A DNA stretch of 64,000 nucleotides from Terriglobales bacterium (GTDB lineage Bacteria; Acidobacteriota; Terriglobia; Terriglobales; Acidobacteriaceae): NCBI GenBank assembly GCA_035624455.1, contig DASPRM010000075.1, forward strand, positions 62,001-126,000. The letters are read 5' to 3'. The notes beneath the pieces are model-generated. The model was not told the origin of the DNA. It ran no database searches and saw nothing but the letters and a program-made list of their open reading frames with translations. The translations under genes were made by a program, and so were the position numbers. Of this stretch, positions 1-64,000 are shown in pieces. The stretch's first letter is position 1. Every line of letters starts with the position of its first letter.

Positions 1-238
1 GCCTCCTGCGGCGCCCCACTTCCGGGGGCATCACATCCAGTCACGTCTACGCTAACCGTGCCTGCCGCAAGTCGCTATCCGGGATAACCTGTAAATCGGC
101 GAGGAATGCTGGTAGAGCTATCTAATCTGCGGAAGGCATCAAGTCGAATGGAACTAAAGAACTATGGGTTTCTGACAGATTACTGGATTCTGAGAGATTA
201 CTTTATTCCAGACTACAAATCGGGGCGAGGGACCCGAC

Positions 239-589
239 TTATTTCACAGCCTCCAAGCTGTCGAGCGTCAAATCCACGACCACGTTCTTAGTCGAGCATG
301 CAAAAAGGGACGAATAGTGAAAAATCCTTTCTCCTACGCTGTAATCGATGCGGTCTTCAGACATGTTCCGAAATATGTCCATGCCGGTGGCTATTCCTGC
401 CCAAAAGATAATCTCCTCCAGACTCATCGGATTCTCGGAATTACGCGGTAGCTTGCAGAGCCGGTCGGTGATCGCTTTCGCCTCTTCCGCTGTGAGCTCT
501 TCCAGGTGCTCAGCAAAGGAAATCACATCCACTATGCGTGAGAACGTCTGTACTGTAGGAAAATCCTTCTTTTTTCGGCGGATGTCCAT
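239..589 (-). CDS. hypothetical protein, 116 aa
   Basis: I do not recognise this protein. It is an intact 116-residue frame with ordinary codon use, a basic N-terminus (MDIRRKKKDF), a helical middle part rich in Glu and Ala (EHLEELTAEEAKAITDRL) and no signal peptide or membrane segment. One Cys lies in the middle (RLCKLP) and one near the C-terminus (FACST). The ribosome binding site is weak (GGTGAG). The flanks (1-238 and 590-788) show nothing else I can support. It is probably a small cytoplasmic protein. The length and codon pattern favour a real gene, but without a family match this stays moderate. Confidence 0.55.
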   Translation of the reverse strand: MDIRRKKKDFPTVQTFSRIVDVISFAEHLEELTAEEAKAITDRLCKLPRNSENPMSLEEIIFWAGIATGMDIFRNMSEDRIDYSVGERIFHYSSLFACSTKNVVVDLTLDSLEAVK

Positions 590-788
590 CTCTCACCAAT
601 CTGATTTCTATGGTTTGGTTTCTAGTTCCAGATGCTCCACAGCCAGACTCTAGGCCGCAGGCGCGGCGCGGTAAATCCTGTGCACTGCGTAATTAGCAAC
701 AGAATTTGCTGTACACACGCAGGTTACAAAGTGCTCCCGTCCGCTGTAATATTCAGTTCCCAATCTCGCTGATGTCATAGGACAGAAA

Positions 789-1172
789 ATGGCACGTGTG
801 GTCCAACTCAGAATTCAGGTAGAAAACAAACCTGGCATGCTCGCGACGATTTGTTCGGAACTGGCCAAGCGGGCTGTCAACATCACAGCAGTTATGGCCT
901 CTCAGGAAAGCCAGGGTGGCATTCGTCTGCTGGCCACTCCGCTGGCTGTTGCTCGAAGGGTCCTTGAAGAAATCCGGATTCCTTTCGAGGAAGAGGACGC
1001 GATTGCGGTGCGGGTTACCGACCGTCCGGGAGCTCTCGGACGTATTATGAGAAAGCTTGCCGAAGCGGGAGTGAACGTGGAGTACGCCTACGGCTCGATC
1101 GTGAAGGGTAGCGAGCGTGCGCTCATCGTAGTGGGAGTGCACGACATAGCCAAGGCAGAGAAGCTAATTTGA
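789..1172 (+). CDS. tandem ACT domain protein
   Basis: The 127 residues consist of two ACT repeats and little else: about residues 5-60 (VENKPGMLATICSELAKRAV) and 72-125 (VTDRPGALGRIMRKLAEAGV). ACT domains bind amino acids or similar small ligands at dimer interfaces; stand-alone tandem forms are regulatory or ligand-sensing proteins of mostly unknown target. Each repeat keeps the Pro-Gly turn (KPGML, RPGAL) that shapes the ligand site. AGGA lies about 7 nt before the ATG and supports the start. It faces the convergent glc genes and shares no operon with them. There is no attached enzyme domain, so the ligand cannot be named. Confidence 0.85.
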   Translation: MARVVQLRIQVENKPGMLATICSELAKRAVNITAVMASQESQGGIRLLATPLAVARRVLEEIRIPFEEEDAIAVRVTDRPGALGRIMRKLAEAGVNVEYAYGSIVKGSERALIVVGVHDIAKAEKLI

Positions 1173-1260
1173 AAACAGCGATCAGCTCGCCAGGCTTTGG
1201 TGCCTGACTCGGCCTCGGGAAGTCTTTTCTGAATACCTAGCCGGAGGCTTGTTCTGCCTA

Positions 1261-2586
1261 TCATTCGCGATATGCCTCGTCCAGCAGTTCGATTACGTGT
1301 GCGACCCGCTGCTTCGTTCCTCGTAATTTCACTCCTAATCCCAATTGCAGCATGCAGCCCACGTTCGCGGTCGCGATGATTTCAGCATCAGTCCCGCAGA
1401 TATCATCCATCTTGGCCTCAAGGATCTTCATCGACAATTCATTTTCGACCACGTTGTAGGTTCCTGCGCTGCCACAACAGTAATCGGAATGTGGCATCTC
1501 GACCAGCTCTGCTCCTATCGCCTGCAACAACTGGCGCGGAGCCGAGCGAATCCTCTGTGCGTGCGCGAGATGGCAAGGATCCTGATAGGTTATTTTCTTC
1601 CCGGCGCGCTTCTTTACAGGACGGACCCCCAGCTCTACCAGGAACTCCGAGATATCTTTCACTCTCGCCGCAAATTCAGCCGCTTTCACGACATACTCTG
1701 TATCCTGCTCGAGCAGCTCACGATATTCCTTGAGAGCAGCTCCGCATCCCGCCGCATTGCTCACGATGGCATCGACGGATTCGCCGAGCATCGCGTCGAT
1801 ATTCCTCCGTGCCAATGCGCGAGCTTGCTCGCGGTAGCCGGCGTGCGCGTGAAGCGCACCGCAACATCCCTGGCCCTCGCTCACGACCACGGTAACGCCG
1901 TTTTCCACCAGCACACGCACCGCAGCACGATTCAACTCGGAAAAAGCCACGCTCGCAATGCAGCCCGCCAGCAGAGCAACTTTAGCTTTCTGTTCTCCTC
2001 GGGCGGGAAATGTCATGCCCAGCTCATCGAGAAAAAATTCTCGGTCGATTGTCGGCGCCAACGATTCCAGGCTTGCCAGCCCCAAAATGTGCAGCAGTCC
2101 GCTGACGCGCACCAGCCGCTGTAATCCCGATACCTGATACAACCGCAATGCCTTCGCCCAACGCCTCATCACATCGTACCGGGTCAGCATCACCCTATAG
2201 ACATAGTCACGAATCGTTCGCCGCATCCAGGATCTGGGGTAATTCTCTTCAATCTCTGCACGCGCACGCTCCACGATGCGTCCGTAGTGCACGCCGGAGG
2301 GGCACGCTGTCTGGCAGGCCAGGCAACCCAGGCAACGATCGATATGCTGAACGAACGAATTTCCGATCGCTAACTCCCCGGCATCAACCTGTAGTACCTG
2401 GTAGATGCGACCCCGTGGGGAATCCGCTTCCAATCCGAGAATCCGATAGGTCGGGCATTGTTGCAGGCAAAGGCCGCAATGAATACAGGTGGAATAGAGC
2501 TCCCATGTAGGTCGATCCCCGGTAGTGAAATTAGAGGGACGGATAACCTGCGGTTCTTGGACTTGCTTCGCCGCTTCTTGAGGCAC
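1261..2586 (-). CDS. glcF: glycolate oxidase iron-sulfur subunit GlcF
   Basis: This is the electron-transfer subunit of the membrane-associated glycolate (or D-lactate-type) dehydrogenase, passing electrons from the flavin subunits towards the quinone pool. Two [4Fe-4S] ferredoxin motifs are visible: C34-C37-C40-C44 (CIHCGLCLQQCP) and C85-C88-C91-C95 (CLGCLACQTACP). Two CCG-type cysteine-rich domains follow, with GQGCCGALHAHAG in the first and DPCHLAHAQRI and YCCGSAG in the second. The length of 441 residues is normal. It is the last gene of a glcD-glcE-glcF operon, five bases after glcE. Confidence 0.93.
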   Translation of the reverse strand: MPQEAAKQVQEPQVIRPSNFTTGDRPTWELYSTCIHCGLCLQQCPTYRILGLEADSPRGRIYQVLQVDAGELAIGNSFVQHIDRCLGCLACQTACPSGVHYGRIVERARAEIEENYPRSWMRRTIRDYVYRVMLTRYDVMRRWAKALRLYQVSGLQRLVRVSGLLHILGLASLESLAPTIDREFFLDELGMTFPARGEQKAKVALLAGCIASVAFSELNRAAVRVLVENGVTVVVSEGQGCCGALHAHAGYREQARALARRNIDAMLGESVDAIVSNAAGCGAALKEYRELLEQDTEYVVKAAEFAARVKDISEFLVELGVRPVKKRAGKKITYQDPCHLAHAQRIRSAPRQLLQAIGAELVEMPHSDYCCGSAGTYNVVENELSMKILEAKMDDICGTDAEIIATANVGCMLQLGLGVKLRGTKQRVAHVIELLDEAYRE

Positions 2587-2591
2587 TGGGC

Positions 2592-3920
2592 TCAGAATAG
2601 AAATCTCCCACGATTCAGAATGCCGTTCGGATCTAACGCATTCTTCACTATCCGCATTGCAGCAATATCCGTAGGACTTGTTCCCCAGACATCCAGCTTG
2701 GACTTGAAATTGGTCGGACAGTGCAACACGAACGCCGACGCATCCCTCGGCAGTTGATCGCGGAAATCGGTAATTGCGTTCGCGAACGAACTACAATCGG
2801 CCGCAGACGGAGATAAAAATGCTACTAGCATCGAGCCCACTCCCACTCGTCCAATCACAGCTACGACGAGTCCATTTTTCTCCGCGGCTCTCTGCGCTGC
2901 GACAAGCATCTCTCCGATCGAATGGGTTGTGAGGCTCACGTTCAGCACGACGCTCACACCATCCTGGCGGGCGACTGAGGTTGGAAATTCGGCAACCGCC
3001 CGCCACGTTCGCGCTTCCTCCGCTCCCTCCAACTCCCGGGCAATTCTCGATCCCAACTCATTGCGATATCGCGCGTGCACCCGCTCGCTTCCTCCCGCGC
3101 GCACCAACACGCTCCAGCGACCACTCACGGCATTTTCGCCTAAATGAACCTGCGCTTTCGGCGACACAAGCTCCAGGCATAGCGGTGAAAGGGGCGACTG
3201 CAGCACGGCCTCGCGAAAAGCTATCGCCCCCTCGTGATTGTCGAAAACACCTACAAATGTTCGGGTCAGGGCTGGAGCAGGAAAAACTTTGAAGCTGGCT
3301 GAAACGATCACACCTAGAGTGCCAAAGCTGCCGATCATCAGCTTCATCAGGTCAAAGCCCGCGACATTCTTAACTACACGCCCGCCACCCTTCGCGATTT
3401 TTCCATCTCCCGTTACGAATTTCACTCCAATGCAGAAGTCTCGGATGGCACCATAACTTTGCCTTTCAGCGCTATGCGCTGCGGTCGCCATTGTTCCGCC
3501 GATCGTTGCTATGTCGGCCCGCGCGATGTCCAGCGGAAATAGCTGTCTGTGATCCGCTGCTAGGCTTCGCAGAGAGCTCACTGTCGTGCCTGCGCCGACT
3601 CCGATCGTCAGGTCTCCCGGATCGTAGTGCCCGATATCATCCAGCCGTGAAGTTCTGAGCATGATGTCGATCTTCTGTGGCGGCCGCCCAATACCTTGCT
3701 GTGTACCACCACCAGCCGGTACCACGACAAGGCCTTCGCGATTCGCCAATCGCAGAACCTCAGCGACCTCCTCCGCTGACCCCGGCGAAACTGCGATCCC
3801 TGGCGGCGCATTGTCCACGGAAAGCTTTTCCAGTTCAGCCGGGTCCTGGCAGACAAATGTTTCTCCTGCTATCCCTGCCAGCTCATGGGCAATCCTGGAA
3901 GTCAAGGCTGCTGTTGTCAT
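2592..3920 (-). CDS. glcE: glycolate oxidase FAD-binding subunit GlcE
   Basis: This 442-residue protein carries an FAD-binding type 4 (PCMH) fold followed by a linked-oxidase C-terminal part, as in GlcE. Recognisable stretches are VVPAGGGTQQGIG for the pyrophosphate loop and TIGGTMATAAHSAERQSYG and GGGRVVKNVAGFDLMKL for the flavin pocket. GlcE pairs with GlcD and GlcF to oxidise glycolate to glyoxylate. Its ATG overlaps the glcD stop by one base (TAATG), which indicates translational coupling. It is divergent from GlcD in sequence and shorter, as expected for the second flavoprotein subunit. Confidence 0.92.
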   Translation of the reverse strand: MTTAALTSRIAHELAGIAGETFVCQDPAELEKLSVDNAPPGIAVSPGSAEEVAEVLRLANREGLVVVPAGGGTQQGIGRPPQKIDIMLRTSRLDDIGHYDPGDLTIGVGAGTTVSSLRSLAADHRQLFPLDIARADIATIGGTMATAAHSAERQSYGAIRDFCIGVKFVTGDGKIAKGGGRVVKNVAGFDLMKLMIGSFGTLGVIVSASFKVFPAPALTRTFVGVFDNHEGAIAFREAVLQSPLSPLCLELVSPKAQVHLGENAVSGRWSVLVRAGGSERVHARYRNELGSRIARELEGAEEARTWRAVAEFPTSVARQDGVSVVLNVSLTTHSIGEMLVAAQRAAEKNGLVVAVIGRVGVGSMLVAFLSPSAADCSSFANAITDFRDQLPRDASAFVLHCPTNFKSKLDVWGTSPTDIAAMRIVKNALDPNGILNRGRFLF

Positions 3921-5350
3921 TACACCATCTCTGGCAGAGGCCGTCTCGACACGATTCCTTCTCTGCAGCTTCGCGGCGTGGGAAATACTTTCTGCGGATT
4001 TAGCACCCCCTTTGGGTTAAACGCATCATGCAGCCGCCTCATTATCTCCAGGTCCTGATCCGAGAACAGCATCGACATGAGCTCGTTCTTTTCCATGCCT
4101 ACACCATGCTCGCCAGTAATTGACCCTCCCATTTCCACGCAGCGCTTCAGAATGTCTGCGCCGGCGGCGTGTGTTTTCGCGATTTGCACCGGATCGCGAA
4201 TATCAAACAGGATTGCCGGATGGAGATTGCCGTCGCCGGCGTGAAAAATATTCCCAATCCGCAACCCATATTTCTCGGATACGCCTGCGATAAACTCGAG
4301 CACCTCTGGAATTTTGGTACGGGGCACTACACCATCCTGCGTGTAGTAGGAAGGACTGATCCGTCCGATGGCGGCAAAGGCATTCTTCCGCCCCATCCAC
4401 AAGAGCTGGCGTTGCTGTTCGCTCTTCGCACGCCGAACTTCACGCGCGTGATTGCGATCGCAGACCGTCTTCACCGCCTCAGCCTGCTCTTCCACTTCCT
4501 CGCGCAGCCCCTCCAGCTCAATCAGCAGCACTGCGCCCGAATCCAGCGGGTATCCCGCGTGGGTGGCTTCTTCGACGGTTCGAAGCGTCCAGCCATCCAG
4601 CATCTCCAGCGCCGACGGCGTGATTCCTTCTGCGGTCAACGACGTCACCGTCCGGGCCGCATCATCAATCGTGTTGAAAATCGCGAGTAGCGTGGCAACA
4701 GACTCGGCGATAGGCGATAGCTTCACCGTAATGCGGGTGACAATACCGAGCGTCCCCTCTGAGCCCACAAAAAAACCGGTGAGGTCATAACCCAGACTAT
4801 CCGCCGCTTTGCCTCCCAATTCGACAACCCTGCCGTCGGCCAGGACCACCTCCAGGCCAGTGACATGATTCACCGTTACGCCATACAACAGAGTGTGCGG
4901 CCCCCCGGAATTCTCTGCAACATTGCCCCCGATCGTGGATGCCTTCTGGCTCGAGGGATCGGGAGCGAAGTACAAGCCGTGCTTCGCCGTTGCTTGTGAT
5001 AGCTCCAGGTTCACTACGCCTGGTTCTACGACCGCGCGCCGGTTTGATGCATCGATCTCCAGGATCCTAGTCATCCGCGAGAAGACCATCACGATGCCGC
5101 CCTGCCGTGGAACGGAACCGCCGCTCAGGCCTGTCCCCGCTCCCCGGGGAACGATGGCCACCCCGACCTCACTGGCTAAACGTGCAATCCGCGAGACCTC
5201 CGGTGTGCTCCGCGGGAGTACCACCAGTTCCGCCCGACCCTTAGCCAGGCCGGCGTCATATTCATAGAGGGACACGTCCTCACGGCGGTCGAGCACGCCA
5301 TCGGGACCGACGATCTGTTTCAATTTTCTTGCCAGTTTGGAGAGCTGCAT
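3920..5350 (-). CDS. glcD: glycolate oxidase catalytic subunit GlcD
   Basis: This is the FAD-linked catalytic subunit of glycolate oxidase (476 residues). The FAD-binding type 4 domain occupies about residues 35-215 (VPRGAGTGLSGGSVP, TIGGNVAENSGGPHTL) and the FAD-oxidase C domain the remainder, with the typical HAGDGNLHP and GSITGEHGVGMEKN motifs. It reads into glcE with a one-base overlap. Glycolate oxidation to glyoxylate would allow use of plant or phototroph exudates or salvage of phosphoglycolate. D-lactate dehydrogenases belong to the same family, but the three-gene DEF layout favours glycolate. There is no strong ribosome binding site at the ATG used here. Confidence 0.93.
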   Translation of the reverse strand: MQLSKLARKLKQIVGPDGVLDRREDVSLYEYDAGLAKGRAELVVLPRSTPEVSRIARLASEVGVAIVPRGAGTGLSGGSVPRQGGIVMVFSRMTRILEIDASNRRAVVEPGVVNLELSQATAKHGLYFAPDPSSQKASTIGGNVAENSGGPHTLLYGVTVNHVTGLEVVLADGRVVELGGKAADSLGYDLTGFFVGSEGTLGIVTRITVKLSPIAESVATLLAIFNTIDDAARTVTSLTAEGITPSALEMLDGWTLRTVEEATHAGYPLDSGAVLLIELEGLREEVEEQAEAVKTVCDRNHAREVRRAKSEQQRQLLWMGRKNAFAAIGRISPSYYTQDGVVPRTKIPEVLEFIAGVSEKYGLRIGNIFHAGDGNLHPAILFDIRDPVQIAKTHAAGADILKRCVEMGGSITGEHGVGMEKNELMSMLFSDQDLEIMRRLHDAFNPKGVLNPQKVFPTPRSCREGIVSRRPLPEMV

Positions 5351-5424
5351 GGGGTTGGCCGACTACTCCACCCTAAATCTAGCACCGCCTTCGGCGTACA
5401 GAAAGAAAGGAGATCAGTAAATTC

Positions 5425-5919
5425 CTAGCGGGTTTCCTTCCGGATTGGGCTCGTGGGGTTGGGCCCAACGTATACCTCGGTGCAACTGTATTGCGGAAAC
5501 ACCATACATTCCGTCATCGTCTGCGGCCGTTTCTGCGACCCTGGTCCGGATCCGACAGACTCTGTAATTGGGAGTTCCGGCGTCTGGCTTCTTCCCTCTT
5601 CGCCCAAGTAAATTTCAGTACAGCTGTACTGGGGAAATGGCGTGCAAACGATTTCGTTGTTCGACTGCTCCGATGTAGGATTTTTCTGCGGCGATGTCGC
5701 TCCACTAGTGTCCGCTTGACCTACGGCTGCGGGTCTTGTCGGTCCTACATACACCTCCACGCAGCTGTAGTTGGGAAAGGAGGTGCACAGGGTCTCGGTC
5801 TGAGAGCGTTGCTGCTGTTTTCCGGAACCGCTCTGGGAAAGAGCTTGCCTTCCGCCTGCGACGCCCGTACCGACGATCAGCAAAGCACCCAAAGCCCATA
5901 CTCGAACTTCCGTAATCAC
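5425..5919 (-). CDS. small exported protein with three CxxFPxYSC repeats
   Basis: I do not recognise a family. From the GTG at 5919 the protein has 164 residues: a hydrophobic N-terminal segment (VWALGALLIVGTGVAGG) that looks like a signal peptide or anchor, then a low-complexity Ser, Gln, Pro and Gly-rich chain carrying three near-identical motifs: CTSFPNYSCVEVYVG, CTPFPQYSCTEIYLG and CMVFPQYSCTEVYVG. Each has two Cys eight positions apart and starts 46-47 residues after the previous one (residues 45, 92 and 138). The GTG start is preferred because GGGGGG lies about five bases before it; a longer in-frame ATG exists at 5958. It lies downstream of the formate dehydrogenase genes on the same strand, 148 bases from fdhI. 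Function unknown. Confidence 0.7.
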   Translation of the reverse strand: MITEVRVWALGALLIVGTGVAGGRQALSQSGSGKQQQRSQTETLCTSFPNYSCVEVYVGPTRPAAVGQADTSGATSPQKNPTSEQSNNEIVCTPFPQYSCTEIYLGEEGRSQTPELPITESVGSGPGSQKRPQTMTECMVFPQYSCTEVYVGPNPTSPIRKETR

Positions 5920-6067
5920 AGGCGCCCCCCAGCAAAGCAGCCCAATCCTGGCCAGCACACAGCCGTGTGCTCCTATTGTTAATGTATTAGATGCAGGGTG
6001 GCGGTGATGTAAGCGCTATTTGTGCGATCGAGCGCTTTTACAGAACGGCGTCTCTCATTCAGCCGGC

Positions 6068-6742
6068 CTAGGTCCTTCTTACCGCTCCACTCTCGACTTT
6101 GTCGTACCAGAGCCGGGCATGCAGCATTGCCCACCCACGGGAGACGTAGCCCGTGGTCATCGCTGTCACACTTCCGGGGACCGTAAAGACAGCCATGTAC
6201 ACATGAAGGATGATCGCGCCGATGGTGATGAGGGCTGCGCCTTCGTGCACAAAGGCTACTAACGGCAGAGCCCAATGCCAACCCCTCGGGACGTACTCCG
6301 GCGCCCACATCACCAGACCCGACAAGATCAGTAGGATTGAGCCGTAAAACATGCCCCAGTAATAAATTTTCTGACCGGCATCATACTTGCCCTGAGGCGG
6401 CAGCAGATCGTCCTCGTTCTTGACGTAATACTTCACCTTATCCAGCCAGATGCGATCCTCTGAGCTGAGATTGAATTCGTCGCGCCAGAGCATGTGCATC
6501 CAGAAGATCCCCACCACAAAGAGAATGCCGATGATCGGATGCCAGAAACGCGCGGTCGGACCGCCACCCACCACGAATGCCAGCCAATACAAGTATGGCG
6601 TGAACAAGGCTAAGCCGGTCACCATGCAGTACACGTAGGTTCCCGCTGTGAACCAATGGCAGACGCGTTCTTCGGGCGTATAGCGAAGGATTTGATGCTC
6701 CTTCGGTCCTACATGCAAATGCGCTTCTTTACCGTTTGGCAT
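6068..6742 (-). CDS. fdhI: formate dehydrogenase cytochrome b556 subunit (gamma)
   Basis: This is the membrane subunit that takes electrons from the iron-sulfur subunit through b haems and reduces menaquinone. About four hydrophobic segments are visible, with His residues typical of FdnI (ERVCHWFTAGTY, FWHPIIGILF, FVHEGAALITIGAIILHVYM). The start is set at 6742 because GGGAG lies seven bases before this ATG; the longer frame to 6778 would overlap fdhB by 50 bases and has no better site. The chosen start still overlaps the end of fdhB by 14 bases. At 224 residues its length is normal for the family. Third gene of the formate dehydrogenase operon. Confidence 0.9.
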   Translation of the reverse strand: MPNGKEAHLHVGPKEHQILRYTPEERVCHWFTAGTYVYCMVTGLALFTPYLYWLAFVVGGGPTARFWHPIIGILFVVGIFWMHMLWRDEFNLSSEDRIWLDKVKYYVKNEDDLLPPQGKYDAGQKIYYWGMFYGSILLILSGLVMWAPEYVPRGWHWALPLVAFVHEGAALITIGAIILHVYMAVFTVPGSVTAMTTGYVSRGWAMLHARLWYDKVESGAVRRT

Positions 6743-7616
6743 CTTCTGTCTCCCGCATCTCTGCTTCCTTGGGTCCATAACGCAGGTAGTGGAGTGCTAC
6801 TCCGACCACACCAAAAAACATTGCCAGCCCACCGAGCCACTTCAGCGGCCCCTTCCACACTTTGACCAGGAAAGGAATGCGTGGATTCGCGGGGAGGCCG
6901 CCATATTTTTCTGGGTTCTTGATGTCGTGCAGGACGTAAATCACATGCGTGCCGCCGACGCCATCGGGATCATAAACTCCGGCATCCTTAAAGGAAGTGT
7001 GTTCCCGCAATTGCTTCGCCCGCTGCTCCGCCAGCATCTTCATGTCTTCTTTGCTGCCGAAATGCAGGCAACCGGTGGGACAAGTCTTGATGCACGCTGG
7101 TTCCAACCCTGCGGAGACCCGATCCGAGCATAGCGTGCACTTAAATACCTTCTTCGTCTCTGGATTGAATTTGGGAATGTTGAATGGGCAGCCGGTCACG
7201 CAATACTGGCAGCCAATGCAGTTCTCCTGATTGAAATCGACAATACCGTTGGCGTATTGCACAATTGCGCCGTTCGCCGGGCATGCCTCCAGGCATCCAG
7301 GCTGTTCGCAATGCATGCACTGGTCCTTGCGCATCAGCCACTGGAAAGTCCCATCCGCCTCGGTGTGCTCATTGAAACGAATCAGGTTCCAGTAGTTCCA
7401 GGCCGTGTCCGGCATTGTCTGATACGTGTTGTCGAAGGTTGTGGGGCGGAAGGGGTATCCATTCCACTCCACGCAGGCCACCTCACAAGCCTTGCAACCG
7501 ATGCAGGTGGTCACATCGATCAGCTTGCAAACGTCGTACTCGCGCGAAGCATCGCGTCCGGGCACCGGTCCGGCGTGACCCGAGATCGCCTTAACTTGGA
7601 GTGTTCCTGCTGCCAT
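6729..7616 (-). CDS. fdhB: formate dehydrogenase iron-sulfur subunit (beta)
   Basis: This four-cluster ferredoxin subunit carries electrons from the molybdenum or tungsten catalytic subunit to the cytochrome b subunit. Four Cys groups are present: CIGCKACEVAC, CMHCEQPGCLEACP, CIGCQYCVTGCP, and CTLCSDRVSAGLEPACIKTC with TGC after it. The C-terminus has one membrane helix (LGGLAMFFGVVGVALHYL), as in FdnH/FdoH, which anchors the periplasmic side. The length of 295 residues is normal. It follows fdhA after ten bases and overlaps fdhI, so the three genes form one operon. Confidence 0.94.
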   Translation of the reverse strand: MAAGTLQVKAISGHAGPVPGRDASREYDVCKLIDVTTCIGCKACEVACVEWNGYPFRPTTFDNTYQTMPDTAWNYWNLIRFNEHTEADGTFQWLMRKDQCMHCEQPGCLEACPANGAIVQYANGIVDFNQENCIGCQYCVTGCPFNIPKFNPETKKVFKCTLCSDRVSAGLEPACIKTCPTGCLHFGSKEDMKMLAEQRAKQLREHTSFKDAGVYDPDGVGGTHVIYVLHDIKNPEKYGGLPANPRIPFLVKVWKGPLKWLGGLAMFFGVVGVALHYLRYGPKEAEMRETEDAKR

Positions 7617-7626
7617 CGACCCCTCC

Positions 7627-10600
7627 CTAGACTCTCTCGAGTTTCACCAAAAAGCCCTTGAACTCTGGTGTGTAGGCGTTGGGATCAATCACTGCAGGCG
7701 AAAGCTGGTTGGCCAGCGTGCGAGCCGTCTTGCCCTCGTCCTCAGCAATGCCCCTGTAGCCCCAATGAATCGGTATCCCGATCTGATAAGTGGTTTTGCC
7801 ATTGATTTGCATTGGCCGGATGCGGCGAGTCACCATGGCTTTCGCAATGTAGTCGCTGCGCGCGCTGGTCACCTTGACCTTTTCGCCCCCTCGAATGCCG
7901 AGTTTCTCCGCCAGTTCTACTGGTATCTCAACAAACGGCTCGGGAACCAGCTGCACGTTCATGGGGTTGTTCTTGGTCCAGTAGTGATAGTGTTCGGTCA
8001 GCCGATAAGTGGTGCAGACGATGTCATAACCCTGGGCCGGCGTGCCGTACTTATCCTCCGCCGACTTGAACTGCTTTGCGATCGGGTTATGGCTTTGCTG
8101 CGGGTGAAGGATGTTTTCGGTTGGGCTCTCGAAAACTTCGTAGTGCTCAGGGAACGGACCGTCAGCTACCGCACCGATGGGAACGAACAGTCGAGCCACC
8201 CCTTCCGGATTCATAATGAAGGGACCCATGTGATCGGCCGGCTTGGAATCTGGCTTGAAGTCAGGAACGTCGTTGCCTACCCACTTCTGGGCTTTGTCGT
8301 CCCACCAGATTTGCCGCCGTGTAGGATCCCAGGGCTTACCATTCAGGTCGCACGACGCCCGGTTGTACATCACCCGGCGGTTCGCCGGCCACGACCACGC
8401 CCAGTTAGGATAAATTCCCAAGCCGGACGGATCGTCCGTTCCCCGCCGCTGGAGCATAGGTCCGGCTTCGGTCCAGGAGCCGGAGAACAACCAATTGCCA
8501 CACAGCGTTGATCCGTCATCCCGCAAGAACGCGAACCCGGGCAGCTGCTGTCCGGCTTTGATCGTAGTGTTTGTGGCAGGATCTGTAACATCCGCCAGTG
8601 CCTTTCCGTTCAGTTCTTTCGCAATTTCCGCCAGTGACGGATTGAGAGGAGTCGTGTACTTCCAGGAGGCATTTAGAATCGGATCCGGGAATTTGCCGCC
8701 TTCCTTCTGATATAGCTCGCGTACTTTCAGGAAAATGCGTGCCAGGATTTCCTGGTCCAGCTTGGCTTCCCCTGGCGGGGGCACCGCAACGTACTTCCAT
8801 TGCAGCCAGCGGGCAGAGTTGACGAAAGTACCGTCCTTTTCTGCGAAACCCGCACCTGGCAAGCGGTAAACAGTCGTGTTAATCTGCTTCATCTGCTCGG
8901 GCGTGGTACCGGGTGCACGCCAGAATTCGCTGGTTTCGTCGGGATAGATTTCGCAGACCACCAGCCAATCGGACTTTCTCAGGGCGGCGATGTTCTTCTC
9001 GGAGTTCGGTCCGATGGCGACGCCGTTCATGCCAAACGCCATTAGCCCCTTCACCTTGCCCGCATACATTCCGTCCCAGATTTCGGTGACTGAGTAATTA
9101 CGGTCAATCTTCGGCAGGTAGTTGAAACAGAAATCGCTTTCCTTCTGTGCCGCGTCCCCGTAAAGCGCCTTCAACAGTGAGACTGCAAAGCGTGGACTAT
9201 TCGACCAGTAGTTGAAGGAGTCCCACTCGTGTGGCTTTGCCGGTTTTACGGTCACGCGGCTGAGATAAGTCTTCAGGTCGACATCGTTCGGGTTCGGAAC
9301 TTTCAGGTAGCCGGGAAGCAGGTCGAATACACCCGCCATGTCAGTAGCACCCTGAATGTTCGAGTGTCCGCGCAGGGCGTTCACTCCTCCTCCTGCCCGC
9401 CCTATGTTGCCTAGCAGCAGCTGCAGCATGCAGGCGGCGCGAATCGTCTGTGTTCCGGAGCTGTGCTGCGTCCATCCGACGGCATAGATGATGGTCCCCA
9501 CCTTCCTGGTATCGCCGTCCTTGCGGATGGATGTGAACAGGTCGGCTGCCTTCAGGAATTGATCCTTGGGAATGCCCGTGATGCGCTCCACGACCTCCGG
9601 CGTATAGCGTGAGTACTGCTGCTTCAGCAATTGATATACGCAGCGCGGATGCTGGAGTGTTACATCGTAGGCAATGTTCTCTGGCAATGCCGGCGGCGGT
9701 GGGGTGGCCGCCTGGTACCCGTGAGGAGCCTTTGGATTCGACGGCGTCGCTGCTCCACCCGCGGCTTCGTAGTTCCAGGTTGTCCGGTCATAGTTGCGCT
9801 TTTCTGGATCCCAACCCGAATAGAGACCGTCCTCGGGAAGCTTGAAGCCTTCTTTAATAATGAAAGATGCATTGGTGTAGTTGACGAGGTAATCGTGGTG
9901 GACGCGGTTGTTCTGCAGAAGGTAGTTGATGAACACGCCGAGCAGTGCAATGTCCGCTCCCGCCCGGATCTGCAGGAACAAATCGCTGACTGCGGCCGTC
10001 CGCGTGTAGCGCGGATCCACCACAATCATTTTGGCGTTGCGAGTGCGCTTTGCTTCAACCGGCCACTTGAATCCGCAAGGATGGTTCTCCGCTGGATTCC
10101 CACCCATGATCAACATCATGTCGGTGTTCTTGATGTCGATCCAGCCGTTCGTCATTGCCCCACGTCCGAATGTTGGTCCCAAACTTGAGACCGTGGGGCC
10201 GTGTCAAACCCGTGCCTGGTTTTCGATGTAGCAGACCCCCAGGCTGCGCATGGCTTTTACGACCAGCCAGTTGAACTCGTTGGTGTCGGTGCAACCGCCC
10301 ATAAACGCGATACTCTCGCAGCGGTTGACGGTACGACCCTGGGCGTCCTGATCAACGAATGTCGCGTCGCGGGTCTTCTTCACCCAGTGGCCGACCTCGT
10401 CAATCGCCTGATCCCAGGAGATATCTTCCCAGTGATCCGAACCGGGCCGCCTTACTTGCGGTTTCAGCAGGCGGCGGTCATTCAGGATGTCCTGGTAAAG
10501 CGATGCTCCTTTCGGACACAGCGTTCCACGATTGATGGGATGGTCGGGATCGCCCTCAACATGCACCACTTGAGCCGTTACGTTCTTGGCCTTGTCACCA

Positions 10601-10791
10601 ATCGTGTGGATGATGACTCCGCAGCTCACAGAACAATACGGGCAAGTGGAATGCGTTTCGGTGGTGCGCGCGATCTTCAACTCCTGGACCTGGGCATACG
10701 CAGGCTGCAGATCGAAACCCAAGATGGAAGCGGCAGCGCCGCCGGCTCCGACTTTGATGAAATCTCGGCGATTGAAATTCATGATCGACAT
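7627..10791 (-). CDS. fdhA: formate dehydrogenase catalytic subunit with selenocysteine
   Basis: The gene is one reading frame interrupted by an in-frame UGA at 10206-10204. Upstream sequence ends NQARV and downstream continues HGPTVSSLGPTFGRGAMTN, exactly the selenocysteine context of E. coli FdnG/FdoG. The UGA is codon 196, the same number as in FdnG, and total length is 1054 residues. The N-terminus has a twin-arginine signal (NRRDFIKVGAGGAAAS) and one [4Fe-4S] motif (CPYCSVSCG with LCPKGAS). The product is therefore a Tat-exported molybdopterin enzyme oxidising formate outside the membrane. An alternative start is the ATG at 10782, which has better spacing from GGAG. The selenocysteine machinery is not encoded in this window. 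Confidence 0.95.
10157..10206 (-). promoter_or_regulatory. UGA selenocysteine codon and SECIS hairpin in fdhA
   Basis: Directly after the UGA (10206-10204) the mRNA can fold. An 8-bp perfect lower stem is formed by GCCCCACG (10199-10192) and CGTGGGGC (10164-10157). Within it is an upper stem GTCTC/GGGAC (10191-10187 with 10180-10176, one G-U pair) and a six-base loop AAGUUU containing the G-U expected of bacterial SECIS loops. The position just 3' of the UGA agrees with SelB-dependent recoding. The sequence also encodes conserved FdhA residues, so it serves both coding and structure. Confidence 0.85.
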
Positions 10792-10972
10792 GTCTCCTGG
10801 GAGGTTGAGACAGATAGTGACGGAACAAGTGAAACGAAGGGAAATAGCAACTGAAGAGGATAGATAAAGCCAATGGAGAAAATGCCGCCAGGTAGTGCCA
10901 CGTTCCTCACCCCGGAACAGCTTTTTTCCAACCGACTGAAGCAGGTAATGCTAGCACAAAGTCTTCCCGGGT

Positions 10973-11002
10973 GCACCAGCGTCCTTGAAAGGGCGCTGAT
11001 GC
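10973..11002. other. hairpin in the 340-base gap upstream of fdhA
   Basis: The intergenic stretch 10792-11131 separates divergent fdhA and the histidine kinase and contains no convincing gene. Its clearest structure is a hairpin: CAGCGTCCT (10977-10985) pairs with AGGGCGCTG (10990-10998) over a TGAA tetraloop, and three further pairs (GCA/TGC) lie beyond one mismatch. It would sit in the fdhA leader if transcription starts upstream of it. There is no T-run on either side, so it does not look like a terminator. No promoter was identified with confidence. Confidence 0.4.
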
Positions 11003-11131
11003 AAGTCTATTTGCCAGTATCGTAGGCCGATTTCCACTAGGCTTGCTCCTTCATGTATCCTTGCAGGAACCTCAGTAGCATTACGGCGATGTGCCGGTGT
11101 TCCGGATCGTTGCGCCGCTTCGATTTCTGAG

Positions 11132-12295
11132 ATGCGGAGGATACCTGACCTGAGCTCTGACGATACTCTCTCCCGGCGAATCTTGAAGAGGACCTCCACA
11201 CGCTATGCCCTGGCTATTTCAGCGGTCGGCGTGGCTCTAGTCTTGCGCTGGGCACTCACCCCTCTTATTGGCTCCTCCCTCCCTTTCATCACACTGCTTC
11301 CGGCAGTAACTTTCGCTGCTCTCTATTGCGGGGTTGGACCTTCCATGGCGGCTATCGTGGTGGGAATGTTTGGGCAGTACTGGGTCGCGGTACCCCGCTC
11401 CCTCTTCCCTGCTAGCTCTTCATCCACAACTGGTATGGCACTGTTCTTCCTCATGTCAGTTGTGATCGTTCTTATGGGAGAAAAGCATCGTCGGGATACT
11501 GTACGTCTGCACTTCGACTTAGGAACGTTGGAGAAACGGGTTACAGAACGTACCTTGGAACTTGACAAAGCTAATCAGAGTCTCCGGGAACTGACTGCAA
11601 GACTGCTGCAATTGCAGGATGACGAGAGGCGACGTATCGCGCGTGAATTGCACGACAGCGTAGGACAGATGCTGGCTGCCCTGACCATCAATCTCTCCAC
11701 GGTGGAGAACGATATCGCCAGATTGGTGCAGACCGCAGGGACAATCAAAGATAGTGCTGACCTGGTGCAAGAGATGAATCGGGAGGTCCGCACGATTTCA
11801 CACCTGCTGTATCCGCCCCTACTTGACGAGGCAGGGCTGCCGGCCGCGCTTCGTATGTATACCGAAGGCTTCGCGCAACGCAGCGGCCTGGCCGTCGACT
11901 TGGACCTCCCCAAGGACTTCGGTCGGCTACCTCGGGAACAGGAGACTGCAATTTTTCGTGTGGTGCAGGAAGCGCTCATCAACATCCACCGTCACTCAAA
12001 CAGTCCCAGTGCCCGGGTCCGCCTGACTCGCTCTGCAAACGAGGTCGGACTCGAGGTTGAGGACGTGGGAAAAGGAATTCCGCCAGACAAGCAGGCGGAG
12101 ATGAACTCGGCTGGATCGACCGGCGTCGGGATTCGGGGAATGCGCGAAAGGCTGCACCAGCTGGGCGGGAGTCTGGAAATTAACTCCAACAGCGGTCGCA
12201 AGGGGACGGTCATTGTAGCGCGTCTGCCGATAATCAAGTCAGTGGCATCTACCCAGCAGGCCGAGGACATGGGGAGTGCGCGCATCTCCGCCTGA
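11132..12295 (+). CDS. orphan sensor histidine kinase (DUF4118-like, HisKA_3)
   Basis: The 387-residue protein has three or four hydrophobic segments in residues 25-115 resembling the DUF4118 membrane domain (LITLLPAVTF-like pattern, here FITLLPAVTFAALYCGVGP). A coiled coil follows (LEKRVTERTLELDKANQSL), then a NarL-family dimerisation and phosphoacceptor segment (DERRRIARELHDSVGQM, with the His in ELHDS), then an ATPase domain with N-box (VVQEALINIHRHS) and G-boxes (VEDVGKGIPP, GVGIRGMRERL). No response regulator is adjacent, so its partner is elsewhere. The membrane part is short and lacks a large external loop, hence sensing is probably within the membrane. No clear ribosome binding site precedes the ATG. 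Confidence 0.85.
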   Translation: MRRIPDLSSDDTLSRRILKRTSTRYALAISAVGVALVLRWALTPLIGSSLPFITLLPAVTFAALYCGVGPSMAAIVVGMFGQYWVAVPRSLFPASSSSTTGMALFFLMSVVIVLMGEKHRRDTVRLHFDLGTLEKRVTERTLELDKANQSLRELTARLLQLQDDERRRIARELHDSVGQMLAALTINLSTVENDIARLVQTAGTIKDSADLVQEMNREVRTISHLLYPPLLDEAGLPAALRMYTEGFAQRSGLAVDLDLPKDFGRLPREQETAIFRVVQEALINIHRHSNSPSARVRLTRSANEVGLEVEDVGKGIPPDKQAEMNSAGSTGVGIRGMRERLHQLGGSLEINSNSGRKGTVIVARLPIIKSVASTQQAEDMGSARISA

Positions 12296-12339
12296 AGTCA
12301 TACCTAGACACCAGCAACCAGTTGTCACCCCGAGTCTTT

Positions 12340-12428
12340 AGATGCGCTCTCGGCCCTCCGAAGGCCACGAGAGGACCATAAGGGCCTTACCCTTCGCCCT
12401 CCTTTGGCGGATGGAGGGCGGCGCATCT
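12340..12428. ncRNA. candidate cloverleaf-like structured element
   Basis: This lies in the 312-base gap 12296-12607. An 8-bp closing stem AGATGCGC (12340-12347) with GCGCATCT (12421-12428) encloses three hairpins. Hairpin 1 spans 12348-12372: TCTCG/CGAGA plus GCC/GGC across a two-base bulge. Hairpin 2 is AAGGG/CCCTT at 12380-12394 with a five-base loop. Hairpin 3 is CGCCCTCC/GGAGGGCG at 12395-12420, 8 bp without mismatch. It is not a tRNA: there is no T-loop consensus, no CCA and no plausible anticodon arm. A second GATGCGC at 12457-12463 could pair with the same 3' strand, giving an alternative fold. The strand is undetermined, and whether it is a transcript, a leader switch or a DNA repeat is unknown. 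Confidence 0.45.
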
Positions 12429-12551
12429 TTGACGGAGAAGAGAGCGGGTGGCTTTGGATGCGCATGAGCTTCACCGGCAGCAGTCGCATCGTCACCCAAC
12501 ATCGTGATTGGGGTCACAGGCGGCGCAAGAACGGCAGGGTATGCTCCAGAT

Positions 12552-12570
12552 GAAATTGAAATTCATTTTC
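12552..12570. promoter_or_regulatory. Fur-box-like operator
   Basis: GAAATTGAAATTCATTTTC matches the E. coli Fur consensus 19-mer at 14 of 19 positions and keeps its dyad symmetry around the centre. It lies 37 bases before the ATG of the outer-membrane barrel gene at 12608, a position where a bound repressor would block transcription. This suggests iron-responsive control. AT-rich sequence in a GC-rich genome can produce such matches, so confidence is moderate. Confidence 0.45.
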
Positions 12571-12607
12571 ATGTTCATCTTCCGCCAATTCATACCTGAG
12601 GTACGCC

Positions 12608-13504
12608 ATGCCGCGACTTCTTTTACTGTTCCTGCTCTTCTCAGCCACGGCCCTTCCCCTGACCGCGGCCGGTTCGGATAACGCCGACGCTAATCCGGCT
12701 CCAACACCCGCCCTGGCCCAACCCATCTCACCCAACAGCGATGAGAATAGCCCAATTCAGGACAACAGCTTCCTCGTCGAGGAAGCCTATAACCAGGAAG
12801 ACGGTGTCATTCAGCACATTTTCACGTTCCAGCGATGGGCGAGCAGCGGCGACTGGCTTTTCACGCAGACGGACGAGTGGCCACTCCGAAATCTCAAGCA
12901 CCAACTAAGTCTAACGGTCGCGGCGGCCCATGCCGGCTCTATCCCCGGCTCCGACGCAGGCTGGGGAGATACGGCGGTGAACTATCGCTATCAACTGCTT
13001 GGCAATGGAGAGGTACAACTGGCGATAGCGCCGCGCCTGTCAGTGCTGCTGCCCACTGGCAACAGCACGCTCGGACGGGGCAGTGGAGGCATAGGCTTGC
13101 AAACCAATATCCCGGTGAGCATCGTGTTGAACAAGCGGCTCGTAACGCACTGGAACGCCGGAGCTACATGGGTGTCGCGGTCTCGCAATCCGTTGGGTCA
13201 GTCAGCCCCGGCCGTGAGCGTCAACCTGGGTCAATCATTTGTTTGGCTCGCGGCCAAACGGTTTAATGCCTTGCTGGAAACAGTGTGGACCTCAACTGAA
13301 AACGTTATAGGCACGAGCAAGACTATACGTTCTCCGACTGCGTATGTCAGTCCTGGCATACGCTGGGCGTACAACTGCAGGAACGGGCTGCAAGTTGTTC
13401 CCGGAGTGGGTCTCCCGATCGGAGTAGGACCGAGCGCGGGCGAGAAAGGCTTGATTGTCTATTTGAGCTTTGAGCATCCGTTCGCCTGGGCGCGTTCGCG
13501 TTAA
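12608..13504 (+). CDS. putative outer-membrane beta-barrel protein
   Basis: The 298-residue protein starts with a signal peptide (LLLLFLLFSATALPLTAAG) followed by a Pro/Asn-rich spacer. The remainder alternates hydrophobic and polar residues as in beta strands, with the pattern of the putative outer-membrane transporter (MetA or phenol-degradation-like) family: LAIAPRLSVLLPTGNSTLGRGSGGIGLQTN, here given in pieces as PRLSVLLPTGN and GSGGIGLQTNIPVS. A terminal strand (GLIVYLSFEHPF) ends close to the C-terminus. GAGG six bases before the ATG supports the start. The upstream Fur-like site hints at a link with metal supply; the substrate cannot be read from sequence. Confidence 0.7.
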   Translation: MPRLLLLFLLFSATALPLTAAGSDNADANPAPTPALAQPISPNSDENSPIQDNSFLVEEAYNQEDGVIQHIFTFQRWASSGDWLFTQTDEWPLRNLKHQLSLTVAAAHAGSIPGSDAGWGDTAVNYRYQLLGNGEVQLAIAPRLSVLLPTGNSTLGRGSGGIGLQTNIPVSIVLNKRLVTHWNAGATWVSRSRNPLGQSAPAVSVNLGQSFVWLAAKRFNALLETVWTSTENVIGTSKTIRSPTAYVSPGIRWAYNCRNGLQVVPGVGLPIGVGPSAGEKGLIVYLSFEHPFAWARSR

Positions 13505-13579
13505 GCGATGCGGCGTAGAGATCGACGGCCTGGTCTGAATTCGGCGGATGAATCTGCCCGCGCAATACGGAAACACCCT

Positions 13580-14030
13580 TCAAAAGATATTGGATCTTGG
13601 AGCCTGTGAAATAAGGATCCAACACCAACCCGGTATTGGCTCGGATCAGCTCCTCATGGCCAGCCCGCTTCAACTGCTCGCAAATCCCCGCACTGATACG
13701 GCTTTGCCAGACGATAGCGTTATTGACCGGCCGTCCGGATTGCCGCTCCCACAGGATCCCTGTCTCACGCTGATTACCGATGCCGATGGCAGCGAATCTG
13801 CGGGGCGCTGATGCCCGCCGCTGCCAGCGCTGCTCGTCCCACTTGGAGCTCCAGGGACCAGGATTTGCTCCGGGTCGTGCTCGACATGACCCGGCGACGG
13901 AAATCTGAGGAAACTCTTGCTGGGCTCGCGAAACGATAGCTCCATCATGATCAAAGACGATGGCGCGGCTGGACCTAGTGCCCTGATCAGGTGCAAGGAT
14001 GCAGCGGTTCACGCCAATACTGTTCGACAC
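13580..14030 (-). pseudogene. glpK: glycerol kinase remnant, frameshifted and truncated
   Basis: The minus strand encodes recognisable pieces of the N-terminal third of glycerol kinase, in two frames. One frame gives ILAPDQGTRSSRAIVFDHDG and QQEFPQI. The second frame gives FPSPGHVEHDPEQIL (13996-frame). The first frame resumes with AAIGIGNQRETGILWERQSG, NNAIVWQ and IRANTGLVLDPYFTGSK. Similarity then stops near 13580 and the rest of the gene is absent. At least two compensating frameshifts plus a 3' truncation make it non-functional. The first slip is near CAGATTTCCG, where two bases appear to be missing. The 3' break lies close to the end of the convergent barrel gene. Confidence 0.85.
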
Positions 14031-14425
14031 GGCAGTTTAAAGGTACATCACTGGACGAGAGTGCGGAGTGTCCCCGTACTGCTACCGAGCCGGCGGAACT
14101 CTTGGAGCGCCTTTCTTAGCGAAAATTAATACTTCCTCAAATTGAGCCCCACGCCTGCTGATCCACGGAAGACGGCAGATGCCTTGAAGTTGATGCATTC
14201 CCACAAACGGAAATTCCCTGCGGCCTTGATGCACCACTTGAGCTTTCAATGATTTGTGTTCTCATCACGACGTGCCACACTGTTGCAAACCGCACGACGG
14301 AATCAGCTTCGCTTGGATTGAAGTGCCGCAGGATCGGCCCCCGGGAGTCACCGTTTCGCAGTGGTAACGAGTTTGCATGCAGAATTTCCGATATTGAGGC
14401 GCCACTCAGGGGCTCACAACTATTT
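14031..14425. other. stretch without a supported gene
   Basis: Between the glycerol kinase remnant and the proposed start of the next gene there is no convincing reading frame, promoter, hairpin or repeat. The downstream frame stays open from 14249, but its translated N-terminus (MICVLITTCHTV onwards) resembles no domain and has no ribosome binding site. The stretch looks like decayed sequence, consistent with the neighbouring pseudogene and the truncated kinase domain that follows. Confidence 0.4.
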
Positions 14426-15325
14426 ATGGTCGAAATCAGTAACGCATTGCCCGCGCTCAAACAACGCATCCGTCGCATTCTCGGCCCTCGAATTGAACTT
14501 GTCTTGATGAATAGCTCCGGGCTGGACCAGATTGAGGGTCAGCTGGCCTCTTTTGAGCAAGCGACGTTGGAACTGACCATGCTGGCCAGGCTTGCGATGC
14601 CGTTTGGCGGAAAATTGGAGATTGAAACAGCCAACCTGGAGTTGGAACAGCCGGTGCTTTTGAGCAATACCACATTGCACCCGGGCAGGTATGTGCTGAT
14701 GGAGATGATCTGCCTTCGTTCGCGCCCTGCGGCCGAACTCCTCCGCTGGGGATTGGATCCCGATCCCAAGCTGCGAGGCTTTGACGATTCCGGAATTCGT
14801 ATCGCGCGCGAAATCTTTGGCAGTGGCGGAGCAACTCTGTGCGAGTATAACGAGCCAGGTAGATCCCTGAGGTTTCGTGTTTATCTACCCAGCTGCGCGA
14901 CTTCAGTCTATTCAGGTGGTCTCTGCACAATGCTCGAAGAGGAAGATCGAAGGCCGACGATCCTGCTCGTCGAAGACGAGGGTTTCGTACGCAATGTAGC
15001 CTGTGAAATTCTGCAAACGGCCGGCTATCACGTCATTAGTGCCCGCAGCGGCACGGAAGCACTGCAATTGTTCCACGAGCGGGGCCGGCGAATAAGTCTA
15101 TTGGTGACCGATGTAATCATGCCTGGGATGAACGGACCTGACTTAGCGGAGAAGCTCGCTGCAATGCAGCCGGGATTGAAAACCATCTATATGTCAGGTT
15201 ATACGGATAATGCCGTCCTGCGCGATGGAGCACAGCAAGCCGGTGTTGTGTATCTGCAAAAACCGTTCACTCTGAATGCGCTTACCGGCGTAGTGCGGGA
15301 AGCCCTTGCTCAATCCGCGGCTTAA
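14426..15325 (+). CDS. response regulator fused to a degenerate kinase ATPase domain
   Basis: The C-terminal 120 residues form a complete receiver domain: acidic pair in LLVEDEGF, phosphoacceptor Asp in LVTDVIMPGMNG, Ser in YMSGY and Lys in LQKPF. The preceding 165 residues align with the ATPase part of hybrid histidine kinases (ending LRFRVYLPS, as in the usual FxIYLP) but have lost its catalytic boxes. The N-box reads LTMLARLAMP where LNLAxNARDAMP is normal, and the DxGxG and GTGLGL motifs are gone. No phosphoacceptor His or sensor domain is left. The start is set at the ATG 14426 with AGGGG about 14 bases upstream; an open frame continues to 14249. The receiver might also be translated alone from the ATG at 14930. 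Confidence 0.65.
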   Translation: MVEISNALPALKQRIRRILGPRIELVLMNSSGLDQIEGQLASFEQATLELTMLARLAMPFGGKLEIETANLELEQPVLLSNTTLHPGRYVLMEMICLRSRPAAELLRWGLDPDPKLRGFDDSGIRIAREIFGSGGATLCEYNEPGRSLRFRVYLPSCATSVYSGGLCTMLEEEDRRPTILLVEDEGFVRNVACEILQTAGYHVISARSGTEALQLFHERGRRISLLVTDVIMPGMNGPDLAEKLAAMQPGLKTIYMSGYTDNAVLRDGAQQAGVVYLQKPFTLNALTGVVREALAQSAA

Positions 15326-15382
15326 GATTCTCTTTTGTGCTAGGCCCGGTACTCATCCACCCGACCTTAACTTCTCAGCTGT

Positions 15383-16465
15383 TCACCGAAGCCGGTAGAG
15401 GACACTTACCAACTTGTGGACATCTTTCGTGTAAACGTCCATTTCTTCTACAAAGCGATTCCAGTTCAGGATGCGGGCTGAGGGACATGATTCCCGCAAC
15501 ATTACGGCTGCCCGATCGGATAGCCAGTTCAGCGTTAGTTTTTCATCGTACCCGTAGCCGAGATTGCGCATGCGACAAAGACGGTCGCTCAAACTTACAA
15601 GTGCAACCAGATCGCGGCTACTTCCTTGCGGGGGATCTGCATGATGATGTCCGCGAATGGCTTCCACCAGGTCCGGTGCCAACCTCCATTTTTCTGCCAG
15701 CAACTCGCCGCTGAGACAATGGGTGAAGCCTAGTGCGTCCTCTTCTACCTGGTGTACAGGTATCTGTTGCAGCTGAGCTAACCCGATGGCATCGATAAAC
15801 TTCTCTGGAAAGAGGCAGAGGTTTACGATGAAGCCGACATCGTGCAAAAGACCGGCCAGGTAGGCTTCCTCAGGATCGCGATATCCGATTCTCTTAGCGA
15901 GCTTACGAGATACCAGAGCGCAAGCGAGGGAGTGCTCCCATAACAAAATAGGGTCGAAGGTTTGATCCACATTAGGCAATAGTTTCAGGACACAGCAAGA
16001 GAGAGCGATACCTTGCATGCGCTGGATGCCAAGCGCGATCACGGCTCCCCGAATGGTAGTAATGGTTTGCCAGCGTCCCCCTTCGAGGAACTTTGCCAGC
16101 TGCTGCGGGTCGGACTTCTGCAACGAGTCCAGCTTGCTTGCGCTCAGTTCCTGGGTGCGGGAAACCTGCTCGAGAAGTGCTTTCGCTCCGTCATCCCCAA
16201 AGGCCTTTACCAGCAGGCGGGTGGCGTATTCCGTGCCCCCGTGCGCCAAGTATTCCTGGGTCAGGGTGAGCTTCTGGTATTCCTCCAGCACTGCTAGGCC
16301 CGCCTGCGGAGGAATACGCCCGAGTTCGCCCACTGCCGCGGTGAGCCGCTGCACCTCTTGCTCCGGCAGTTGGCGATATACGCTGCTGGCGGCATCCTCT
16401 CCCAGCAACACCAAGAGGATCGCTGCCTTCTCCAGACCGCTCGGAGATGCCGTATGAGAGCTCAT
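15383..16465 (-). CDS. FliG N-terminal region fused to an HDOD domain
   Basis: Residues 1-128 are FliG: KAAILLVLLGEDAASSVYRQ at the start (FliG_N, which binds FliF) and LDSLQKSDPQQLAKFLEG, the beginning of FliG_M. From about residue 130 the sequence is an HDOD domain lacking its first 60 or so residues: TITTIRGAVIALGIQRMQGI, LLWEHSLACALVSRKLAKRI, YLAGLLHDVG and LVEAIRGHHH. The frame is continuous for 360 residues. The FliG middle and C-terminal (torque and MotA-contacting) domains are absent. The ATG overlaps the fliF stop by four bases (ATGA), exactly where fliG belongs. Either a deletion joined two genes or the fusion has been kept for a new role at the FliF ring. Confidence 0.85.
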   Translation of the reverse strand: MSSHTASPSGLEKAAILLVLLGEDAASSVYRQLPEQEVQRLTAAVGELGRIPPQAGLAVLEEYQKLTLTQEYLAHGGTEYATRLLVKAFGDDGAKALLEQVSRTQELSASKLDSLQKSDPQQLAKFLEGGRWQTITTIRGAVIALGIQRMQGIALSCCVLKLLPNVDQTFDPILLWEHSLACALVSRKLAKRIGYRDPEEAYLAGLLHDVGFIVNLCLFPEKFIDAIGLAQLQQIPVHQVEEDALGFTHCLSGELLAEKWRLAPDLVEAIRGHHHADPPQGSSRDLVALVSLSDRLCRMRNLGYGYDEKLTLNWLSDRAAVMLRESCPSARILNWNRFVEEMDVYTKDVHKLVSVLYRLR

Positions 16466-18114
16466 TCGCTATCCTGGATCCAGCTCTCCACTAGGCGGCT
16501 GGCAGCGGCGGGCTCGACCTTCACCTTCTCCGCCAATTGCCGCTTCAAGCCTGCAAATCGCCGTGCTTCTGCAGGTTGCTCCGGCAAATCGTATTTTTCT
16601 CGACCGGTAGCCTCGATGATGGGAGGAGTTCCAGGTTCGCCTGGCTCCGGTTCAGGCGCCAGCTTGGCCCGGGCCAGGCGGGTAGGCAACTCTCGAAATG
16701 CGGCGAGTACCTGTTTCTTGATCGGCCGCAACATCGCCAGGTACACGGCCATGAAGAGCAGAGCTACTGCGCCATAGCGCAGCACGCCGGACCAGCGAAC
16801 CAGGTGCACTCGTACCTGTTCCATCCGCGAAGGCGGAGCCGGCGCTTCCGGAGCTGTTTCCTGAAAGGAGAGATTCTCGACCGCCAGCAGGTCTCCCCGG
16901 CTGCTGTCCACTCCAATAGCTGCTGCCGCCAGTTGCTCGATGTTTTTTAACTCTTCGGGCGTGCGCTTGCGTCGCACCTGGGTAGCTTGTCCATTTTCGG
17001 TTTTGCTCTCCAGTGCATCGTCGATCAGCACGGCCGCGGCTATGCGTCGCAAGCGTCCCGCCGGTTGCACTGTGTGCCGCACCAGCCTGCTGACTACGTA
17101 GGTTCCGCTCTCCGAGTGCGAGCTCTGTCGATCCTGTGTATTGGCGGCAACCGTCGCCCCCGCGCCCGCGGCTCCCGGGACGTTACTGGCAGTTCCGGGA
17201 ACTCCGCCCGCCGCCACGCCGCCGGAACTTTCCTCCGAGCGCTGCATCGTGACCGCTACGGCAGACTTGGGATCGTAGGTTTCCTGCGTATCCTCGCTGG
17301 AACTCATGTCATATTCCACCCGTACCGCCGCCCGCACCCGGCCCGGTCCCACCACCGGCGTCAGAGTGGCAACCAGACGGCTTGCCAGTTGCTCCCCTAA
17401 ATCATGGGCGCTGCCTGCGAAGGCCCCTGTGCTGTCCCCGATTCCGGCCAGTACAGCATAGTTCCCATCCGCATCCATAATGGTGACGTTCTCGGGGCGG
17501 ATTCCGTCGACGGCGCTGGCCACCAGTTGCGCGATGCCGAATTGAGTTTCGCTGGAAAGCCGCCCGCTACGAGTCTTAAGAATGACTGCAGCCTTGCCCT
17601 GCCTCTCCCGCTCGCTGAAGAGCGATTCCTGCGGCAGCACCAGATGGACTCGTACCGCTTGCACCTCGCTCAGGCTTGCCAGAGTCCGCTCCAACTCGCC
17701 TTCCAGGGCCCGCTGATAATTGACTTTTTCCGTGAATTCCGTGCCCAACCAGTTGGGAGAGTCGAAGATCTCAAAGCCCAACCGGCCATTCTTTGGCAGT
17801 CCCTGAGCGGCGGTCTCCAATCGCGCTTGGTCCAAGCGGTCGGACGGGACCAGCACGCTGGCGCCGTCGGGGGAGATCTCATATCGGATATTTCGCCCGG
17901 CCAGTTTCTCGCCTAGCGATCGCGCCTCGTCCGGCTTCAATCCCGAGTACAGCGTACGGTAATCGGGCTGGCCAATCAGTCTCACAAACAGCCACAGGGT
18001 AATTCCCACCAGCAGCGCTCCGCCCACGATCGTCATGCGCTGGGTGAGGGACAACCCGGCCACGAATTCTCGGACCTCCTTCAGCCCCAGATTGGCTTCC
18101 TTCTCTTCCATCAA
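16462..18114 (-). CDS. fliF: flagellar MS-ring protein FliF
   Basis: The 550-residue protein has the FliF layout: a membrane helix near residues 32-52 (MTIVGGALLVGITLWLFV), YscJ/FliF ring-building domains (VRVHLVLPQESLFS, VNYQRALEGELERTLASL, SAVDGIRPENVTIMDADG), a long Gly/Ala-rich loop, a second helix near 447-465 (YGAVALLFMAVYLAML) and a cytoplasmic tail. The tail ends in an acidic-aromatic segment (LVESWIQDSE), the part that binds FliG in known systems. It looks fully intact. The following gene overlaps by four bases and supplies only the FliG part that contacts this tail. Confidence 0.95.
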   Translation of the reverse strand: MMEEKEANLGLKEVREFVAGLSLTQRMTIVGGALLVGITLWLFVRLIGQPDYRTLYSGLKPDEARSLGEKLAGRNIRYEISPDGASVLVPSDRLDQARLETAAQGLPKNGRLGFEIFDSPNWLGTEFTEKVNYQRALEGELERTLASLSEVQAVRVHLVLPQESLFSERERQGKAAVILKTRSGRLSSETQFGIAQLVASAVDGIRPENVTIMDADGNYAVLAGIGDSTGAFAGSAHDLGEQLASRLVATLTPVVGPGRVRAAVRVEYDMSSSEDTQETYDPKSAVAVTMQRSEESSGGVAAGGVPGTASNVPGAAGAGATVAANTQDRQSSHSESGTYVVSRLVRHTVQPAGRLRRIAAAVLIDDALESKTENGQATQVRRKRTPEELKNIEQLAAAAIGVDSSRGDLLAVENLSFQETAPEAPAPPSRMEQVRVHLVRWSGVLRYGAVALLFMAVYLAMLRPIKKQVLAAFRELPTRLARAKLAPEPEPGEPGTPPIIEATGREKYDLPEQPAEARRFAGLKRQLAEKVKVEPAAASRLVESWIQDSE

Positions 18115-18180
18115 CCCTCATCTACAACATGATCAATGCTCGTCTCAGCGAGTGCTTCCGAAACCACCGCGCCTGCACCC

Positions 18181-18480
18181 TCAGAACTGCAACCGGGCAA
18201 TTTCCTGATACGCCGCCACCACCTTGTTACGGACCTGCAACATGAGCTGGAAGGACAAATCTGCTTTCTCAACGGCAATCATGGCGCTATGCACCTCCGC
18301 TCCTTTCCCGGCAAGCACAGCGGCAACGTTCTCCTCTGCCCCCTGGTGCAGCTGATCGACTTCGCCGATAGCCGCCTGCAGTACATCTCCAAATCCGCGC
18401 TCTCGATCGGAAGGTCGGGGAGCCGCAGCGGGCTCAATGTCCGCGGGCAGGATTCGGAGTGGCGTGACAGTGTTGCTCAT
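18181..18480 (-). CDS. fliE: flagellar hook-basal body protein FliE
   Basis: This 99-residue protein matches FliE, the adaptor between the MS ring and the proximal rod. The conserved C-terminal half is present: IAVEKADLSFQLMLQVRNKV followed by VAAYQEIARLQF. The N-terminal half is variable and Pro-rich, as is usual. It sits between flgC and fliF in the order typical of flgB-flgC-fliE-fliF operons. Confidence 0.93.
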   Translation of the reverse strand: MSNTVTPLRILPADIEPAAAPRPSDRERGFGDVLQAAIGEVDQLHQGAEENVAAVLAGKGAEVHSAMIAVEKADLSFQLMLQVRNKVVAAYQEIARLQF

Positions 18481-18499
18481 AGTTCATTTCCCGCCTGGC

Positions 18500-18940
18500 T
18501 CAGCGTAGCAACTCGATCGATTGCTGTATCATCTGCTTGGTCGCCTGTACTGCCGAGGAGTTCAATTCGTAGGCGCGCACCGCGCTCATCAAGTCAGCCA
18601 TTTCCGCGACTGGATTGATCCCGGGAAATGCTACGTAGCCCTGTGCGTTGGCGTCAGGATGCGAGGGATCGAAATGCATTTCCGGTGGTGAAGGGTCGGT
18701 TAGTACTGCTGCGACCCGCACTCCCTGACTCACCTGGCGGCTGTGAAATGCTGCCTCGATCAGGCGCGGAAATCCGCCTACGACCTGCGACTGGAAAACC
18801 ACTTGTTTCCGCCGGTACGGACCCCCCTGCGGCGTGCGCGTAGTCTCCGCGTTAGCCATGTTTACTGCTACGACCTCGGCCCGCAGCCTCTCCGCCCCCA
18901 GCGCCGATCCGCTTACCTCCAGCATCCCGAACAGGTTCAT
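18500..18940 (-). CDS. flgC: flagellar proximal rod protein FlgC
   Basis: FlgC forms part of the proximal rod. The N-terminal rod signature is clear (LEVSGSALGAERLRAEVVAV with NMANAETTRT), as is the C-terminal repeat (YVAFPGINPVAEMADLMSAV, RAYELNSSAVQATKQMI). The length of 146 residues is usual. It starts two bases after the flgB stop and is followed by fliE after 19 bases. Confidence 0.94.
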   Translation of the reverse strand: MNLFGMLEVSGSALGAERLRAEVVAVNMANAETTRTPQGGPYRRKQVVFQSQVVGGFPRLIEAAFHSRQVSQGVRVAAVLTDPSPPEMHFDPSHPDANAQGYVAFPGINPVAEMADLMSAVRAYELNSSAVQATKQMIQQSIELLR

Positions 18941-18942
18941 CT

Positions 18943-19296
18943 CTACCTCCCTTCGTTGATGGCGCTTAGAAGACGGTGGAATTCGGCGCGCAACAATTCT
19001 GTGGCCATGCGATAGCGCAGCTGGTTGTCTGACAGCAACAGACTCTCCCGCTCCAGACTGACGTTATTTCCGTCGGGTCGCTCGACTAATCCCTTCACCT
19101 GGCGTATTGGGGGATGCTCTGCCACTGACGAATAGATTTGTGCTTTACCCAACTCTGCCTGAAAATCGATGTCGCGCGTGCGATATCCTGGAGTATCGAC
19201 GTTCGCCATGTTGCTGCTGATCAGGCCGTGGCGCATTGCCGCTAAATCGAGCGCCCGGGTAAGCGTGACAATTTCGGGAGTGTCAATCAGGCTCAT
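18943..19296 (-). CDS. flgB: flagellar proximal rod protein FlgB
   Basis: FlgB is the innermost rod protein. Residues 9-40 carry the flagellar rod signature (LTRALDLAAMRHGLISSNMA followed by NVDTPGYRTRDIDF) and the C-terminus has the coiled helix RMATELLRAEFHRLLSAI. Length is 117 residues, within the normal range. The ATG overlaps the stop of the upstream sigma-54 regulator by four bases, so regulator and rod genes are translationally coupled. Confidence 0.93.
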   Translation of the reverse strand: MSLIDTPEIVTLTRALDLAAMRHGLISSNMANVDTPGYRTRDIDFQAELGKAQIYSSVAEHPPIRQVKGLVERPDGNNVSLERESLLLSDNQLRYRMATELLRAEFHRLLSAINEGR

Positions 19297-20318
19297 GCAT
19301 ATCGCCTCGCCAGTTGGTAGTCACGAATCTTGTTTCTCACGGTGCGGATGCTGACGCCCAGCATCTTGGCGGTCAGGGAACGATTTCCCGAAGTCGCTTC
19401 CAAAGTCAGCTCCAGCAGGCGCTTTTCCGCGTCTCTCAACGAGAGCCCGGCCCGCAAGGCATCCTCAGGTGCACTCCCAAGCTGAAACTCTCTGCCGCGC
19501 AAAGCCTCCACGCCGATCTCTGGCCCGGGAGAGAGCACCAAGGCGCGGCGAATCACATTCTCTAACTCCCGCACGTTGCCCGGCCATGAGTGCTGGCTCA
19601 ACCGCTCCAGGAATTCTGAGCTAAATCGCTTCTCCGCTCTACGGCCTACGCCGCCATACCGCAAGCGGAAGTGGTCTGCGAGGAGGGGAATGTCGCTCCG
19701 TCGCGCCCGCAGAGGAGGCAACGTCAGGGGAATGACGTTAAGCCGGTAATACAGGTCGGCGCGGAAATCTCCTTCTTCCACCACTTTCTCCAGGCAACGA
19801 TTAGTAGTGGCAATGACCCGCACTTCTACGCGCACAGTTCGTGAGTCTCCCAGGCGCATGAACTCGCGTTCCTGCAGAACCCGCAGCAGTTTGGGCTGCA
19901 GGCTGAGAGGCATTTCACCGATCTCATCGAGCAGCAGGGTTCCGCCGTTGGCGATCTCGAATTTGCCTGGTCGGGCATCGATCGCGCCCGTGTAAGCGCC
20001 ACGTGCATGACCAAACAGTTCGCTCTCCAGCAGAGCTTCCGGAACCGCTGCGCAGTTCACGGCGACGAAGGCCCGATTGCGCTGCGCACTGCAGTCATGG
20101 ATATAACGCGCCAATAACTCTTTGCCAGTGCCGCTCTCGGCTTGGATCAGGATATCGGCGCTGGTCGCGGATATCTGACGCGCCAGATCGAGCACCTCAA
20201 GCAGCGCCGGCGATTGGCCGATAAGTGCGCTAGCCACGGGCACGGCAGCGGAGGAATGAGAAGCAAGGATGACTTCTCGCCCCGCAGCGTTGGGGAAGGG
20301 TATGGACTCGACTGACAT
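19293..20318 (-). CDS. sigma-54 dependent activator, FlrC-like without receiver
   Basis: This is an AAA+ activator of sigma-54 RNA polymerase. It has a Walker A (AESGTGKE), the sigma-54 contacting loop as GAYTGA (Tyr replaces the more common Phe), Walker B (GGTLLLDEIGEM) and a C-terminal Fis-type helix-turn-helix (LTAKMLGVSIRTVRNKIRDY). The N-terminal region is only about 40 residues and holds no receiver. The ATG at 20318 is preferred; the frame also opens at a TTG at 20348. Overlap with flgB suggests it controls the flagellar genes that follow it. Confidence 0.88.
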   Translation of the reverse strand: MSVESIPFPNAAGREVILASHSSAAVPVASALIGQSPALLEVLDLARQISATSADILIQAESGTGKELLARYIHDCSAQRNRAFVAVNCAAVPEALLESELFGHARGAYTGAIDARPGKFEIANGGTLLLDEIGEMPLSLQPKLLRVLQEREFMRLGDSRTVRVEVRVIATTNRCLEKVVEEGDFRADLYYRLNVIPLTLPPLRARRSDIPLLADHFRLRYGGVGRRAEKRFSSEFLERLSQHSWPGNVRELENVIRRALVLSPGPEIGVEALRGREFQLGSAPEDALRAGLSLRDAEKRLLELTLEATSGNRSLTAKMLGVSIRTVRNKIRDYQLARRYA

Positions 20319-20363
20319 CAACAAACAAGGGTGCAAGGAAGTTGCCAAGCCAGCTGCCGACGG

Positions 20364-21539
20364 CTAAGTTTTCTCTAAGCCCACCCGCTCTAGGATCTCC
20401 CGCCGCACAGGTGGAATCTTGGAGAAATAAATATGTTCCGACCTGATCTCCGATCCGCCCTCCACCAGCAACCATGCTCGTTCCACCACATGCATTAGCT
20501 CGCGCACATTCCCCGGCCAGGTATGCCTCAGCAATAGTTCAATCGCGCGCGAAGAAAAGCCCAAGCGACCTCCGCTATAGATCGCCAGGAAGTGTTCCGC
20601 CAGCCGCAGAATGTCTTCTTTGCGCTCGCACAAGGGTGGAATCGAGATGGGAAATACTGCCAGGCGGAAATAAAGGTCGTCGCGAAACTGACGATCCGCC
20701 ACTCGCTGTGCCAGTTCGGCGTTGGTGGCCGCCACCACCCTCACATCCACGCGAAATACATCTGTGCTGCCCAGCCGCTGAACCTCACCTTGTTCCAGGA
20801 AACGGAGCAGCTTGGCCTGCAGTCCAATCGGCAACTCTCCCACTTCATCCAGAAACAGCGTCCCTCCGTGAGCGGCGTGAATTCGTCCAACCCGCGACTG
20901 CACAGCTCCGGTAAACGCCCCTTTCACGTAGCCGAACAACTCCGCTTCCAGAAGCGCTTCCGGAATAGCGGCGCAGTTGATCACCGCAAACGGACGGGCT
21001 GAACGCGGACTCAATTCGTGTATCGCTCGCGCCACCAATTCTTTGCCGGTCCCTGTCGGGCCAGTCAGCAGCACCGTGGAACTCCGCGGCGCTACCAGCC
21101 GGGCCAAACGCGCCACCTGGAGCATGGCCGGGGTCTGCCCCACCATCCCAGATAAGGGCTCGATGGTGATCGCAAAAGAGTCTGCCGCGCGAGAGAGCTC
21201 CCTCTCTGGGGGAACCTGCAAGAGTTCCAAACTACCCACGGCGGACCTCGCACCGGGTGTCCTCGTCTCCGAATCCAGAACCGTGACCTGTACTCCAGGG
21301 AAACGTGTGCGGATCAGGTCACTGAGTTCTTCAGCGTCCAGGTCGGGCAGCCGACTGTCGAGAAGAACCGTGCGGCAATCGCTGGCCTCCAGCTTGGCCA
21401 GGGCATCCGCTCCACCTTGGGCCAATTCTATTGGGCAGCGATTGTTCAAGGCAGCCAGCATCTGCTCACGAAAAGTCACGCTGGCACTGGCCACCAGCAC
21501 GGGAACCGAGGAGTCCGAAAACGCGGGAAGAGTCGCCAT
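20364..21539 (-). CDS. sigma-54 activator, FleQ-like, degenerate receiver and no HTH
   Basis: Residues 12-100 form a receiver-like domain that keeps one Asp (TVLLDSRLPDLDAEEL) but lacks the acidic pair (VLVASASVTFREQ), as in FleQ-type flagellar regulators. The AAA+ domain follows with Walker A (TGPTGTGKE), intact GAFTGA and Walker B (GGTLFLDEVGEL). The protein ends about 40 residues after WPGNVRELMHVVERAW with no Fis-type DNA-binding domain. It would therefore have to act from solution, through a partner, or on promoters recognised by the neighbouring HTH-containing activator. It is first in the flagellar operon. No clear ribosome binding site precedes the ATG. Confidence 0.85.
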   Translation of the reverse strand: MATLPAFSDSSVPVLVASASVTFREQMLAALNNRCPIELAQGGADALAKLEASDCRTVLLDSRLPDLDAEELSDLIRTRFPGVQVTVLDSETRTPGARSAVGSLELLQVPPERELSRAADSFAITIEPLSGMVGQTPAMLQVARLARLVAPRSSTVLLTGPTGTGKELVARAIHELSPRSARPFAVINCAAIPEALLEAELFGYVKGAFTGAVQSRVGRIHAAHGGTLFLDEVGELPIGLQAKLLRFLEQGEVQRLGSTDVFRVDVRVVAATNAELAQRVADRQFRDDLYFRLAVFPISIPPLCERKEDILRLAEHFLAIYSGGRLGFSSRAIELLLRHTWPGNVRELMHVVERAWLLVEGGSEIRSEHIYFSKIPPVRREILERVGLEKT

Positions 21540-21543
21540 GAAT

Positions 21544-21599
21544 AGAGATTTCTAACCAAAGAGAATTAGAAAACTATAAAGCGGGGATTAGAAATTTCT
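21544..21599. repeat. inverted repeat upstream of the flagellar regulator operon
   Basis: AGAGATTTCTAA (21544-21555) and TTAGAAATTTCT (21588-21599) are reverse complements with one mismatch in twelve and are 32 bases apart. They lie in the only gap before the first flagellar regulator gene, the downstream copy being 4 bases from its ATG. This is a plausible operator pair for control of the operon. The AT-rich composition stands out from its surroundings. No -24/-12 sigma-54 promoter was found here. Confidence 0.4.
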
Positions 21600-21632
21600 G
21601 AGGAGAAGTCGAAGGTCTATGTCCAAACGGCC

Positions 21633-22895
21633 CTAGCCGCCTTGGTGCATCGACCACAGCAAGCCCAAGGTCAGGGCGATGAGGATCACAGTTGTCGCCC
21701 AGGCGACTGCATTGTACAGGTGCGAGTTCTTGAATCCCCCCATCAGTTCCCGTTTGTTTACCAGCAGGAGCATGAAAATCAGCACAAACGGCAGCATTAT
21801 GCCGTTCAGTACCTGGGAAAAGATGATGATCTTGATGTAGGGAAAGTTGGGAACCAGAATCAATCCCGCGCCTGCGGCGATGAGAATGGTGTAGAGCCAA
21901 TAAAAAAATGGCGCCTCGCCAAAGCTCTTTCCCACACCCGACTCGAATCCAAGTCCCTCGCAGACCGAGTACGCTGTAGAAATTGGCAAGATGGAAGCGG
22001 CAAACAGCGAGGCATTGAAAAGTCCCGCCGCAAAAAGAATGTAGGCATAATCTCCCGCCAGGGGACGCAGTGCGAAGGCTGCATCAGCGGCATCGTGGAT
22101 GTCGCGGTGCCCGGACACAAACAGGGTGGCGGCACAGGCGACGATGATGAACCAGGCCACGATGTCGGTAAAAAAGCACCCACTGATCACATCCAGGCGG
22201 GAAGCCTTGTACTGCCGTGCGGTTACTCCTTTTTCGACGACTGAAGCTTGCAGATAAAACTGCATCCAGGGGGCGATGGTGGTTCCCACTACTCCGATCA
22301 CCATATAAAGATAAGTGGATTCTTTAAAATGCTGCAGCCCAGGAGGCTTGAAGGTACTGATCACCGCTGTTTTCCAGTCAGGATGAGCCAGGACTCCAGC
22401 GATGATGTAGGCCACATAAAAAAACGATGCCGCCAGAAACACTTTTTCGACAGACTTGTAAGTTCCCTTCACGATCAGCAGCCATACAATGCCCGCCGCC
22501 GCCGGCACGGTTATGAATTTGGATATCCCAAACAATTCCAGGCTGCTGGCAACGCCCGCGAACTCGCTCACTACATTGCCGAAATTCGTGAGGACTAATG
22601 CCACCATGAGCAGAAACGTGGCTCGCAACCCATATTCCTCGCGGATCAGGTCGCTCAGGCCCTTGCCGGTCACCGCACCCATGCGCGATGCCATCTCCTG
22701 CACTACGATCAGCGCCAGCGTGGTCGGGATCATTGTCCAGAGCAGGGTGTAGCCAAACTGAGCTCCAGCCTGGGAGTAAGTGAGAATACCGCCAGCATCG
22801 TTGTCTACGTTCGCGGTAATAAAGCCCGGGCCCACCACGGCAAAAAACAAAAGGATCCGAGTTTGCCACCGCCTCAACCATCTCAGTAAAGCCAT
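21633..22895 (-). CDS. NRAMP-related divalent metal transporter with altered metal site
   Basis: The 420-residue protein has about 11 membrane segments and NRAMP (SLC11) landmarks such as VGPGFITANV and MTGKGLSDLIREEYG-like loops (here VTGKGLSDLI). In Mn/Fe-type NRAMPs helix 1 carries DPGN and helix 6 MPH. Here helix 1 reads NVDNDAGGIL and helix 6 TTIAPWMQFY, so the metal-binding Met is Ala and the His is Trp. Loss of that Met is reported for the NRAMP-related magnesium transporters (NRMT), which suggests Mg2+ or a broader ion choice. It is monocistronic, convergent with nothing, and has no obvious metal-sensing operator. Confidence 0.85.
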   Translation of the reverse strand: MALLRWLRRWQTRILLFFAVVGPGFITANVDNDAGGILTYSQAGAQFGYTLLWTMIPTTLALIVVQEMASRMGAVTGKGLSDLIREEYGLRATFLLMVALVLTNFGNVVSEFAGVASSLELFGISKFITVPAAAGIVWLLIVKGTYKSVEKVFLAASFFYVAYIIAGVLAHPDWKTAVISTFKPPGLQHFKESTYLYMVIGVVGTTIAPWMQFYLQASVVEKGVTARQYKASRLDVISGCFFTDIVAWFIIVACAATLFVSGHRDIHDAADAAFALRPLAGDYAYILFAAGLFNASLFAASILPISTAYSVCEGLGFESGVGKSFGEAPFFYWLYTILIAAGAGLILVPNFPYIKIIIFSQVLNGIMLPFVLIFMLLLVNKRELMGGFKNSHLYNAVAWATTVILIALTLGLLWSMHQGG

Positions 22896-23048
22896 CGGAA
22901 CTCATGGGACTGCCGCCAGAGTAGGTACTGCGCGCAATAGAATATATGCGGTGCTGGAGTCGCGCCAGCAAGCAGGTGTGTGATTTTTTGTGCCACGTTT
23001 TTCTCAAGTGACCAGCAGCTCACGCTCCAAGTTCCACAGGACACAGGT

Positions 23049-23078
23049 TTGCGGCCCGCGGTGAACTCTCGCTAGAAT
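23049..23078 (+). promoter_or_regulatory. possible promoter giving a leaderless HAD mRNA
   Basis: TAGAAT (23073-23078) resembles a -10 box and TTGCGG (23049-23054) a weak -35 with an 18-base spacer. A transcript starting seven to eight bases after the -10 would begin at or within two bases of the GTG start codon at 23086, leaving no room for a ribosome binding site. Confidence 0.35.
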
Positions 23079-23085
23079 CGATTGA

Positions 23086-23925
23086 GTGAAATCACCTGTT
23101 CGCCTCATCGCCATCGATATCGACGGAACCCTGCTCGATCCTGAATTCAAGATTCCCTCGGCCAACCTCGCGGCACTTCGCCAGGCATACGAGCAAGGCG
23201 TCGAGATCGTACTCGTCACCGGTCGCCGCCATACTTTTGCCCTACCAATTGCCGAAGCACTCGGGTTTGACCTGTGGTTGATCAGTTCCAATGGAGCTGT
23301 CACCCGCTCCTTGCAAGGTGAGCTTTTCTATCGCGATCTGCTGCCTGCGAGCACCGCGCGCAAACTCATCCAATGTATGGATGCCTTTCGAGGTAACGCC
23401 GTGATCACCTTTGACCGCAATGATCAGGGGACGATCGTTTTGGAAGGACTAGAGCAGATGAGCCCCAGTATCGGGGGATGGCTGCAAAAGAATCAGCAGT
23501 ACATCACGTACCGCAAGCCTCTCGAAGCCTGTCTCACTACCGATCCCATCCAGGCTATGTTCTGCGGCGGCGTGGGGCGCATGCGGGAAGCAAGAGAGGC
23601 ACTTCAAGCCGCGAATATGGTGGGCGAGATCACTATATTAAGAACGGAATATCCCTCTCGCGATCTCTGTCTTTATGATGTTCTCAACCATGGCTGCTCG
23701 AAAGGACATGCTTTGGAACGCTGGGCACGCTATCGCGGGCTTGACCGCGGCCAGGTCATGGCCATCGGTGACAATCACAATGACGTAGAAATGCTTGAAT
23801 TTGCCGGAGTTCCTGTCATTATGGGGAATGCCTGCGAGGAACTGAAACAACCCGGCTGGCGCGTTACACTTTCGAACGATCAATGCGGGGTGGCAGTTGT
23901 CGTTCAACAGGTTTTGGGGATTTAA
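23086..23925 (+). CDS. Cof-type HAD phosphatase
   Basis: This haloacid dehalogenase-superfamily hydrolase (279 residues) has motif I as IAIDIDGTLLDP with the nucleophile Asp and acid/base Asp, motif II Thr in VLVTGRR, a C2B-type cap in the middle, and motifs III/IV in KGHALERWA and MAIGDNHNDVEML. Cof-type enzymes dephosphorylate sugar phosphates, pyridoxal phosphate or similar small molecules; the substrate cannot be deduced. It starts at GTG with no Shine-Dalgarno sequence, consistent with the leaderless arrangement proposed upstream. It stands alone, divergent from the NRAMP gene. Confidence 0.9.
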   Translation: MKSPVRLIAIDIDGTLLDPEFKIPSANLAALRQAYEQGVEIVLVTGRRHTFALPIAEALGFDLWLISSNGAVTRSLQGELFYRDLLPASTARKLIQCMDAFRGNAVITFDRNDQGTIVLEGLEQMSPSIGGWLQKNQQYITYRKPLEACLTTDPIQAMFCGGVGRMREAREALQAANMVGEITILRTEYPSRDLCLYDVLNHGCSKGHALERWARYRGLDRGQVMAIGDNHNDVEMLEFAGVPVIMGNACEELKQPGWRVTLSNDQCGVAVVVQQVLGI

Positions 23926-23975
23926 GCTCAGCAGGATGACCGCTAACAATTGAAACAGAATCATCTATTTGTAGC

Positions 23976-24752
23976 ATGACGGTGAAGTACTTGTTTACAT
24001 CGGCCAAAGTGGTTCTCCTTTTGTTGCTGCTGTTGCTCACGCCCCTACTACGAGCAGCTGACCCTTCCCCGACTGCCCCCGCCCCAGTCGCCTATAACGC
24101 AAATCTGCGTAACGGTTTCAGCATCCGTCATGTCCACCACGAAGAACTCGGTGGCAATACACGGCTCTACTTCTCTTCCGCCGCAGACAGTGGATACACC
24201 GACGTTCCAACCGAAGACGTTGTGGGTTTCGAACCTGCGCCGCCAATTCTTACCGATCCTGCGCCCAACAGAGTCGCCGTTCCTGACCTGATCAAGGCGG
24301 CCAGCCAGAAGCACGAGATCGATGCCGACCTGTTAAGTAGCGTAATTCATGCAGAAAGCGGGTTTAACCCCAATGCCATTTCCCGCAAGGGGGCTCAGGG
24401 GCTTATGCAACTAATGCCTGAAACCGCCAGCAGCTTAGGCGTGAAAAATGCATTGGAACCCGGCGAGAACATTGACGCGGGCACGCGCTATCTTCGTGAA
24501 CTTTTGATACGCTATAATAACGACCTCATCAAAGCCTTAGCTGCTTACAATGCCGGCCCCGAGCGTGTAGAGCAATACCACGGGGTTCCACCCTATCGTG
24601 AAACGCATGCTTACGTGGCACGGATCGTCCGCGAGTTCAATCGTAAGAAATTAGCTGAGAGTCACAGAACTGACAGTATCAGCGCTGTCAAATCCTCGAA
24701 AGCCTCGGGTACTGTTTCCTCGCCGGTTTCCAGTCCTAACACTGCCCAGTGA
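23976..24752 (+). CDS. secreted lytic transglycosylase (SLT family)
   Basis: A signal peptide (VVLLLLLLLLTPLLRAA) leads a 258-residue protein. Residues 40-90 form a small domain of the kind often found N-terminal to Slt70-like enzymes in this group. Residues 103-215 form the goose-lysozyme-like catalytic domain: IHAESGFNPNAISRKGAQGL with the catalytic Glu at 127, MQLMPETASSLGV, and LAAYNAGPERVEQY. It would cleave peptidoglycan with formation of anhydromuramic ends. The last 35 residues are Ser/Lys-rich and unstructured. Confidence 0.92.
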   Translation: MTVKYLFTSAKVVLLLLLLLLTPLLRAADPSPTAPAPVAYNANLRNGFSIRHVHHEELGGNTRLYFSSAADSGYTDVPTEDVVGFEPAPPILTDPAPNRVAVPDLIKAASQKHEIDADLLSSVIHAESGFNPNAISRKGAQGLMQLMPETASSLGVKNALEPGENIDAGTRYLRELLIRYNNDLIKALAAYNAGPERVEQYHGVPPYRETHAYVARIVREFNRKKLAESHRTDSISAVKSSKASGTVSSPVSSPNTAQ

Positions 24753-24859
24753 AGGCTTGCACCTGCTCCTCGTTGACCGATACGCGCCAGTCATTTAGTT
24801 TGGCGTGTTGTGTTGTTTTCTAGTGCACTGCGGCGACGGAGATCTTTTTCAGGGGGCGA

Positions 24860-25933
24860 ATGAAGCGTAAGCAACTCCTTGTCCTGTTTCTGGTGGTCGC
24901 TGTGCTGGGCGTGCTGGTTTATTTCCAGGTACGCAATTGGCAGCGTTTCGATTGGGAAAAGTTTGAGGAAGGCACAGAAGGCGTCAATTATTGGAGAATC
25001 TTGATTGGCGTTCTTCTGATTCATGTGGCGGATTTTCTGCGCGCGATCCGCTGGAAAATCTTCTTGCGGCCGACGCGGCCACAGGCCTCATGGTCAAGCC
25101 TGGTAGCTCCCCAATTTGTCGGTTTTGCCGGATTAGCGCTTCTAGGCCGTCCGGGCGAGCTGATCCGTCCCTATCTCATATCCCTCAAGACCAGCGCCAG
25201 CTTCTCCTCACAACTCGCAATTTGGGCGGTAGAACGCGTCTTCGACATCGGTGCGGTCACCATCATTCTCCTGCTTGACATCTTTCTTGCGCCATCTATT
25301 CGTGAAGTAAACCACTATCAGGCCTTTCGCCACGCAGGATACGCTTTGATGGGGGTCATTGCGCTGTTAATCCTTGCCGTTTTTGCGGTCTCCTGGTTCG
25401 GCTCACGCCTCGGCGCCTGGCTAAAACGCGCTCTGTCCCCGATTTCGACCTCCCTCGCGGCCAGTGTGGAGCGGAAGATCTGTGCCTTCAGCGAAGGACT
25501 CAACACCTTGCACAGCATTGTTTCCTTTCTTGAAGTGCTGGTTATCTCGCTGGGATTGTGGTTCATTGTGGCTCTGGCCTATCGCCAGGTGACACACGCC
25601 TATCCTGCGGAAACCGGCCTTCCCTATCTCGACCTGCCGCAGGTGATTCTGCTGATGGGAGCCAGCGTAGCCGGAGGCGTGCTCCAATTGCCGGTGGTGG
25701 GCGGCGGCTCACAGCTGGCTACGATTGCGGTCATGGACAAAGTGTTTGAAGTCGGACCTGAACTGGCGGTGAGTGCGGGAATCATGTTCTGGCTTGTCAC
25801 TTTCATGTCCGTGGCCCCGCTGGGCTTGATCCTAGCCCGTCAGGAACATGTTTCCTTACGCAAGCTCACACGTGACTCCGAGAGCGTTGAAGGTTGTGGT
25901 GACGAACGCTCTCCTCAGCCCTCTGAGCCCTAA
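24860..25933 (+). CDS. flippase-like membrane protein (UPF0104, LPG synthase TM type)
   Basis: The 357 residues hold about eight membrane helices in the pattern of the lysylphosphatidylglycerol synthase transmembrane family, without the synthetase domain. Family marks are HVADFLRAIRWKIFLRP, FVGFAGLALLGRPGELIRPY and GGVLQLPVVGGGSQLATIAV. Members flip lipids or lipid-linked intermediates or have unknown roles. GGGGG just before the ATG supports the start. It lies between the transglycosylase and nrdR on the same strand with gaps of about 100 bases. Confidence 0.85.
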   Translation: MKRKQLLVLFLVVAVLGVLVYFQVRNWQRFDWEKFEEGTEGVNYWRILIGVLLIHVADFLRAIRWKIFLRPTRPQASWSSLVAPQFVGFAGLALLGRPGELIRPYLISLKTSASFSSQLAIWAVERVFDIGAVTIILLLDIFLAPSIREVNHYQAFRHAGYALMGVIALLILAVFAVSWFGSRLGAWLKRALSPISTSLAASVERKICAFSEGLNTLHSIVSFLEVLVISLGLWFIVALAYRQVTHAYPAETGLPYLDLPQVILLMGASVAGGVLQLPVVGGGSQLATIAVMDKVFEVGPELAVSAGIMFWLVTFMSVAPLGLILARQEHVSLRKLTRDSESVEGCGDERSPQPSEP

Positions 25934-26018
25934 GTCACTCAACGCCGCCCCGATTCTCCAGTTCTCTGGCTGATACAATTGAGTCTTTAGCAGTGTAGGC
26001 CTACGCCTCTATTGACTC

Positions 26019-26513
26019 ATGAAATGCCCGTTTTGCGGGTTCCTCAATGACAAGGTTGTGGACTCGCGTGAAAGTAAGGAAGGGGAATCGATCCGCCGCC
26101 GGCGGGAGTGTCTGAAGTGTGCCAAGCGCTTTACCACCTATGAACGGGTGGACGAAATCCCGTACATGGTGGTGAAGAAGGACGGACGCCGGGAGAAATT
26201 CGACCGCCAAAAAGTCCTCAATGGTCTGCTTCGTGCCTGCGAGAAACGACCTATTCCCATGAGTAAACTGGAGCAGATAGTCGATGAGGCTGAGACTTTT
26301 GTCATTGATTCACCCGAACGTGAGCGCAAGACCAGCGAAGTCGGCGAACTCATTATGAATCGGCTGCGACGCTACGATAAGGTCGCTTACGTTCGCTTTG
26401 CATCCGTCTACCTGGATTTCAAAGATGTCCGTGAATTCATGAATGAACTCAAAGACCTGGTAAGTAGCAAGGACGAGGCGCCGGCGAGAACCAAGGCCAG
26501 TACCAAGGCCTGA
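26019..26513 (+). CDS. nrdR: transcriptional repressor NrdR
   Basis: NrdR represses ribonucleotide reductase genes when dATP is high. The zinc ribbon (MKCPFCGFLNDKVVDSRES and CLKCAKRFTTYE) and the ATP-cone (PYMVVKKDGRREKFDRQKVL) are both complete. Length is 164 residues; the last 15 are Lys/Ala-rich and variable. TGATACAAT at 25971-25979 is a possible extended -10 upstream. No NrdR box or nrd gene is present in the window, so it acts in trans. Confidence 0.95.
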   Translation: MKCPFCGFLNDKVVDSRESKEGESIRRRRECLKCAKRFTTYERVDEIPYMVVKKDGRREKFDRQKVLNGLLRACEKRPIPMSKLEQIVDEAETFVIDSPERERKTSEVGELIMNRLRRYDKVAYVRFASVYLDFKDVREFMNELKDLVSSKDEAPARTKASTKA

Positions 26514-26597
26514 GTTAGGGTGCGTACTGGCGACTGGCAGTTTCAGGCTCCTTAAGCATCGTCAAGAGCATCATAGAGACTTCGGGCAAAATTGTTT

Positions 26598-27644
26598 ATG
26601 ACATATGCGGTGACACTAATACCCGGCGATGGCATCGGCCCTGAAGTGGTAGGCGCCGCAGTGCGCATTCTGGAAGCTACCGGCGTCAAATTTGAGTGGG
26701 AATCTTATGCCGCCGGCGCCGAAGCCTACGAAAAATACCGGGAGTACATTCCCAAGGACCTGCTGCTGGCAATTGAGCGCACCCGGATCGCGCTCAAGGG
26801 ACCTATCACAACTCCCATCGGCGGAGGATTTTCCAGCATCAACGTCGAATTGCGCCGCCATTTCGAGCTCTATGCCAATTTCCGCCCCATCCGCAATCTT
26901 CCTCACATCCCCACTCGTTATCCCGATGTGGACCTGATCATCATTCGTGAAAACACGGAGGGACTCTATTCCGGCATCGAGCATGAAGTGGTCCCAGGAG
27001 TGGTAGAGAGTCTGAAAATTATCACCGAGAAGGCTTCCACCCGCATTTCGCGATTCGCCTTCGAGTATGCGCGGAAGAACAAGCGCAAACGCATCCACGC
27101 CATCCACAAAGCTAACATAATGAAGCTATCGGATGGCCTGTTCCTGCGCTGCTCGCGGAAAGTCTCCAAGGAATATCCCGAAATCACGTACGGCGAGCAC
27201 ATCGTGGATAACACATGCATGCAGCTGGTGATGAATCCCTATCAGTACGACATGCTATTGCTTGAGAATCTTTACGGCGACATCATCTCTGACCTGTGCG
27301 CTGCCTTTGTGGGCGGCCTGGGACTCGTTCCGGGGGCAAATTTCGGCGACTCGATCGCCGTTTTCGAGGCCGTGCACGGTTCGGCGCCCGACATTGCCGG
27401 GAAAAATTTGGCAAATCCTACTGCGGTTCTCCGCTCCGGCCTGCTGATGCTTCGTCATCTTGGTGAGTACGAGGCTGCCTTGAAGATCCGCAACGCGTTG
27501 GAGTATGTCTATCGCGACAAGAGAAATCTCACCCGAGATGTGGGTGGCACCGCTACCACCAGCCAGTTTGCCGATGCCGTGATCGCCGCTATGGAGATGC
27601 AAGCCAAAGTTGGTGAGGAACAAACTGCTACTCAGCCTGCATAG
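26598..27644 (+). CDS. isocitrate dehydrogenase (NAD-type, IDH3-like)
   Basis: This is a member of the isocitrate/isopropylmalate dehydrogenase family: LIPGDGIGPEVV at the N-terminus, IRENTEGLYSGIEHEV for substrate phosphate and carboxylate contacts, KANIMKLSDGLF, and ENLYGDIISDLCAAFVGGLG for the metal Asp residues. EAVHGSAPDIAGKNLANPTA binds the nicotinamide cofactor. Overall similarity is closest to NAD-dependent isocitrate dehydrogenases of the mitochondrial type, so the likely role is the TCA cycle. Isopropylmalate or homoisocitrate dehydrogenase cannot be excluded. The ATG at 26598 is chosen over a TTG two codons upstream. Confidence 0.85.
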   Translation: MTYAVTLIPGDGIGPEVVGAAVRILEATGVKFEWESYAAGAEAYEKYREYIPKDLLLAIERTRIALKGPITTPIGGGFSSINVELRRHFELYANFRPIRNLPHIPTRYPDVDLIIIRENTEGLYSGIEHEVVPGVVESLKIITEKASTRISRFAFEYARKNKRKRIHAIHKANIMKLSDGLFLRCSRKVSKEYPEITYGEHIVDNTCMQLVMNPYQYDMLLLENLYGDIISDLCAAFVGGLGLVPGANFGDSIAVFEAVHGSAPDIAGKNLANPTAVLRSGLLMLRHLGEYEAALKIRNALEYVYRDKRNLTRDVGGTATTSQFADAVIAAMEMQAKVGEEQTATQPA

Positions 27645-27680
27645 GCGCGTCACTGCCCCACGCATCATCTCCTTGCCCAT

Positions 27681-27709
27681 TTGACGAATTTTTGCGTTTT
27701 GACTAACAT
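27681..27709 (+). promoter_or_regulatory. sigma-70-type promoter of hemH
   Basis: TTGACG (27681-27686) and TAACAT (27704-27709) are separated by 17 bases, matching the -35 consensus at five of six and the -10 at four of six. Transcription would begin near 27716, leaving a 25-base leader with AGGTGGGG before the ATG at 27741. This supports that ATG rather than the longer open frame starting inside the -35 box. Confidence 0.55.
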
Positions 27710-27740
27710 TCGGTTCGCTCTAGGTGGGGTGACCTGGGGA

Positions 27741-28751
27741 ATGTCCAAGCTTGTCGGCGTAGTGGTTTTTCAATTGGGCGGCCCTGATTCATTGGACGCG
27801 ATCGAACCTTTCCTTTACAACCTATTTTGCGATCCCGATATTATCGACTTCCCATTTGCCCGGCTCGGCCGGAAACCCTTGGCTCGTCTGATCTCAACCA
27901 CCCGTGCCCACAAAGTGCAACATCACTATGAGGTGATCGGCGGAGGATCTCCGATTCGCAAGTTCACGGAACAACAGGCCCGGGCGCTGGAAAAATCTTT
28001 GGCAGACCTCGGGATCGACGCCCGCTGTTTTGTCGCTATGCGTTATTGGCATCCATTAACGCAAGAGGCGGCCGCCGCGGTGGAGCGCGCTGGATGCGAC
28101 GAGCTGATTTTGCTCCCTCTGTACCCGCAATACTCTTCCACAACGACTGGAAGCAGCTTGAATGAGTGGCGCCGACACTACCGTCACCCTGAAATTCCCG
28201 TGCACGTTGTTAGCGATTTCTATCGTGAGGAACTCTACCTGAAGTCGCTGGTAGAGAATATCGATGAATCCCTCGACCGCTTCGCTGTCGCTGAGAAGGT
28301 CGAACTGGTCTTCAGTGCTCACAGCGTACCAGTGGCAGTGGTTCAGAAGGGGGATCCCTACCAGCATCAAATTGAAGAGACAGTCGAACTCTTGATGGCG
28401 CGTGGCGGGTGGAACAATCGCCACCGGCTTTGCTATCAGAGTAAGGTGGGAGCCAGCAAATGGCTGCAGCCTTCGCTGCGGCAGACTCTTCGTGAACTGG
28501 CTTCAGCAGGCGTGAACGATGTGTGCGTTATTCCCGTGTCGTTCGTCTCGGATCATGTGGAAACATTGGGAGAAATCGATCACGAGGCGCGGCAACTGGC
28601 GATGCAACTCGGGATACGGCAGTTTGAAATGACGGCGGGATTGAATGATTCTCCAACTTTCATTGCCGCTCTGGCAGAGTTGGTCGTGAGTGCGATCGGT
28701 GCGGATCGACAGGTCGGGAAGTCGCTCGAGTCCTTGCTGGCTGCCGATTGA
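27741..28751 (+). CDS. hemH: ferrochelatase HemH
   Basis: Ferrochelatase inserts Fe2+ into protoporphyrin (or coproporphyrin) to form haem. From the ATG at 27741 the protein has 336 residues. Family motifs are VVFQLGGPDSLDAIEPFLYN, VIGGGSPIRKFTEQQA, the metal-site His in FSAHSVPVAVVQKGDPY, and YQSKVGASKWLQPSL. The upstream extension to 27681 overlaps the promoter and is rejected. The Rieske gene follows 33 bases later on the same strand, so haem synthesis and the haem-rich respiratory complex may be co-transcribed. Confidence 0.93.
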   Translation: MSKLVGVVVFQLGGPDSLDAIEPFLYNLFCDPDIIDFPFARLGRKPLARLISTTRAHKVQHHYEVIGGGSPIRKFTEQQARALEKSLADLGIDARCFVAMRYWHPLTQEAAAAVERAGCDELILLPLYPQYSSTTTGSSLNEWRRHYRHPEIPVHVVSDFYREELYLKSLVENIDESLDRFAVAEKVELVFSAHSVPVAVVQKGDPYQHQIEETVELLMARGGWNNRHRLCYQSKVGASKWLQPSLRQTLRELASAGVNDVCVIPVSFVSDHVETLGEIDHEARQLAMQLGIRQFEMTAGLNDSPTFIAALAELVVSAIGADRQVGKSLESLLAAD

Positions 28752-28784
28752 ACACACGCGACCGGTTACGAGAGGTGAGGATTC

Positions 28785-29936
28785 ATGGCGGATGAAGTCA
28801 AAACGATGGCGGGCGTGCTCGGCAATCTTCCGCCTTCGCCGCGCAAAGCCCTCAACAATTCGGTGATTGCCGCGGAACAGGCATACCGTAAAAGAAGCGG
28901 GCTTCCGCTACTGACCGAAGAGGATATTGCGGCCCTTAAAGCCGGTGAGCCCATGCCCTGGGAACGCGCGGATGGCCAGCCCACTACTGCTCCTGCGCCC
29001 GCTCCTATGACGGCTGCTGCTCCGGCTGCACCTCCTACACCAGCGGCAACCACAACACCTGCAAGCGCTCCCGTTGCCGCTCCCGGTTCAGCTCCTAGCG
29101 CCGACGCTCAGGCACTGGCAAAAGCCGTTGCCAAGTGGAGCCGCTCCGCCATTGCCGCCGAACAAGCTCGCCGTAAGCGCAGCGATCTAGCCCCACTGAG
29201 CGATACCGATGTCGCCTTCCTCCTGGGAGAGCCTGCAGCTCCGGCTCTGGCCGCACCTGCAGCAGTCGCTCCCGCAGCTTCCGCCGCGGCCGCAAGACCG
29301 GTCGTCACTCCCTCAGCGCCCGCTGCAAGCGTCCAGCCTGCGTCTCCTCCACTCACTCGTGAGGGCTCTGCCGTCCGCTATGTTGGTACGCCAGCGGTAG
29401 GCACCTCGAAGGCCGCGGCCGCGGCAGGTGTTGCCACCGTCGGCCCCGAAAATACGGAAGTCAACCAGAGGCGTCGCCGCCTCGTTTGGACCGCAGTCAT
29501 CGCTTTCCTAACTACCTGGTTGATCGCCTTCTTCCGTTTCTTTCTGCCGCGTACCCTTTTCGAGCCCAGCACAGTATTCAAAGTCGGCTATCCCTCCGAT
29601 TTCGGTCTCGGAGTCGATACCAAGTTCCAGCAGAGGTACCGTATTTGGGTAGATCGCACGCCCGACCGGGTTTTCGTTATCTACGCCCGCTGTACCCATC
29701 TGGGTTGCACTCCCGACTGGAAGCCGGCGGAAAACAAGTTCAAGTGTCCGTGTCACGGCAGTGGCTATGACAACGAGGGAATTAACTTCGAGGGACCGGC
29801 GCCGCGGCCTATGGATCGCGCCCACGTCGAGCTGGCCCCCGATGGACAGATCATCGTTGACACCAGCCGCCTTTACTCTTGGCCCAAAGGCCAGCGCAGT
29901 ATGTTCGACGATCCCGGAGCTTTCTTGCGCGTTTAA
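28785..29936 (+). CDS. Rieske iron-sulfur protein with a duplicated N-terminal module
   Basis: The C-terminal part is a standard Rieske protein: one membrane helix (residues 231-253) and the [2Fe-2S] ligands C303THLGC308 and C321PCH324. Unusual is a 225-residue N-terminal extension on the presumed cytoplasmic side. It holds two copies of a 31-residue unit (residues 26-56 and 120-150, sharing IAAEQA-RKRS-L and a final GEP) separated and followed by Ala/Pro-rich linkers. The protein is 383 residues against about 150-200 for ordinary Rieske subunits. GAGG precedes the ATG. It is first of the bc-complex genes and should transfer electrons from menaquinol to the c-type haems. Confidence 0.92.
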   Translation: MADEVKTMAGVLGNLPPSPRKALNNSVIAAEQAYRKRSGLPLLTEEDIAALKAGEPMPWERADGQPTTAPAPAPMTAAAPAAPPTPAATTTPASAPVAAPGSAPSADAQALAKAVAKWSRSAIAAEQARRKRSDLAPLSDTDVAFLLGEPAAPALAAPAAVAPAASAAAARPVVTPSAPAASVQPASPPLTREGSAVRYVGTPAVGTSKAAAAAGVATVGPENTEVNQRRRRLVWTAVIAFLTTWLIAFFRFFLPRTLFEPSTVFKVGYPSDFGLGVDTKFQQRYRIWVDRTPDRVFVIYARCTHLGCTPDWKPAENKFKCPCHGSGYDNEGINFEGPAPRPMDRAHVELAPDGQIIVDTSRLYSWPKGQRSMFDDPGAFLRV

Positions 29937-29969
29937 CAGCGAAAGCCATTACTCGAATTTGAGGTCATC

Positions 29970-30899
29970 ATGCCCGACGAAACCAACGGCAAGAACGGCA
30001 AGTCCACCGGCGTTGTCGACGAGGTCAAAGAACACCTGCGCAGCCTCCCCGGCGAGATGACGTCGAAGGTCAAGGAACAGATCGAGACTGTCAAAGAACC
30101 CACCAAGACCCAGCTCTACACCTCGATCTTCCGCCATAAGCACGATGACACTCCACGCAACCGTGCCCTGGGCGTTTTATCCAATGTCTTCTTGCATCTG
30201 CATCCGGCGAAGATCAACCGTGATGCGGTACGCTACAGCTTCACCTGGGGCATGGGCGGCATTACTTTCTACCTCTTCGTCGTACTCACCTTCACTGGCG
30301 TGCTGCTGATGTTCTATTACCATCCCACGAAGGTGCAGGCATTCCGCGACGTGCTTTACCTGGAGCACGACGTTCCGTTCGGCAAGATCCTGCGCAATAT
30401 GCACCGCTGGGCGGCCCACTTGATGATCATCGCCGTCTGGCTGCATATGTTCCGCGTTTTTCTGACCGGGTCGTATAAGAAGCCACGCGAGTTCAACTGG
30501 AATGTCGGCGTCATTCTACTTGTGCTGACACTGCTGCTCTCTTTCACCGGTTATCTCTTGCCGGACGATCAGCTCGGTTTCTGGGCGGTAACAGTGGGAA
30601 CCAACATGGCCCGGGCTACTCCGCTGCTTGGTCATGAGGGACCGTTCGGTCCGCAGTTGGGGATGACACCTTATAACGATGTTCGCTTCGGTCTTCTGGG
30701 TGGTTCAATCGTGGACGCCAATGCGTTGCTTCGTTCCTATATTTGGCATTGCATCGGTATCCCCATCGTCGCCTCGGTATTCATGATTGTGCATTTCTGG
30801 CGGGTTCGTAAGGACGGCGGCATCTCCGGACCTGCGCCCGTGATGTTGGCGTCGGAAGCCGAGAAAAAGCGCCCCGGCGCACGTGCAGCCGGCGAATAG
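29970..30899 (+). CDS. cytochrome b N-terminal subunit (b6-like)
   Basis: This is the haem-binding part of a split cytochrome b. Four haem-ligand His are visible: helix B has NMHRWAAHLM and VWLHMFRVF (14 residues apart), and helix D has YIWHCIGIPI and MIVHFWRVR (15 apart). A hydrophilic N-terminal region of about 70 residues (EVKEHLRSLPGEMTSKVKEQ) is longer than in b6. The ribosome binding site GAGG lies five bases before the ATG. It works with the next gene (subunit IV-like) and the Rieske protein to oxidise menaquinol. Confidence 0.93.
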   Translation: MPDETNGKNGKSTGVVDEVKEHLRSLPGEMTSKVKEQIETVKEPTKTQLYTSIFRHKHDDTPRNRALGVLSNVFLHLHPAKINRDAVRYSFTWGMGGITFYLFVVLTFTGVLLMFYYHPTKVQAFRDVLYLEHDVPFGKILRNMHRWAAHLMIIAVWLHMFRVFLTGSYKKPREFNWNVGVILLVLTLLLSFTGYLLPDDQLGFWAVTVGTNMARATPLLGHEGPFGPQLGMTPYNDVRFGLLGGSIVDANALLRSYIWHCIGIPIVASVFMIVHFWRVRKDGGISGPAPVMLASEAEKKRPGARAAGE

Positions 30900-30951
30900 C
30901 GTAGGCAAGGACAGACAATCGTTGCGGTATAGCTAGCTCCCAGCCACAGCG

Positions 30952-30964
30952 AAGGATTTTCCTT
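30952..30964 (+). promoter_or_regulatory. ribosome binding site inside a short hairpin
   Basis: The Shine-Dalgarno AAGGA (30952-30956) is exactly complementary to TCCTT (30960-30964), which abuts the ATG at 30965. A 5-bp stem with a three-base loop would cover the ribosome binding site and could tune translation of the second cytochrome b subunit relative to the first. Confidence 0.35.
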
Positions 30965-31894
30965 ATGGATTGGAAACAACTTTGGCAGATTAGTTCGGCT
31001 CCAGATAACGTACCGATCGTTGCTCTAATTCCGTTGCTTGCTTTTTACTGCTGGCTTGCTTTCCGCCAGGCGCGAGCCAACGACCAGCTGATTACGCAAC
31101 TGGAAGCCGACCCGGCTCTGGCCAAGACGCATCATCGCAAAACCTTCCCTTACCTTCCGGGCTGGCCGAAAGAAGTTCATGTGTGGCCTTTTCTGCTGCG
31201 CGTGGAATTTCTCGCAGCGATTATCGTGACCGCCATCCTGATGGTTTGGTCCATCGGCTTGAATGCGCCGCTCGAAGAGCCAGCAAACCCCAACCTCACT
31301 ATGAATCCTGCAAAAGCCCCCTGGTACTTCCTCGGATTGCAGGAGATGCTGGTTTACTTCGATCCCTGGATCGCCGGCGTGGTTATGCCGACGCTGATCA
31401 TCATTGGACTGATGGCAATTCCATACATCGACACCAATCCGCTGGGCGCTGGCTATTACACGCTTAAACAACGGCGGTTCTCCATCGCGACCTTCGTCTT
31501 CGGCTTCATCATCCTTTGGGTAGCGATGATCATCATCGGCACCTTCATCCGCGGTCCAGGATGGCAGTGGTTCTGGCCCGGTATGACCTGGGACCATAAC
31601 CGCCTCATCTACGAAGTGAATCGCGACTTGCCGGACCTGTTCGGCATCACCTCGAACCTGGGCAAGGGCATCTTTGGGGCCATTGTCGTTGGCGCCTACT
31701 TTGTGATCGGCGGCCTGATCCTGCACATGCTCTTCAAACGTTATCAGCGGCGCGACTACGAGCGCATGGGATTCCTGCAGTACAACATCATGATGGTCTT
31801 CATGCTGCTGATGATTGCCTTGCCGATCAAAATCCTAATTCGGCTGACCATGCACATTAAATATGTCTGGATCACGCCCTGGTTCAACATCTGA
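30965..31894 (+). CDS. cytochrome b C-terminal subunit (subunit IV-like)
   Basis: The 309-residue protein corresponds to the C-terminal half of cytochrome b, forming part of the quinol oxidation site. The site motif reads AKAPWYFLGLQEMLVYFDPW, where PEWY is seen in many complexes and Pro-Trp-Tyr is kept here. About five or six membrane segments are present, more than the three of PetD, including an N-terminal one (VALIPLLAFYCWLAF) and C-terminal ones (YFVIGGLILHMLFKRY, MMVFMLLMIALPIKIL). The split layout follows menaquinol-oxidising bc complexes. It lies 65 bases after the first cytochrome b gene. Confidence 0.9.
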   Translation: MDWKQLWQISSAPDNVPIVALIPLLAFYCWLAFRQARANDQLITQLEADPALAKTHHRKTFPYLPGWPKEVHVWPFLLRVEFLAAIIVTAILMVWSIGLNAPLEEPANPNLTMNPAKAPWYFLGLQEMLVYFDPWIAGVVMPTLIIIGLMAIPYIDTNPLGAGYYTLKQRRFSIATFVFGFIILWVAMIIIGTFIRGPGWQWFWPGMTWDHNRLIYEVNRDLPDLFGITSNLGKGIFGAIVVGAYFVIGGLILHMLFKRYQRRDYERMGFLQYNIMMVFMLLMIALPIKILIRLTMHIKYVWITPWFNI

Positions 31895-31951
31895 TGATCG
31901 CCGACCGAACACTTACGGCGCTAGCTGGTCGAAGCGGAGGAAATAAGGCCC

Positions 31952-34900
31952 GTGCCTGAGCAACCTATTCCTGAACAAGATCCGATTACCAGCAAGTCTT
32001 ACGCGGTGCACTATGTGGTAGCTACCGTGGTGCTGATCGGAAGTCTGTTCTGGGCGCTGTGGGATGAAGCCTACGGCCAGCGCCCCTGGAAGCGTTACCA
32101 GACAGAGTTCAAGTCCCGTTACGAGCGTTTTCTCCGACAGGCACGTACCCAGTCGGCAGACGAATTGAAAGGCATCGAGAGCGACAGCCAGTACCATGCA
32201 CTGGATGTCTCCTACACCGATGCGCAAAAGAAATCCGACGCCGAAATCAAGGGGATCAACGATCAGCTTCGCGATCTCTCTGCCAGGATCCTAGCCGTCC
32301 AGAGCGTATTCACCGACAAGCGGGCTTATGTCGGTGCGGAAACCTATGCTCTCGAGACGGCGACCGGCCAGAGTTCGAAAGAAAGCATTCGTAAGGATCT
32401 GGAGAAGTACAAGGCCGGCCCTTTCACGGTGGAATACCCGGACGGCACTCGCAAGAAGTTCAACTACGACGACCTCGAAAAGGAATACAACGGCCTGAAG
32501 GATCAGCGCACCCAACTGGGAGCCCGCCTTGCAGAGCTACTGAAGCCCCTCACCGAAGCCAAGGACAAACGCGACGCATATCTGAACGATCACCTTGTCG
32601 ACCTGACTCCGGAACAAATCCGTGGGCTGCAGCACAAAATAGAGGATTGGGATCCAAAAATCGTTCAGATCAATGTGGCCGAGGCCAATATTGTCGATCG
32701 CTGCGAATCCTGCCACATGGGAATCCGCGAACCATTGCGCCTGACTGCTTCATCGATGAGCCTGCCCGGCAAAAAGCCTGATGAGTACGCTCGAGCCTTG
32801 GTAAGCCATCCCGAGAAGCGACTGCTCACTATCCACGATCCGGATAAGTTCGGGTGTTCTCCGTGTCACCAGGGCAACGGACGCGCCACCACGAGCGTGG
32901 AGAAAGCGCACGGGGACTACGAACACTGGCTATGGCCGCTGTTCCAGCCCGCCAACGTCGAAGCTGGCTGCCAGACCTGCCACGCTGCGGATATGTGGCT
33001 CCGCGTAGGCGATGTAGGCGGCACCATCAGCGAAGGCAAGTTCCTTTTTCGCCAGCGCGGATGCAACGGCTGCCATCGCTATGAAGGTTACGACACGGAA
33101 CCGGAGGATCTGCTCTCCATCCAGCAACAGATCAAACAAATGGAGCAGCAGCAGCGCGACAATCTCAAACAAGCTGCCTATCTGAACAAGCAAGCTGACG
33201 ATCCCAAATTAACCAACGAACAGGCCAACAAGCTCAACGAAGACGCGGTCGGCTTGAAAGTCGCCAACAGCAAGATCGCTGGCCAGATCGAGCAGCTTGA
33301 TCTGAAGTCCTCCAGCCTGCTGAAGGACATGAAGAAGATCGGGCCCGACCTGAAGGAAATCCGTGCCAAGCTGAACCGCAATTGGATTCCTGTCTGGCTG
33401 CACAAGCCCACAGATTTTCGGCCGACCACGAAGATGCCGAACTTCCGACTCACAGACGCGCAGATCAAAGCCATCAGCGCCTATCTCTGGCAATCGGCGC
33501 TCACTGATCCCATCCCGCACGGCAAGCTGGGCAACGCCGCTCGCGGCAAGGAACTTTTTGAGACTCGCGGATGTCTTGCGTGCCACTCGATCGGCGAAGG
33601 CTCGCATCAGATCGGCGCGGAGTTTGCCGCCAATCTGTCCCGCGTCGGAGAGAAAGACAACTATGACTATCTGGTGCGTTGGATCAGCAATCCACGCCAG
33701 CGCCTCCGTCCTTATTGTCCATATGAGAAGAAGGACATTGGCCCAGACGACTACGCCAAGCACGGCGTGCCTTACATTGTCGACTTCGATCACACCACCT
33801 GCCCCAACGATGGACACGAGCTGCAAATTGAACAGATGACGGTGATGCCCAACCTGCGGCTCGCTCCGGATGAAGTTGCTGACATCGCAACGTATCTTAG
33901 CCAGCAGAAAAAGCAGGAGCCGGGTGCATACGCTGACGCTTCCTTTATGGACGATCCAAAGCTGAAGGAAGAAGGCAGGAAGTGGATCCGCCACTATGGC
34001 TGTGCTGGCTGCCACGAGATTGCCGGTTTTGAGGACGAAGGCCGCATCGGTACCGAACTCACCGCCGAGGGCAGCAAGCCGATCGAGCGCCTTGATTTCG
34101 CGCTGTTCACTGAGCCCGCGATGCGAGGTGGCAAGGACCCTATCACCGCGAAAAAGATCGGACCCTGGTACGACCACAAGGGCTTCTTTGAACACAAGCT
34201 GGCAAAGCCGGAGATCTACGATCAGGGCAAGGTCAAGTCCGAAACCGAGGCCCTGCGCATGCCAGATCCCCATCTCACGGAGGAACAAATTCAGGACCTG
34301 ACCACCTTCCTCCTAGGCAGCCAGGAGACCTCACTACCCGCGAGCTACCAGTACCGCCCTCAGGACTCCCGCCGCGACATCCAGGAAGGTTGGTGGATCG
34401 TCCGCAAATATAACTGCATGGGATGCCATCAGTTCGTACCGGGCCAGAAGACGGCCTTGGAAAGCCTCCCAGTTTACGCCGATGCCAAGGAGAAACTGCC
34501 CCCCAAGCTTCTTACCGAGGGCGCGCGCGTGAGCCCGGATTGGCTGATGCGCTTCCTGTCGAATCCGTCTCTCAGCGTCACCGACATCCATCGCAATGGC
34601 GTCCGTCCCTATCTCCAGGTTCGCATGCCTACCTTCTATTTTTCGGAAAACGAGGTGCGCAAACTTGTTCGTTTCTTCCAGGCCTTGTCGCAGCAGCCGC
34701 TCCCCTACATTCCCCAGCGTGAAGAGTTGCTGACTGCCAGCGAAACCGAGATGGCGCGCAGTCTCTTCGCGAGCCAGGCGGCTCCCTGTCTGAAGTGTCA
34801 TGCCACAGGCGATCCTGCGCACGACGCGCATGCTACCGCGCCAAATTTCCTTCTGGCTAAAGAACGTCTCAAGCCGGGTTGGACCGAGCGCTGGATCGTC

Positions 34901-35191
34901 GATCCTCAAAGCATCAGTCCTGGCACGGCCATGCCTTCCAATCTGTTTCGCAAGCAGGGCGAGCGATGGGTCTTCTCCGGACCTACTCCGCCCTCATTCA
35001 ACGGATACACCCAGGATCACACCAAGCTTCTGGTCCGCTATATCTTCCAGCTCACGCCTGAGGAACAGCATCGCGTGAGCGCCCGCATGCCGGCTTCTCC
35101 AAAGTCGGCCAAAGGCAATCCGCCCGCAGCTTCGCCGCGGGCAACCACTCGCTACGCGCCCGGTTCCACCTCAGCAGGAGGTTCGCGATAA
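31952..35191 (+). CDS. membrane-anchored octahaem cytochrome c
   Basis: A GTG-started 1079-residue protein with one N-terminal membrane helix (residues 22-40, VVATVVLIGSLFWALWDEA) and a long charged coiled-coil stretch. It has eight CXXCH sites at residues 251, 302, 340, 371, 541, 684, 822 and 946. Several are followed by the Met-containing ends typical of mono-haem c domains (TTKMPNFRLTDAQ, MTVMPNLRLAPDEV, VRMPTFYFSENEV). It replaces cytochrome c1 in the complex formed with the Rieske and cytochrome b proteins upstream, and would pass electrons towards a terminal oxidase. GGAGG lies 11 bases before the GTG. A Cys pair around residues 590-611 (PYCPYEKK, TTCPNDGHE) is not a haem motif. Confidence 0.92.
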   Translation: MPEQPIPEQDPITSKSYAVHYVVATVVLIGSLFWALWDEAYGQRPWKRYQTEFKSRYERFLRQARTQSADELKGIESDSQYHALDVSYTDAQKKSDAEIKGINDQLRDLSARILAVQSVFTDKRAYVGAETYALETATGQSSKESIRKDLEKYKAGPFTVEYPDGTRKKFNYDDLEKEYNGLKDQRTQLGARLAELLKPLTEAKDKRDAYLNDHLVDLTPEQIRGLQHKIEDWDPKIVQINVAEANIVDRCESCHMGIREPLRLTASSMSLPGKKPDEYARALVSHPEKRLLTIHDPDKFGCSPCHQGNGRATTSVEKAHGDYEHWLWPLFQPANVEAGCQTCHAADMWLRVGDVGGTISEGKFLFRQRGCNGCHRYEGYDTEPEDLLSIQQQIKQMEQQQRDNLKQAAYLNKQADDPKLTNEQANKLNEDAVGLKVANSKIAGQIEQLDLKSSSLLKDMKKIGPDLKEIRAKLNRNWIPVWLHKPTDFRPTTKMPNFRLTDAQIKAISAYLWQSALTDPIPHGKLGNAARGKELFETRGCLACHSIGEGSHQIGAEFAANLSRVGEKDNYDYLVRWISNPRQRLRPYCPYEKKDIGPDDYAKHGVPYIVDFDHTTCPNDGHELQIEQMTVMPNLRLAPDEVADIATYLSQQKKQEPGAYADASFMDDPKLKEEGRKWIRHYGCAGCHEIAGFEDEGRIGTELTAEGSKPIERLDFALFTEPAMRGGKDPITAKKIGPWYDHKGFFEHKLAKPEIYDQGKVKSETEALRMPDPHLTEEQIQDLTTFLLGSQETSLPASYQYRPQDSRRDIQEGWWIVRKYNCMGCHQFVPGQKTALESLPVYADAKEKLPPKLLTEGARVSPDWLMRFLSNPSLSVTDIHRNGVRPYLQVRMPTFYFSENEVRKLVRFFQALSQQPLPYIPQREELLTASETEMARSLFASQAAPCLKCHATGDPAHDAHATAPNFLLAKERLKPGWTERWIVDPQSISPGTAMPSNLFRKQGERWVFSGPTPPSFNGYTQDHTKLLVRYIFQLTPEEQHRVSARMPASPKSAKGNPPAASPRATTRYAPGSTSAGGSR

Positions 35192-35339
35192 AATGTCCGG
35201 CTGCGTTGCAGGGCCTGAGAGTCGAGCTGTTTTTAGGGGCCGAACAGCCAGGGTCTCCGAAGAAGGCCTGCAAAATGCAACTTCTGAGCAGGGGCTGACC
35301 CTGTTCACACTAACTCGCATTATTAGAAAGAGGATCTTT

Positions 35340-36113
35340 ATGAACAAAACAAAATGGGCTTTCCTTTGTTTCGTCTTGCTCAGCCTGCTTCTGTGGGGCG
35401 CGTGTAGTAAGAAAGAAAGCGAAGCGGAAAAACCTGCTGCAGAATCAAAGCCGGCCGCGGCTGCCACTCCGATCGATCCCAACACTGTGGCATCCGTCTC
35501 CGGAACAGTAAAATTTGACGGCACTGCGCCCAAGCCGCAGAAGATCGATATGAGCCAGGATCCGGCATGCGGCAGCGGGCCCAACATGACCGAGACCGTC
35601 GTGGTCGACAATGGCGACCTGGCAAATGCTTTCGTCTATGTGAAAGATGGCCTAGGCGACCGCACCTTCGAAACCCCCAAAGATGCGGTGACCATCGACC
35701 AGCAAGGCTGCCGCTACCACCCCCATGTTTTGGGCGTTATGACTGGCCAGGAAGTAAAAGTCGTGAACAGCGACAACACCACCCATAACATTCATCCCAC
35801 TCCCAAGGACAATCGCGAGTGGAACGAATCGCAGGCGCCAAAGGCGGCTCCGCTGGAAAAATCCTTTGCCCGCGAAGAGGTAATGCTGCCGGTCAAATGC
35901 AACCAGCATCCCTGGATGAAGATGTACATCAACGTGGTAAAGAACCCCTTCTATGCTGTCACGGACAAAAATGGCAAGTACACCCTGACCGGCTTGCCTC
36001 CGGGCACGTACACCATCGCCGTCGTACATGAGAAAGGGTGGACCCAGGAACAGAAGGTGACGCTCGCTCCAAAAGACTCGAAAACAGTTGACTTCACGGT
36101 GAAGGGGTCATAA
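35340..36113 (+). CDS. lipoprotein with cupredoxin-like and carboxypeptidase-regulatory-like domains
   Basis: The start at 35340 is set by AGAGGA six bases upstream. The 257-residue product has a lipoprotein signal (FLLWGAC-like lipobox, here LLLWGACSK). The middle part looks like a plastocyanin-type copper site: His in TTHNIHPT, then Cys, His and Met in VKCNQHPWMKM. The last 60 residues (GKYTLTGLPPGTYTIAVVHE) form a carboxypeptidase-regulatory-like beta-sandwich. It follows the octahaem cytochrome and precedes ctaA, so an electron-carrier or copper-delivery role near the oxidase is likely. A strong terminator follows. Confidence 0.82.
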   Translation: MNKTKWAFLCFVLLSLLLWGACSKKESEAEKPAAESKPAAAATPIDPNTVASVSGTVKFDGTAPKPQKIDMSQDPACGSGPNMTETVVVDNGDLANAFVYVKDGLGDRTFETPKDAVTIDQQGCRYHPHVLGVMTGQEVKVVNSDNTTHNIHPTPKDNREWNESQAPKAAPLEKSFAREEVMLPVKCNQHPWMKMYINVVKNPFYAVTDKNGKYTLTGLPPGTYTIAVVHEKGWTQEQKVTLAPKDSKTVDFTVKGS

Positions 36114-36124
36114 CCAGCTTAGCG

Positions 36125-36148
36125 GAGGGCGCGTTCGCGCCCTCTTTT
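36125..36148 (+). terminator. rho-independent terminator
   Basis: GAGGGCGC (36125-36132) and GCGCCCTC (36137-36144) form a perfect 8-bp GC-rich stem with a GTTC loop, followed at once by TTTT. It lies 12 bases after the cupredoxin lipoprotein stop and should end the respiratory operon before ctaA. Confidence 0.88.
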
Positions 36149-36248
36149 CCGCTCATCGCTTTCATGAAGCACGACTTTTTTGCAGATGGTATAGTCTGTG
36201 TTCCACTAATGACGGCCGGCGACTTGAAGGAGATCAGCTCTGACCGCG

Positions 36249-37181
36249 TTGACCACGCCATATAACCGGGCGCACCACGGTTTTGCGGTGTTCACCGCCT
36301 TTGCGACTTTTTTCCTCATCATCGCTGGAGCACTTGTCACCAGCAATGACGCTGGCCTTGCCGTCCCGGACTGGCCGACCACATTCCATTCCTTTCGCAT
36401 GCCCAGCATGGTCGGAGGCGTTCTCTATGAGCACGGCCACCGCATGATCGCGGGCTTCACCATCCTGCTTACCCTTGGAATAGCGATTTCCACTTGGCTC
36501 GTAGATCGCCGCCGCTGGATGAAAAATCTTGCGCTCGCCGCCTTTAGCACCATCATTGTGCAAGCTATTCTGGGTGGCATCACCGTCCTGCATTTTCTTC
36601 CGCCGGCGGTTTCCACGGCTCACGCAGTCGTAGGCCAGACGTTCTTCTGCCTAGCCGTCGCGATTGCCCTGTTTACGGGGCGACACTGGGTACAAGAGCA
36701 GCCCAGGATTGCGGTGGATCGCCGCCGCCCCAGCCTGGTTACGCTCACTCTGCTCTCCATCGCTTTGCTTTATGTCCAACTCATCTTGGGCGGTATGTTC
36801 CGCCACAAGGGGATGGGATGGCAGCCCCACGTCATCCATTCCTTGCTCGTGGTGATTGTTGTGACCTGGACGGCCATCCGTGTCCTCTCTTACTATTCCC
36901 AACTCGAAGCTCTCCGTCGGCCCGCCATAATTGTTTTGGGTCTTCTGATCGCCCAGTTGTGTCTCGGTTTTCTTTCTTTTCTGGCTAGGGTGGTCTGGGG
37001 AGGAGAAGTTGCTCAGCCAACGCCAATGATGATTTGGTCAACGGTAGCGCATGTATCAGTGGGCGCCTTATTGTTGGCTACGACTGTAGTCCTCGCGATC
37101 CAGACCTGGCGCCATGTCGCTGTGCCGCAAACCGAAGCTGAACCGCTTAGTTCTCGAACTCAAAAGGCTGTGATTGCATGA
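36249..37181 (+). CDS. ctaA: haem A synthase CtaA (COX15)
   Basis: CtaA hydroxylates haem O to haem A for the cytochrome oxidase. The 310 residues show eight membrane segments and the conserved His sites: PDWPTTFHSFRMP, YEHGHRMIAGF, STAHAVVGQTFF and VAHVSVGALLL. The ORF is listed from TTG at 36249. A CTG at 36240 in the same frame is better spaced (six bases) from AAGGAGA, so initiation may occur there. No ATG lies near. It overlaps ctaB by four bases (ATGA). Confidence 0.9.
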   Translation: MTTPYNRAHHGFAVFTAFATFFLIIAGALVTSNDAGLAVPDWPTTFHSFRMPSMVGGVLYEHGHRMIAGFTILLTLGIAISTWLVDRRRWMKNLALAAFSTIIVQAILGGITVLHFLPPAVSTAHAVVGQTFFCLAVAIALFTGRHWVQEQPRIAVDRRRPSLVTLTLLSIALLYVQLILGGMFRHKGMGWQPHVIHSLLVVIVVTWTAIRVLSYYSQLEALRRPAIIVLGLLIAQLCLGFLSFLARVVWGGEVAQPTPMMIWSTVAHVSVGALLLATTVVLAIQTWRHVAVPQTEAEPLSSRTQKAVIA

Positions 37182-38110
37182 GCAGTGCCACTCACCCACT
37201 CTGGTCTGCCCGGAACGGTATCAGCCGCGCGCGCGACTACGCAGAGTTAATCAAGCTTCGGGTAACGACGTTGATCGTACTGACCGCCTGGACGGGTTTC
37301 TATCTTGGCGCGCTTAAGTCTGGCGTCCCGTCTTTTACTTGGGCCTTATTTCACGCCTTACTGGGCATTGGGCTAGTCTCGGGTGGTACCGCTGCTTTTA
37401 ACGAAGTCCTGGAGCGCGAAGCTGACGCCCTGATGCGCCGCACCGCTACTCGCCCACTGCCTGCTCGCCGCATGAGTCTGGCTCATGCCACCGTCGCTGC
37501 CTCAACCATGATCCTTGGTGGCACTGTCTATCTCGCTCTAACCACCAATAACCTGACGGCGCTACTCACACTGGGAACGGCAGTTTTCTATTTGACCGTT
37601 TACACTCCGCTCAAGCGCAGATCCCCCATCTGCACCTTCGTAGGCGCTTTTTCCGGCGCCATGCCGCCACTACTCGGATGGACTGCCAATCGTGGCCGGG
37701 TGGAATGGGAAGGCATCGTGCTGTTCGCCATTGTCTTTCTCTGGCAGTTTCCACACTTCTTCTCTATCGCCTGGCTCTATCGTGAGGACTACGCCAACGC
37801 CAGCATTCGCATGCTGCCGGTGGTTGAGAGTGACGGGCGCTCCACAGCCCGGGAAATTATCGTGTACTCCCTCCTCCTCATTCCTATGAGTGTGGCTCCG
37901 AGCCTGCTTGGCATGACCGGAAGGCTCTACCTCTCGGGTGCACTGCTGTTGAGTGCTGCTCTCTTCTGGTTTGGATACCGACTTGCTGCCGCCAAACTAC
38001 CCCCCACCTCTCCACACTCGAAAGCACATGCCCGTTTTCTACTGCAGGCAACTGTTATTTACCTCCCGCTGTTGTTCGGCCTGATGATGATTAACGCTGT
38101 GGCATCGTAG
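37178..38110 (+). CDS. ctaB: protohaem IX farnesyltransferase CtaB
   Basis: CtaB converts haem B to haem O, the step before CtaA. The UbiA-type prenyltransferase motifs are present: FNEVLEREADALMRRTATRP for the first Asp-rich site and YREDYANASIRMLPVVESDG for the second. Eight or nine membrane segments fit 310 residues. Its ATG overlaps the ctaA stop, giving a coupled haem O/haem A pair. The structural genes of the haem-copper oxidase are not in this window. Confidence 0.93.
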   Translation: MSSATHPLWSARNGISRARDYAELIKLRVTTLIVLTAWTGFYLGALKSGVPSFTWALFHALLGIGLVSGGTAAFNEVLEREADALMRRTATRPLPARRMSLAHATVAASTMILGGTVYLALTTNNLTALLTLGTAVFYLTVYTPLKRRSPICTFVGAFSGAMPPLLGWTANRGRVEWEGIVLFAIVFLWQFPHFFSIAWLYREDYANASIRMLPVVESDGRSTAREIIVYSLLLIPMSVAPSLLGMTGRLYLSGALLLSAALFWFGYRLAAAKLPPTSPHSKAHARFLLQATVIYLPLLFGLMMINAVAS

Positions 38111-38118
38111 AATGGCTT

Positions 38119-39114
38119 GTGCCCACTGACACGATTCAAGTTCCCGGGGCCAACCCCAGGCAGGTTCCTGAGACTTCCAGCGACGCCGTTGTGTGCGTCG
38201 ATAACCTGCAGCATTCCTACGGTGAACGTAAAGCACTAGATGGTGTCTCGTTCAATGTTCAGCGGGCAGAAATGTTTGGATTGCTGGGACCCAACGGAAG
38301 CGGCAAAACCACGCTGTTCCGTATTCTCTCCACGTTAATGCTACCGACGCGCGGACGCGCCATCATCATGGGTTGCGATGCGGCCAACGATCCTGAGGGG
38401 CTCCGTCGCCGCATCGGTGTTGTTTTCCAGGCGCCTAGCATTGACGTGAAGCTCACTGCCAACGAGAACCTGTGGCACGTGGGCCACTTATACGGCCTGA
38501 AAGGCTCTGTTCTGAGAGCGCGAATCCACGAAATGCTCTCCCGCGTAGGATTGTCAGATCGCGCTAACGATAAGGCAGAAGCCTTCTCTGGCGGCATGCA
38601 GCGCCGTCTGGAACTGGCTAAGGGTCTGATGCACCATCCATCGGTGCTCCTGCTTGACGAACCTACTACCGGACTTGACCCAGGAGCTCGTCGTGATCTC
38701 TGGCAGTATCTGTGCACGCTGCGTGATCAAGAAAATGTCACTATCATCGTAACCACGCACCTGATGGAGGAAGCCGAGCATTGCGATCGCCTCGCTATCC
38801 TGAGCGAAGGCAAGTTGGTTGCCCTCGGCACTCCCGCAGCACTGAAACATGAAATTGGCGGCGACGTCATTCTGCTGGAGGCTGTCAACCCGGACTCCCT
38901 CGCCCATCAGATACGCGCCCGCTTCGGTCTTGCAACATCGGTCCTCGACGGCAAAGTGCGGCTGGAGCGCGAGCAAGGCCACCGCTTCGTTACCGATGTC
39001 GTAGAAGCCTTCCCTGGCGAGATTCAGTCGGTCTCGGTTAGCAAACCGACTCTGGAAGATGTCTTCATCCATCGCACCGGACACCGATTCTGGACCGACC
39101 AGGAACAAAGCTGA
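38119..39114 (+). CDS. ABC transporter ATP-binding protein
   Basis: A complete ATPase: Walker A (GLLGPNGSGKTTLF), signature (FSGGMQRRLELAKGL), Walker B with Asp-Glu (VLLLDEPTTGLDPG) and H-loop (IVTTHLMEEAEHCD). The C-terminal 80 residues form the DrrA/CcmA-like domain. The partner permease overlaps by one base. Location between ctaB and a DUF420 gene, an arrangement common in oxidase-assembly clusters, suggests a role in cytochrome maturation, but the substrate is unknown. The GTG start lies eight bases after ctaB with no own ribosome binding site. Confidence 0.92.
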   Translation: MPTDTIQVPGANPRQVPETSSDAVVCVDNLQHSYGERKALDGVSFNVQRAEMFGLLGPNGSGKTTLFRILSTLMLPTRGRAIIMGCDAANDPEGLRRRIGVVFQAPSIDVKLTANENLWHVGHLYGLKGSVLRARIHEMLSRVGLSDRANDKAEAFSGGMQRRLELAKGLMHHPSVLLLDEPTTGLDPGARRDLWQYLCTLRDQENVTIIVTTHLMEEAEHCDRLAILSEGKLVALGTPAALKHEIGGDVILLEAVNPDSLAHQIRARFGLATSVLDGKVRLEREQGHRFVTDVVEAFPGEIQSVSVSKPTLEDVFIHRTGHRFWTDQEQS

Positions 39115-39944
39115 TGCCAGCCCAGGCCCAAAGTTTGGCCCTATCGCCTCCCGCAGCTGCCGTGGGCACGTTCCGGCCTGCGTTCAGTCTCTGGTGGCGT
39201 GAAGTGGTGCGCTTTTACCGCCAGCGCACCCGCGTGATAGGCGTGATTGCCTCGCCTCTGCTCTTTTGGATCGTGATCGGATCAGGCTTTGGCACTTCTT
39301 TTCGCGGTGCGAGCGCCCAAGCCAGCCAGAATTATCTGGATTTCTTCTTTCCCGGCGCGCTGATCATGATTGTTCTGTTCACCGCAATATTTACTATGAT
39401 GTCGGTCATCGAAGACCGCAAAGAGGGCTTCCTGCTTTCCGTCCTGGTAGCTCCGGTTCATCGCTCGGTGATTGTGCTGGGAAAAGTCCTTGGAGGCACT
39501 ACGCTGGCGGCTCTGCAGGGCCTGATCTTTTTGGTTTTCGCCCCTGCCGTGGGAATTCACTTCGGAGTGGGAACCCTGCTGCTGGTCGCGCTTGCCGTTT
39601 TCCTGGTCGCGTTCTCGCTTACTGCCCTCGGCTTCATCATTGCCTGGCCCATGGACTCAACCCAGGCCTTTCACGCCATCATCAATCTCTTCCTGATCCC
39701 GCTATGGCTCCTTTCTGGCTCGCTGTTCCCCCTCAGTGGAGCCTCTTTTTGGATCAGATTCCTGATGCGCATCAATCCGCTGACCTATGGCACGGAGGCG
39801 TTGCGCGGCTTGTTGTTCCCGGGAAGCTCCTCGCTTGGACTATCCATCAGCACCAACCTGGCTGTTCTTGCGGCTTTTGCCATGATCATGTTCGTCCTCG
39901 CATTTCTGGTAGCCAACCGTCGCACCACGAAACCTGCGGCATGA
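39114..39944 (+). CDS. ABC-2 type transporter permease
   Basis: The 276-residue protein has six membrane helices of the ABC-2 family, including the DFFFPGALIMIVLFTAIFTM segment and GSLFPLSGASFWIRFLMRIN, the typical P-G-x-PLxYxxxxLR region continuing as NPLTYGTEALRGLLF. Start and previous stop overlap as TGATG. It is the membrane partner of the preceding ATPase and forms an exporter with it. Confidence 0.92.
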   Translation: MPAQAQSLALSPPAAAVGTFRPAFSLWWREVVRFYRQRTRVIGVIASPLLFWIVIGSGFGTSFRGASAQASQNYLDFFFPGALIMIVLFTAIFTMMSVIEDRKEGFLLSVLVAPVHRSVIVLGKVLGGTTLAALQGLIFLVFAPAVGIHFGVGTLLLVALAVFLVAFSLTALGFIIAWPMDSTQAFHAIINLFLIPLWLLSGSLFPLSGASFWIRFLMRINPLTYGTEALRGLLFPGSSSLGLSISTNLAVLAAFAMIMFVLAFLVANRRTTKPAA

Positions 39945-40369
39945 ATGAACGCTACGCCATTTTTCCCTTGATCAATGCCATCCTGAATGGCACTTCTGCA
40001 GCTCTCATCATTGCGGGTGTCTCACTGATTAAGAAGGGCCGCATCGCGGCACACCGGGCATGCATGCTGTCGGCCTTCGCGGCCTCCACCCTGTTCCTGG
40101 CTTCTTATCTTTACTATCACTACCACGTTGGATCCGTGCGCTTTCAGGGACACGGCTGGTCACGGCCTCTCTACTTCACGATCCTGATTAGCCACACCAT
40201 TCTCGCTGTGGTAATCGTTCCCATGGTGCTGATCACGCTCTCACGTGCCTTACGCGAGCTCTTTGAGCGCCACCGCGCCATCGCGCGTTGGACCTATCCT
40301 CTCTGGCTCTACGTTTCTGTGACCGGAGTCATCATCTACGTTATGCTGTATCACCTGTTTGCACCCTGA
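39941..40369 (+). CDS. DUF420 membrane protein
   Basis: From the ATG at 39941 (overlapping the permease stop as ATGA) this is a 142-residue protein with four membrane helices. DUF420 marks are FPLINAILNGTSAALIIAGV, SYLYYHYHVGSVRFQGHGW and ISHTILAVVIVPMVLITL. Members accompany cytochrome oxidase and CtaA/CtaB genes and are thought to assist oxidase assembly, without a proven activity. A longer open frame upstream in the same phase overlaps the permease and is not coding. Confidence 0.9.
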   Translation: MNERYAIFPLINAILNGTSAALIIAGVSLIKKGRIAAHRACMLSAFAASTLFLASYLYYHYHVGSVRFQGHGWSRPLYFTILISHTILAVVIVPMVLITLSRALRELFERHRAIARWTYPLWLYVSVTGVIIYVMLYHLFAP

Positions 40370-40406
40370 GGAATCGAACGCCAACTGCGCCTCGTCAGCG
40401 TAAGTC

Positions 40407-40676
40407 ATGCCCATCGTCAAACTCAAAATCGACATCTCCGGGACGGTCGGTGATCGGGCTTGGCGTGATCTCACTCCCTTCCCCGAAGCCCAGGCCGCCT
40501 TCTTCGGGGAGGAGTTTGGCAGCAGTGGCCCCTGCAAACACCCACTGGATGCGCCACACCCGAAAGGCGAATGGCGAGGAGCAGAGGTCCTGGTGCCCAC
40601 CAGCTTGGTGGCACAATACGCGGTGTCGCACTACCTGGAGCAACCACGCGTTCTCGACGCCGACGTAGAAGAGTGA
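40407..40676 (+). CDS. hypothetical protein, 89 aa
   Basis: I do not recognise a family. The protein is small, acidic at its C-terminus (LDADVEE) and has no signal peptide or membrane helix. Codons strongly favour G or C at third positions, as in neighbouring genes, which argues for a real gene. A single Cys lies in GPCKHPLDAPHP. The ATG has no good ribosome binding site. It sits between DUF420 and the HEAT-repeat protein on the same strand. Confidence 0.55.
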   Translation: MPIVKLKIDISGTVGDRAWRDLTPFPEAQAAFFGEEFGSSGPCKHPLDAPHPKGEWRGAEVLVPTSLVAQYAVSHYLEQPRVLDADVEE

Positions 40677-40708
40677 AGCGCAGGCCCATCAACGATTACA
40701 ATTCCCCT

Positions 40709-41587
40709 GTGACTGAAGTAAACCAGCCATCATCGCCAACTCCAGCTGAAACTGTTTCCTCTCCTCGCGTGCACCATCGGATGTCCACTCGCACTCGTAT
40801 TCTCTTTTTCATGACAGCTTGGGCCATCGTGCTTATGCCGTTTCTGTTTTGGCGCAGTACCTGGTTTGGCCGCCAATTGTCAGATGCTGAGCTCAATCGC
40901 TACCTGCACGACAGCCAGAAGCCCCGCCACATTCAGCACGCGCTCGTGCAGATCGGCGAACGAATAGGACGTCGCGATGACAGCGTCGCGCACTGGTATC
41001 CGGATTTGGTTTGGCTGGCCTCACATCCAGTGGAAGAGATTCGCAACACCGATGCCTGGGTCATGGGCCAGGACGCTTCCCGCCCGGAATTCCACCAGGC
41101 TCTGCTTGAACTTCTGCACGATTCGTCCGCTAACGTCAGAGGTAACGCCGCTCTGGCTCTGGTGCGCTTCGGCGATGATTCTGGCCGATCGCAACTACTC
41201 GAGATGCTAAAGCCCGCCGTCATCACAGCACCGTCGACGGGAATCATTGTGGATAGCGCCAAGCCTGGAACCACTGTGCGTCAGAATGGCACTGTTTCCA
41301 AACTCAGCGCTGATGCCAAAATTTTCGAACTTCGCTCGCCATTGACTGGCCGTGTGGCCTTCGCCGCAAGCCGCGGCGCGCAGGTTGCAGCAAACGGTGA
41401 GATAGCCCGCATCGATCCCAGCACCGACCAGGTTTGGGAGGCGCTGCGAGCTCTTTACGTAGTCGGCCGGGTCGAGGATCTCCCCGCCATCCGCCCCTAC
41501 GAACGTGCTCTGCCGGAGATGCCGGAGCGCATTCGCGAACAAGCTGTTGCTTCTGAGCGTGCTATTCTGCAGCGAGCTGCGAAGTGA
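40709..41587 (+). CDS. membrane-anchored HEAT-repeat protein with lipoyl-like hairpin
   Basis: The GTG at 40709 is preferred because the longer frame overlaps the preceding gene. The 292-residue product has an N-terminal cytoplasmic tail, one membrane helix (ILFFMTAWAIVLMPFLFW) and two or three HEAT-like repeats (PVEEIRNTDAWVMGQDA, ALLELLHDSSANVRGNAALA). After these a segment resembles the biotinyl/lipoyl-like hairpin of HlyD-type proteins (LRSPLTGRVAFAASRGAQVA, IARIDPS). A last helical region (DQVWEALRALYVVGRVEDLP) resembles another HEAT unit. No lysine for lipoylation is present at the expected turn. It ends the respiratory block; role unknown. Confidence 0.7.
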   Translation: MTEVNQPSSPTPAETVSSPRVHHRMSTRTRILFFMTAWAIVLMPFLFWRSTWFGRQLSDAELNRYLHDSQKPRHIQHALVQIGERIGRRDDSVAHWYPDLVWLASHPVEEIRNTDAWVMGQDASRPEFHQALLELLHDSSANVRGNAALALVRFGDDSGRSQLLEMLKPAVITAPSTGIIVDSAKPGTTVRQNGTVSKLSADAKIFELRSPLTGRVAFAASRGAQVAANGEIARIDPSTDQVWEALRALYVVGRVEDLPAIRPYERALPEMPERIREQAVASERAILQRAAK

Positions 41588-41677
41588 GGCATGTGGAGCA
41601 GGCTCTTGCCATCAGGAGCGGGTTCCCCAATGAGCCCGCTTTTGGCTCAATGGAGTGGACGTGCGGCCGCCAGGACG

Positions 41678-41691
41678 CGAGGGATCTGCAG
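41678..41691. repeat. CGAGGGATCTGCAG repeat, copy 1
   Basis: This 14-base sequence recurs exactly at 57675-57688; similar bases continue on both sides (GCGGCC upstream and a T-rich GCT stretch downstream). Here it lies 26 bases before the ATG of a secreted hydrolase. It may be part of a dispersed repeat of this genome. Confidence 0.45.
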
Positions 41692-41717
41692 TTTTGCTAT
41701 CTCACAACCGAGGTGCT

Positions 41718-43022
41718 ATGCGATCGCTTTCGCTGATGATTTGCCTGGCTGTCTCCATTGGTGCCTTCGCTCAGGGTCCCAGTTTCTCGAAGGGCGATAT
41801 TGACTCGATCTACCCCAATATTGAAGCTCTCTACCTGGATCTCCATCGTAACCCTGAGCTCTCGTCGCATGAGGTTCAGACGGCTGCCAAGCTCGCCGAC
41901 GCGGCCCGCAAACTGGGATTCCAGGTCACCACGAACGTAGGCGGCAATGGAGTTGTAGCCATCCTTAAGAACGGCAGCGGACCCACAGTGATGGTGCGCA
42001 CCGAACTCGACGCCCTTCCAGTTGCTGAGGCCACCGGTCTTCCTTACGCAAGTCACGTCAAAACCAAGGACGCTGCGGGTAATGATGTTTCCGTGATGCA
42101 CGCCTGCGGTCACGACGTGCATATGTCCACCTGGGTTGCATCCGCAAGCTTGCTAAGCCAGCACCGCGACCTCTGGCATGGCACATTAATGATGATTGCC
42201 CAGCCTGCTGAAGAATCGATGAATGGCGCGTCGGCCATGCTCAAGGACGGGCTCTTCACGCGCTTCCCAAAGCCCGATTTTGTCTTGGCTCTCCATGACG
42301 ATGATGGCATCCCGGCGGGTCAGGTCGGATTCACTTCTGGTTACTCCATGGCCGCTTCCGATGCCGTAGACTTGACTATTTACGGCAGAGGCGGGCATGG
42401 GGCCAAGCCGCAAATGACAATCGATCCTATAGTCGTCGCGGCTCGCACTATTCTCGCACTTCAGACTCTCGTCTCTCGGGAGGATGATCCCAATGATCCG
42501 GCCGTCGTTACGGTGGGTTCCATCCACGCAGGCACGAAGCACAACATTATTCCCGATGAGGTCAAACTTCAGCTTTCGGTTCGCTCTTACCGCCCGGAGG
42601 TCCGCGAGCATTTGCTGTCCGGCATCGAGCGGATTGCGTGCGCCGAAGCCCAGGCTGCCGGAGCTCCCAAGCCTCCCGAGATGAAAGTCGTGGACTCAAC
42701 CAAAGCAGTATTCAATGACCCTGTGCTCACCCGCCGCGTTGAAGCTGCCGTAAGCCGCAGCTTGGGGCAAAATAATGTGCTGGAAATTCCGCCTAAGATG
42801 TCCTCAGAAGATTTTTCAGAATATGGCAGCGCAGGAGTGCCAATTCTGATGTTCCACGTGGGCGCGGTGAATCCCGAGAAATATAGGGCGGCAAAGGGTG
42901 GCGGAGAGCCGTTACCTTCGCTCCACTCGTCCAAGTTTTACCCTGATCGTGAACCGACGATCAAAACTGCCATCCTCGCCGAAACCACAGCAGTCTTGGA
43001 GCTGATGGGAAACAAACCATGA
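41718..43022 (+). CDS. secreted M20 family amidohydrolase/peptidase
   Basis: Start at the ATG 41718 gives a signal peptide (LSLMICLAVSIGAFAQ); the frame is open upstream to 41655 but that part is not needed. The 434-residue protein is an M20D-type metal hydrolase: LHRNPELSSHE, RTELDALPVAEATG, HACGHDVHMSTWV for metal-binding His and Asp, QPAEESMNGASAML with catalytic Glu, and GRGGHGAKPQ. The C-terminal ligand region is MSSEDFSEY. Relatives act on N-acyl amino acids or indole-acetyl conjugates; here the enzyme is periplasmic or exported. Substrate unknown. Confidence 0.92.
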   Translation: MRSLSLMICLAVSIGAFAQGPSFSKGDIDSIYPNIEALYLDLHRNPELSSHEVQTAAKLADAARKLGFQVTTNVGGNGVVAILKNGSGPTVMVRTELDALPVAEATGLPYASHVKTKDAAGNDVSVMHACGHDVHMSTWVASASLLSQHRDLWHGTLMMIAQPAEESMNGASAMLKDGLFTRFPKPDFVLALHDDDGIPAGQVGFTSGYSMAASDAVDLTIYGRGGHGAKPQMTIDPIVVAARTILALQTLVSREDDPNDPAVVTVGSIHAGTKHNIIPDEVKLQLSVRSYRPEVREHLLSGIERIACAEAQAAGAPKPPEMKVVDSTKAVFNDPVLTRRVEAAVSRSLGQNNVLEIPPKMSSEDFSEYGSAGVPILMFHVGAVNPEKYRAAKGGGEPLPSLHSSKFYPDREPTIKTAILAETTAVLELMGNKP

Positions 43023-43152
43023 AATGATTGAAGCTGTCCCGCTAGAGACAGGCCCCAAGTTTAGTTTTCAGATTACCCGATTACAATTTACCCGATAACA
43101 ATGCCGGGCAAACGACGCACTTGTTGGCAGCGACAGGCCGGGAAAGCAGCCA

Positions 43153-43530
43153 CTAGTAACTCATCATTCCCACTTCCTTTTCGACTTCCGTAGTATCCAG
43201 CATCACTATGGCGTCCCACGGGCAGCCGTCGAGGAAGCTGCCATCCGGCCCCTTGCTGGTGCACTTCTTGCACCCGATGCACAGGATCGGGTCGACCTGA
43301 ATGCGCCCGAATGGGGGATGATCTTCATCGGGTACCCAGAACATGCAGTCTTCAATCGGGCAGTACTCCACGCACGCTGGCGAGCCGGCACAGCCTGTAC
43401 AGCATTCCGTAATTACTGCCAGCTCTTTGGGTTTCTTTTTGCGGGGGGTCAGAATCCCTTTGGATCGTGGCTCATGCTTCAGTTCGTCCGGGACAAATCC
43501 CGGTGCCTTGGCGACCTGTTGTTCGGCCAT
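43153..43530 (-). CDS. ferredoxin-like 4Fe-4S protein
   Basis: From the ATG at 43530 the protein has 125 residues. Cysteines for two [4Fe-4S] clusters are present but in a modified pattern: CCTGCAGSPACVEYCPIEDC and CIGCKKCTSKGPDGSFLDGC followed by PW. A 40-residue basic N-terminal part (FVPDELKHEPRSKG, TPRKKKPKE) is unusual for a ferredoxin. A TATAAT box ends ten bases before the start, implying a very short or absent leader. It lies near the HgdC/HgdB-like genes on the same strand, so it may supply their low-potential electrons; this is inference. Confidence 0.82.
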   Translation of the reverse strand: MAEQQVAKAPGFVPDELKHEPRSKGILTPRKKKPKELAVITECCTGCAGSPACVEYCPIEDCMFWVPDEDHPPFGRIQVDPILCIGCKKCTSKGPDGSFLDGCPWDAIVMLDTTEVEKEVGMMSY

Positions 43531-43539
43531 TGTGCGGTG

Positions 43540-43545
43540 ATTATA
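43540..43545 (-). promoter_or_regulatory. possible -10 box of the ferredoxin gene
   Basis: On the minus strand TATAAT matches the -10 consensus fully and ends ten bases before the ferredoxin ATG at 43530. No good -35 is visible at 17 bases. Transcription would start within three to four bases of the ATG, so the mRNA may be leaderless. Confidence 0.4.
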
Positions 43546-43570
43546 CCCCAAGCCTATTGACGGGATTGTG

Positions 43571-43855
43571 CTAGCGGTTGGCCATATGGTCGCCCAAGGC
43601 CCTTTCCACTTCTTCGGGGGGCAGCGATTCGCCGTCGTTCATGCGTTTCAGGAGCGCGTCGATGATGTCCTTGGCTTCGTCCTTGCCGTAATTGCGGATG
43701 AAACCATCGTAAAAGTGCTCCCCGGCGAGTGCCCGGTTGATCTCAAACTCCTTGTTGTTTTCGTTCAACTCGGTGAAATACACCACCCGGTACTTCCCGC
43801 TGTAAGTCGCCTCACGGTAAATCTCAAACATCACCTTATCAGAGTCCATTGCCAT
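43571..43855 (-). CDS. hypothetical protein, 94 aa
   Basis: I do not recognise a characterised family. The small acidic protein has a beta-rich start (KVMFEIYREATYSGKYRVVYF), a charged middle and a helical end (EAKDIIDALLKRMNDGE, PPEEVERALGDHM). No signal peptide, Cys or membrane segment is present. It lies between the terminator of the activase gene and the ferredoxin gene on the same strand; the spacing of 40 bases to the ferredoxin start suggests they could be expressed together, although the ferredoxin has a possible promoter of its own. Confidence 0.65.
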   Translation of the reverse strand: MAMDSDKVMFEIYREATYSGKYRVVYFTELNENNKEFEINRALAGEHFYDGFIRNYGKDEAKDIIDALLKRMNDGESLPPEEVERALGDHMANR

Positions 43856-43900
43856 GCTTGCGCCATCCTGCTGGAGATCAGACTATTTTACTGAAGTCTA

Positions 43901-43939
43901 GCACGTGTGGCGCGGACACTCTTGTCCGCGGCAGCGTGC
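43901..43939. repeat. palindromic element, REP-like
   Basis: CGCGGACA (43911-43918) and TGTCCGCG (43923-43930) form a perfect 8-bp stem with a CTCT loop. GCACG (43901-43905) and CGTGC (43935-43939) can extend it across an internal loop. It lies between two genes next to a separate terminator. I see no second copy in the window, so calling it a genome repeat is inference from its shape. Confidence 0.4.
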
Positions 43940-43950
43940 AAATTTCAGCA

Positions 43951-43992
43951 AAACAAATCCCTTCTGCCAGCCTTTCGGACCGGCAGAAGGGA
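43951..43992 (-). terminator. rho-independent terminator of the activase gene
   Basis: On the minus strand TCCCTTCTGCC and GGCAGAAGGGA (43992-43982 and 43968-43958) form a perfect 11-bp stem around a 13-base loop, followed by TTTGTTT (43957-43951). It begins 36 bases after the stop of the large activase gene and should end its transcript. Confidence 0.85.
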
Positions 43993-44027
43993 CGGAATTC
44001 GTTGTAATCCTATGTTAAAGTCCTACT

Positions 44028-47000
44028 TTAATCTCCACTCAGCTGCACCAACTCATCCGCCGTTGGCTGAGCATTGGAAATGGAAACCAGTTCCGCGGGA
44101 ACGCCCTCAGCAGCCCGGTGCCTCTGTGCGATGAGCAGCTCCGCGCGCAACTGCTCCTCAAATTTCTTAAGCTGGTCTTCAATTGTCAGCTTCTTCTGTT
44201 TCTCCCGAACCATGTCCTCTCGGTAGCGTTTCAGGAAGTAACCAATCGTCTCCACGCGAATCTTGATGGACCCGGTCGGCTTGTTCTCATCAATATCCTT
44301 GAAGCAGAAGTACGGCGTTCCTGAGTGTTCGACGACCTCTTCGATCACAGTATAGATCGGGGCATCGTGTCCGCACTTGAAGCTGGAAAGCTCCAGCGCC
44401 ACCAGATTGGGATGCCGGGCGATGTACTTGGCGGCCCAAACCTTGCGGCTCGTATTCTCCGAATACGAATTCTTCCAGGCATCGGAAACGTCCATTGGGT
44501 GCTTGATCACGCCCGCGTGGACCTCGTCTCCGAACAGCTTCCACACGATTTCATCGTCCAGCGGCAGCGAATCCTGAGAAAATACTGGATATCCGAGCTT
44601 CTGGAACTCCTCCAGGATCTCATGGTTGATTCCGGGATCGTTGTGGTACGGACGGCCCAGCAGCACAATACCCAGGCGGGTCTCAGCCTCCAGGCGCTTC
44701 AGCACTTCGCGCGCTGCTCCCCGCATGATCTCGTTGTCGAACTTATTCATTGCTGCGAAGCCCTGCTGCACCGCCCGGAGGTTTTCCTCCTCGGTCAGGC
44801 CCAGAATGTCTTCCCAGTCTTCATACATCTGACGGTGTGCCAGCTTCTCTTCATTGAGGCAGATGAGCGTGTCCCTCCAGATCACGCCCTTTTCCTTGAA
44901 CAGATCGCCTTCTTTGGTGAAGGCGGCTTTGACTGAAGCAGGTGTAGCCGTCACCGTTGGGCAAGCGCGGCTGGACTGCGTATGCGTCAGGAAGGTTGGA
45001 AGTGAATCGATCATCGGAAAGAAGATCACATCCAGCTTCTTCTTCGGATGCACCGAGTACAGCAAATTGTGTACATGCGGAATCCCAACCTTGGACGGGA
45101 AGCAGGGATCAATCGCTCCCCGCTTCGCCCCTTCTTTGTAGAGTTGTTCGCTGGTGTATTCCGACCACAATAGGTTTTCGGCTTTTACCCCCAGCGACTC
45201 GAAATAGGCGGTGAAGAACGGGCCGCACGAATACATGTTCAGCGCTTTCGGCATGCCAATCTTCAGCTCTGCCCGCCGCTTCATCAGTTCGATGCGTTGC
45301 TTCTGCGCTTTAGTGATCACCAACTTAGGCAGCGGATCGGCCACGAGTGGTGGCTCGTAGCTCTTGAATGCCGCCTTGGCCGCAATCTCCACCAGATTGG
45401 GGTTCTCCTTCTTGATGGCGTCAATATTGCCCTTGATGACGCGCATCTCTTCCACGTTCTCTACCGTACCCTTTTCGCAGGTGGCGATGATCAAGCGCTG
45501 GGCGCCCGGCGCCAGCGGCACTTTAGTTTTCACCGGCGGCTTATAGTTCGGATTCGGTGAAGCAGTCTTTACGTCGATAAAAGTGCGCAGACACTTGTTC
45601 TTGCAGAAATAGCACCGGGTGTCCTCGTTTCGTGTCGTGGTGAAGGAAATTGAAGCCACCGCATCCATTCCGATGAATTCGGTCTGCTTTCCGTTCTCCC
45701 ACAAGCGAACTGCTTCGAAAGCACAGCCAATCGCGCCGGCTTCGCCGCAGTGCTGGTGCACGATCACCTCGGGCTGCACCTCTTTTCCTTTGAATCGCGA
45801 TTCGATGAAATCCACCTGCGACTTCACCGCCGCCAGATTGTGCTGCGTGCCGCCCTGGAGAATGAACCTGCGCCCTATGGCCGACAGGTTGGGAATCTGG
45901 GATACGTACAGCCAGATATTTTTCGGCAGCACGTTGCATAACCCCGCCATGATTTCTTCGGGCTTCCACCCTTGCCGCTGGAAATCGACGATATCCGACT
46001 GCATGAACACCGCACAGCCATAACCGAACTGCGGAAAGCCCTTGGCTCCGAATGCGATGTCGGCGAACTCCTCGACTTTGAAGCCAAAGCTTTCGCACGT
46101 ACCCTGCAGGAAGTAGCCGTTGCCGGCCGAGCACTGCGTGTTCAACTTGAAGTCTTTTACGCGTCCGTCTTTGAGGATGATGATCTTGATGTCCTGGCCG
46201 CCCACATCACAGATCACGTCCGCGTCGGGATAGAAATGCAGCGCTGCCTGCGTATGGGCTACTGTCTCTACCAGCGCCACATCGGCGCCGACCGCGTCTT
46301 TCAGAATGTCTTTGGCATAGCCCGTGGTGCCAACGCCTGAGACCTTCAAAGTCGCGCCCTGGTCTGTAACCTGCTTCGTAATCTTGGCCAGAACCTCCTG
46401 CGTGTCCTCGATCGGATTTCCCTTCGAGAGTTGATAGGTCTTGCACAGAATATTGCGGTTCTTGTCCACGAGGACGGCTTTGGTTGAAGTGGATCCGCCA
46501 TCGATTCCGACAAAACCCGCAACTACTTGGCCAGGCTGGAATGTCGCAGCTACAAACTTCTTCTTGGCGTACTTTTTCTTGAACTCTTCCAACTCCTCCG
46601 GGCTCTTCGCCAGCGCCTGTGCGCCGCCCTTCTTAGCCTTTTCCTGGGCACGTCCCTCCGTGATGTACCATTCCAGCTTCGAGTAGCCCTGATAAAGACC
46701 GACTCCCGGGTCTTCCTGCTTTCCAAACTCGACTGCTCCGATGCAGGCAAAATATTGCGCATTATCGGGGGTCTTAATCAGATCTTCCGGATTCACACCC
46801 TCTGGAAGGGGATAGTTCCGCTCTTCCCAGATCTTGGGGATGTTAGCTTTCCAGCAGTCGCGCATTCCCTTGATGTAGCAATTCGGACCACCCAATAGCA
46901 GCACAACGGGACGTAGCGTATTGCCGCGCGTCAGCACCGACAGGTTCTGCTGCACGATTGACTCAAACAATGACGCCATCAGCTCATCCGGCGGAACGCC

Positions 47001-47603
47001 CTGTTTCTGCAGGCCGTTAATATCGGTCTCGGCGAAAACCCCGCACTTCCCTGCCACCGGGTGCAGCTTCAGGCCCTTGTAGCCCATGTTGCAGAGTTCC
47101 GCAGAGGGAATACGAAGCTTGGCATTGATCTTGTCGATGACCGCGCCCGTGCCACCCGCGCACTTGTCATTCATCGAAGGCAGTTTCTTCTTCTTGCCCG
47201 TCTCCGGGTCTTCCTTGAAGATGATGATCTTCGCGTCTTGCCCACCCAGTTCGATGACTGACCCGCACTCTGGATAGAGCTTCTCCACGGAGAGCGATAC
47301 CGCGTTTACCTCCTGCACGAACTTCGCGCCCAGGTGCTTGGCAATTCCGGAGCCACCCGATCCAGTGATGAATACGCGATAGTTCTCTATCGGCGTAGCT
47401 GGCAGGTCCTCCCCGATCTGCTTCAGCATCTCCAGGAGCTTCTCCGGCTGCTTGGTTTCATGCCGTTGGTAGTCCTGCCAGATGATCTGGTCGGTTTCAC
47501 CGTCGATGACCGCGATCTTCACCGTCGTGGAACCGACGTCGGCACCCATCCACAGCATTTCGTACTTCTTGTCGCGAATCGCTTTATCGGTAAGTCCCGC
47601 CAT
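44028..47603 (-). CDS. fused acyl-CoA dehydratase activase-related protein (two BadF/HgdC modules, DUF2229)
   Basis: The 1191 residues contain two complete ASKHA-type activase modules of the BcrAD/BadF/HgdC family. Module 1 (about 15-320) has GADVGSTTVKIAVIDG, LGGQDAKII and cluster Cys in NDKCAGGTGAV and AGKCGVFAETD. Module 2 (about 365-650) has GIDGGSTSTKAVLVD, VGGQDIKII, NTQCSAGNGYF and GYGCAVFMQSD. A Cys-rich link (CYFCKNKCLRTF) leads to DUF2229 (IGMPKALNMYSCGPFF) and an HgdB-like C-terminal part (RLGIVLLGRPYHNDPGINHE, ELSSFKCGHDAP). HgdC proteins use ATP to inject a low-potential electron into an iron-sulfur dehydratase or reductase. The partner is the next gene upstream. Substrate unknown. 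Confidence 0.88.
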   Translation of the reverse strand: MAGLTDKAIRDKKYEMLWMGADVGSTTVKIAVIDGETDQIIWQDYQRHETKQPEKLLEMLKQIGEDLPATPIENYRVFITGSGGSGIAKHLGAKFVQEVNAVSLSVEKLYPECGSVIELGGQDAKIIIFKEDPETGKKKKLPSMNDKCAGGTGAVIDKINAKLRIPSAELCNMGYKGLKLHPVAGKCGVFAETDINGLQKQGVPPDELMASLFESIVQQNLSVLTRGNTLRPVVLLLGGPNCYIKGMRDCWKANIPKIWEERNYPLPEGVNPEDLIKTPDNAQYFACIGAVEFGKQEDPGVGLYQGYSKLEWYITEGRAQEKAKKGGAQALAKSPEELEEFKKKYAKKKFVAATFQPGQVVAGFVGIDGGSTSTKAVLVDKNRNILCKTYQLSKGNPIEDTQEVLAKITKQVTDQGATLKVSGVGTTGYAKDILKDAVGADVALVETVAHTQAALHFYPDADVICDVGGQDIKIIILKDGRVKDFKLNTQCSAGNGYFLQGTCESFGFKVEEFADIAFGAKGFPQFGYGCAVFMQSDIVDFQRQGWKPEEIMAGLCNVLPKNIWLYVSQIPNLSAIGRRFILQGGTQHNLAAVKSQVDFIESRFKGKEVQPEVIVHQHCGEAGAIGCAFEAVRLWENGKQTEFIGMDAVASISFTTTRNEDTRCYFCKNKCLRTFIDVKTASPNPNYKPPVKTKVPLAPGAQRLIIATCEKGTVENVEEMRVIKGNIDAIKKENPNLVEIAAKAAFKSYEPPLVADPLPKLVITKAQKQRIELMKRRAELKIGMPKALNMYSCGPFFTAYFESLGVKAENLLWSEYTSEQLYKEGAKRGAIDPCFPSKVGIPHVHNLLYSVHPKKKLDVIFFPMIDSLPTFLTHTQSSRACPTVTATPASVKAAFTKEGDLFKEKGVIWRDTLICLNEEKLAHRQMYEDWEDILGLTEEENLRAVQQGFAAMNKFDNEIMRGAAREVLKRLEAETRLGIVLLGRPYHNDPGINHEILEEFQKLGYPVFSQDSLPLDDEIVWKLFGDEVHAGVIKHPMDVSDAWKNSYSENTSRKVWAAKYIARHPNLVALELSSFKCGHDAPIYTVIEEVVEHSGTPYFCFKDIDENKPTGSIKIRVETIGYFLKRYREDMVREKQKKLTIEDQLKKFEEQLRAELLIAQRHRAAEGVPAELVSISNAQPTADELVQLSGD

Positions 47604-47746
47604 GATTCTCCTAGAGAGCCTTTAGCCTGGAGGAACCCTTAAAACACCAGGTCCCACGACTCGGGCCTCGTCTTTATACTCGACCCTCGCTCAGGATGAC
47701 AGTTGGTAGCCTTGCAAATTCACGGTCAAGTCCGCTTTTGCAACGC

Positions 47747-49519
47747 TCAGTGCGCTTCCGCGTGATACGGAACCTGGGCCCCCATACGTTCTGCCACATG
47801 CACCGCGAAGTTCGCAGCAGTCCCAATTACGCCTTTGTACTTCGGCACCGGATAGAGCGCGTTGGACATCTCCGGGTGCTGCTCGACATACGCCTTCAAC
47901 TCGTCCTGGCTCTTGCCGATCTTCTCCAGCACCTCTTTGTACTCGAGCTTAGCCTTGGCCTTGGCTTCGCCCAGCGCCATCTGCACCCGGCTATGCGCAT
48001 TGATCTCGCCCTCCCCGGAGGTTTCAATGGGAAGGAAGATCATGTCTTTGTAATGCGCCACTACGGCTGATTGCGCTCCGTCGGACTGCGTGGAGGGCAT
48101 ACATCCAAACGGCTTCAGCGAGAGCACCATGTGGCAGAGTTCGCGATTGGAGTAGTAGATATTCTTGGCCACTTCCAGGTGCCCTTCGCCGCCGCCCGCA
48201 CGCGAGTTGTAGTAAGGATGGCCGAGCCGCTGTAGTTCGTATTGATCTACCAAACGATGCGCAGTCCCTCCCAGAGCGTCAACAATGCGGTGATACTCGC
48301 GAGCAAAGATCAGCTCCGCAGCCCTGAGCTTCATCAACTTGTTGCGGTAGTTCCATTCAATCTTGGCTTGCTTGTCGATGCGCCAGCTCGGAGGCGCAAC
48401 CGTACCCTCTTCCAGTCCCTTGGTGTCGCGAATCTTCTGCACCACCTGATGGATCATGTACATGATCCAGGTGCCGATCGGCTCCACGATGATCTGCGCA
48501 CCCTCCTTGTGAAGGAACGGGAACATATTGAAGTTGCCGTCGCCTTCCGTGGTCTGCGCCCAAAACTCGCCCGTGATCTTCACAATCGGCTTCACCCGGA
48601 AGCGGTCCACCTTCACCCGGTTGAAGCGATCGCGTACCTGATTCAGCGCCACCATGTAATCGTCGGACATGAGCTGATTGAGGAATTTGCCCAAATATTC
48701 AACCGTACCTTTCATCGGGATCTTGTTGGCTGCCTTCCCCAGTTTGCTCTCTACCGACCAGGGCGACTTCTTCTTGAGCGCCTCGTGCAGGTAGTCGATC
48801 GACTCATCCAGGACAGCGTCTGTCTCGCCGGTATTCGCTTCGAACGCCCGGATCTGATGCGCGACTTCGTTAATGATGTCGCCCATATTGAGGGCATTCA
48901 GCAGGTTCAGAAAGAAGTCCAGGTTCATGCACAGCCCGGCTTCCGCCTCCGACTGGTCGAGACCACCCGATTGCTGGAATAGCATCACTCGGAAGCCGTC
49001 GAAGCCTGCATTGCGCAGGGCCAGCCGGTATTCCGCTTCATACATCCCAAAGCGGCACGGACCACATGCCCCTGCGGTAAGGAAAATGTAATTGTTGAGC
49101 AGGTCTTCCCGGCGGATGCCCGACTCCTCCAGCTTCTGCAGATACTGGACGAGGTTGCCGACGGTGAAGTACGTAGGATTGCATTGGCCGTTATTGCCAT
49201 ACTCCTTGCCCAACTGGAACGCCTTTACATTCGCCGTGGGCACCACTTCGCACTTGTAACCCAGCCCCTCGAGAGCGCCATGGACCAACTTCTCGTGCTT
49301 CCAGGTCAGCCCGCCAAAAAGAAGCGTGGTCTTGTTGCGCTGGTCTGCAGTGAATGGCCGCTCGATCGGCTTGTGAAAATGATGGATCTCTTTACGGGCG
49401 ATTCCTGCTTCCTTCTCCAGCCGTGCCCGTTCTTCTGCCACTCGCTGGCGAATCATTTCTTCCAGCGATGTAATCTGCACTAGCCCACCACTCGTTGCTG
49501 GATGTGTCGAAGTGCTCAT
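47747..49519 (-). CDS. HgdB-like 2-hydroxyacyl-CoA dehydratase/reductase component
   Basis: This 590-residue protein belongs to the 2-hydroxyglutaryl-CoA dehydratase D-component fold, as found in the C-terminal part of long fused activases. Likely cluster ligands are Cys in YGNNGQCNPTYF, TAGACGPCRFGMYE and LKPFGCMPSTQSDGAQ. Other marks are LLFGGLTWKHEKLVHGALEG at the N-terminus and GEFWAQTTEGDGNFNMFPFL. GAGG lies before the ATG. It is encoded 143 bases upstream of the double activase on the same strand; the two together equal the very long single-chain homologues of other bacteria. The reaction may be dehydration or ATP-driven reduction of an unknown substrate. Confidence 0.85.
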   Translation of the reverse strand: MSTSTHPATSGGLVQITSLEEMIRQRVAEERARLEKEAGIARKEIHHFHKPIERPFTADQRNKTTLLFGGLTWKHEKLVHGALEGLGYKCEVVPTANVKAFQLGKEYGNNGQCNPTYFTVGNLVQYLQKLEESGIRREDLLNNYIFLTAGACGPCRFGMYEAEYRLALRNAGFDGFRVMLFQQSGGLDQSEAEAGLCMNLDFFLNLLNALNMGDIINEVAHQIRAFEANTGETDAVLDESIDYLHEALKKKSPWSVESKLGKAANKIPMKGTVEYLGKFLNQLMSDDYMVALNQVRDRFNRVKVDRFRVKPIVKITGEFWAQTTEGDGNFNMFPFLHKEGAQIIVEPIGTWIMYMIHQVVQKIRDTKGLEEGTVAPPSWRIDKQAKIEWNYRNKLMKLRAAELIFAREYHRIVDALGGTAHRLVDQYELQRLGHPYYNSRAGGGEGHLEVAKNIYYSNRELCHMVLSLKPFGCMPSTQSDGAQSAVVAHYKDMIFLPIETSGEGEINAHSRVQMALGEAKAKAKLEYKEVLEKIGKSQDELKAYVEQHPEMSNALYPVPKYKGVIGTAANFAVHVAERMGAQVPYHAEAH

Positions 49520-49859
49520 GTCCTCACCTTCTTCGGTTCAACTGCAGACCTAGTCCCCCGCCTTGGCCCTGGTGGACCAAGACCGCCGCCATGCACAATG
49601 GCGTATTCTTGTCCTCTTTCTATGTCGTGGCCGAATGGAATCAGCCGAACGGCGTAATTTGACGGTCCAACGGGGAAAGTTGAGGCACCGCCCGGCCCGA
49701 AATTCTCAGCTTTGTCAGATACTTACAAGAAAGAATCCTGGTTGGCTCCCTTCGTAGGTACAGTGAAGGAATGGTGAAGGATTGTGACGTAAATCGACAC
49801 ACTTGGATAACTCAAGGTAGTGTCTAATGACTAAGTGCTGGTTTGTCTTCGCTCGGCCC
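49520..49859. other. 340-base gap, no gene seen
   Basis: This gap lies between the start of the HgdB-like gene and the end of the transketolase gene. Short open frames here have no domain, ribosome binding site or convincing codon use. No terminator with a T-run and no clear promoter was identified. TGAAGGA occurs twice, at 49763-49769 and 49774-49780 (as GTGAAGGA), without an obvious meaning. Confidence 0.4.
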
Positions 49860-51929
49860 CTACCGCACCAAGGCTTCACGCTCTGCTTGGTTCCGGGAAC
49901 TGGCAGCCCGTCCCTTTTTGATCGCCATCAACTCCGCGGCCCTCTGCGCGATGTGCTCGGCGCTGACTTCGAATTCCTTGATCAGTTCCCAGGGCGCTCC
50001 CGAATCGCCGAACCGGTCTTTTACTCCAACTGCTCCCGTGATGATCGGATGGCCGTACAGTTCCGCGCTTTGCGTCAGTATCCCACTTACCTGCCATGCC
50101 AAAGCCCCAATCTGGTGTTCTTCGGCAGTGACCACCGCTCCTGTTTCTTTCCCCGCCCGGAGAATGGCCGTTTCGTCCAGCGGCTTCAGTGTATGCATGT
50201 TGACGATACGTGTTTCATAGCCGAATTCCTTTTTCAGGATATAGGCTGCGCGCATTGCTTCTGGAACCATTGGCCCGCAGGCAACGATGCTGAGGTCCTC
50301 ACCTTCATCGCGATAGTCCTCGGCCAACAGCGTCTCAAAAGCCTCCCCAAACTGCTCAGCTTCTCGCCGATAGCGGATTACGTTCGCCTTACCAAACACC
50401 CAGGGTGTACTTCCGGAAGTCACAATGGGTGTGGCTTCTCGGGCGAAGCGGACGTACTTCGGTCCTACATGCTTCAACAGAAGGTAGTCCGTCGCCTTCT
50501 TCGTCTCTGCGATATCACATGGAACTACCACCGACATGTTGGGTAATCCGCACATCGCAAACAGATCTTCGAGCGCCTGATGTGTCGCTCCATCCGGCCC
50601 GACGGAGACCCCTCCATGAGCACCGGCGATCAGGACATTGAAATTCCCATAGCACACCGAAACCCGGAGCTGATCCAGGTTGCGGGCGGCGGCAAACGTG
50701 GCATAGGTTCCCAGCACCGGCAGCTTCCCCTCTTTTGCCAGCCCCGCTGCCGCAGCCGTAGCTGACTGCTCCGCGATGCCCATGCTGATCCAGCGCTTCT
50801 TGCGATTTGGCTTGTTGGTATAGAACTCGCTGATAGTGATCGAGCCGGAGATGTCCAGCCCCAGGCAGACAATTCGTTCATCATCGCCGTTTTCTGCCAG
50901 CGATTGCCCGAAGCCCATTCTCGTCGGCTTCATCGCCGCCATCATCTTGCTGTCCGAATTCCACCAATAGTTTCGGCTGAATTTCGGCATCTTGAGCTCG
51001 AGCTTCCGCTCCACTTCGGCCTGATATTCCTTCGCGTGCTCCAGCAGTTCCTGCACCCGAATCTTCCCGGTCAGCCCCAGTTCCGCCAGCCCCCGATTCA
51101 TCTCTTCCTGATTGGGGGCCTTCCCATGCCAGCCCGCCACATTCTCCATGAAGCTGACGCCCTTTCCTTTAGCAGTCTCCGCCACAATCAAGAAGGGCTT
51201 CCCACAGCCCCGGTTGGCTTTTCCTTTTTCCAGTGCATCGACCACCTGCTCCATATCATGACCGACAATGCGCACCACGTTCCAGCCAAATGACCGGTAT
51301 TTGTCCTCAATAGGATCGATATTCATCACTTCGCAAACCGCACCATCAATCTGCAGCCCGTTGTAATCAATGATCCCGACCAGATTATCCAGCTTGAACT
51401 GCGCGGCCTCCATGGCTGCTTCCCATATCTGGCCCTCTTGCTGCTCACCGTCTCCCATGATGCAAAACGTGGTGTGCTGCTTGCCATTCAATTTGGCAGC
51501 GATGGCGATTCCCACTGCGATACTCAATCCCTGCCCCAGCGAACCGCTGGAGACCTCGGCTCCGGGAAATTTCAGCCAATGCGGATGGCCTTGAAATGCC
51601 GACGAGAGTTTGCGCAGGTACATCACATCCTCGAGTTTGCAAGCACCCGCAAATGCAAGTCCAAGATACAGACTTGGCGCTTTATGGCCGGTGGACCAGA
51701 TGATGCGATCGCGGTCCTCCCAAAACGGGTTTGCCGGATCCAGATTCGCCACCTTCAGATACAGGGCGGCTGTAACGTCCATGATGGAGAGTGTGCCCCC
51801 CGCGTGCCCGGATCCAGCCGCGCATAATGCCACCAGGTCGTAGCCCCGCATCAAATTCGCTTGCTCTCTCAGTTCTTCAATGGAGTAATCCCGGATCACT
51901 TTGCCAACCTTGGAATCGATTAGAGCCAT
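49860..51929 (-). CDS. tkt: transketolase
   Basis: Transketolase moves two-carbon units between sugar phosphates with thiamine diphosphate. The start at 51929 is supported by GGAGG seven bases upstream; the longer frame to 51956 adds nine residues without a site. The 689 residues show AAGSGHAGGTLS and STGHKAPSLYLG at the N-terminus, the ThDP motif GDGEQQEGQIWEAAMEAAQF with IDYNGLQIDG, and the pyrimidine domain with GIAEQSATAAAAGLA and HGGVSVGPDGATHQALEDLF. The C-terminal domain is complete. The gene stands alone between the HgdB-like and PatZ-like genes. Confidence 0.93.
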   Translation of the reverse strand: MALIDSKVGKVIRDYSIEELREQANLMRGYDLVALCAAGSGHAGGTLSIMDVTAALYLKVANLDPANPFWEDRDRIIWSTGHKAPSLYLGLAFAGACKLEDVMYLRKLSSAFQGHPHWLKFPGAEVSSGSLGQGLSIAVGIAIAAKLNGKQHTTFCIMGDGEQQEGQIWEAAMEAAQFKLDNLVGIIDYNGLQIDGAVCEVMNIDPIEDKYRSFGWNVVRIVGHDMEQVVDALEKGKANRGCGKPFLIVAETAKGKGVSFMENVAGWHGKAPNQEEMNRGLAELGLTGKIRVQELLEHAKEYQAEVERKLELKMPKFSRNYWWNSDSKMMAAMKPTRMGFGQSLAENGDDERIVCLGLDISGSITISEFYTNKPNRKKRWISMGIAEQSATAAAAGLAKEGKLPVLGTYATFAAARNLDQLRVSVCYGNFNVLIAGAHGGVSVGPDGATHQALEDLFAMCGLPNMSVVVPCDIAETKKATDYLLLKHVGPKYVRFAREATPIVTSGSTPWVFGKANVIRYRREAEQFGEAFETLLAEDYRDEGEDLSIVACGPMVPEAMRAAYILKKEFGYETRIVNMHTLKPLDETAILRAGKETGAVVTAEEHQIGALAWQVSGILTQSAELYGHPIITGAVGVKDRFGDSGAPWELIKEFEVSAEHIAQRAAELMAIKKGRAASSRNQAEREALVR

Positions 51930-52083
51930 AGAGATGCCTCCGCACCCTTTGGACACACGGGTGATGCGTCTCCTTTGTAGCCCGGCCGGTCACAACTGTC
52001 GTGGGCAGAGATCACACAGCCTTGTGCGGCCTGCGCAGAAAGGTATCGCCTGGATTACCTGGGAGATGATTGCGGACGATCGC

Positions 52084-54870
52084 TCATGCAAGTTGCAACT
52101 CCGCCCTAGTTACCCGTCGCTTGTCATCCTCTAGAACGGAAAATCCGAGTTTTCGAAAGATGGCCTGCATATCTTCGTTCTCGGGAAGCATGGCCGCTAC
52201 GGCCTGCGTTGCCTGTTCCTTGCGGGCGATCTCGACGATGCGCTTCGTCAGTTCACTTCCGAGTCCTAGATGCTGGAAGTCATCTTCAATCACGACTGTG
52301 ACTTCGACCGTCTGGGTTCCATGCAAGCGGACAGTCCGTGCCACCCCAACGATTCTGGGCACGCCTGTGGCGGGCTCGGCTTGCTCGGCAACCAGTGCCA
52401 TCTCTCGGTCGTAATCGATGAAGCAGATCCGCGTCAGCCGTTCATGCGCAGTGCGCTGACTAAGACCCAACGGAGTGAAGTAGCGAAGGTACACGCTGCG
52501 TTCAGAGAGCCGCTCATGAAACTTGCTTAGCAAAGGCTCGTCTTCCGGACGGATCGGACGAAGGGTCAGTGCTGTCCCATTCTTCGCCGTCCATGAACCC
52601 AGATACTGATTGGGATACGCACGAATCGCGGGCTTTGGTAGCTCCTTTTCCGCCGTCCCACGCCCCCAAATGACGATGCGTGCGTCCAGCGCCAGCAGAC
52701 GATCCGGAGACGCCAGCAGCGGATTGATGTCTATTTCCTTGATCCAGGGCTGCTCGATCACCAGATTGCTGAAGCGCACCAGCAGATCTTCCAGGCCCGC
52801 CAGATCCACTGGTTTGCGTCCGCGTACTCCTTTTAGCGCGGTGTAAACTTTGGTCTGCTCCATCATGCGTCGCGCCAGCGTGGTGTTCAGCGGAGGCAAT
52901 GCCAACGCCCGGTCCTTGAACACCTCCACCAGTTGGCCACCCGCTCCAAACAGCAACACCGGGCCAAACTGCGCGTCAATGCTGCTACCCAGGATCACCT
53001 CATATCCATCCAGCCTTACCATTGGCTGCACTGTTACACCCTGGAAATGCTCGGGACCCGCTTTTGCCGTCACGCAGTCAAGAATGGACTGGAATGCAGC
53101 TTTCACCGCGTCGGCGTTTCGCAAATTGAGTTGCACGCCGCCTACATCTGTTTTGTGCGTAATGGTTTCGGAATTCAGCTTCAGGACCACGGGATAGCCA
53201 AACTGATCTGCAAACTTGACCGCCTCAGCTTCTCCATCAGCCACCTCGGTCGGGACAGTTGGAATTCCATAGGCGGCCAGTACTGCCTTCGACTCGAACT
53301 CGGTGAGAATTGTTCGTCCGCCATCGCGGACGTGCTCGATGATCTGCCTGGCTTTGGTTCGGTCGGGTGCCGCGATTTCGGCAGCGCTCGGCAGGCTTGG
53401 CGTCTCGTATATCCCGCGAAGGTTATAGCTATAACGCCACATGTAGTTGAACATGCGCGCCGCTGTATCCGGGAAAGCAAAAGTTGGGATTCCGGCCTGA
53501 TTCAGAATCTCTTCGCCGGCGGCGACCTCAGCTCCACCCATCCAGCTTGCCAGAACGGGCTTGCCCAGTGAGTGTGCATAGGGCTTAAGTTCTTCGGCGA
53601 TACGGGTGGGATTCGTCATTCCCTGCGGGGTCAGTATCACCATCATCCCGTCGATGCTTGGATCGCCGGCTGCAACCTCCAGGGCTTTGGCATAGCGCTG
53701 TGGTTCGGCGTCGCCCAGGATGTCCACTGGATTATTGTGGCTCCACGCAGGCGGAAGAAATTCGTCGTACGCCTTCATGGTCGCGGCCGAGAGTTCGGCC
53801 AATTGGCCACCACCTGTGACTAGAGCGTCCGTCGCCAACACACCAGGTCCACCGGCGTTCGTCACAATACAAAGCTTTGGACCTTGGGGTAGAGGCTGCT
53901 TCGCAAGCACCTCGGACATGTAAAACAGATCCGCAATGTTGTATACGCGCAGTACGCCACAGCGTCGGAAGGCAGCATCCAGTACTTCATCGCTTCCGGT
54001 CATCGACCCTGTGTGTGAGGCAGCAGCTTTCGCAGCCGCGGCAGTACGTCCGGGCTTGATCACCAGAATCGGTTTGGAAAACGAGATTTCCCGGGCGGCG
54101 GAAAGGAAAGAGCGCGCATCTCCCACTGACTCCATGTAAATGATGATGCTCTTGGTTCGCGGATCATCGCCGAAGTAATCCACCAGATCGCCCCAACCCA
54201 CGTCGAGCATGGAACCAATCGAGACAAACGCACTAAACCCCACGTTCTCTCGCAAGCTCCAATCCAGAACCGCCGTACACAGCGCGCCGCTCTGGCTGAT
54301 AAAGGCGACGTTTCCTGGACGCGCAACCGTTCGTGCGAACGTGGCGTTGAAACCAGTGATTGGATTCATCACACCCAGACAGTTGGGCCCGATGATTCGC
54401 ATCTTGCCGCCGGCAATTGTCTCAGCGATCTCGTGCTCCAGGGCCTGACCCCGCTCTCCGTGCTCCTTGAACCCGGCCGAGATAATGATTGCCGCCGGCA
54501 CACCTTCACCGACACACTCGCGAATCAGAGCAGGTACCGTGGTTGCCGGGGTCGTGATTACGGCAAGATCCGGCTTTTCGGGAAGCGAACCGATGTCCTT
54601 GTAAGCCCGAATCCCTAGCACATTCTGTCGCTTGGCATTCACCGGATACACCGTTCCTCCAAAGGGCGTGCTCAGCAGGTTCCACAAGACCTGCCGCCCC
54701 ACGCTGCCTTCGCGCTCCGATGCGCCAATGACGGCTACGCTTTTGGGATTGAAGATGTCGTCCAATGGGTGACGTTCCGCCCGCAGCAGATCGTGTGCCG
54801 GGTCGATCACCAGCTTGCCGCTTGCTCCCAGCCACTTTCCCCCTGGGCTCTTCACGCTCGCAACTCCCAT
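52084..54870 (-). CDS. ADP-forming acyl-CoA synthetase fused to GNAT acetyltransferase (PatZ-like)
   Basis: GAGGGGG six bases before the ATG at 54870 fixes the start (928 residues). The order is CoA-binding domain ([20 protein letters not shown]), succinyl-CoA-ligase-like domains with [20 protein letters not shown], an ATP-grasp domain ([20 protein letters not shown]) and a C-terminal GNAT domain ([20 protein letters not shown], with [14 protein letters not shown] for acetyl-CoA). This is the architecture of the PatZ/Pka protein lysine acetyltransferases. The His in SHTG, the position phosphorylated in active ADP-forming acetyl-CoA synthetases, appears retained, so the synthetase half could be active. 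A role in controlling acetyl-CoA metabolism is likely. Confidence 0.9.
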
Positions 54871-55150
54871 AAGTGCCCCCTCAGCAAAGAAACTCGATTT
54901 CTCAGATTGACGTGTCGGCACGGATCCTACCCATGACGTTGATCACTCTAACAAGTGACTGATGACCCGACCGGGCCCCGCCCTGATTACTGCTGCTTCA
55001 CTGATTTTGGCCTGCCCTGGTCCACGCCAGCTTTCTTGTTAGACTAAGATCTTTAGCAATTGGGCGTGTCTTGCTGGGGAAGACGGCGGGATTTTGGGCT
55101 CCAGCAAGGTGAAACTGAGACCACTCAGGCTAACAGGGAATCTACATATT

Positions 55151-57640
55151 ATGGCCTCCAAGCTTCAGGAGTTCACGCGGGCGGCCTCGGAGGTCGACCC
55201 GCATGACCGCGAACAAGTGTTCGACGCCTTCCGCCGTTGGGGTTATCTACAGGCACAGCTGGATCCTTTGGGTCAGTATCTTCTTCCCCAGCCAGTTCCG
55301 GAGTTGGATATCCCAGGCGAATTAGCCCAGGAAGCGCGTCGTTATTATTGCTCTACCGTTGCTTCCGAGTTCATGCACATTGCGGATTTGGGTCGGCGGC
55401 AATGGATCCAGGAACGCTTGGAAGCCGAACCTGCTGCTATCGACCAGCATCGGATCTTTGACTTGCTATTGAGAGCCGACCTGTTCGAGCAGGTCATTCA
55501 GTCGCGCTATCTCGGCACCAAACGCTTCTCGCTGGAGGGGGTGACTGCCCTCATTCCTTTTCTTTGGGAAGTGATCAACTGCGCCGCTGACCGGAATGCC
55601 CAGCAGATCGTCCTCGCCATGAGTCATCGCGGGCGCCTCAACGTAATGGTCAACATCATGGGCAAGTCCCCCGTGGATATCTTTTCCAAGTTTGAAGATG
55701 TCGATCCCCGCAGCGTCCTCGGCGGAGGAGATGTGAAGTATCACATCGGAGCCACCGGGACATTTCAGACCGCTGACGGCAAGAGCCTGAATCTTCACCT
55801 GGTTTCGAATCCAAGTCACCTGGAAGCCGTCGATCCTGTCGCTATGGGCCGCACGCGCGCCAAGCAGATCCGGTTAGGTGAAGATGGCGGGGAAAAGGTG
55901 CTTCCGGTGATCATGCACGGCGACGCCGCTTTCGCGGGACAGGGTATCTGGGCGGAAACGCTGAACCTTTCGGGCGTGCCCGGTTTCTCAGTCGGCGGCG
56001 GGATTCACCTGATTGTGAACAACCTCATTGGCTTCACCGCGGAGCCGCCGGAATGCAATTCCTCTCGATTCTCATCCGATCTTGCCAAGCGGCTGCCGAT
56101 TCCCATCTTCCATGTGAACTCGGAAGATCCCGAGGCCGTGTTACGCATCGCTGCTTTAGCCGTCGAATACCGTTACACATTTAATACCGACGTTGTCGTA
56201 GATCTCATTGGCTATCGCCGCCATGGGCACAGCGAGGTTGATGATCCCACCATCACCCAGCCTCTGCGTTATGCGCGCATCAAGGATCACCCGCCGCTGT
56301 ATCAGATCTACGCTCAGCGCATCGGGGTCGATCCCAAGCCCGAAGCCGAACGCCACCAGGCCCAACTTAACGAAGCTCAAAAGAGAGCCACCGCGGCTAA
56401 GAAGATGCCGGTTTTCGCCCAGCTTCCGGAGTACTGGAGCAAGTACAAGATCGGCTGCTTCAAAACGGAGTACGAGGTCGATACCGGAGTCCCAGCAAAC
56501 AAGCTGGCCGCGATCACCGACGCCGTCACTGAGTACCCCGCTGATTTTGCTATTCACCCCAAGATCAAGAAGCTGCTGGAGCAGCGTGCGGAGATGGGAC
56601 ACGGCAAGCGTCCCGTGGACTACGGCATGGCCGAGGCTCTGGCCTTTGGCTCGCTTCTATTGGAAGGAACGCCCGTGCGTCTTAGCGGCCAGGACAGTCA
56701 GCGCGGTACTTTCAACCAGCGCCACAGCGTTCTGATCGCCACCGACAATGAGCGCCGCTACCTTCCGCTTGAACATGTCGCACGCAATCAGGCGCGCTTC
56801 GAGGTGTACAACTCAATCCTCTCCGAGGCCGGTGTGCTGGGCTTTGAATATGGATACAGCCGCGACTTTCCCGAGAGTCTGGTCCTCTGGGAAGCGCAGT
56901 TCGGTGATTTCGCCAATGGTGCGCAGATCGTCATCGATCAGTTTATTAGTTCTGGCGAAGATAAGTGGGGATTGCCATCCGGTGTAGTCATGTTGTTGCC
57001 GCATGGATACGAAGGACAGGGACCGGAGCACTCCAGCGCCCGCATCGAACGCTACCTGCAACTGGCTGCCCGCGACAACATGCAGATCTGCCAACCCTCG
57101 ACCGCGGCTCAATATTTCCACTTGCTCCGCCGTCAGGCAAACCGGCCCTGGAGGAAACCACTGATCGTGTTCACCCCCAAGAGCATGCTGCGGCATCCCG
57201 ATGCCAACTCGCCGCTTACTGACTTCTCCCGGCCGCGTTTTCTAAACGTGCTTCCGGAGAACGAAGTGCAAAATCCAGAGCGGTTGCTGATATGTACGGG
57301 AAAGATTGGTCACGAACTGCGCATGGAGCGCAAGAAGCGCAAGGATGATCACACAGGCATCACTTTTATCGAGCAGCTCTATCCCTGGCCGGAAGCAGAT
57401 CTTGCTGTAGAACTTGACCGTCATTCGCAGGCCCGCGAGATTGTCTGGGTACAGGAAGAACCGGCCAACATGGGTGCATTGTGGTACGCCGTACCGCGTT
57501 TGCGTCGAATCGCGCGCGGCCGTCCCGTGCTGACTGTTAAGCGCTCAGCCAGTTCCAGTCCATCGACCGGCTCTGCCAAGGCGCACGAGATGGAACAGAA
57601 GACGTTGATCGAGTTGGCCCTGGGAAGCAAGGTGAGCTAA
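55151..57640 (+). CDS. sucA: 2-oxoglutarate dehydrogenase E1 component
   Basis: The ThDP-dependent E1 decarboxylates 2-oxoglutarate in the TCA cycle. Key segments are AMSHRGRLNVMVNIMGKS, GDAAFAGQGIWAETLNLS, IVNNLIGFTAEPPECNSSRF, YRRHGHSEVDDPTITQPL, FNQRHSVLIATDNERRY and LLPHGYEGQGPEHSSARIER. From the ATG at 55151 it has 829 residues, about 100 fewer than E. coli SucA, the difference being at the N-terminus, where the E2-binding tail usually lies. The frame is open to a TTG at 55094 and passes a GTG at 55109. E2 and E3 genes are not adjacent. No clear promoter was found in 54871-55150. Confidence 0.92.
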   Translation: MASKLQEFTRAASEVDPHDREQVFDAFRRWGYLQAQLDPLGQYLLPQPVPELDIPGELAQEARRYYCSTVASEFMHIADLGRRQWIQERLEAEPAAIDQHRIFDLLLRADLFEQVIQSRYLGTKRFSLEGVTALIPFLWEVINCAADRNAQQIVLAMSHRGRLNVMVNIMGKSPVDIFSKFEDVDPRSVLGGGDVKYHIGATGTFQTADGKSLNLHLVSNPSHLEAVDPVAMGRTRAKQIRLGEDGGEKVLPVIMHGDAAFAGQGIWAETLNLSGVPGFSVGGGIHLIVNNLIGFTAEPPECNSSRFSSDLAKRLPIPIFHVNSEDPEAVLRIAALAVEYRYTFNTDVVVDLIGYRRHGHSEVDDPTITQPLRYARIKDHPPLYQIYAQRIGVDPKPEAERHQAQLNEAQKRATAAKKMPVFAQLPEYWSKYKIGCFKTEYEVDTGVPANKLAAITDAVTEYPADFAIHPKIKKLLEQRAEMGHGKRPVDYGMAEALAFGSLLLEGTPVRLSGQDSQRGTFNQRHSVLIATDNERRYLPLEHVARNQARFEVYNSILSEAGVLGFEYGYSRDFPESLVLWEAQFGDFANGAQIVIDQFISSGEDKWGLPSGVVMLLPHGYEGQGPEHSSARIERYLQLAARDNMQICQPSTAAQYFHLLRRQANRPWRKPLIVFTPKSMLRHPDANSPLTDFSRPRFLNVLPENEVQNPERLLICTGKIGHELRMERKKRKDDHTGITFIEQLYPWPEADLAVELDRHSQAREIVWVQEEPANMGALWYAVPRLRRIARGRPVLTVKRSASSSPSTGSAKAHEMEQKTLIELALGSKVS

Positions 57641-57674
57641 GGATATTGTCATCACGAAGGCCGCCGCATGCGGC

Positions 57675-57688
57675 CGAGGGATCTGCAG
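57675..57688. repeat. CGAGGGATCTGCAG repeat, copy 2
   Basis: Identical to 41678-41691. In this copy GAGGG is nine bases before the TTG start of the following gene and may serve as its ribosome binding site. A palindrome (GCCGCATGCGGC, 57663-57674) precedes it directly. Both copies lie just before genes for signal-peptide-bearing hydrolases. Confidence 0.45.
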
Positions 57689-57689
57689 G

Positions 57690-60377
57690 TTGCTGATATC
57701 ATTGCGCGCACACCGGCTAGTTCTGCACCTTCCCATTGTCTTGCTGAGCCTCGTCTGGCAGGCCGGCGCTGCCGAGCAACCCATCCCGCAGGATTCCGGT
57801 CCTGCTGGTCTTCAGCAGGCTCTGCGCAAGCTTCAGACCACTGCTCGTCTGATGCACACCATCGCCCACCCCGATGACGAAGATGGTGGCATGCTGGTGC
57901 TCGAAACCCGTGGCCACGGCGTCACCGCCCTGCAACTCACTCTGAATCGCGGTGAGGGAGGGCAAAACGCGATCGGCAGTGAATTTGGAGACGCTCTGGG
58001 TCTTCTGCGGACCTTGGAACTGCTGGCGGCCGACAAGTACTATGACGTCGAACAACGCTTCACCCGTGTAGTTGACTTCGGATTCTCCAAGACTCCGGAA
58101 GAAACTTTTCAGAAATGGCAAGGGCACGATGTAGCTCTTGCTGACATGGTCCGCGTGATCCGCACCTTCCGGCCCGACGTGATCATCACCCGCTTCCAGG
58201 GTGCTCCCCGTGACAATCATGGGAACCATCAGGCATCGGGAATTCTCACCCGTGAAGCGTTCCGAGCAGCCGCTGACCCTACTCGCTTTCCCGAACAGAT
58301 CCGCGAGGGCCTCCAGCCCTGGCAAGCCAAAAAGCTGTATATGGATAATGTCCGCGCTGGCGAAGACTGGGATGTAAAGATCGACCGCGGAGCTAATGAC
58401 CCCGAACTCGGTATGTCCTACATGCAGTTTGCCTGGCAGGGACTGAAGCATCAGCTGTCGCAAGGCGCTGGCCACTGGTCGGGCCCCTTCGGCTCCGGTG
58501 TCAGCTACTACAAGCTGATCGATTCCGTCCTACCTTCGCCAAAAGACACGCACCAGCAGGATTTCTTCGATGGAATTGATACTTCTCTCCCGGAGTTAGC
58601 CGGACGGCTTGGCCAGGATCAGAACAAGGTTCCCTTCCTGCGTTCCGCACTCGCGGAAGTTGCGAAAAATGCCGATGCCGCCGCGCTCGCAAGCCGCAAT
58701 GGAGGCGATGTGGCACTTCCGCTTCTGGAGGGCCTGCGCGAACTCGATCAACTGCTTCCGCGTATCCAGTCATCCTCGCTCACCTCGATCGAAAAGGCTG
58801 ATCTGGCCGTGAACCTTCAAACCAAGAAGCAGCAATTCGAGTACGCTGCGAATCTCGTGCTAGGAGCCAAACTCACCGCTTTGGCCGAATTGCCGGCGAT
58901 GAAGTTCGTTTCTACGCCCGAGGAACAGAATTCGCTGATGGCAGTGCCCGGGGAGATCCTTCCCCTGCGCGTAAAGCTCGCAAGCTCGTCACCAGTTTCC
59001 ATTAGGGATGTTCAACTCGAGCTTCCTCCCGGGTGGAAATCTCGAAGGCTCGCGTCGGGAAATTCTCGGGAAACACGATTTGAGGTAAGCGTACCCTCCG
59101 ACACTCCGTACACGCGCCAGTACTGGCACCGGGATAAGCCTTCCGACGCCGTTTACGTCATCGATGATCCCCGCTATGCCACACTTCCACTCACCCCACC
59201 ACCGGTTCACGTCCGAGTTCAGTATGACTACAAGGGTTTGAAGGGAGGGATCGAGTGCGATGGGCAAGTTGAGTTGCCCCAACCTCACACGCTGGCAGTT
59301 GGACCAGCTATATCTGTTGCGGTATCACCCCCGACTCAGATCATCCGGGCTGGCGGCAATACAATGGCGTCGCTGGAGGTGGATGCCTTCAGCAATGTCG
59401 CAGCAGCAAAGCCCATAATTTCGGCGGCGCTTCCTAACGGATGGAAAACAGAGCCCGCCACCAACCTTGCTGATCTTTCCAGGCCGGGAACACCACGGAA
59501 TGTCGCTTTTTCATTACTGCCCGCTTATGCCTTGACCAACACCAATTCCGCTTCCAGTCCCAAAGACGGTTTCCATCAGGTCCGTGCGGTTGCGAACTAT
59601 CAGAATCATACTTATGCGGAAGGCTACGAGACGTTCTCTCGCAGTGACCTTGCAACCGCCTATTTCTTTCGCCCTGCAATCCAGGAAATTAGCGTCGTGA
59701 ATGTCAAGCTGCCCCGCAACCTGAAGGTGGGCTACATTCCCGGCGCTGGTGACGACATTCCGACCGTCCTCAAACAGATCGGCATGGATGTCACCCTCAT
59801 CGCGCCCGACGAGTTGGCCAGGGGCGACCTGAGCCGCTACGGCACAATCGTAGTTGGCATCCGCGCGTACGATACGCGTCCCGAGGTTGGCGCTCACAAC
59901 CCGCGTTTGCTCGATTATGTCTCCAAGGGCGGAACACTCGTGGTGCAGTACAACCAGAGTGCCCCAGATTTCAATGCCGGCCACTTCACTCCCTACTCCA
60001 GCGAGGTGGCGCGGGATCGCGTGACGGACGAAGACGCCCCGGTTGAAATACTCGTGCCCTCCGATCCCATTTTTCATTTTCCGAACCAGATCAGCCCACA
60101 CGACTTCGACGGCTGGGTGCAGGAGCGGGGACTCTATTTCATGCACCAGTGGGACGCTCATTTTGAGCCATTACTCGCCTCGCATGACCCCGGTGAAGGG
60201 TCGATGAAAGGTGGACTGCTGCGTGCGCATTACGGCAAGGGCCTATATATCTACTCGGGATATGCTTTCTTCCGCCAGTTGCCTGCTGGAGTGCCCGGCG
60301 CCGTTCGCCTCTTTGTAAATCTGCTCGGTGCGGGACATGAATCCTCCGCCCCCACCTACGCCAGCGCAGACGAGTAA
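57690..60377 (+). CDS. secreted PIG-L family deacetylase, multidomain
   Basis: After a signal peptide (LHLPIVLLSLVWQAGA) the PIG-L (LmbE/MshB) domain occupies about residues 40-300 with metal-site motifs IAHPDDEDGG, RFQGAPRDNHGNHQASG and the Arg-rich RPDVIITR. Such enzymes remove acetyl groups from N-acetylglucosamine-type substrates using zinc. The middle 350 residues are beta-rich and resemble NEW3-like sandwich domains. The last 200 residues (IPGAGDDIPTVLKQIGMDVT, YVSKGGTLVVQYNQ) look like a glutamine-amidotransferase-like fold without a visible catalytic Cys. The TTG start is uncertain; a later TTG at 57705 also keeps the signal peptide. 895 residues is usual for long acidobacterial members. 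Confidence 0.85.
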   Translation: MLISLRAHRLVLHLPIVLLSLVWQAGAAEQPIPQDSGPAGLQQALRKLQTTARLMHTIAHPDDEDGGMLVLETRGHGVTALQLTLNRGEGGQNAIGSEFGDALGLLRTLELLAADKYYDVEQRFTRVVDFGFSKTPEETFQKWQGHDVALADMVRVIRTFRPDVIITRFQGAPRDNHGNHQASGILTREAFRAAADPTRFPEQIREGLQPWQAKKLYMDNVRAGEDWDVKIDRGANDPELGMSYMQFAWQGLKHQLSQGAGHWSGPFGSGVSYYKLIDSVLPSPKDTHQQDFFDGIDTSLPELAGRLGQDQNKVPFLRSALAEVAKNADAAALASRNGGDVALPLLEGLRELDQLLPRIQSSSLTSIEKADLAVNLQTKKQQFEYAANLVLGAKLTALAELPAMKFVSTPEEQNSLMAVPGEILPLRVKLASSSPVSIRDVQLELPPGWKSRRLASGNSRETRFEVSVPSDTPYTRQYWHRDKPSDAVYVIDDPRYATLPLTPPPVHVRVQYDYKGLKGGIECDGQVELPQPHTLAVGPAISVAVSPPTQIIRAGGNTMASLEVDAFSNVAAAKPIISAALPNGWKTEPATNLADLSRPGTPRNVAFSLLPAYALTNTNSASSPKDGFHQVRAVANYQNHTYAEGYETFSRSDLATAYFFRPAIQEISVVNVKLPRNLKVGYIPGAGDDIPTVLKQIGMDVTLIAPDELARGDLSRYGTIVVGIRAYDTRPEVGAHNPRLLDYVSKGGTLVVQYNQSAPDFNAGHFTPYSSEVARDRVTDEDAPVEILVPSDPIFHFPNQISPHDFDGWVQERGLYFMHQWDAHFEPLLASHDPGEGSMKGGLLRAHYGKGLYIYSGYAFFRQLPAGVPGAVRLFVNLLGAGHESSAPTYASADE

Positions 60378-60385
60378 CCCCGATC

Positions 60386-61873
60386 ATGCCCGATACCCAA
60401 CCTGTGACGGTATCGTCGGGAGCCGGCAAAGTTGAGCAACCCCATCTCATTCGCGGAATCGGCCTCGGCGAAGCCACCGCGCTGAACATGATCGACATGA
60501 TTGGGGTTGGGCCGTTCATCACCTTCCCCCTCATCATCTCTGCCATGGGTGGACCTCAGGCCATGCTGGGCTGGATTTTGGGTGCCTTCTTTGCCATTTG
60601 CGATGGCTTGGTATGGGCTGAGTTGGGCGCGACTATGCCGGGTTCGGGTGGATCGTACCGTTATCTGAAAGAAATCTACGGACCCGAGCGCTGGGGCCGG
60701 TTGATTTCATTCCTCTTCGTCTGGCAGCTTTCCTTCAGCGCGCCGCTTTCGATCGCATCGGGCTGTGTAGGCCTGGCGCGTTATTGCGCCTTCCTCTGGC
60801 CGGGACTCGAAAAGCTTTGGATCAGCCTGCCCTTGCATTTCCCGACTCTCAATGGATCGTCTGAGACCTCATTTCGTGTTACCGGAAGCGCGTTTGTTGC
60901 CGTCGGCGTCTGCCTGCTCGCAGTCTGGCTGCTATATCGCCACATTACAGCCATTGGTTCTCTTTCCAAGCTTCTGTGGGTGGGTGTTGTCGGCACCATG
61001 GCTTGGGTAATCTTTGCTGGAGTAACACACTTCAACTCTGCTCGGGCTTTCGACTTCCCCGCCGGGGCCTTCTCCCTGAGCCGAACATTCTTCAGCGGGC
61101 TGGCTTCTGCAATGCTGGTAGCTACTTATGACTATTGGGGTTACTACAACGTTTGCTTTATTGGTGACGAAATCAAGAATCCTGTTCGCAACATTCCCAG
61201 AGCTCTTATTTATTCAATTCTGGCCGTCGCGGTGCTGTATATCGTGATGAACATCAGCGTTCTGGGGATAATTCCCTGGCGGGAACTGAATTCAGCTGCA
61301 AAATCTGAGTCACGTTTTTACGTTATGTCCGTCTTAATGCAGAGGACATACGGAGCTTGGGCTGCCAATCTCATCACGGTCTTGATTATGTGGACCGCCT
61401 TCGCCTCCGTGTTCTCGCTCCTGCTCGGTTATTCCCGCGTCCCATACGCCGCCGCTCTCGACGGCAACTACTTCAAAGCATTCGCTCGGCTTCATCCGCG
61501 CTACAACTTCCCATACATTTCTTTGATCTCACTGGGTGCCGTCGCGGCCGTATTCTGCTTTTTTCGTCTGGCGGACATCATTGCCGCCCTAGTGGTAATC
61601 CGAATCATGATTCAATTCTTTGTGCAGGCGATCGGGCTGATTGTGCTGCGCGTCCGACGACCGGAGATGCCGCGCCCGTTCCGTATGTGGCTGTACCCGT
61701 TGCCGGCGCTGATTGCCTCACTCGGCTTTCTCTATATTCTTTCTGTGCGCGGGCGGGAAATCACCTATGGTCTGGTAATCCTGCTCCTGGGCGTAATCGT
61801 TTACATGGCCCGGTCTTGGCGGCGTGGCGAATGGCCGTTCGCCGCATCGCTCGAAAGCACCGGAACAAGCTGA
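60386..61873 (+). CDS. APC family amino acid permease
   Basis: The 495-residue protein has 12 membrane helices and the APC signature in helices 1-2 (MIGVGPFITFPLIISAMGG, with the Gly-rich unwound part) and GATMPGSGGSYRYLKEIYGP. It would carry amino acids or related amines with protons or by exchange. It starts nine bases after the PIG-L gene and precedes an MFS gene by 26 bases, so the three are probably co-transcribed. The substrate cannot be deduced; a link with products released by the deacetylase is possible but unproven. Confidence 0.92.
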   Translation: MPDTQPVTVSSGAGKVEQPHLIRGIGLGEATALNMIDMIGVGPFITFPLIISAMGGPQAMLGWILGAFFAICDGLVWAELGATMPGSGGSYRYLKEIYGPERWGRLISFLFVWQLSFSAPLSIASGCVGLARYCAFLWPGLEKLWISLPLHFPTLNGSSETSFRVTGSAFVAVGVCLLAVWLLYRHITAIGSLSKLLWVGVVGTMAWVIFAGVTHFNSARAFDFPAGAFSLSRTFFSGLASAMLVATYDYWGYYNVCFIGDEIKNPVRNIPRALIYSILAVAVLYIVMNISVLGIIPWRELNSAAKSESRFYVMSVLMQRTYGAWAANLITVLIMWTAFASVFSLLLGYSRVPYAAALDGNYFKAFARLHPRYNFPYISLISLGAVAAVFCFFRLADIIAALVVIRIMIQFFVQAIGLIVLRVRRPEMPRPFRMWLYPLPALIASLGFLYILSVRGREITYGLVILLLGVIVYMARSWRRGEWPFAASLESTGTS

Positions 61874-61899
61874 CTGTGGCGGGTGGAAATCAGGCATAA

Positions 61900-63174
61900 A
61901 TGGCCGAAACTGGTACACAACTGAACGCGTTGCCGCTCATCAAGCGACGCCTCTCGGCCTGGGACCCGCTTCGAGAGCCATTATTTCGATCGCTGTGGAT
62001 TGCCGCCGTCGCTTCCTACACCGGCACCTGGATGCAAAACGTCGGGACCGGCTGGCTTATGGCCTCTCTCACCAACTCTCCCGTGATGGTCGGGCTGGTG
62101 CAGGCTGCCAGTTCCCTCCCCGTGTTCTTGGTAGTCATTCCCGCGGGCGCGCTCGCCGATATGGTCGACCGCCGCCGTCTGCTCATCCTGACTCAATCCT
62201 GGATGGTAATCGCAGCTGCGGCCCTTGGCATCCTCACCATCTTTCAGGTGGTGACGCCCGGTCTGCTGTTGCTGTTCACCTTTCTTCTCGGCCTAGGTGC
62301 CGCCACGAATGACCCGCCCTGGCAAGCGATCACCCACGAGATGGTTTCGGAAGAGAATTTTCCAGCCGCGGTGGCGCTCAATTCGGCAGGCTTCAACGTA
62401 GCCCGCGCCGTGGGGCCCGCCCTGGGCGGCCTTATCATCGCCGCCTGGGGCTCGGGCGTGGCTTTCCTGATCAATGCCGCTTCGTTTTTTGGCGTGATCT
62501 GGATTCTCTATTGCTGGAAGCGTGTTCCGCACGAAGATCCCATGCCCGCCAAAGATGTTTTCGCCGCCATCCGCACTGGTTTTCAATACGCGCGCCAGTC
62601 TTCTGCTATGCAGTCTGTCCTGATTCGCACTGGCGTTTTTAGCCTCTCGGCGACCGCACTCTGGGCGATGCTGCCGTTGATCGCCAAGCCCTATGGATCG
62701 ATTGGCTACGGCACGATGCTGGCGTTCTTTGGAGTGGGCGCGCTCGCCGGAGCCGCCATGCTTCCTCGGTTTCGTCGTGCATTTAGCGTCCACAAGATGG
62801 TGACGTCAGCCACAGTGTTATACGCTGCGGTCACTTCCGCCTCCGGCTACCTCGGCAGCTTTTGGGCGCTATGCATTGTGCTGTTCGCGGGAGGCGTAGG
62901 CTGGATCATTATCCTGGCCAGCCTGAATGTGTCCGCTCAGATCTTGTCGCCAGTCTGGCTGCGCGCCCGCACGTTATCCATGTACTTGCTGGTGCTGCAA
63001 GGAGGCATGGCTGCCGGCAGCGCATTCTGGGGCGGAGTTGCGGGGCGCTTTGGAATCGCGAACGCACTCTCAGCGGCGGCCGTGGCTCTTGTATTGGGCG
63101 TGTTCGCCAGCCGCAATCATCGCCTGCGGGCCGACCAGGCAGACTTTCCCGCTTCGCCAGTAGTTGAGAGCTGA
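61900..63174 (+). CDS. MFS transporter (EntS/DHA3-like)
   Basis: A 424-residue major facilitator with 11-12 helices. Family marks are FRSLWIAAVASYTGTWMQNV, LADMVDRRRLLILTQSWMV (the loop 2-3 Asp-Arg motif) and NSAGFNVARAVGPALGGLI. This pattern fits the DHA3 drug/siderophore exporter group (EntS-like). It is the last gene of a PIG-L, APC, MFS series. The stop lies inside a 14-base palindrome (63168-63181) shared with the convergent OmpA gene end, which may aid termination but lacks a T-run. Confidence 0.9.
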   Translation: MAETGTQLNALPLIKRRLSAWDPLREPLFRSLWIAAVASYTGTWMQNVGTGWLMASLTNSPVMVGLVQAASSLPVFLVVIPAGALADMVDRRRLLILTQSWMVIAAAALGILTIFQVVTPGLLLLFTFLLGLGAATNDPPWQAITHEMVSEENFPAAVALNSAGFNVARAVGPALGGLIIAAWGSGVAFLINAASFFGVIWILYCWKRVPHEDPMPAKDVFAAIRTGFQYARQSSAMQSVLIRTGVFSLSATALWAMLPLIAKPYGSIGYGTMLAFFGVGALAGAAMLPRFRRAFSVHKMVTSATVLYAAVTSASGYLGSFWALCIVLFAGGVGWIIILASLNVSAQILSPVWLRARTLSMYLLVLQGGMAAGSAFWGGVAGRFGIANALSAAAVALVLGVFASRNHRLRADQADFPASPVVES

Positions 63175-63186
63175 TCAGCTCAGGTT

Positions 63187-63648
63187 CTAATTCCCCGCGT
63201 ATTCAAAGCGAACGCGACGGTTCTTGCTCCAGCACTCATCGTCCGTTCCCGGACAAACCGGATACAGCTGTCCCCACCCTGTTGCAAATACGATCTGGCT
63301 TTCTGGAACACCGTGGCTGAGCAGGAACTTCTTCACGTAGTCCGCTCGCTTTTGTGAAAGCACCAGGTTGTAGATCAGCGTGCCACGCGATGATGCATAC
63401 CCATCAATATAGATCTTAATATTCGGGTGAGCCTTGAACCACTCCGCATCCGCCTGCAGAGCAGCTTTGTCATGGGGTTCGTCGTAGTCATTCCATGCAA
63501 ACATCACTTGCCTGACCGATTGGTTGAAATCCGCCTGTTCCGGTCCAAAAAAAGTTACCGGAGTGGACCAGTCATAAAACTGAGCAGATGCGCTTATAGA
63601 GCTTAAAACGAGCACTAGCACGATATAACAAAGCGCCGAGAGCCTCAT
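63187..63648 (-). CDS. OmpA family (Pal-like) periplasmic protein
   Basis: The ATG at 63648, eight bases after a GGAG, starts a 153-residue protein with a signal peptide (ALCYIVLVLVLSSISASA). The remainder is an OmpA C-terminal peptidoglycan-binding domain: IDGYASSRGTLIYNLVLSQK, RADYVKKFLLSHGV, and a final KNRRVRFEY. Two Cys close to the C-terminus (PVCPGTDDECW) may form a disulfide. There is no lipobox or barrel, so it is a soluble or loosely attached periplasmic protein binding meso-diaminopimelate-type peptidoglycan. Confidence 0.9.
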   Translation of the reverse strand: MRLSALCYIVLVLVLSSISASAQFYDWSTPVTFFGPEQADFNQSVRQVMFAWNDYDEPHDKAALQADAEWFKAHPNIKIYIDGYASSRGTLIYNLVLSQKRADYVKKFLLSHGVPESQIVFATGWGQLYPVCPGTDDECWSKNRRVRFEYAGN

Positions 63649-63806
63649 ATCTCCAGCTCCTTTCGAGTGCAAGAACAATGACCGATTTCGCATTTATAGC
63701 ATCGAGAGCCCAGGATCCTGCCACAGAATGTACTGGGTGTTTGTTAATGTTCCGTTACAGATTCCGCTCGCATCTCCCCTCGAGCGAGACGGCGCCCCTG
63801 CCAGTG

Positions 63807-63998
63807 TCAATCCACGTAAAGCGCCGCCGATCCTCCCACCCACTCCAGATTCCGGTTGTGATCCACTCCCATCATTTTGCCTCGCCCCATGCGCACCAGG
63901 CCCATGACCGGTAAAAGCCGATCCAGCCAGATGTACATGATTCGCACCTCCGCCTGCGTCGGACCGTGCGGAGTATCGATCACCGGAGTGAAATTCAT
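63807..63998 (-). CDS. hypothetical protein, probably cut by the window edge
   Basis: The frame ends at 63807 and is open to the right edge; an ATG lies at 63998 but the frame could begin outside. The 63 visible residues (for instance YIWLDRLLPVMGLVRMGRGK and NLEWVGGSAALYVD) match no family I know and look like the C-terminal end of a larger globular protein. The 158 bases between it and the OmpA start hold nothing I can name. Confidence 0.45.
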   Translation of the reverse strand: MNFTPVIDTPHGPTQAEVRIMYIWLDRLLPVMGLVRMGRGKMMGVDHNRNLEWVGGSAALYVD

Positions 63999-64000
63999 TT

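Follow-up and report, generated by a model that had tools for sequence, protein, structure and literature searches.

An in-frame FliG–HDOD hybrid at the fliG position of an Acidobacteriota genome as the probable scar of a deletion within the flagellar cluster

In the 64,000-nucleotide stretch of Acidobacteriota DNA analysed here (the window), the gene at the fliG position encodes the N-terminal, FliF-binding part of FliG joined in frame to an HDOD domain that lacks its start. This hybrid is very probably the scar left by a large internal deletion of the flagellar cluster, an evolutionary relic, in our view, and not a new machine.

Results

The hybrid is a single open reading frame whose two ends belong to different protein families (Table 1). 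Pfam places FliG_N at residues 9–105 (E 2e-26) and HDOD at residues 133–275 (E 6e-37), the latter covering profile positions 52–195 of 196, so that the HDOD domain is incomplete and lacks its start; the profile of the HD subdomain is matched over its full length (2–116 of 116). FliG_M stays under its Pfam cut-off in the hybrid, and FliG_C has no Pfam match within it. When compared with sequences in the PDB, solved FliG chains cover residues 8–138 and the HDOD chain 3hc1 covers residues 133–305. The FliG part is 63% identical to the FliG of one relative (G029) over residues 1–138, and the HDOD part is 52% identical to the HDOD protein of another (G015). Because both halves have strong independent matches, chance is excluded as the origin of the hybrid. 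A sequence-only reading of the window had proposed an in-frame chimera at the fliG position, with a switch near residues 128–132 (about position 16080), an unbroken 360-residue frame, preserved HD residues and coupling to an intact fliF, and these proposals stand: the chimera is borne out by Pfam, the PDB matches and the alignment with separate parental genes; the alignment puts the switch at residues 129/130, within about 16076–16084; the frame, read on the minus strand, is open between 16465 and 15383; H178, the HD pair at 208–209, H273 and D294 are all present; and the fliF stop overlaps the start of the hybrid in an ATGA at 16465–16462.

The same reading had also placed at the joint a DPxxLAKxL stretch shared by the two parents, and here our alignment with relatives leads elsewhere. 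In this region the FliG of relatives reads …DPQQLAKFLEGEHPQTIAL… or a close variant, their HDOD protein reads …LHMANSPLFGRWQ…RGAV.ALG…, and the window protein reads …DPQQLAKFLEG/GRWQTITTIRGAVIALG…, where the slash marks the joint. The DPQQLAKFLEG of the hybrid is entirely FliG-derived and the HDOD counterpart of that segment, DxSLAAQxLHMANSPLFG, is wholly deleted; the joint itself, FLEG/GRWQ, falls beyond the shared stretch, at a place where the two parents agree over no more than 1–3 nt. Since its HDOD counterpart is missing, the DPxxLAKxL stretch was rejected as the site of a crossover.

Table 1. Features of the hybrid gene and of the remaining flagellar cluster (positions in the window)
Feature	Position	Strand	Remarks
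Response-regulator gene	14249–15325	plus	Conserved right flank of the cluster; listed ORF, true start probably further in
FliG_N::HDOD chimeric ORF, 360 aa	15383–16465	minus	ATG start
HDOD-derived part, residues 130–360 and stop	15383–16078	minus	HDOD protein from codon ~69 on; Pfam and alignments
Joint of the presumed deletion, codons 128–130 (GAA GGG GGA)	16076–16084	minus	Parental ends without long homology
FliG-derived part, residues 1–129	16079–16465	minus	FliF-binding FliG_N and start of FliG_M; Pfam and alignment with relatives' FliG
fliF, 550 aa	16462–18114	minus	Intact; stop overlaps hybrid start
fliE	18181–18480	minus	Intact; Pfam FliE, E 1e-25
flgC	18500–18940	minus	Intact; Pfam and relatives
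flgB	18943–19296	minus	Intact; Pfam and relatives
act2	19293–20348	minus	FlrC-type sigma-54 activator without receiver domain; likely start ATG 20318
act1	20364–21539	minus	Sigma-54 activator, cluster head (left flank)

The window keeps the head of a flagellar cluster (act1, act2, flgB, flgC, fliE, fliF and the first 129 codons of fliG) and the neighbour of its tail, a divergent response-regulator gene. Only the hybrid lies between the two, no operon genes are left downstream of it, and both natural flanks of the joint are found on one 143-kb contig. The act2 gene of the window has no receiver domain, which is present in relatives (REC at 164–274 in G029), and no histidine kinase gene stands between act2 and act1; the two features together suggest a second, smaller deletion. 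The act2 counterpart of another relative, G005, likewise begins past the receiver.

The remnant ORFs, 3.8 kb long in all, are intact. Where all the other aligned proteins share one residue, the window deviates at 0 of 27 positions in FlgB, 2 of 13 in FlgC, 1 of 23 in FliE and 6 of 107 in FliF; in the hybrid, at 1 of 26 in the FliG part and at none of the 34 HDOD positions invariant among 15 relatives. These counts are within or near the range seen in relatives (FlgC is slightly above the 0–1 of those with an uninterrupted flgC), conserved residues are kept about as in genes of intact clusters, and no remnant gene shows decay clearly outside the intact-cluster range. In the AlphaFold model of the hybrid the HD part reaches a pLDDT of about 85–95, the FliG part is moderate, and residues 103–156 around the joint are below 50. 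Foldseek returned HDOD structures at the top and FliF–FliG structures lower.

We compared 200 genomes of the window's family, in which the two halves were found only as separate genes and a match over residues 1–360 was obtained solely in the window's own genome. Six relatives (G029, G010, G122, G045, G131 and G013) carry fliG and the HDOD gene on the same contig and strand, 28–39 kb apart, as the opposite ends of one flagellar/chemotaxis cluster. Their FliG, of 337–344 aa, is placed after fliF (the G131 copy is split by an apparent frameshift), and the HDOD gene, of about 298 aa, stands at the end of the cluster. Between the two, Pfam identifies in G029 fliH, fliI, flgD, flgE, fliL, fliO, fliP, fliR, flhB, fliA, fliM, fliN, flgF, flgG, flgA, flgH, flgI, flgM, flgN, flgK, an flgL-like gene with flagellin domains, flbD, motA and motB; flhA was found in this cluster by a separate search. 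In many relatives cheW, cheA and cheR precede the HDOD gene and cheB follows it, these che names being read from the sequences and not from Pfam. The parental genes are therefore separate and collinear in relatives, with conserved flanks, as expected of a deletion scar. In a tree of the HDOD part the window groups with G015 and G077 (support 99/97). G077 has full-length fliG and HDOD genes and a long left flank syntenic with that of the window; its flagellar cluster (L181–L186) lies in three pieces on two contigs, and cheW, cheA and cheR gave no match between its motB and HDOD genes. In the family as a whole, FlhA was found in 92 and FliF in 94 of the 200 genomes, that is, in about half.

The organism is a soil bacterium of the Acidobacteriota, with a genome assembly of 4.39 Mb in 166 contigs, 97.7% complete. 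Five family searches (FliG_C, FHIPEP, FliM, Flagellin_N and MotB_plug), all positive in flagellated control genomes, gave no match anywhere in this assembly, and on the basis of these searches, which stand for FliG_C, FlhA, FliM, flagellin and MotB, we rejected the idea that another full set of flagellar genes lies at a different locus. As genes for the export gate, the rotor, the filament and the stator are missing, the genome holds no functional flagellar system and, given established knowledge of these parts, the cell should no longer be able to build a flagellum. The sequence-only reading had left a choice between motility lost by deletion and an HDOD domain newly attached to the MS ring; the genome-wide lack of key genes, together with the separate and collinear parents of the relatives, points to the former. 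A complete HDOD paralogue is encoded beside a cheR-like gene on contig C101 of the same genome.

No other full-length FliG_N–HDOD match was found in overlapping samples drawn from the family (200 genomes), the order (397) and the phylum (396), the order and phylum searches covering matches at E ≤1e-45 only, where a distant fusion could be missed. The chimera used as query against a contig collection gave no match; an HDOD-family query on the same collection found HDOD as a separate gene in named Acidobacteriota MAGs, and flagellar and chemotaxis proteins used to scan around these genes revealed no FliG–HDOD fusion. Among the family, order and phylum genomes sampled, then, the combination is limited to the genome of the window, and the existence of a conserved FliG_N–HDOD family was rejected. 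Judged by titles, abstract beginnings and term counts, none of four literature records that combine FliG with HDOD describes a fusion of the two, and nothing relevant turned up on the loss of flagellar clusters in Acidobacteria.

In further members of the family the same cluster bears scars of other kinds, which indicates that its deletion recurs. In G005 (L048 2826–4007), FlgC from residue 1 to about 105 is in frame with MotB from residue 33, giving a protein of 393 aa, and downstream of the scar come a gene resembling cheR and an HDOD gene that is intact. In G048 (L051 10024–10482), FlgE from 1 to about 93 is in frame with the C-terminal ~66 residues of CheR (152 aa in all), and the remaining cluster, flgB to fliI, is found about 140 kb from the scar on the same contig. 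G691 (L164 8127–8849) has FlgH ~17–86 in frame with CheR ~215–298, and G092 (L067 13290–14849) has act2, to residue 552, in frame with FlgC 80–146, as well as a fliF truncated at residue 442 in the same cluster. An in-frame internal deletion of MotB is present in L101, and the scars of G069 and L083 are out of frame. G015, a close relative of the window, lost its cluster through a different joint, where the 5' part of act1 meets the antisense 5' part of the flagellin gene fliC (L044 11009–11697), and kept the HDOD gene and the matching flank genes. The cluster at L083 (6243–6990 and 7246–7808) is badly eroded, with act1, the end of flhA, fliA, the start of fliM and frameshifted u294 and flgF remnants standing ahead of intact cheR, HDOD and cheB genes; an apparent in-frame FliM::u294 fusion at this locus was rejected once the frames were checked. 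The FlgC::MotB, FlgE::CheR, FlgH::CheR and act2::FlgC chimeras resemble the hybrid in being in-frame products of an internal deletion of the same cluster; they differ from it in the genes and end points involved and, for this reason, represent separate events. Apart from the window's own, five of the seven same-strand scars are in frame (G005, G048, G092, G691 and L101), with P = 0.045 for at least five at a rate of 1/3, a count that is small and post hoc and that gives p = 0.10 when the internal MotB case is left out.

Discussion

According to the explanation we favour, the ancestor would have carried the flagellar cluster that is standard in this family of Acidobacteriota, in the order act1-act2-flgB-flgC-fliE-fliF-fliG-fliH-fliI-...-flhB-flhA-fliA-fliM-fliN-...-flgK-flgL-fliC-flbD-motA-motB-(cheW-cheA-cheR)-HDOD, and about 28–39 kb of it, from codon ~129 of fliG to codon ~69 of the gene for HDOD, would have been removed, either at once or in nested steps, the two ends having practically no homology to each other. 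The two frames would have happened to match, leaving fliF followed by a translationally coupled FliG_N–HD hybrid, and the export apparatus, C-ring, hook, filament and stator genes would have gone, and the flagellum with them. A deletion with these end points would take out precisely the parts that the hybrid lacks, namely the middle and C-terminal domains of FliG and HDOD residues 1 to ~68. We infer its size and its possible single-step nature from more distant relatives with contiguous clusters, because the cluster is split in G077, which is the closest of the relatives that have both fliG and HDOD at full length. Since the invariant positions are mostly kept, either the deletion is recent or selection still acts on part of the remnant, and the conservation data fit both; the intact ORFs and their retained residues do speak against a long-dead relic.

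It is unlikely, in our assessment, that selection kept fliF and the hybrid after the loss of the flagellum as a stripped MS ring, to whose cytoplasmic face FliG_N would anchor a signalling or scaffold domain of the HD type. FliG_N and the C-terminus of FliF are in fact both retained and translationally coupled, the HDOD part keeps 34 of 34 invariant residues and the FliG part 25 of 26, and the HD part is confidently predicted to fold, the FliG part less so. A recent deletion, however, predicts an intact sequence equally well, the HDOD fold lacks its first part and the region around the joint is poorly modelled, the fusion is known from a single genome among those sampled, and a complete HDOD paralogue is available beside cheR. 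If such a complex did exist, a remnant of the flagellum would have been put to new use, in a family whose cluster has repeatedly collapsed through deletions, with several of the joints in frame. On the deletion reading that we favour, binding to FliF by way of FliG_N is the most that the hybrid could do, and it has no evident job.

The hybrid shares with FliG (Pfam FliG_N, FliG_M and FliG_C) the FliG_N domain, the place after fliF and the ATGA coupling, but its FliG_M is cut after the first residues and the torque-generating FliG_C is absent from both protein and genome. With the cluster-tail HDOD protein of relatives, of which 3hc1 of Geobacter is a solved relative, it shares residues ~69–298, the HD-type residues and the complete HD subdomain, whereas the first ~68 residues (profile 1–51) are replaced by FliG. 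Laboratory FliF–FliG fusions (PMC11481574) also involve the MS-ring FliF/FliG junction; they reportedly join FliF to FliG, while the hybrid joins FliG_N to an unrelated HDOD domain in a cell where no flagellum is possible.

An assembly or binning artefact, with a joint present in no cell, appears quite improbable. The named relatives found are metagenome-assembled genomes and the assembly is apparently fragmented; there is, however, no repeat at the joint to mislead an assembler, the frame is preserved across two genes of the same cluster joined in the same orientation, both natural flanks are on the 143-kb contig, and the missing key flagellar genes do not turn up elsewhere in the assembly. 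It is also improbable that the in-frame joint was itself selected, whatever the role of the hybrid protein, because an out-of-frame scar would stop translation and silence downstream operon genes: the in-frame count given above and the chemotaxis genes and/or HDOD found downstream of the scar in G005, G048 and G691 would agree with it, but that sample is small, out-of-frame scars may decay faster and escape detection, and no operon remnant is left 3' of the hybrid in the window.

A deletion internal to an operon that yields a chimera is a known kind of process, of which the hybrid and the scars of its family are new examples. They also advise caution, as what appears to be a novel FliG–HDOD architecture can be the product of a deletion and not a new function. 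As a probable snapshot of flagellum loss, the hybrid would show how a cluster-internal deletion takes almost everything and leaves a chimeric gene behind, and the scars of the family provide a natural series in which to ask which flagellar pieces outlast motility and whether in-frame joints are favoured.
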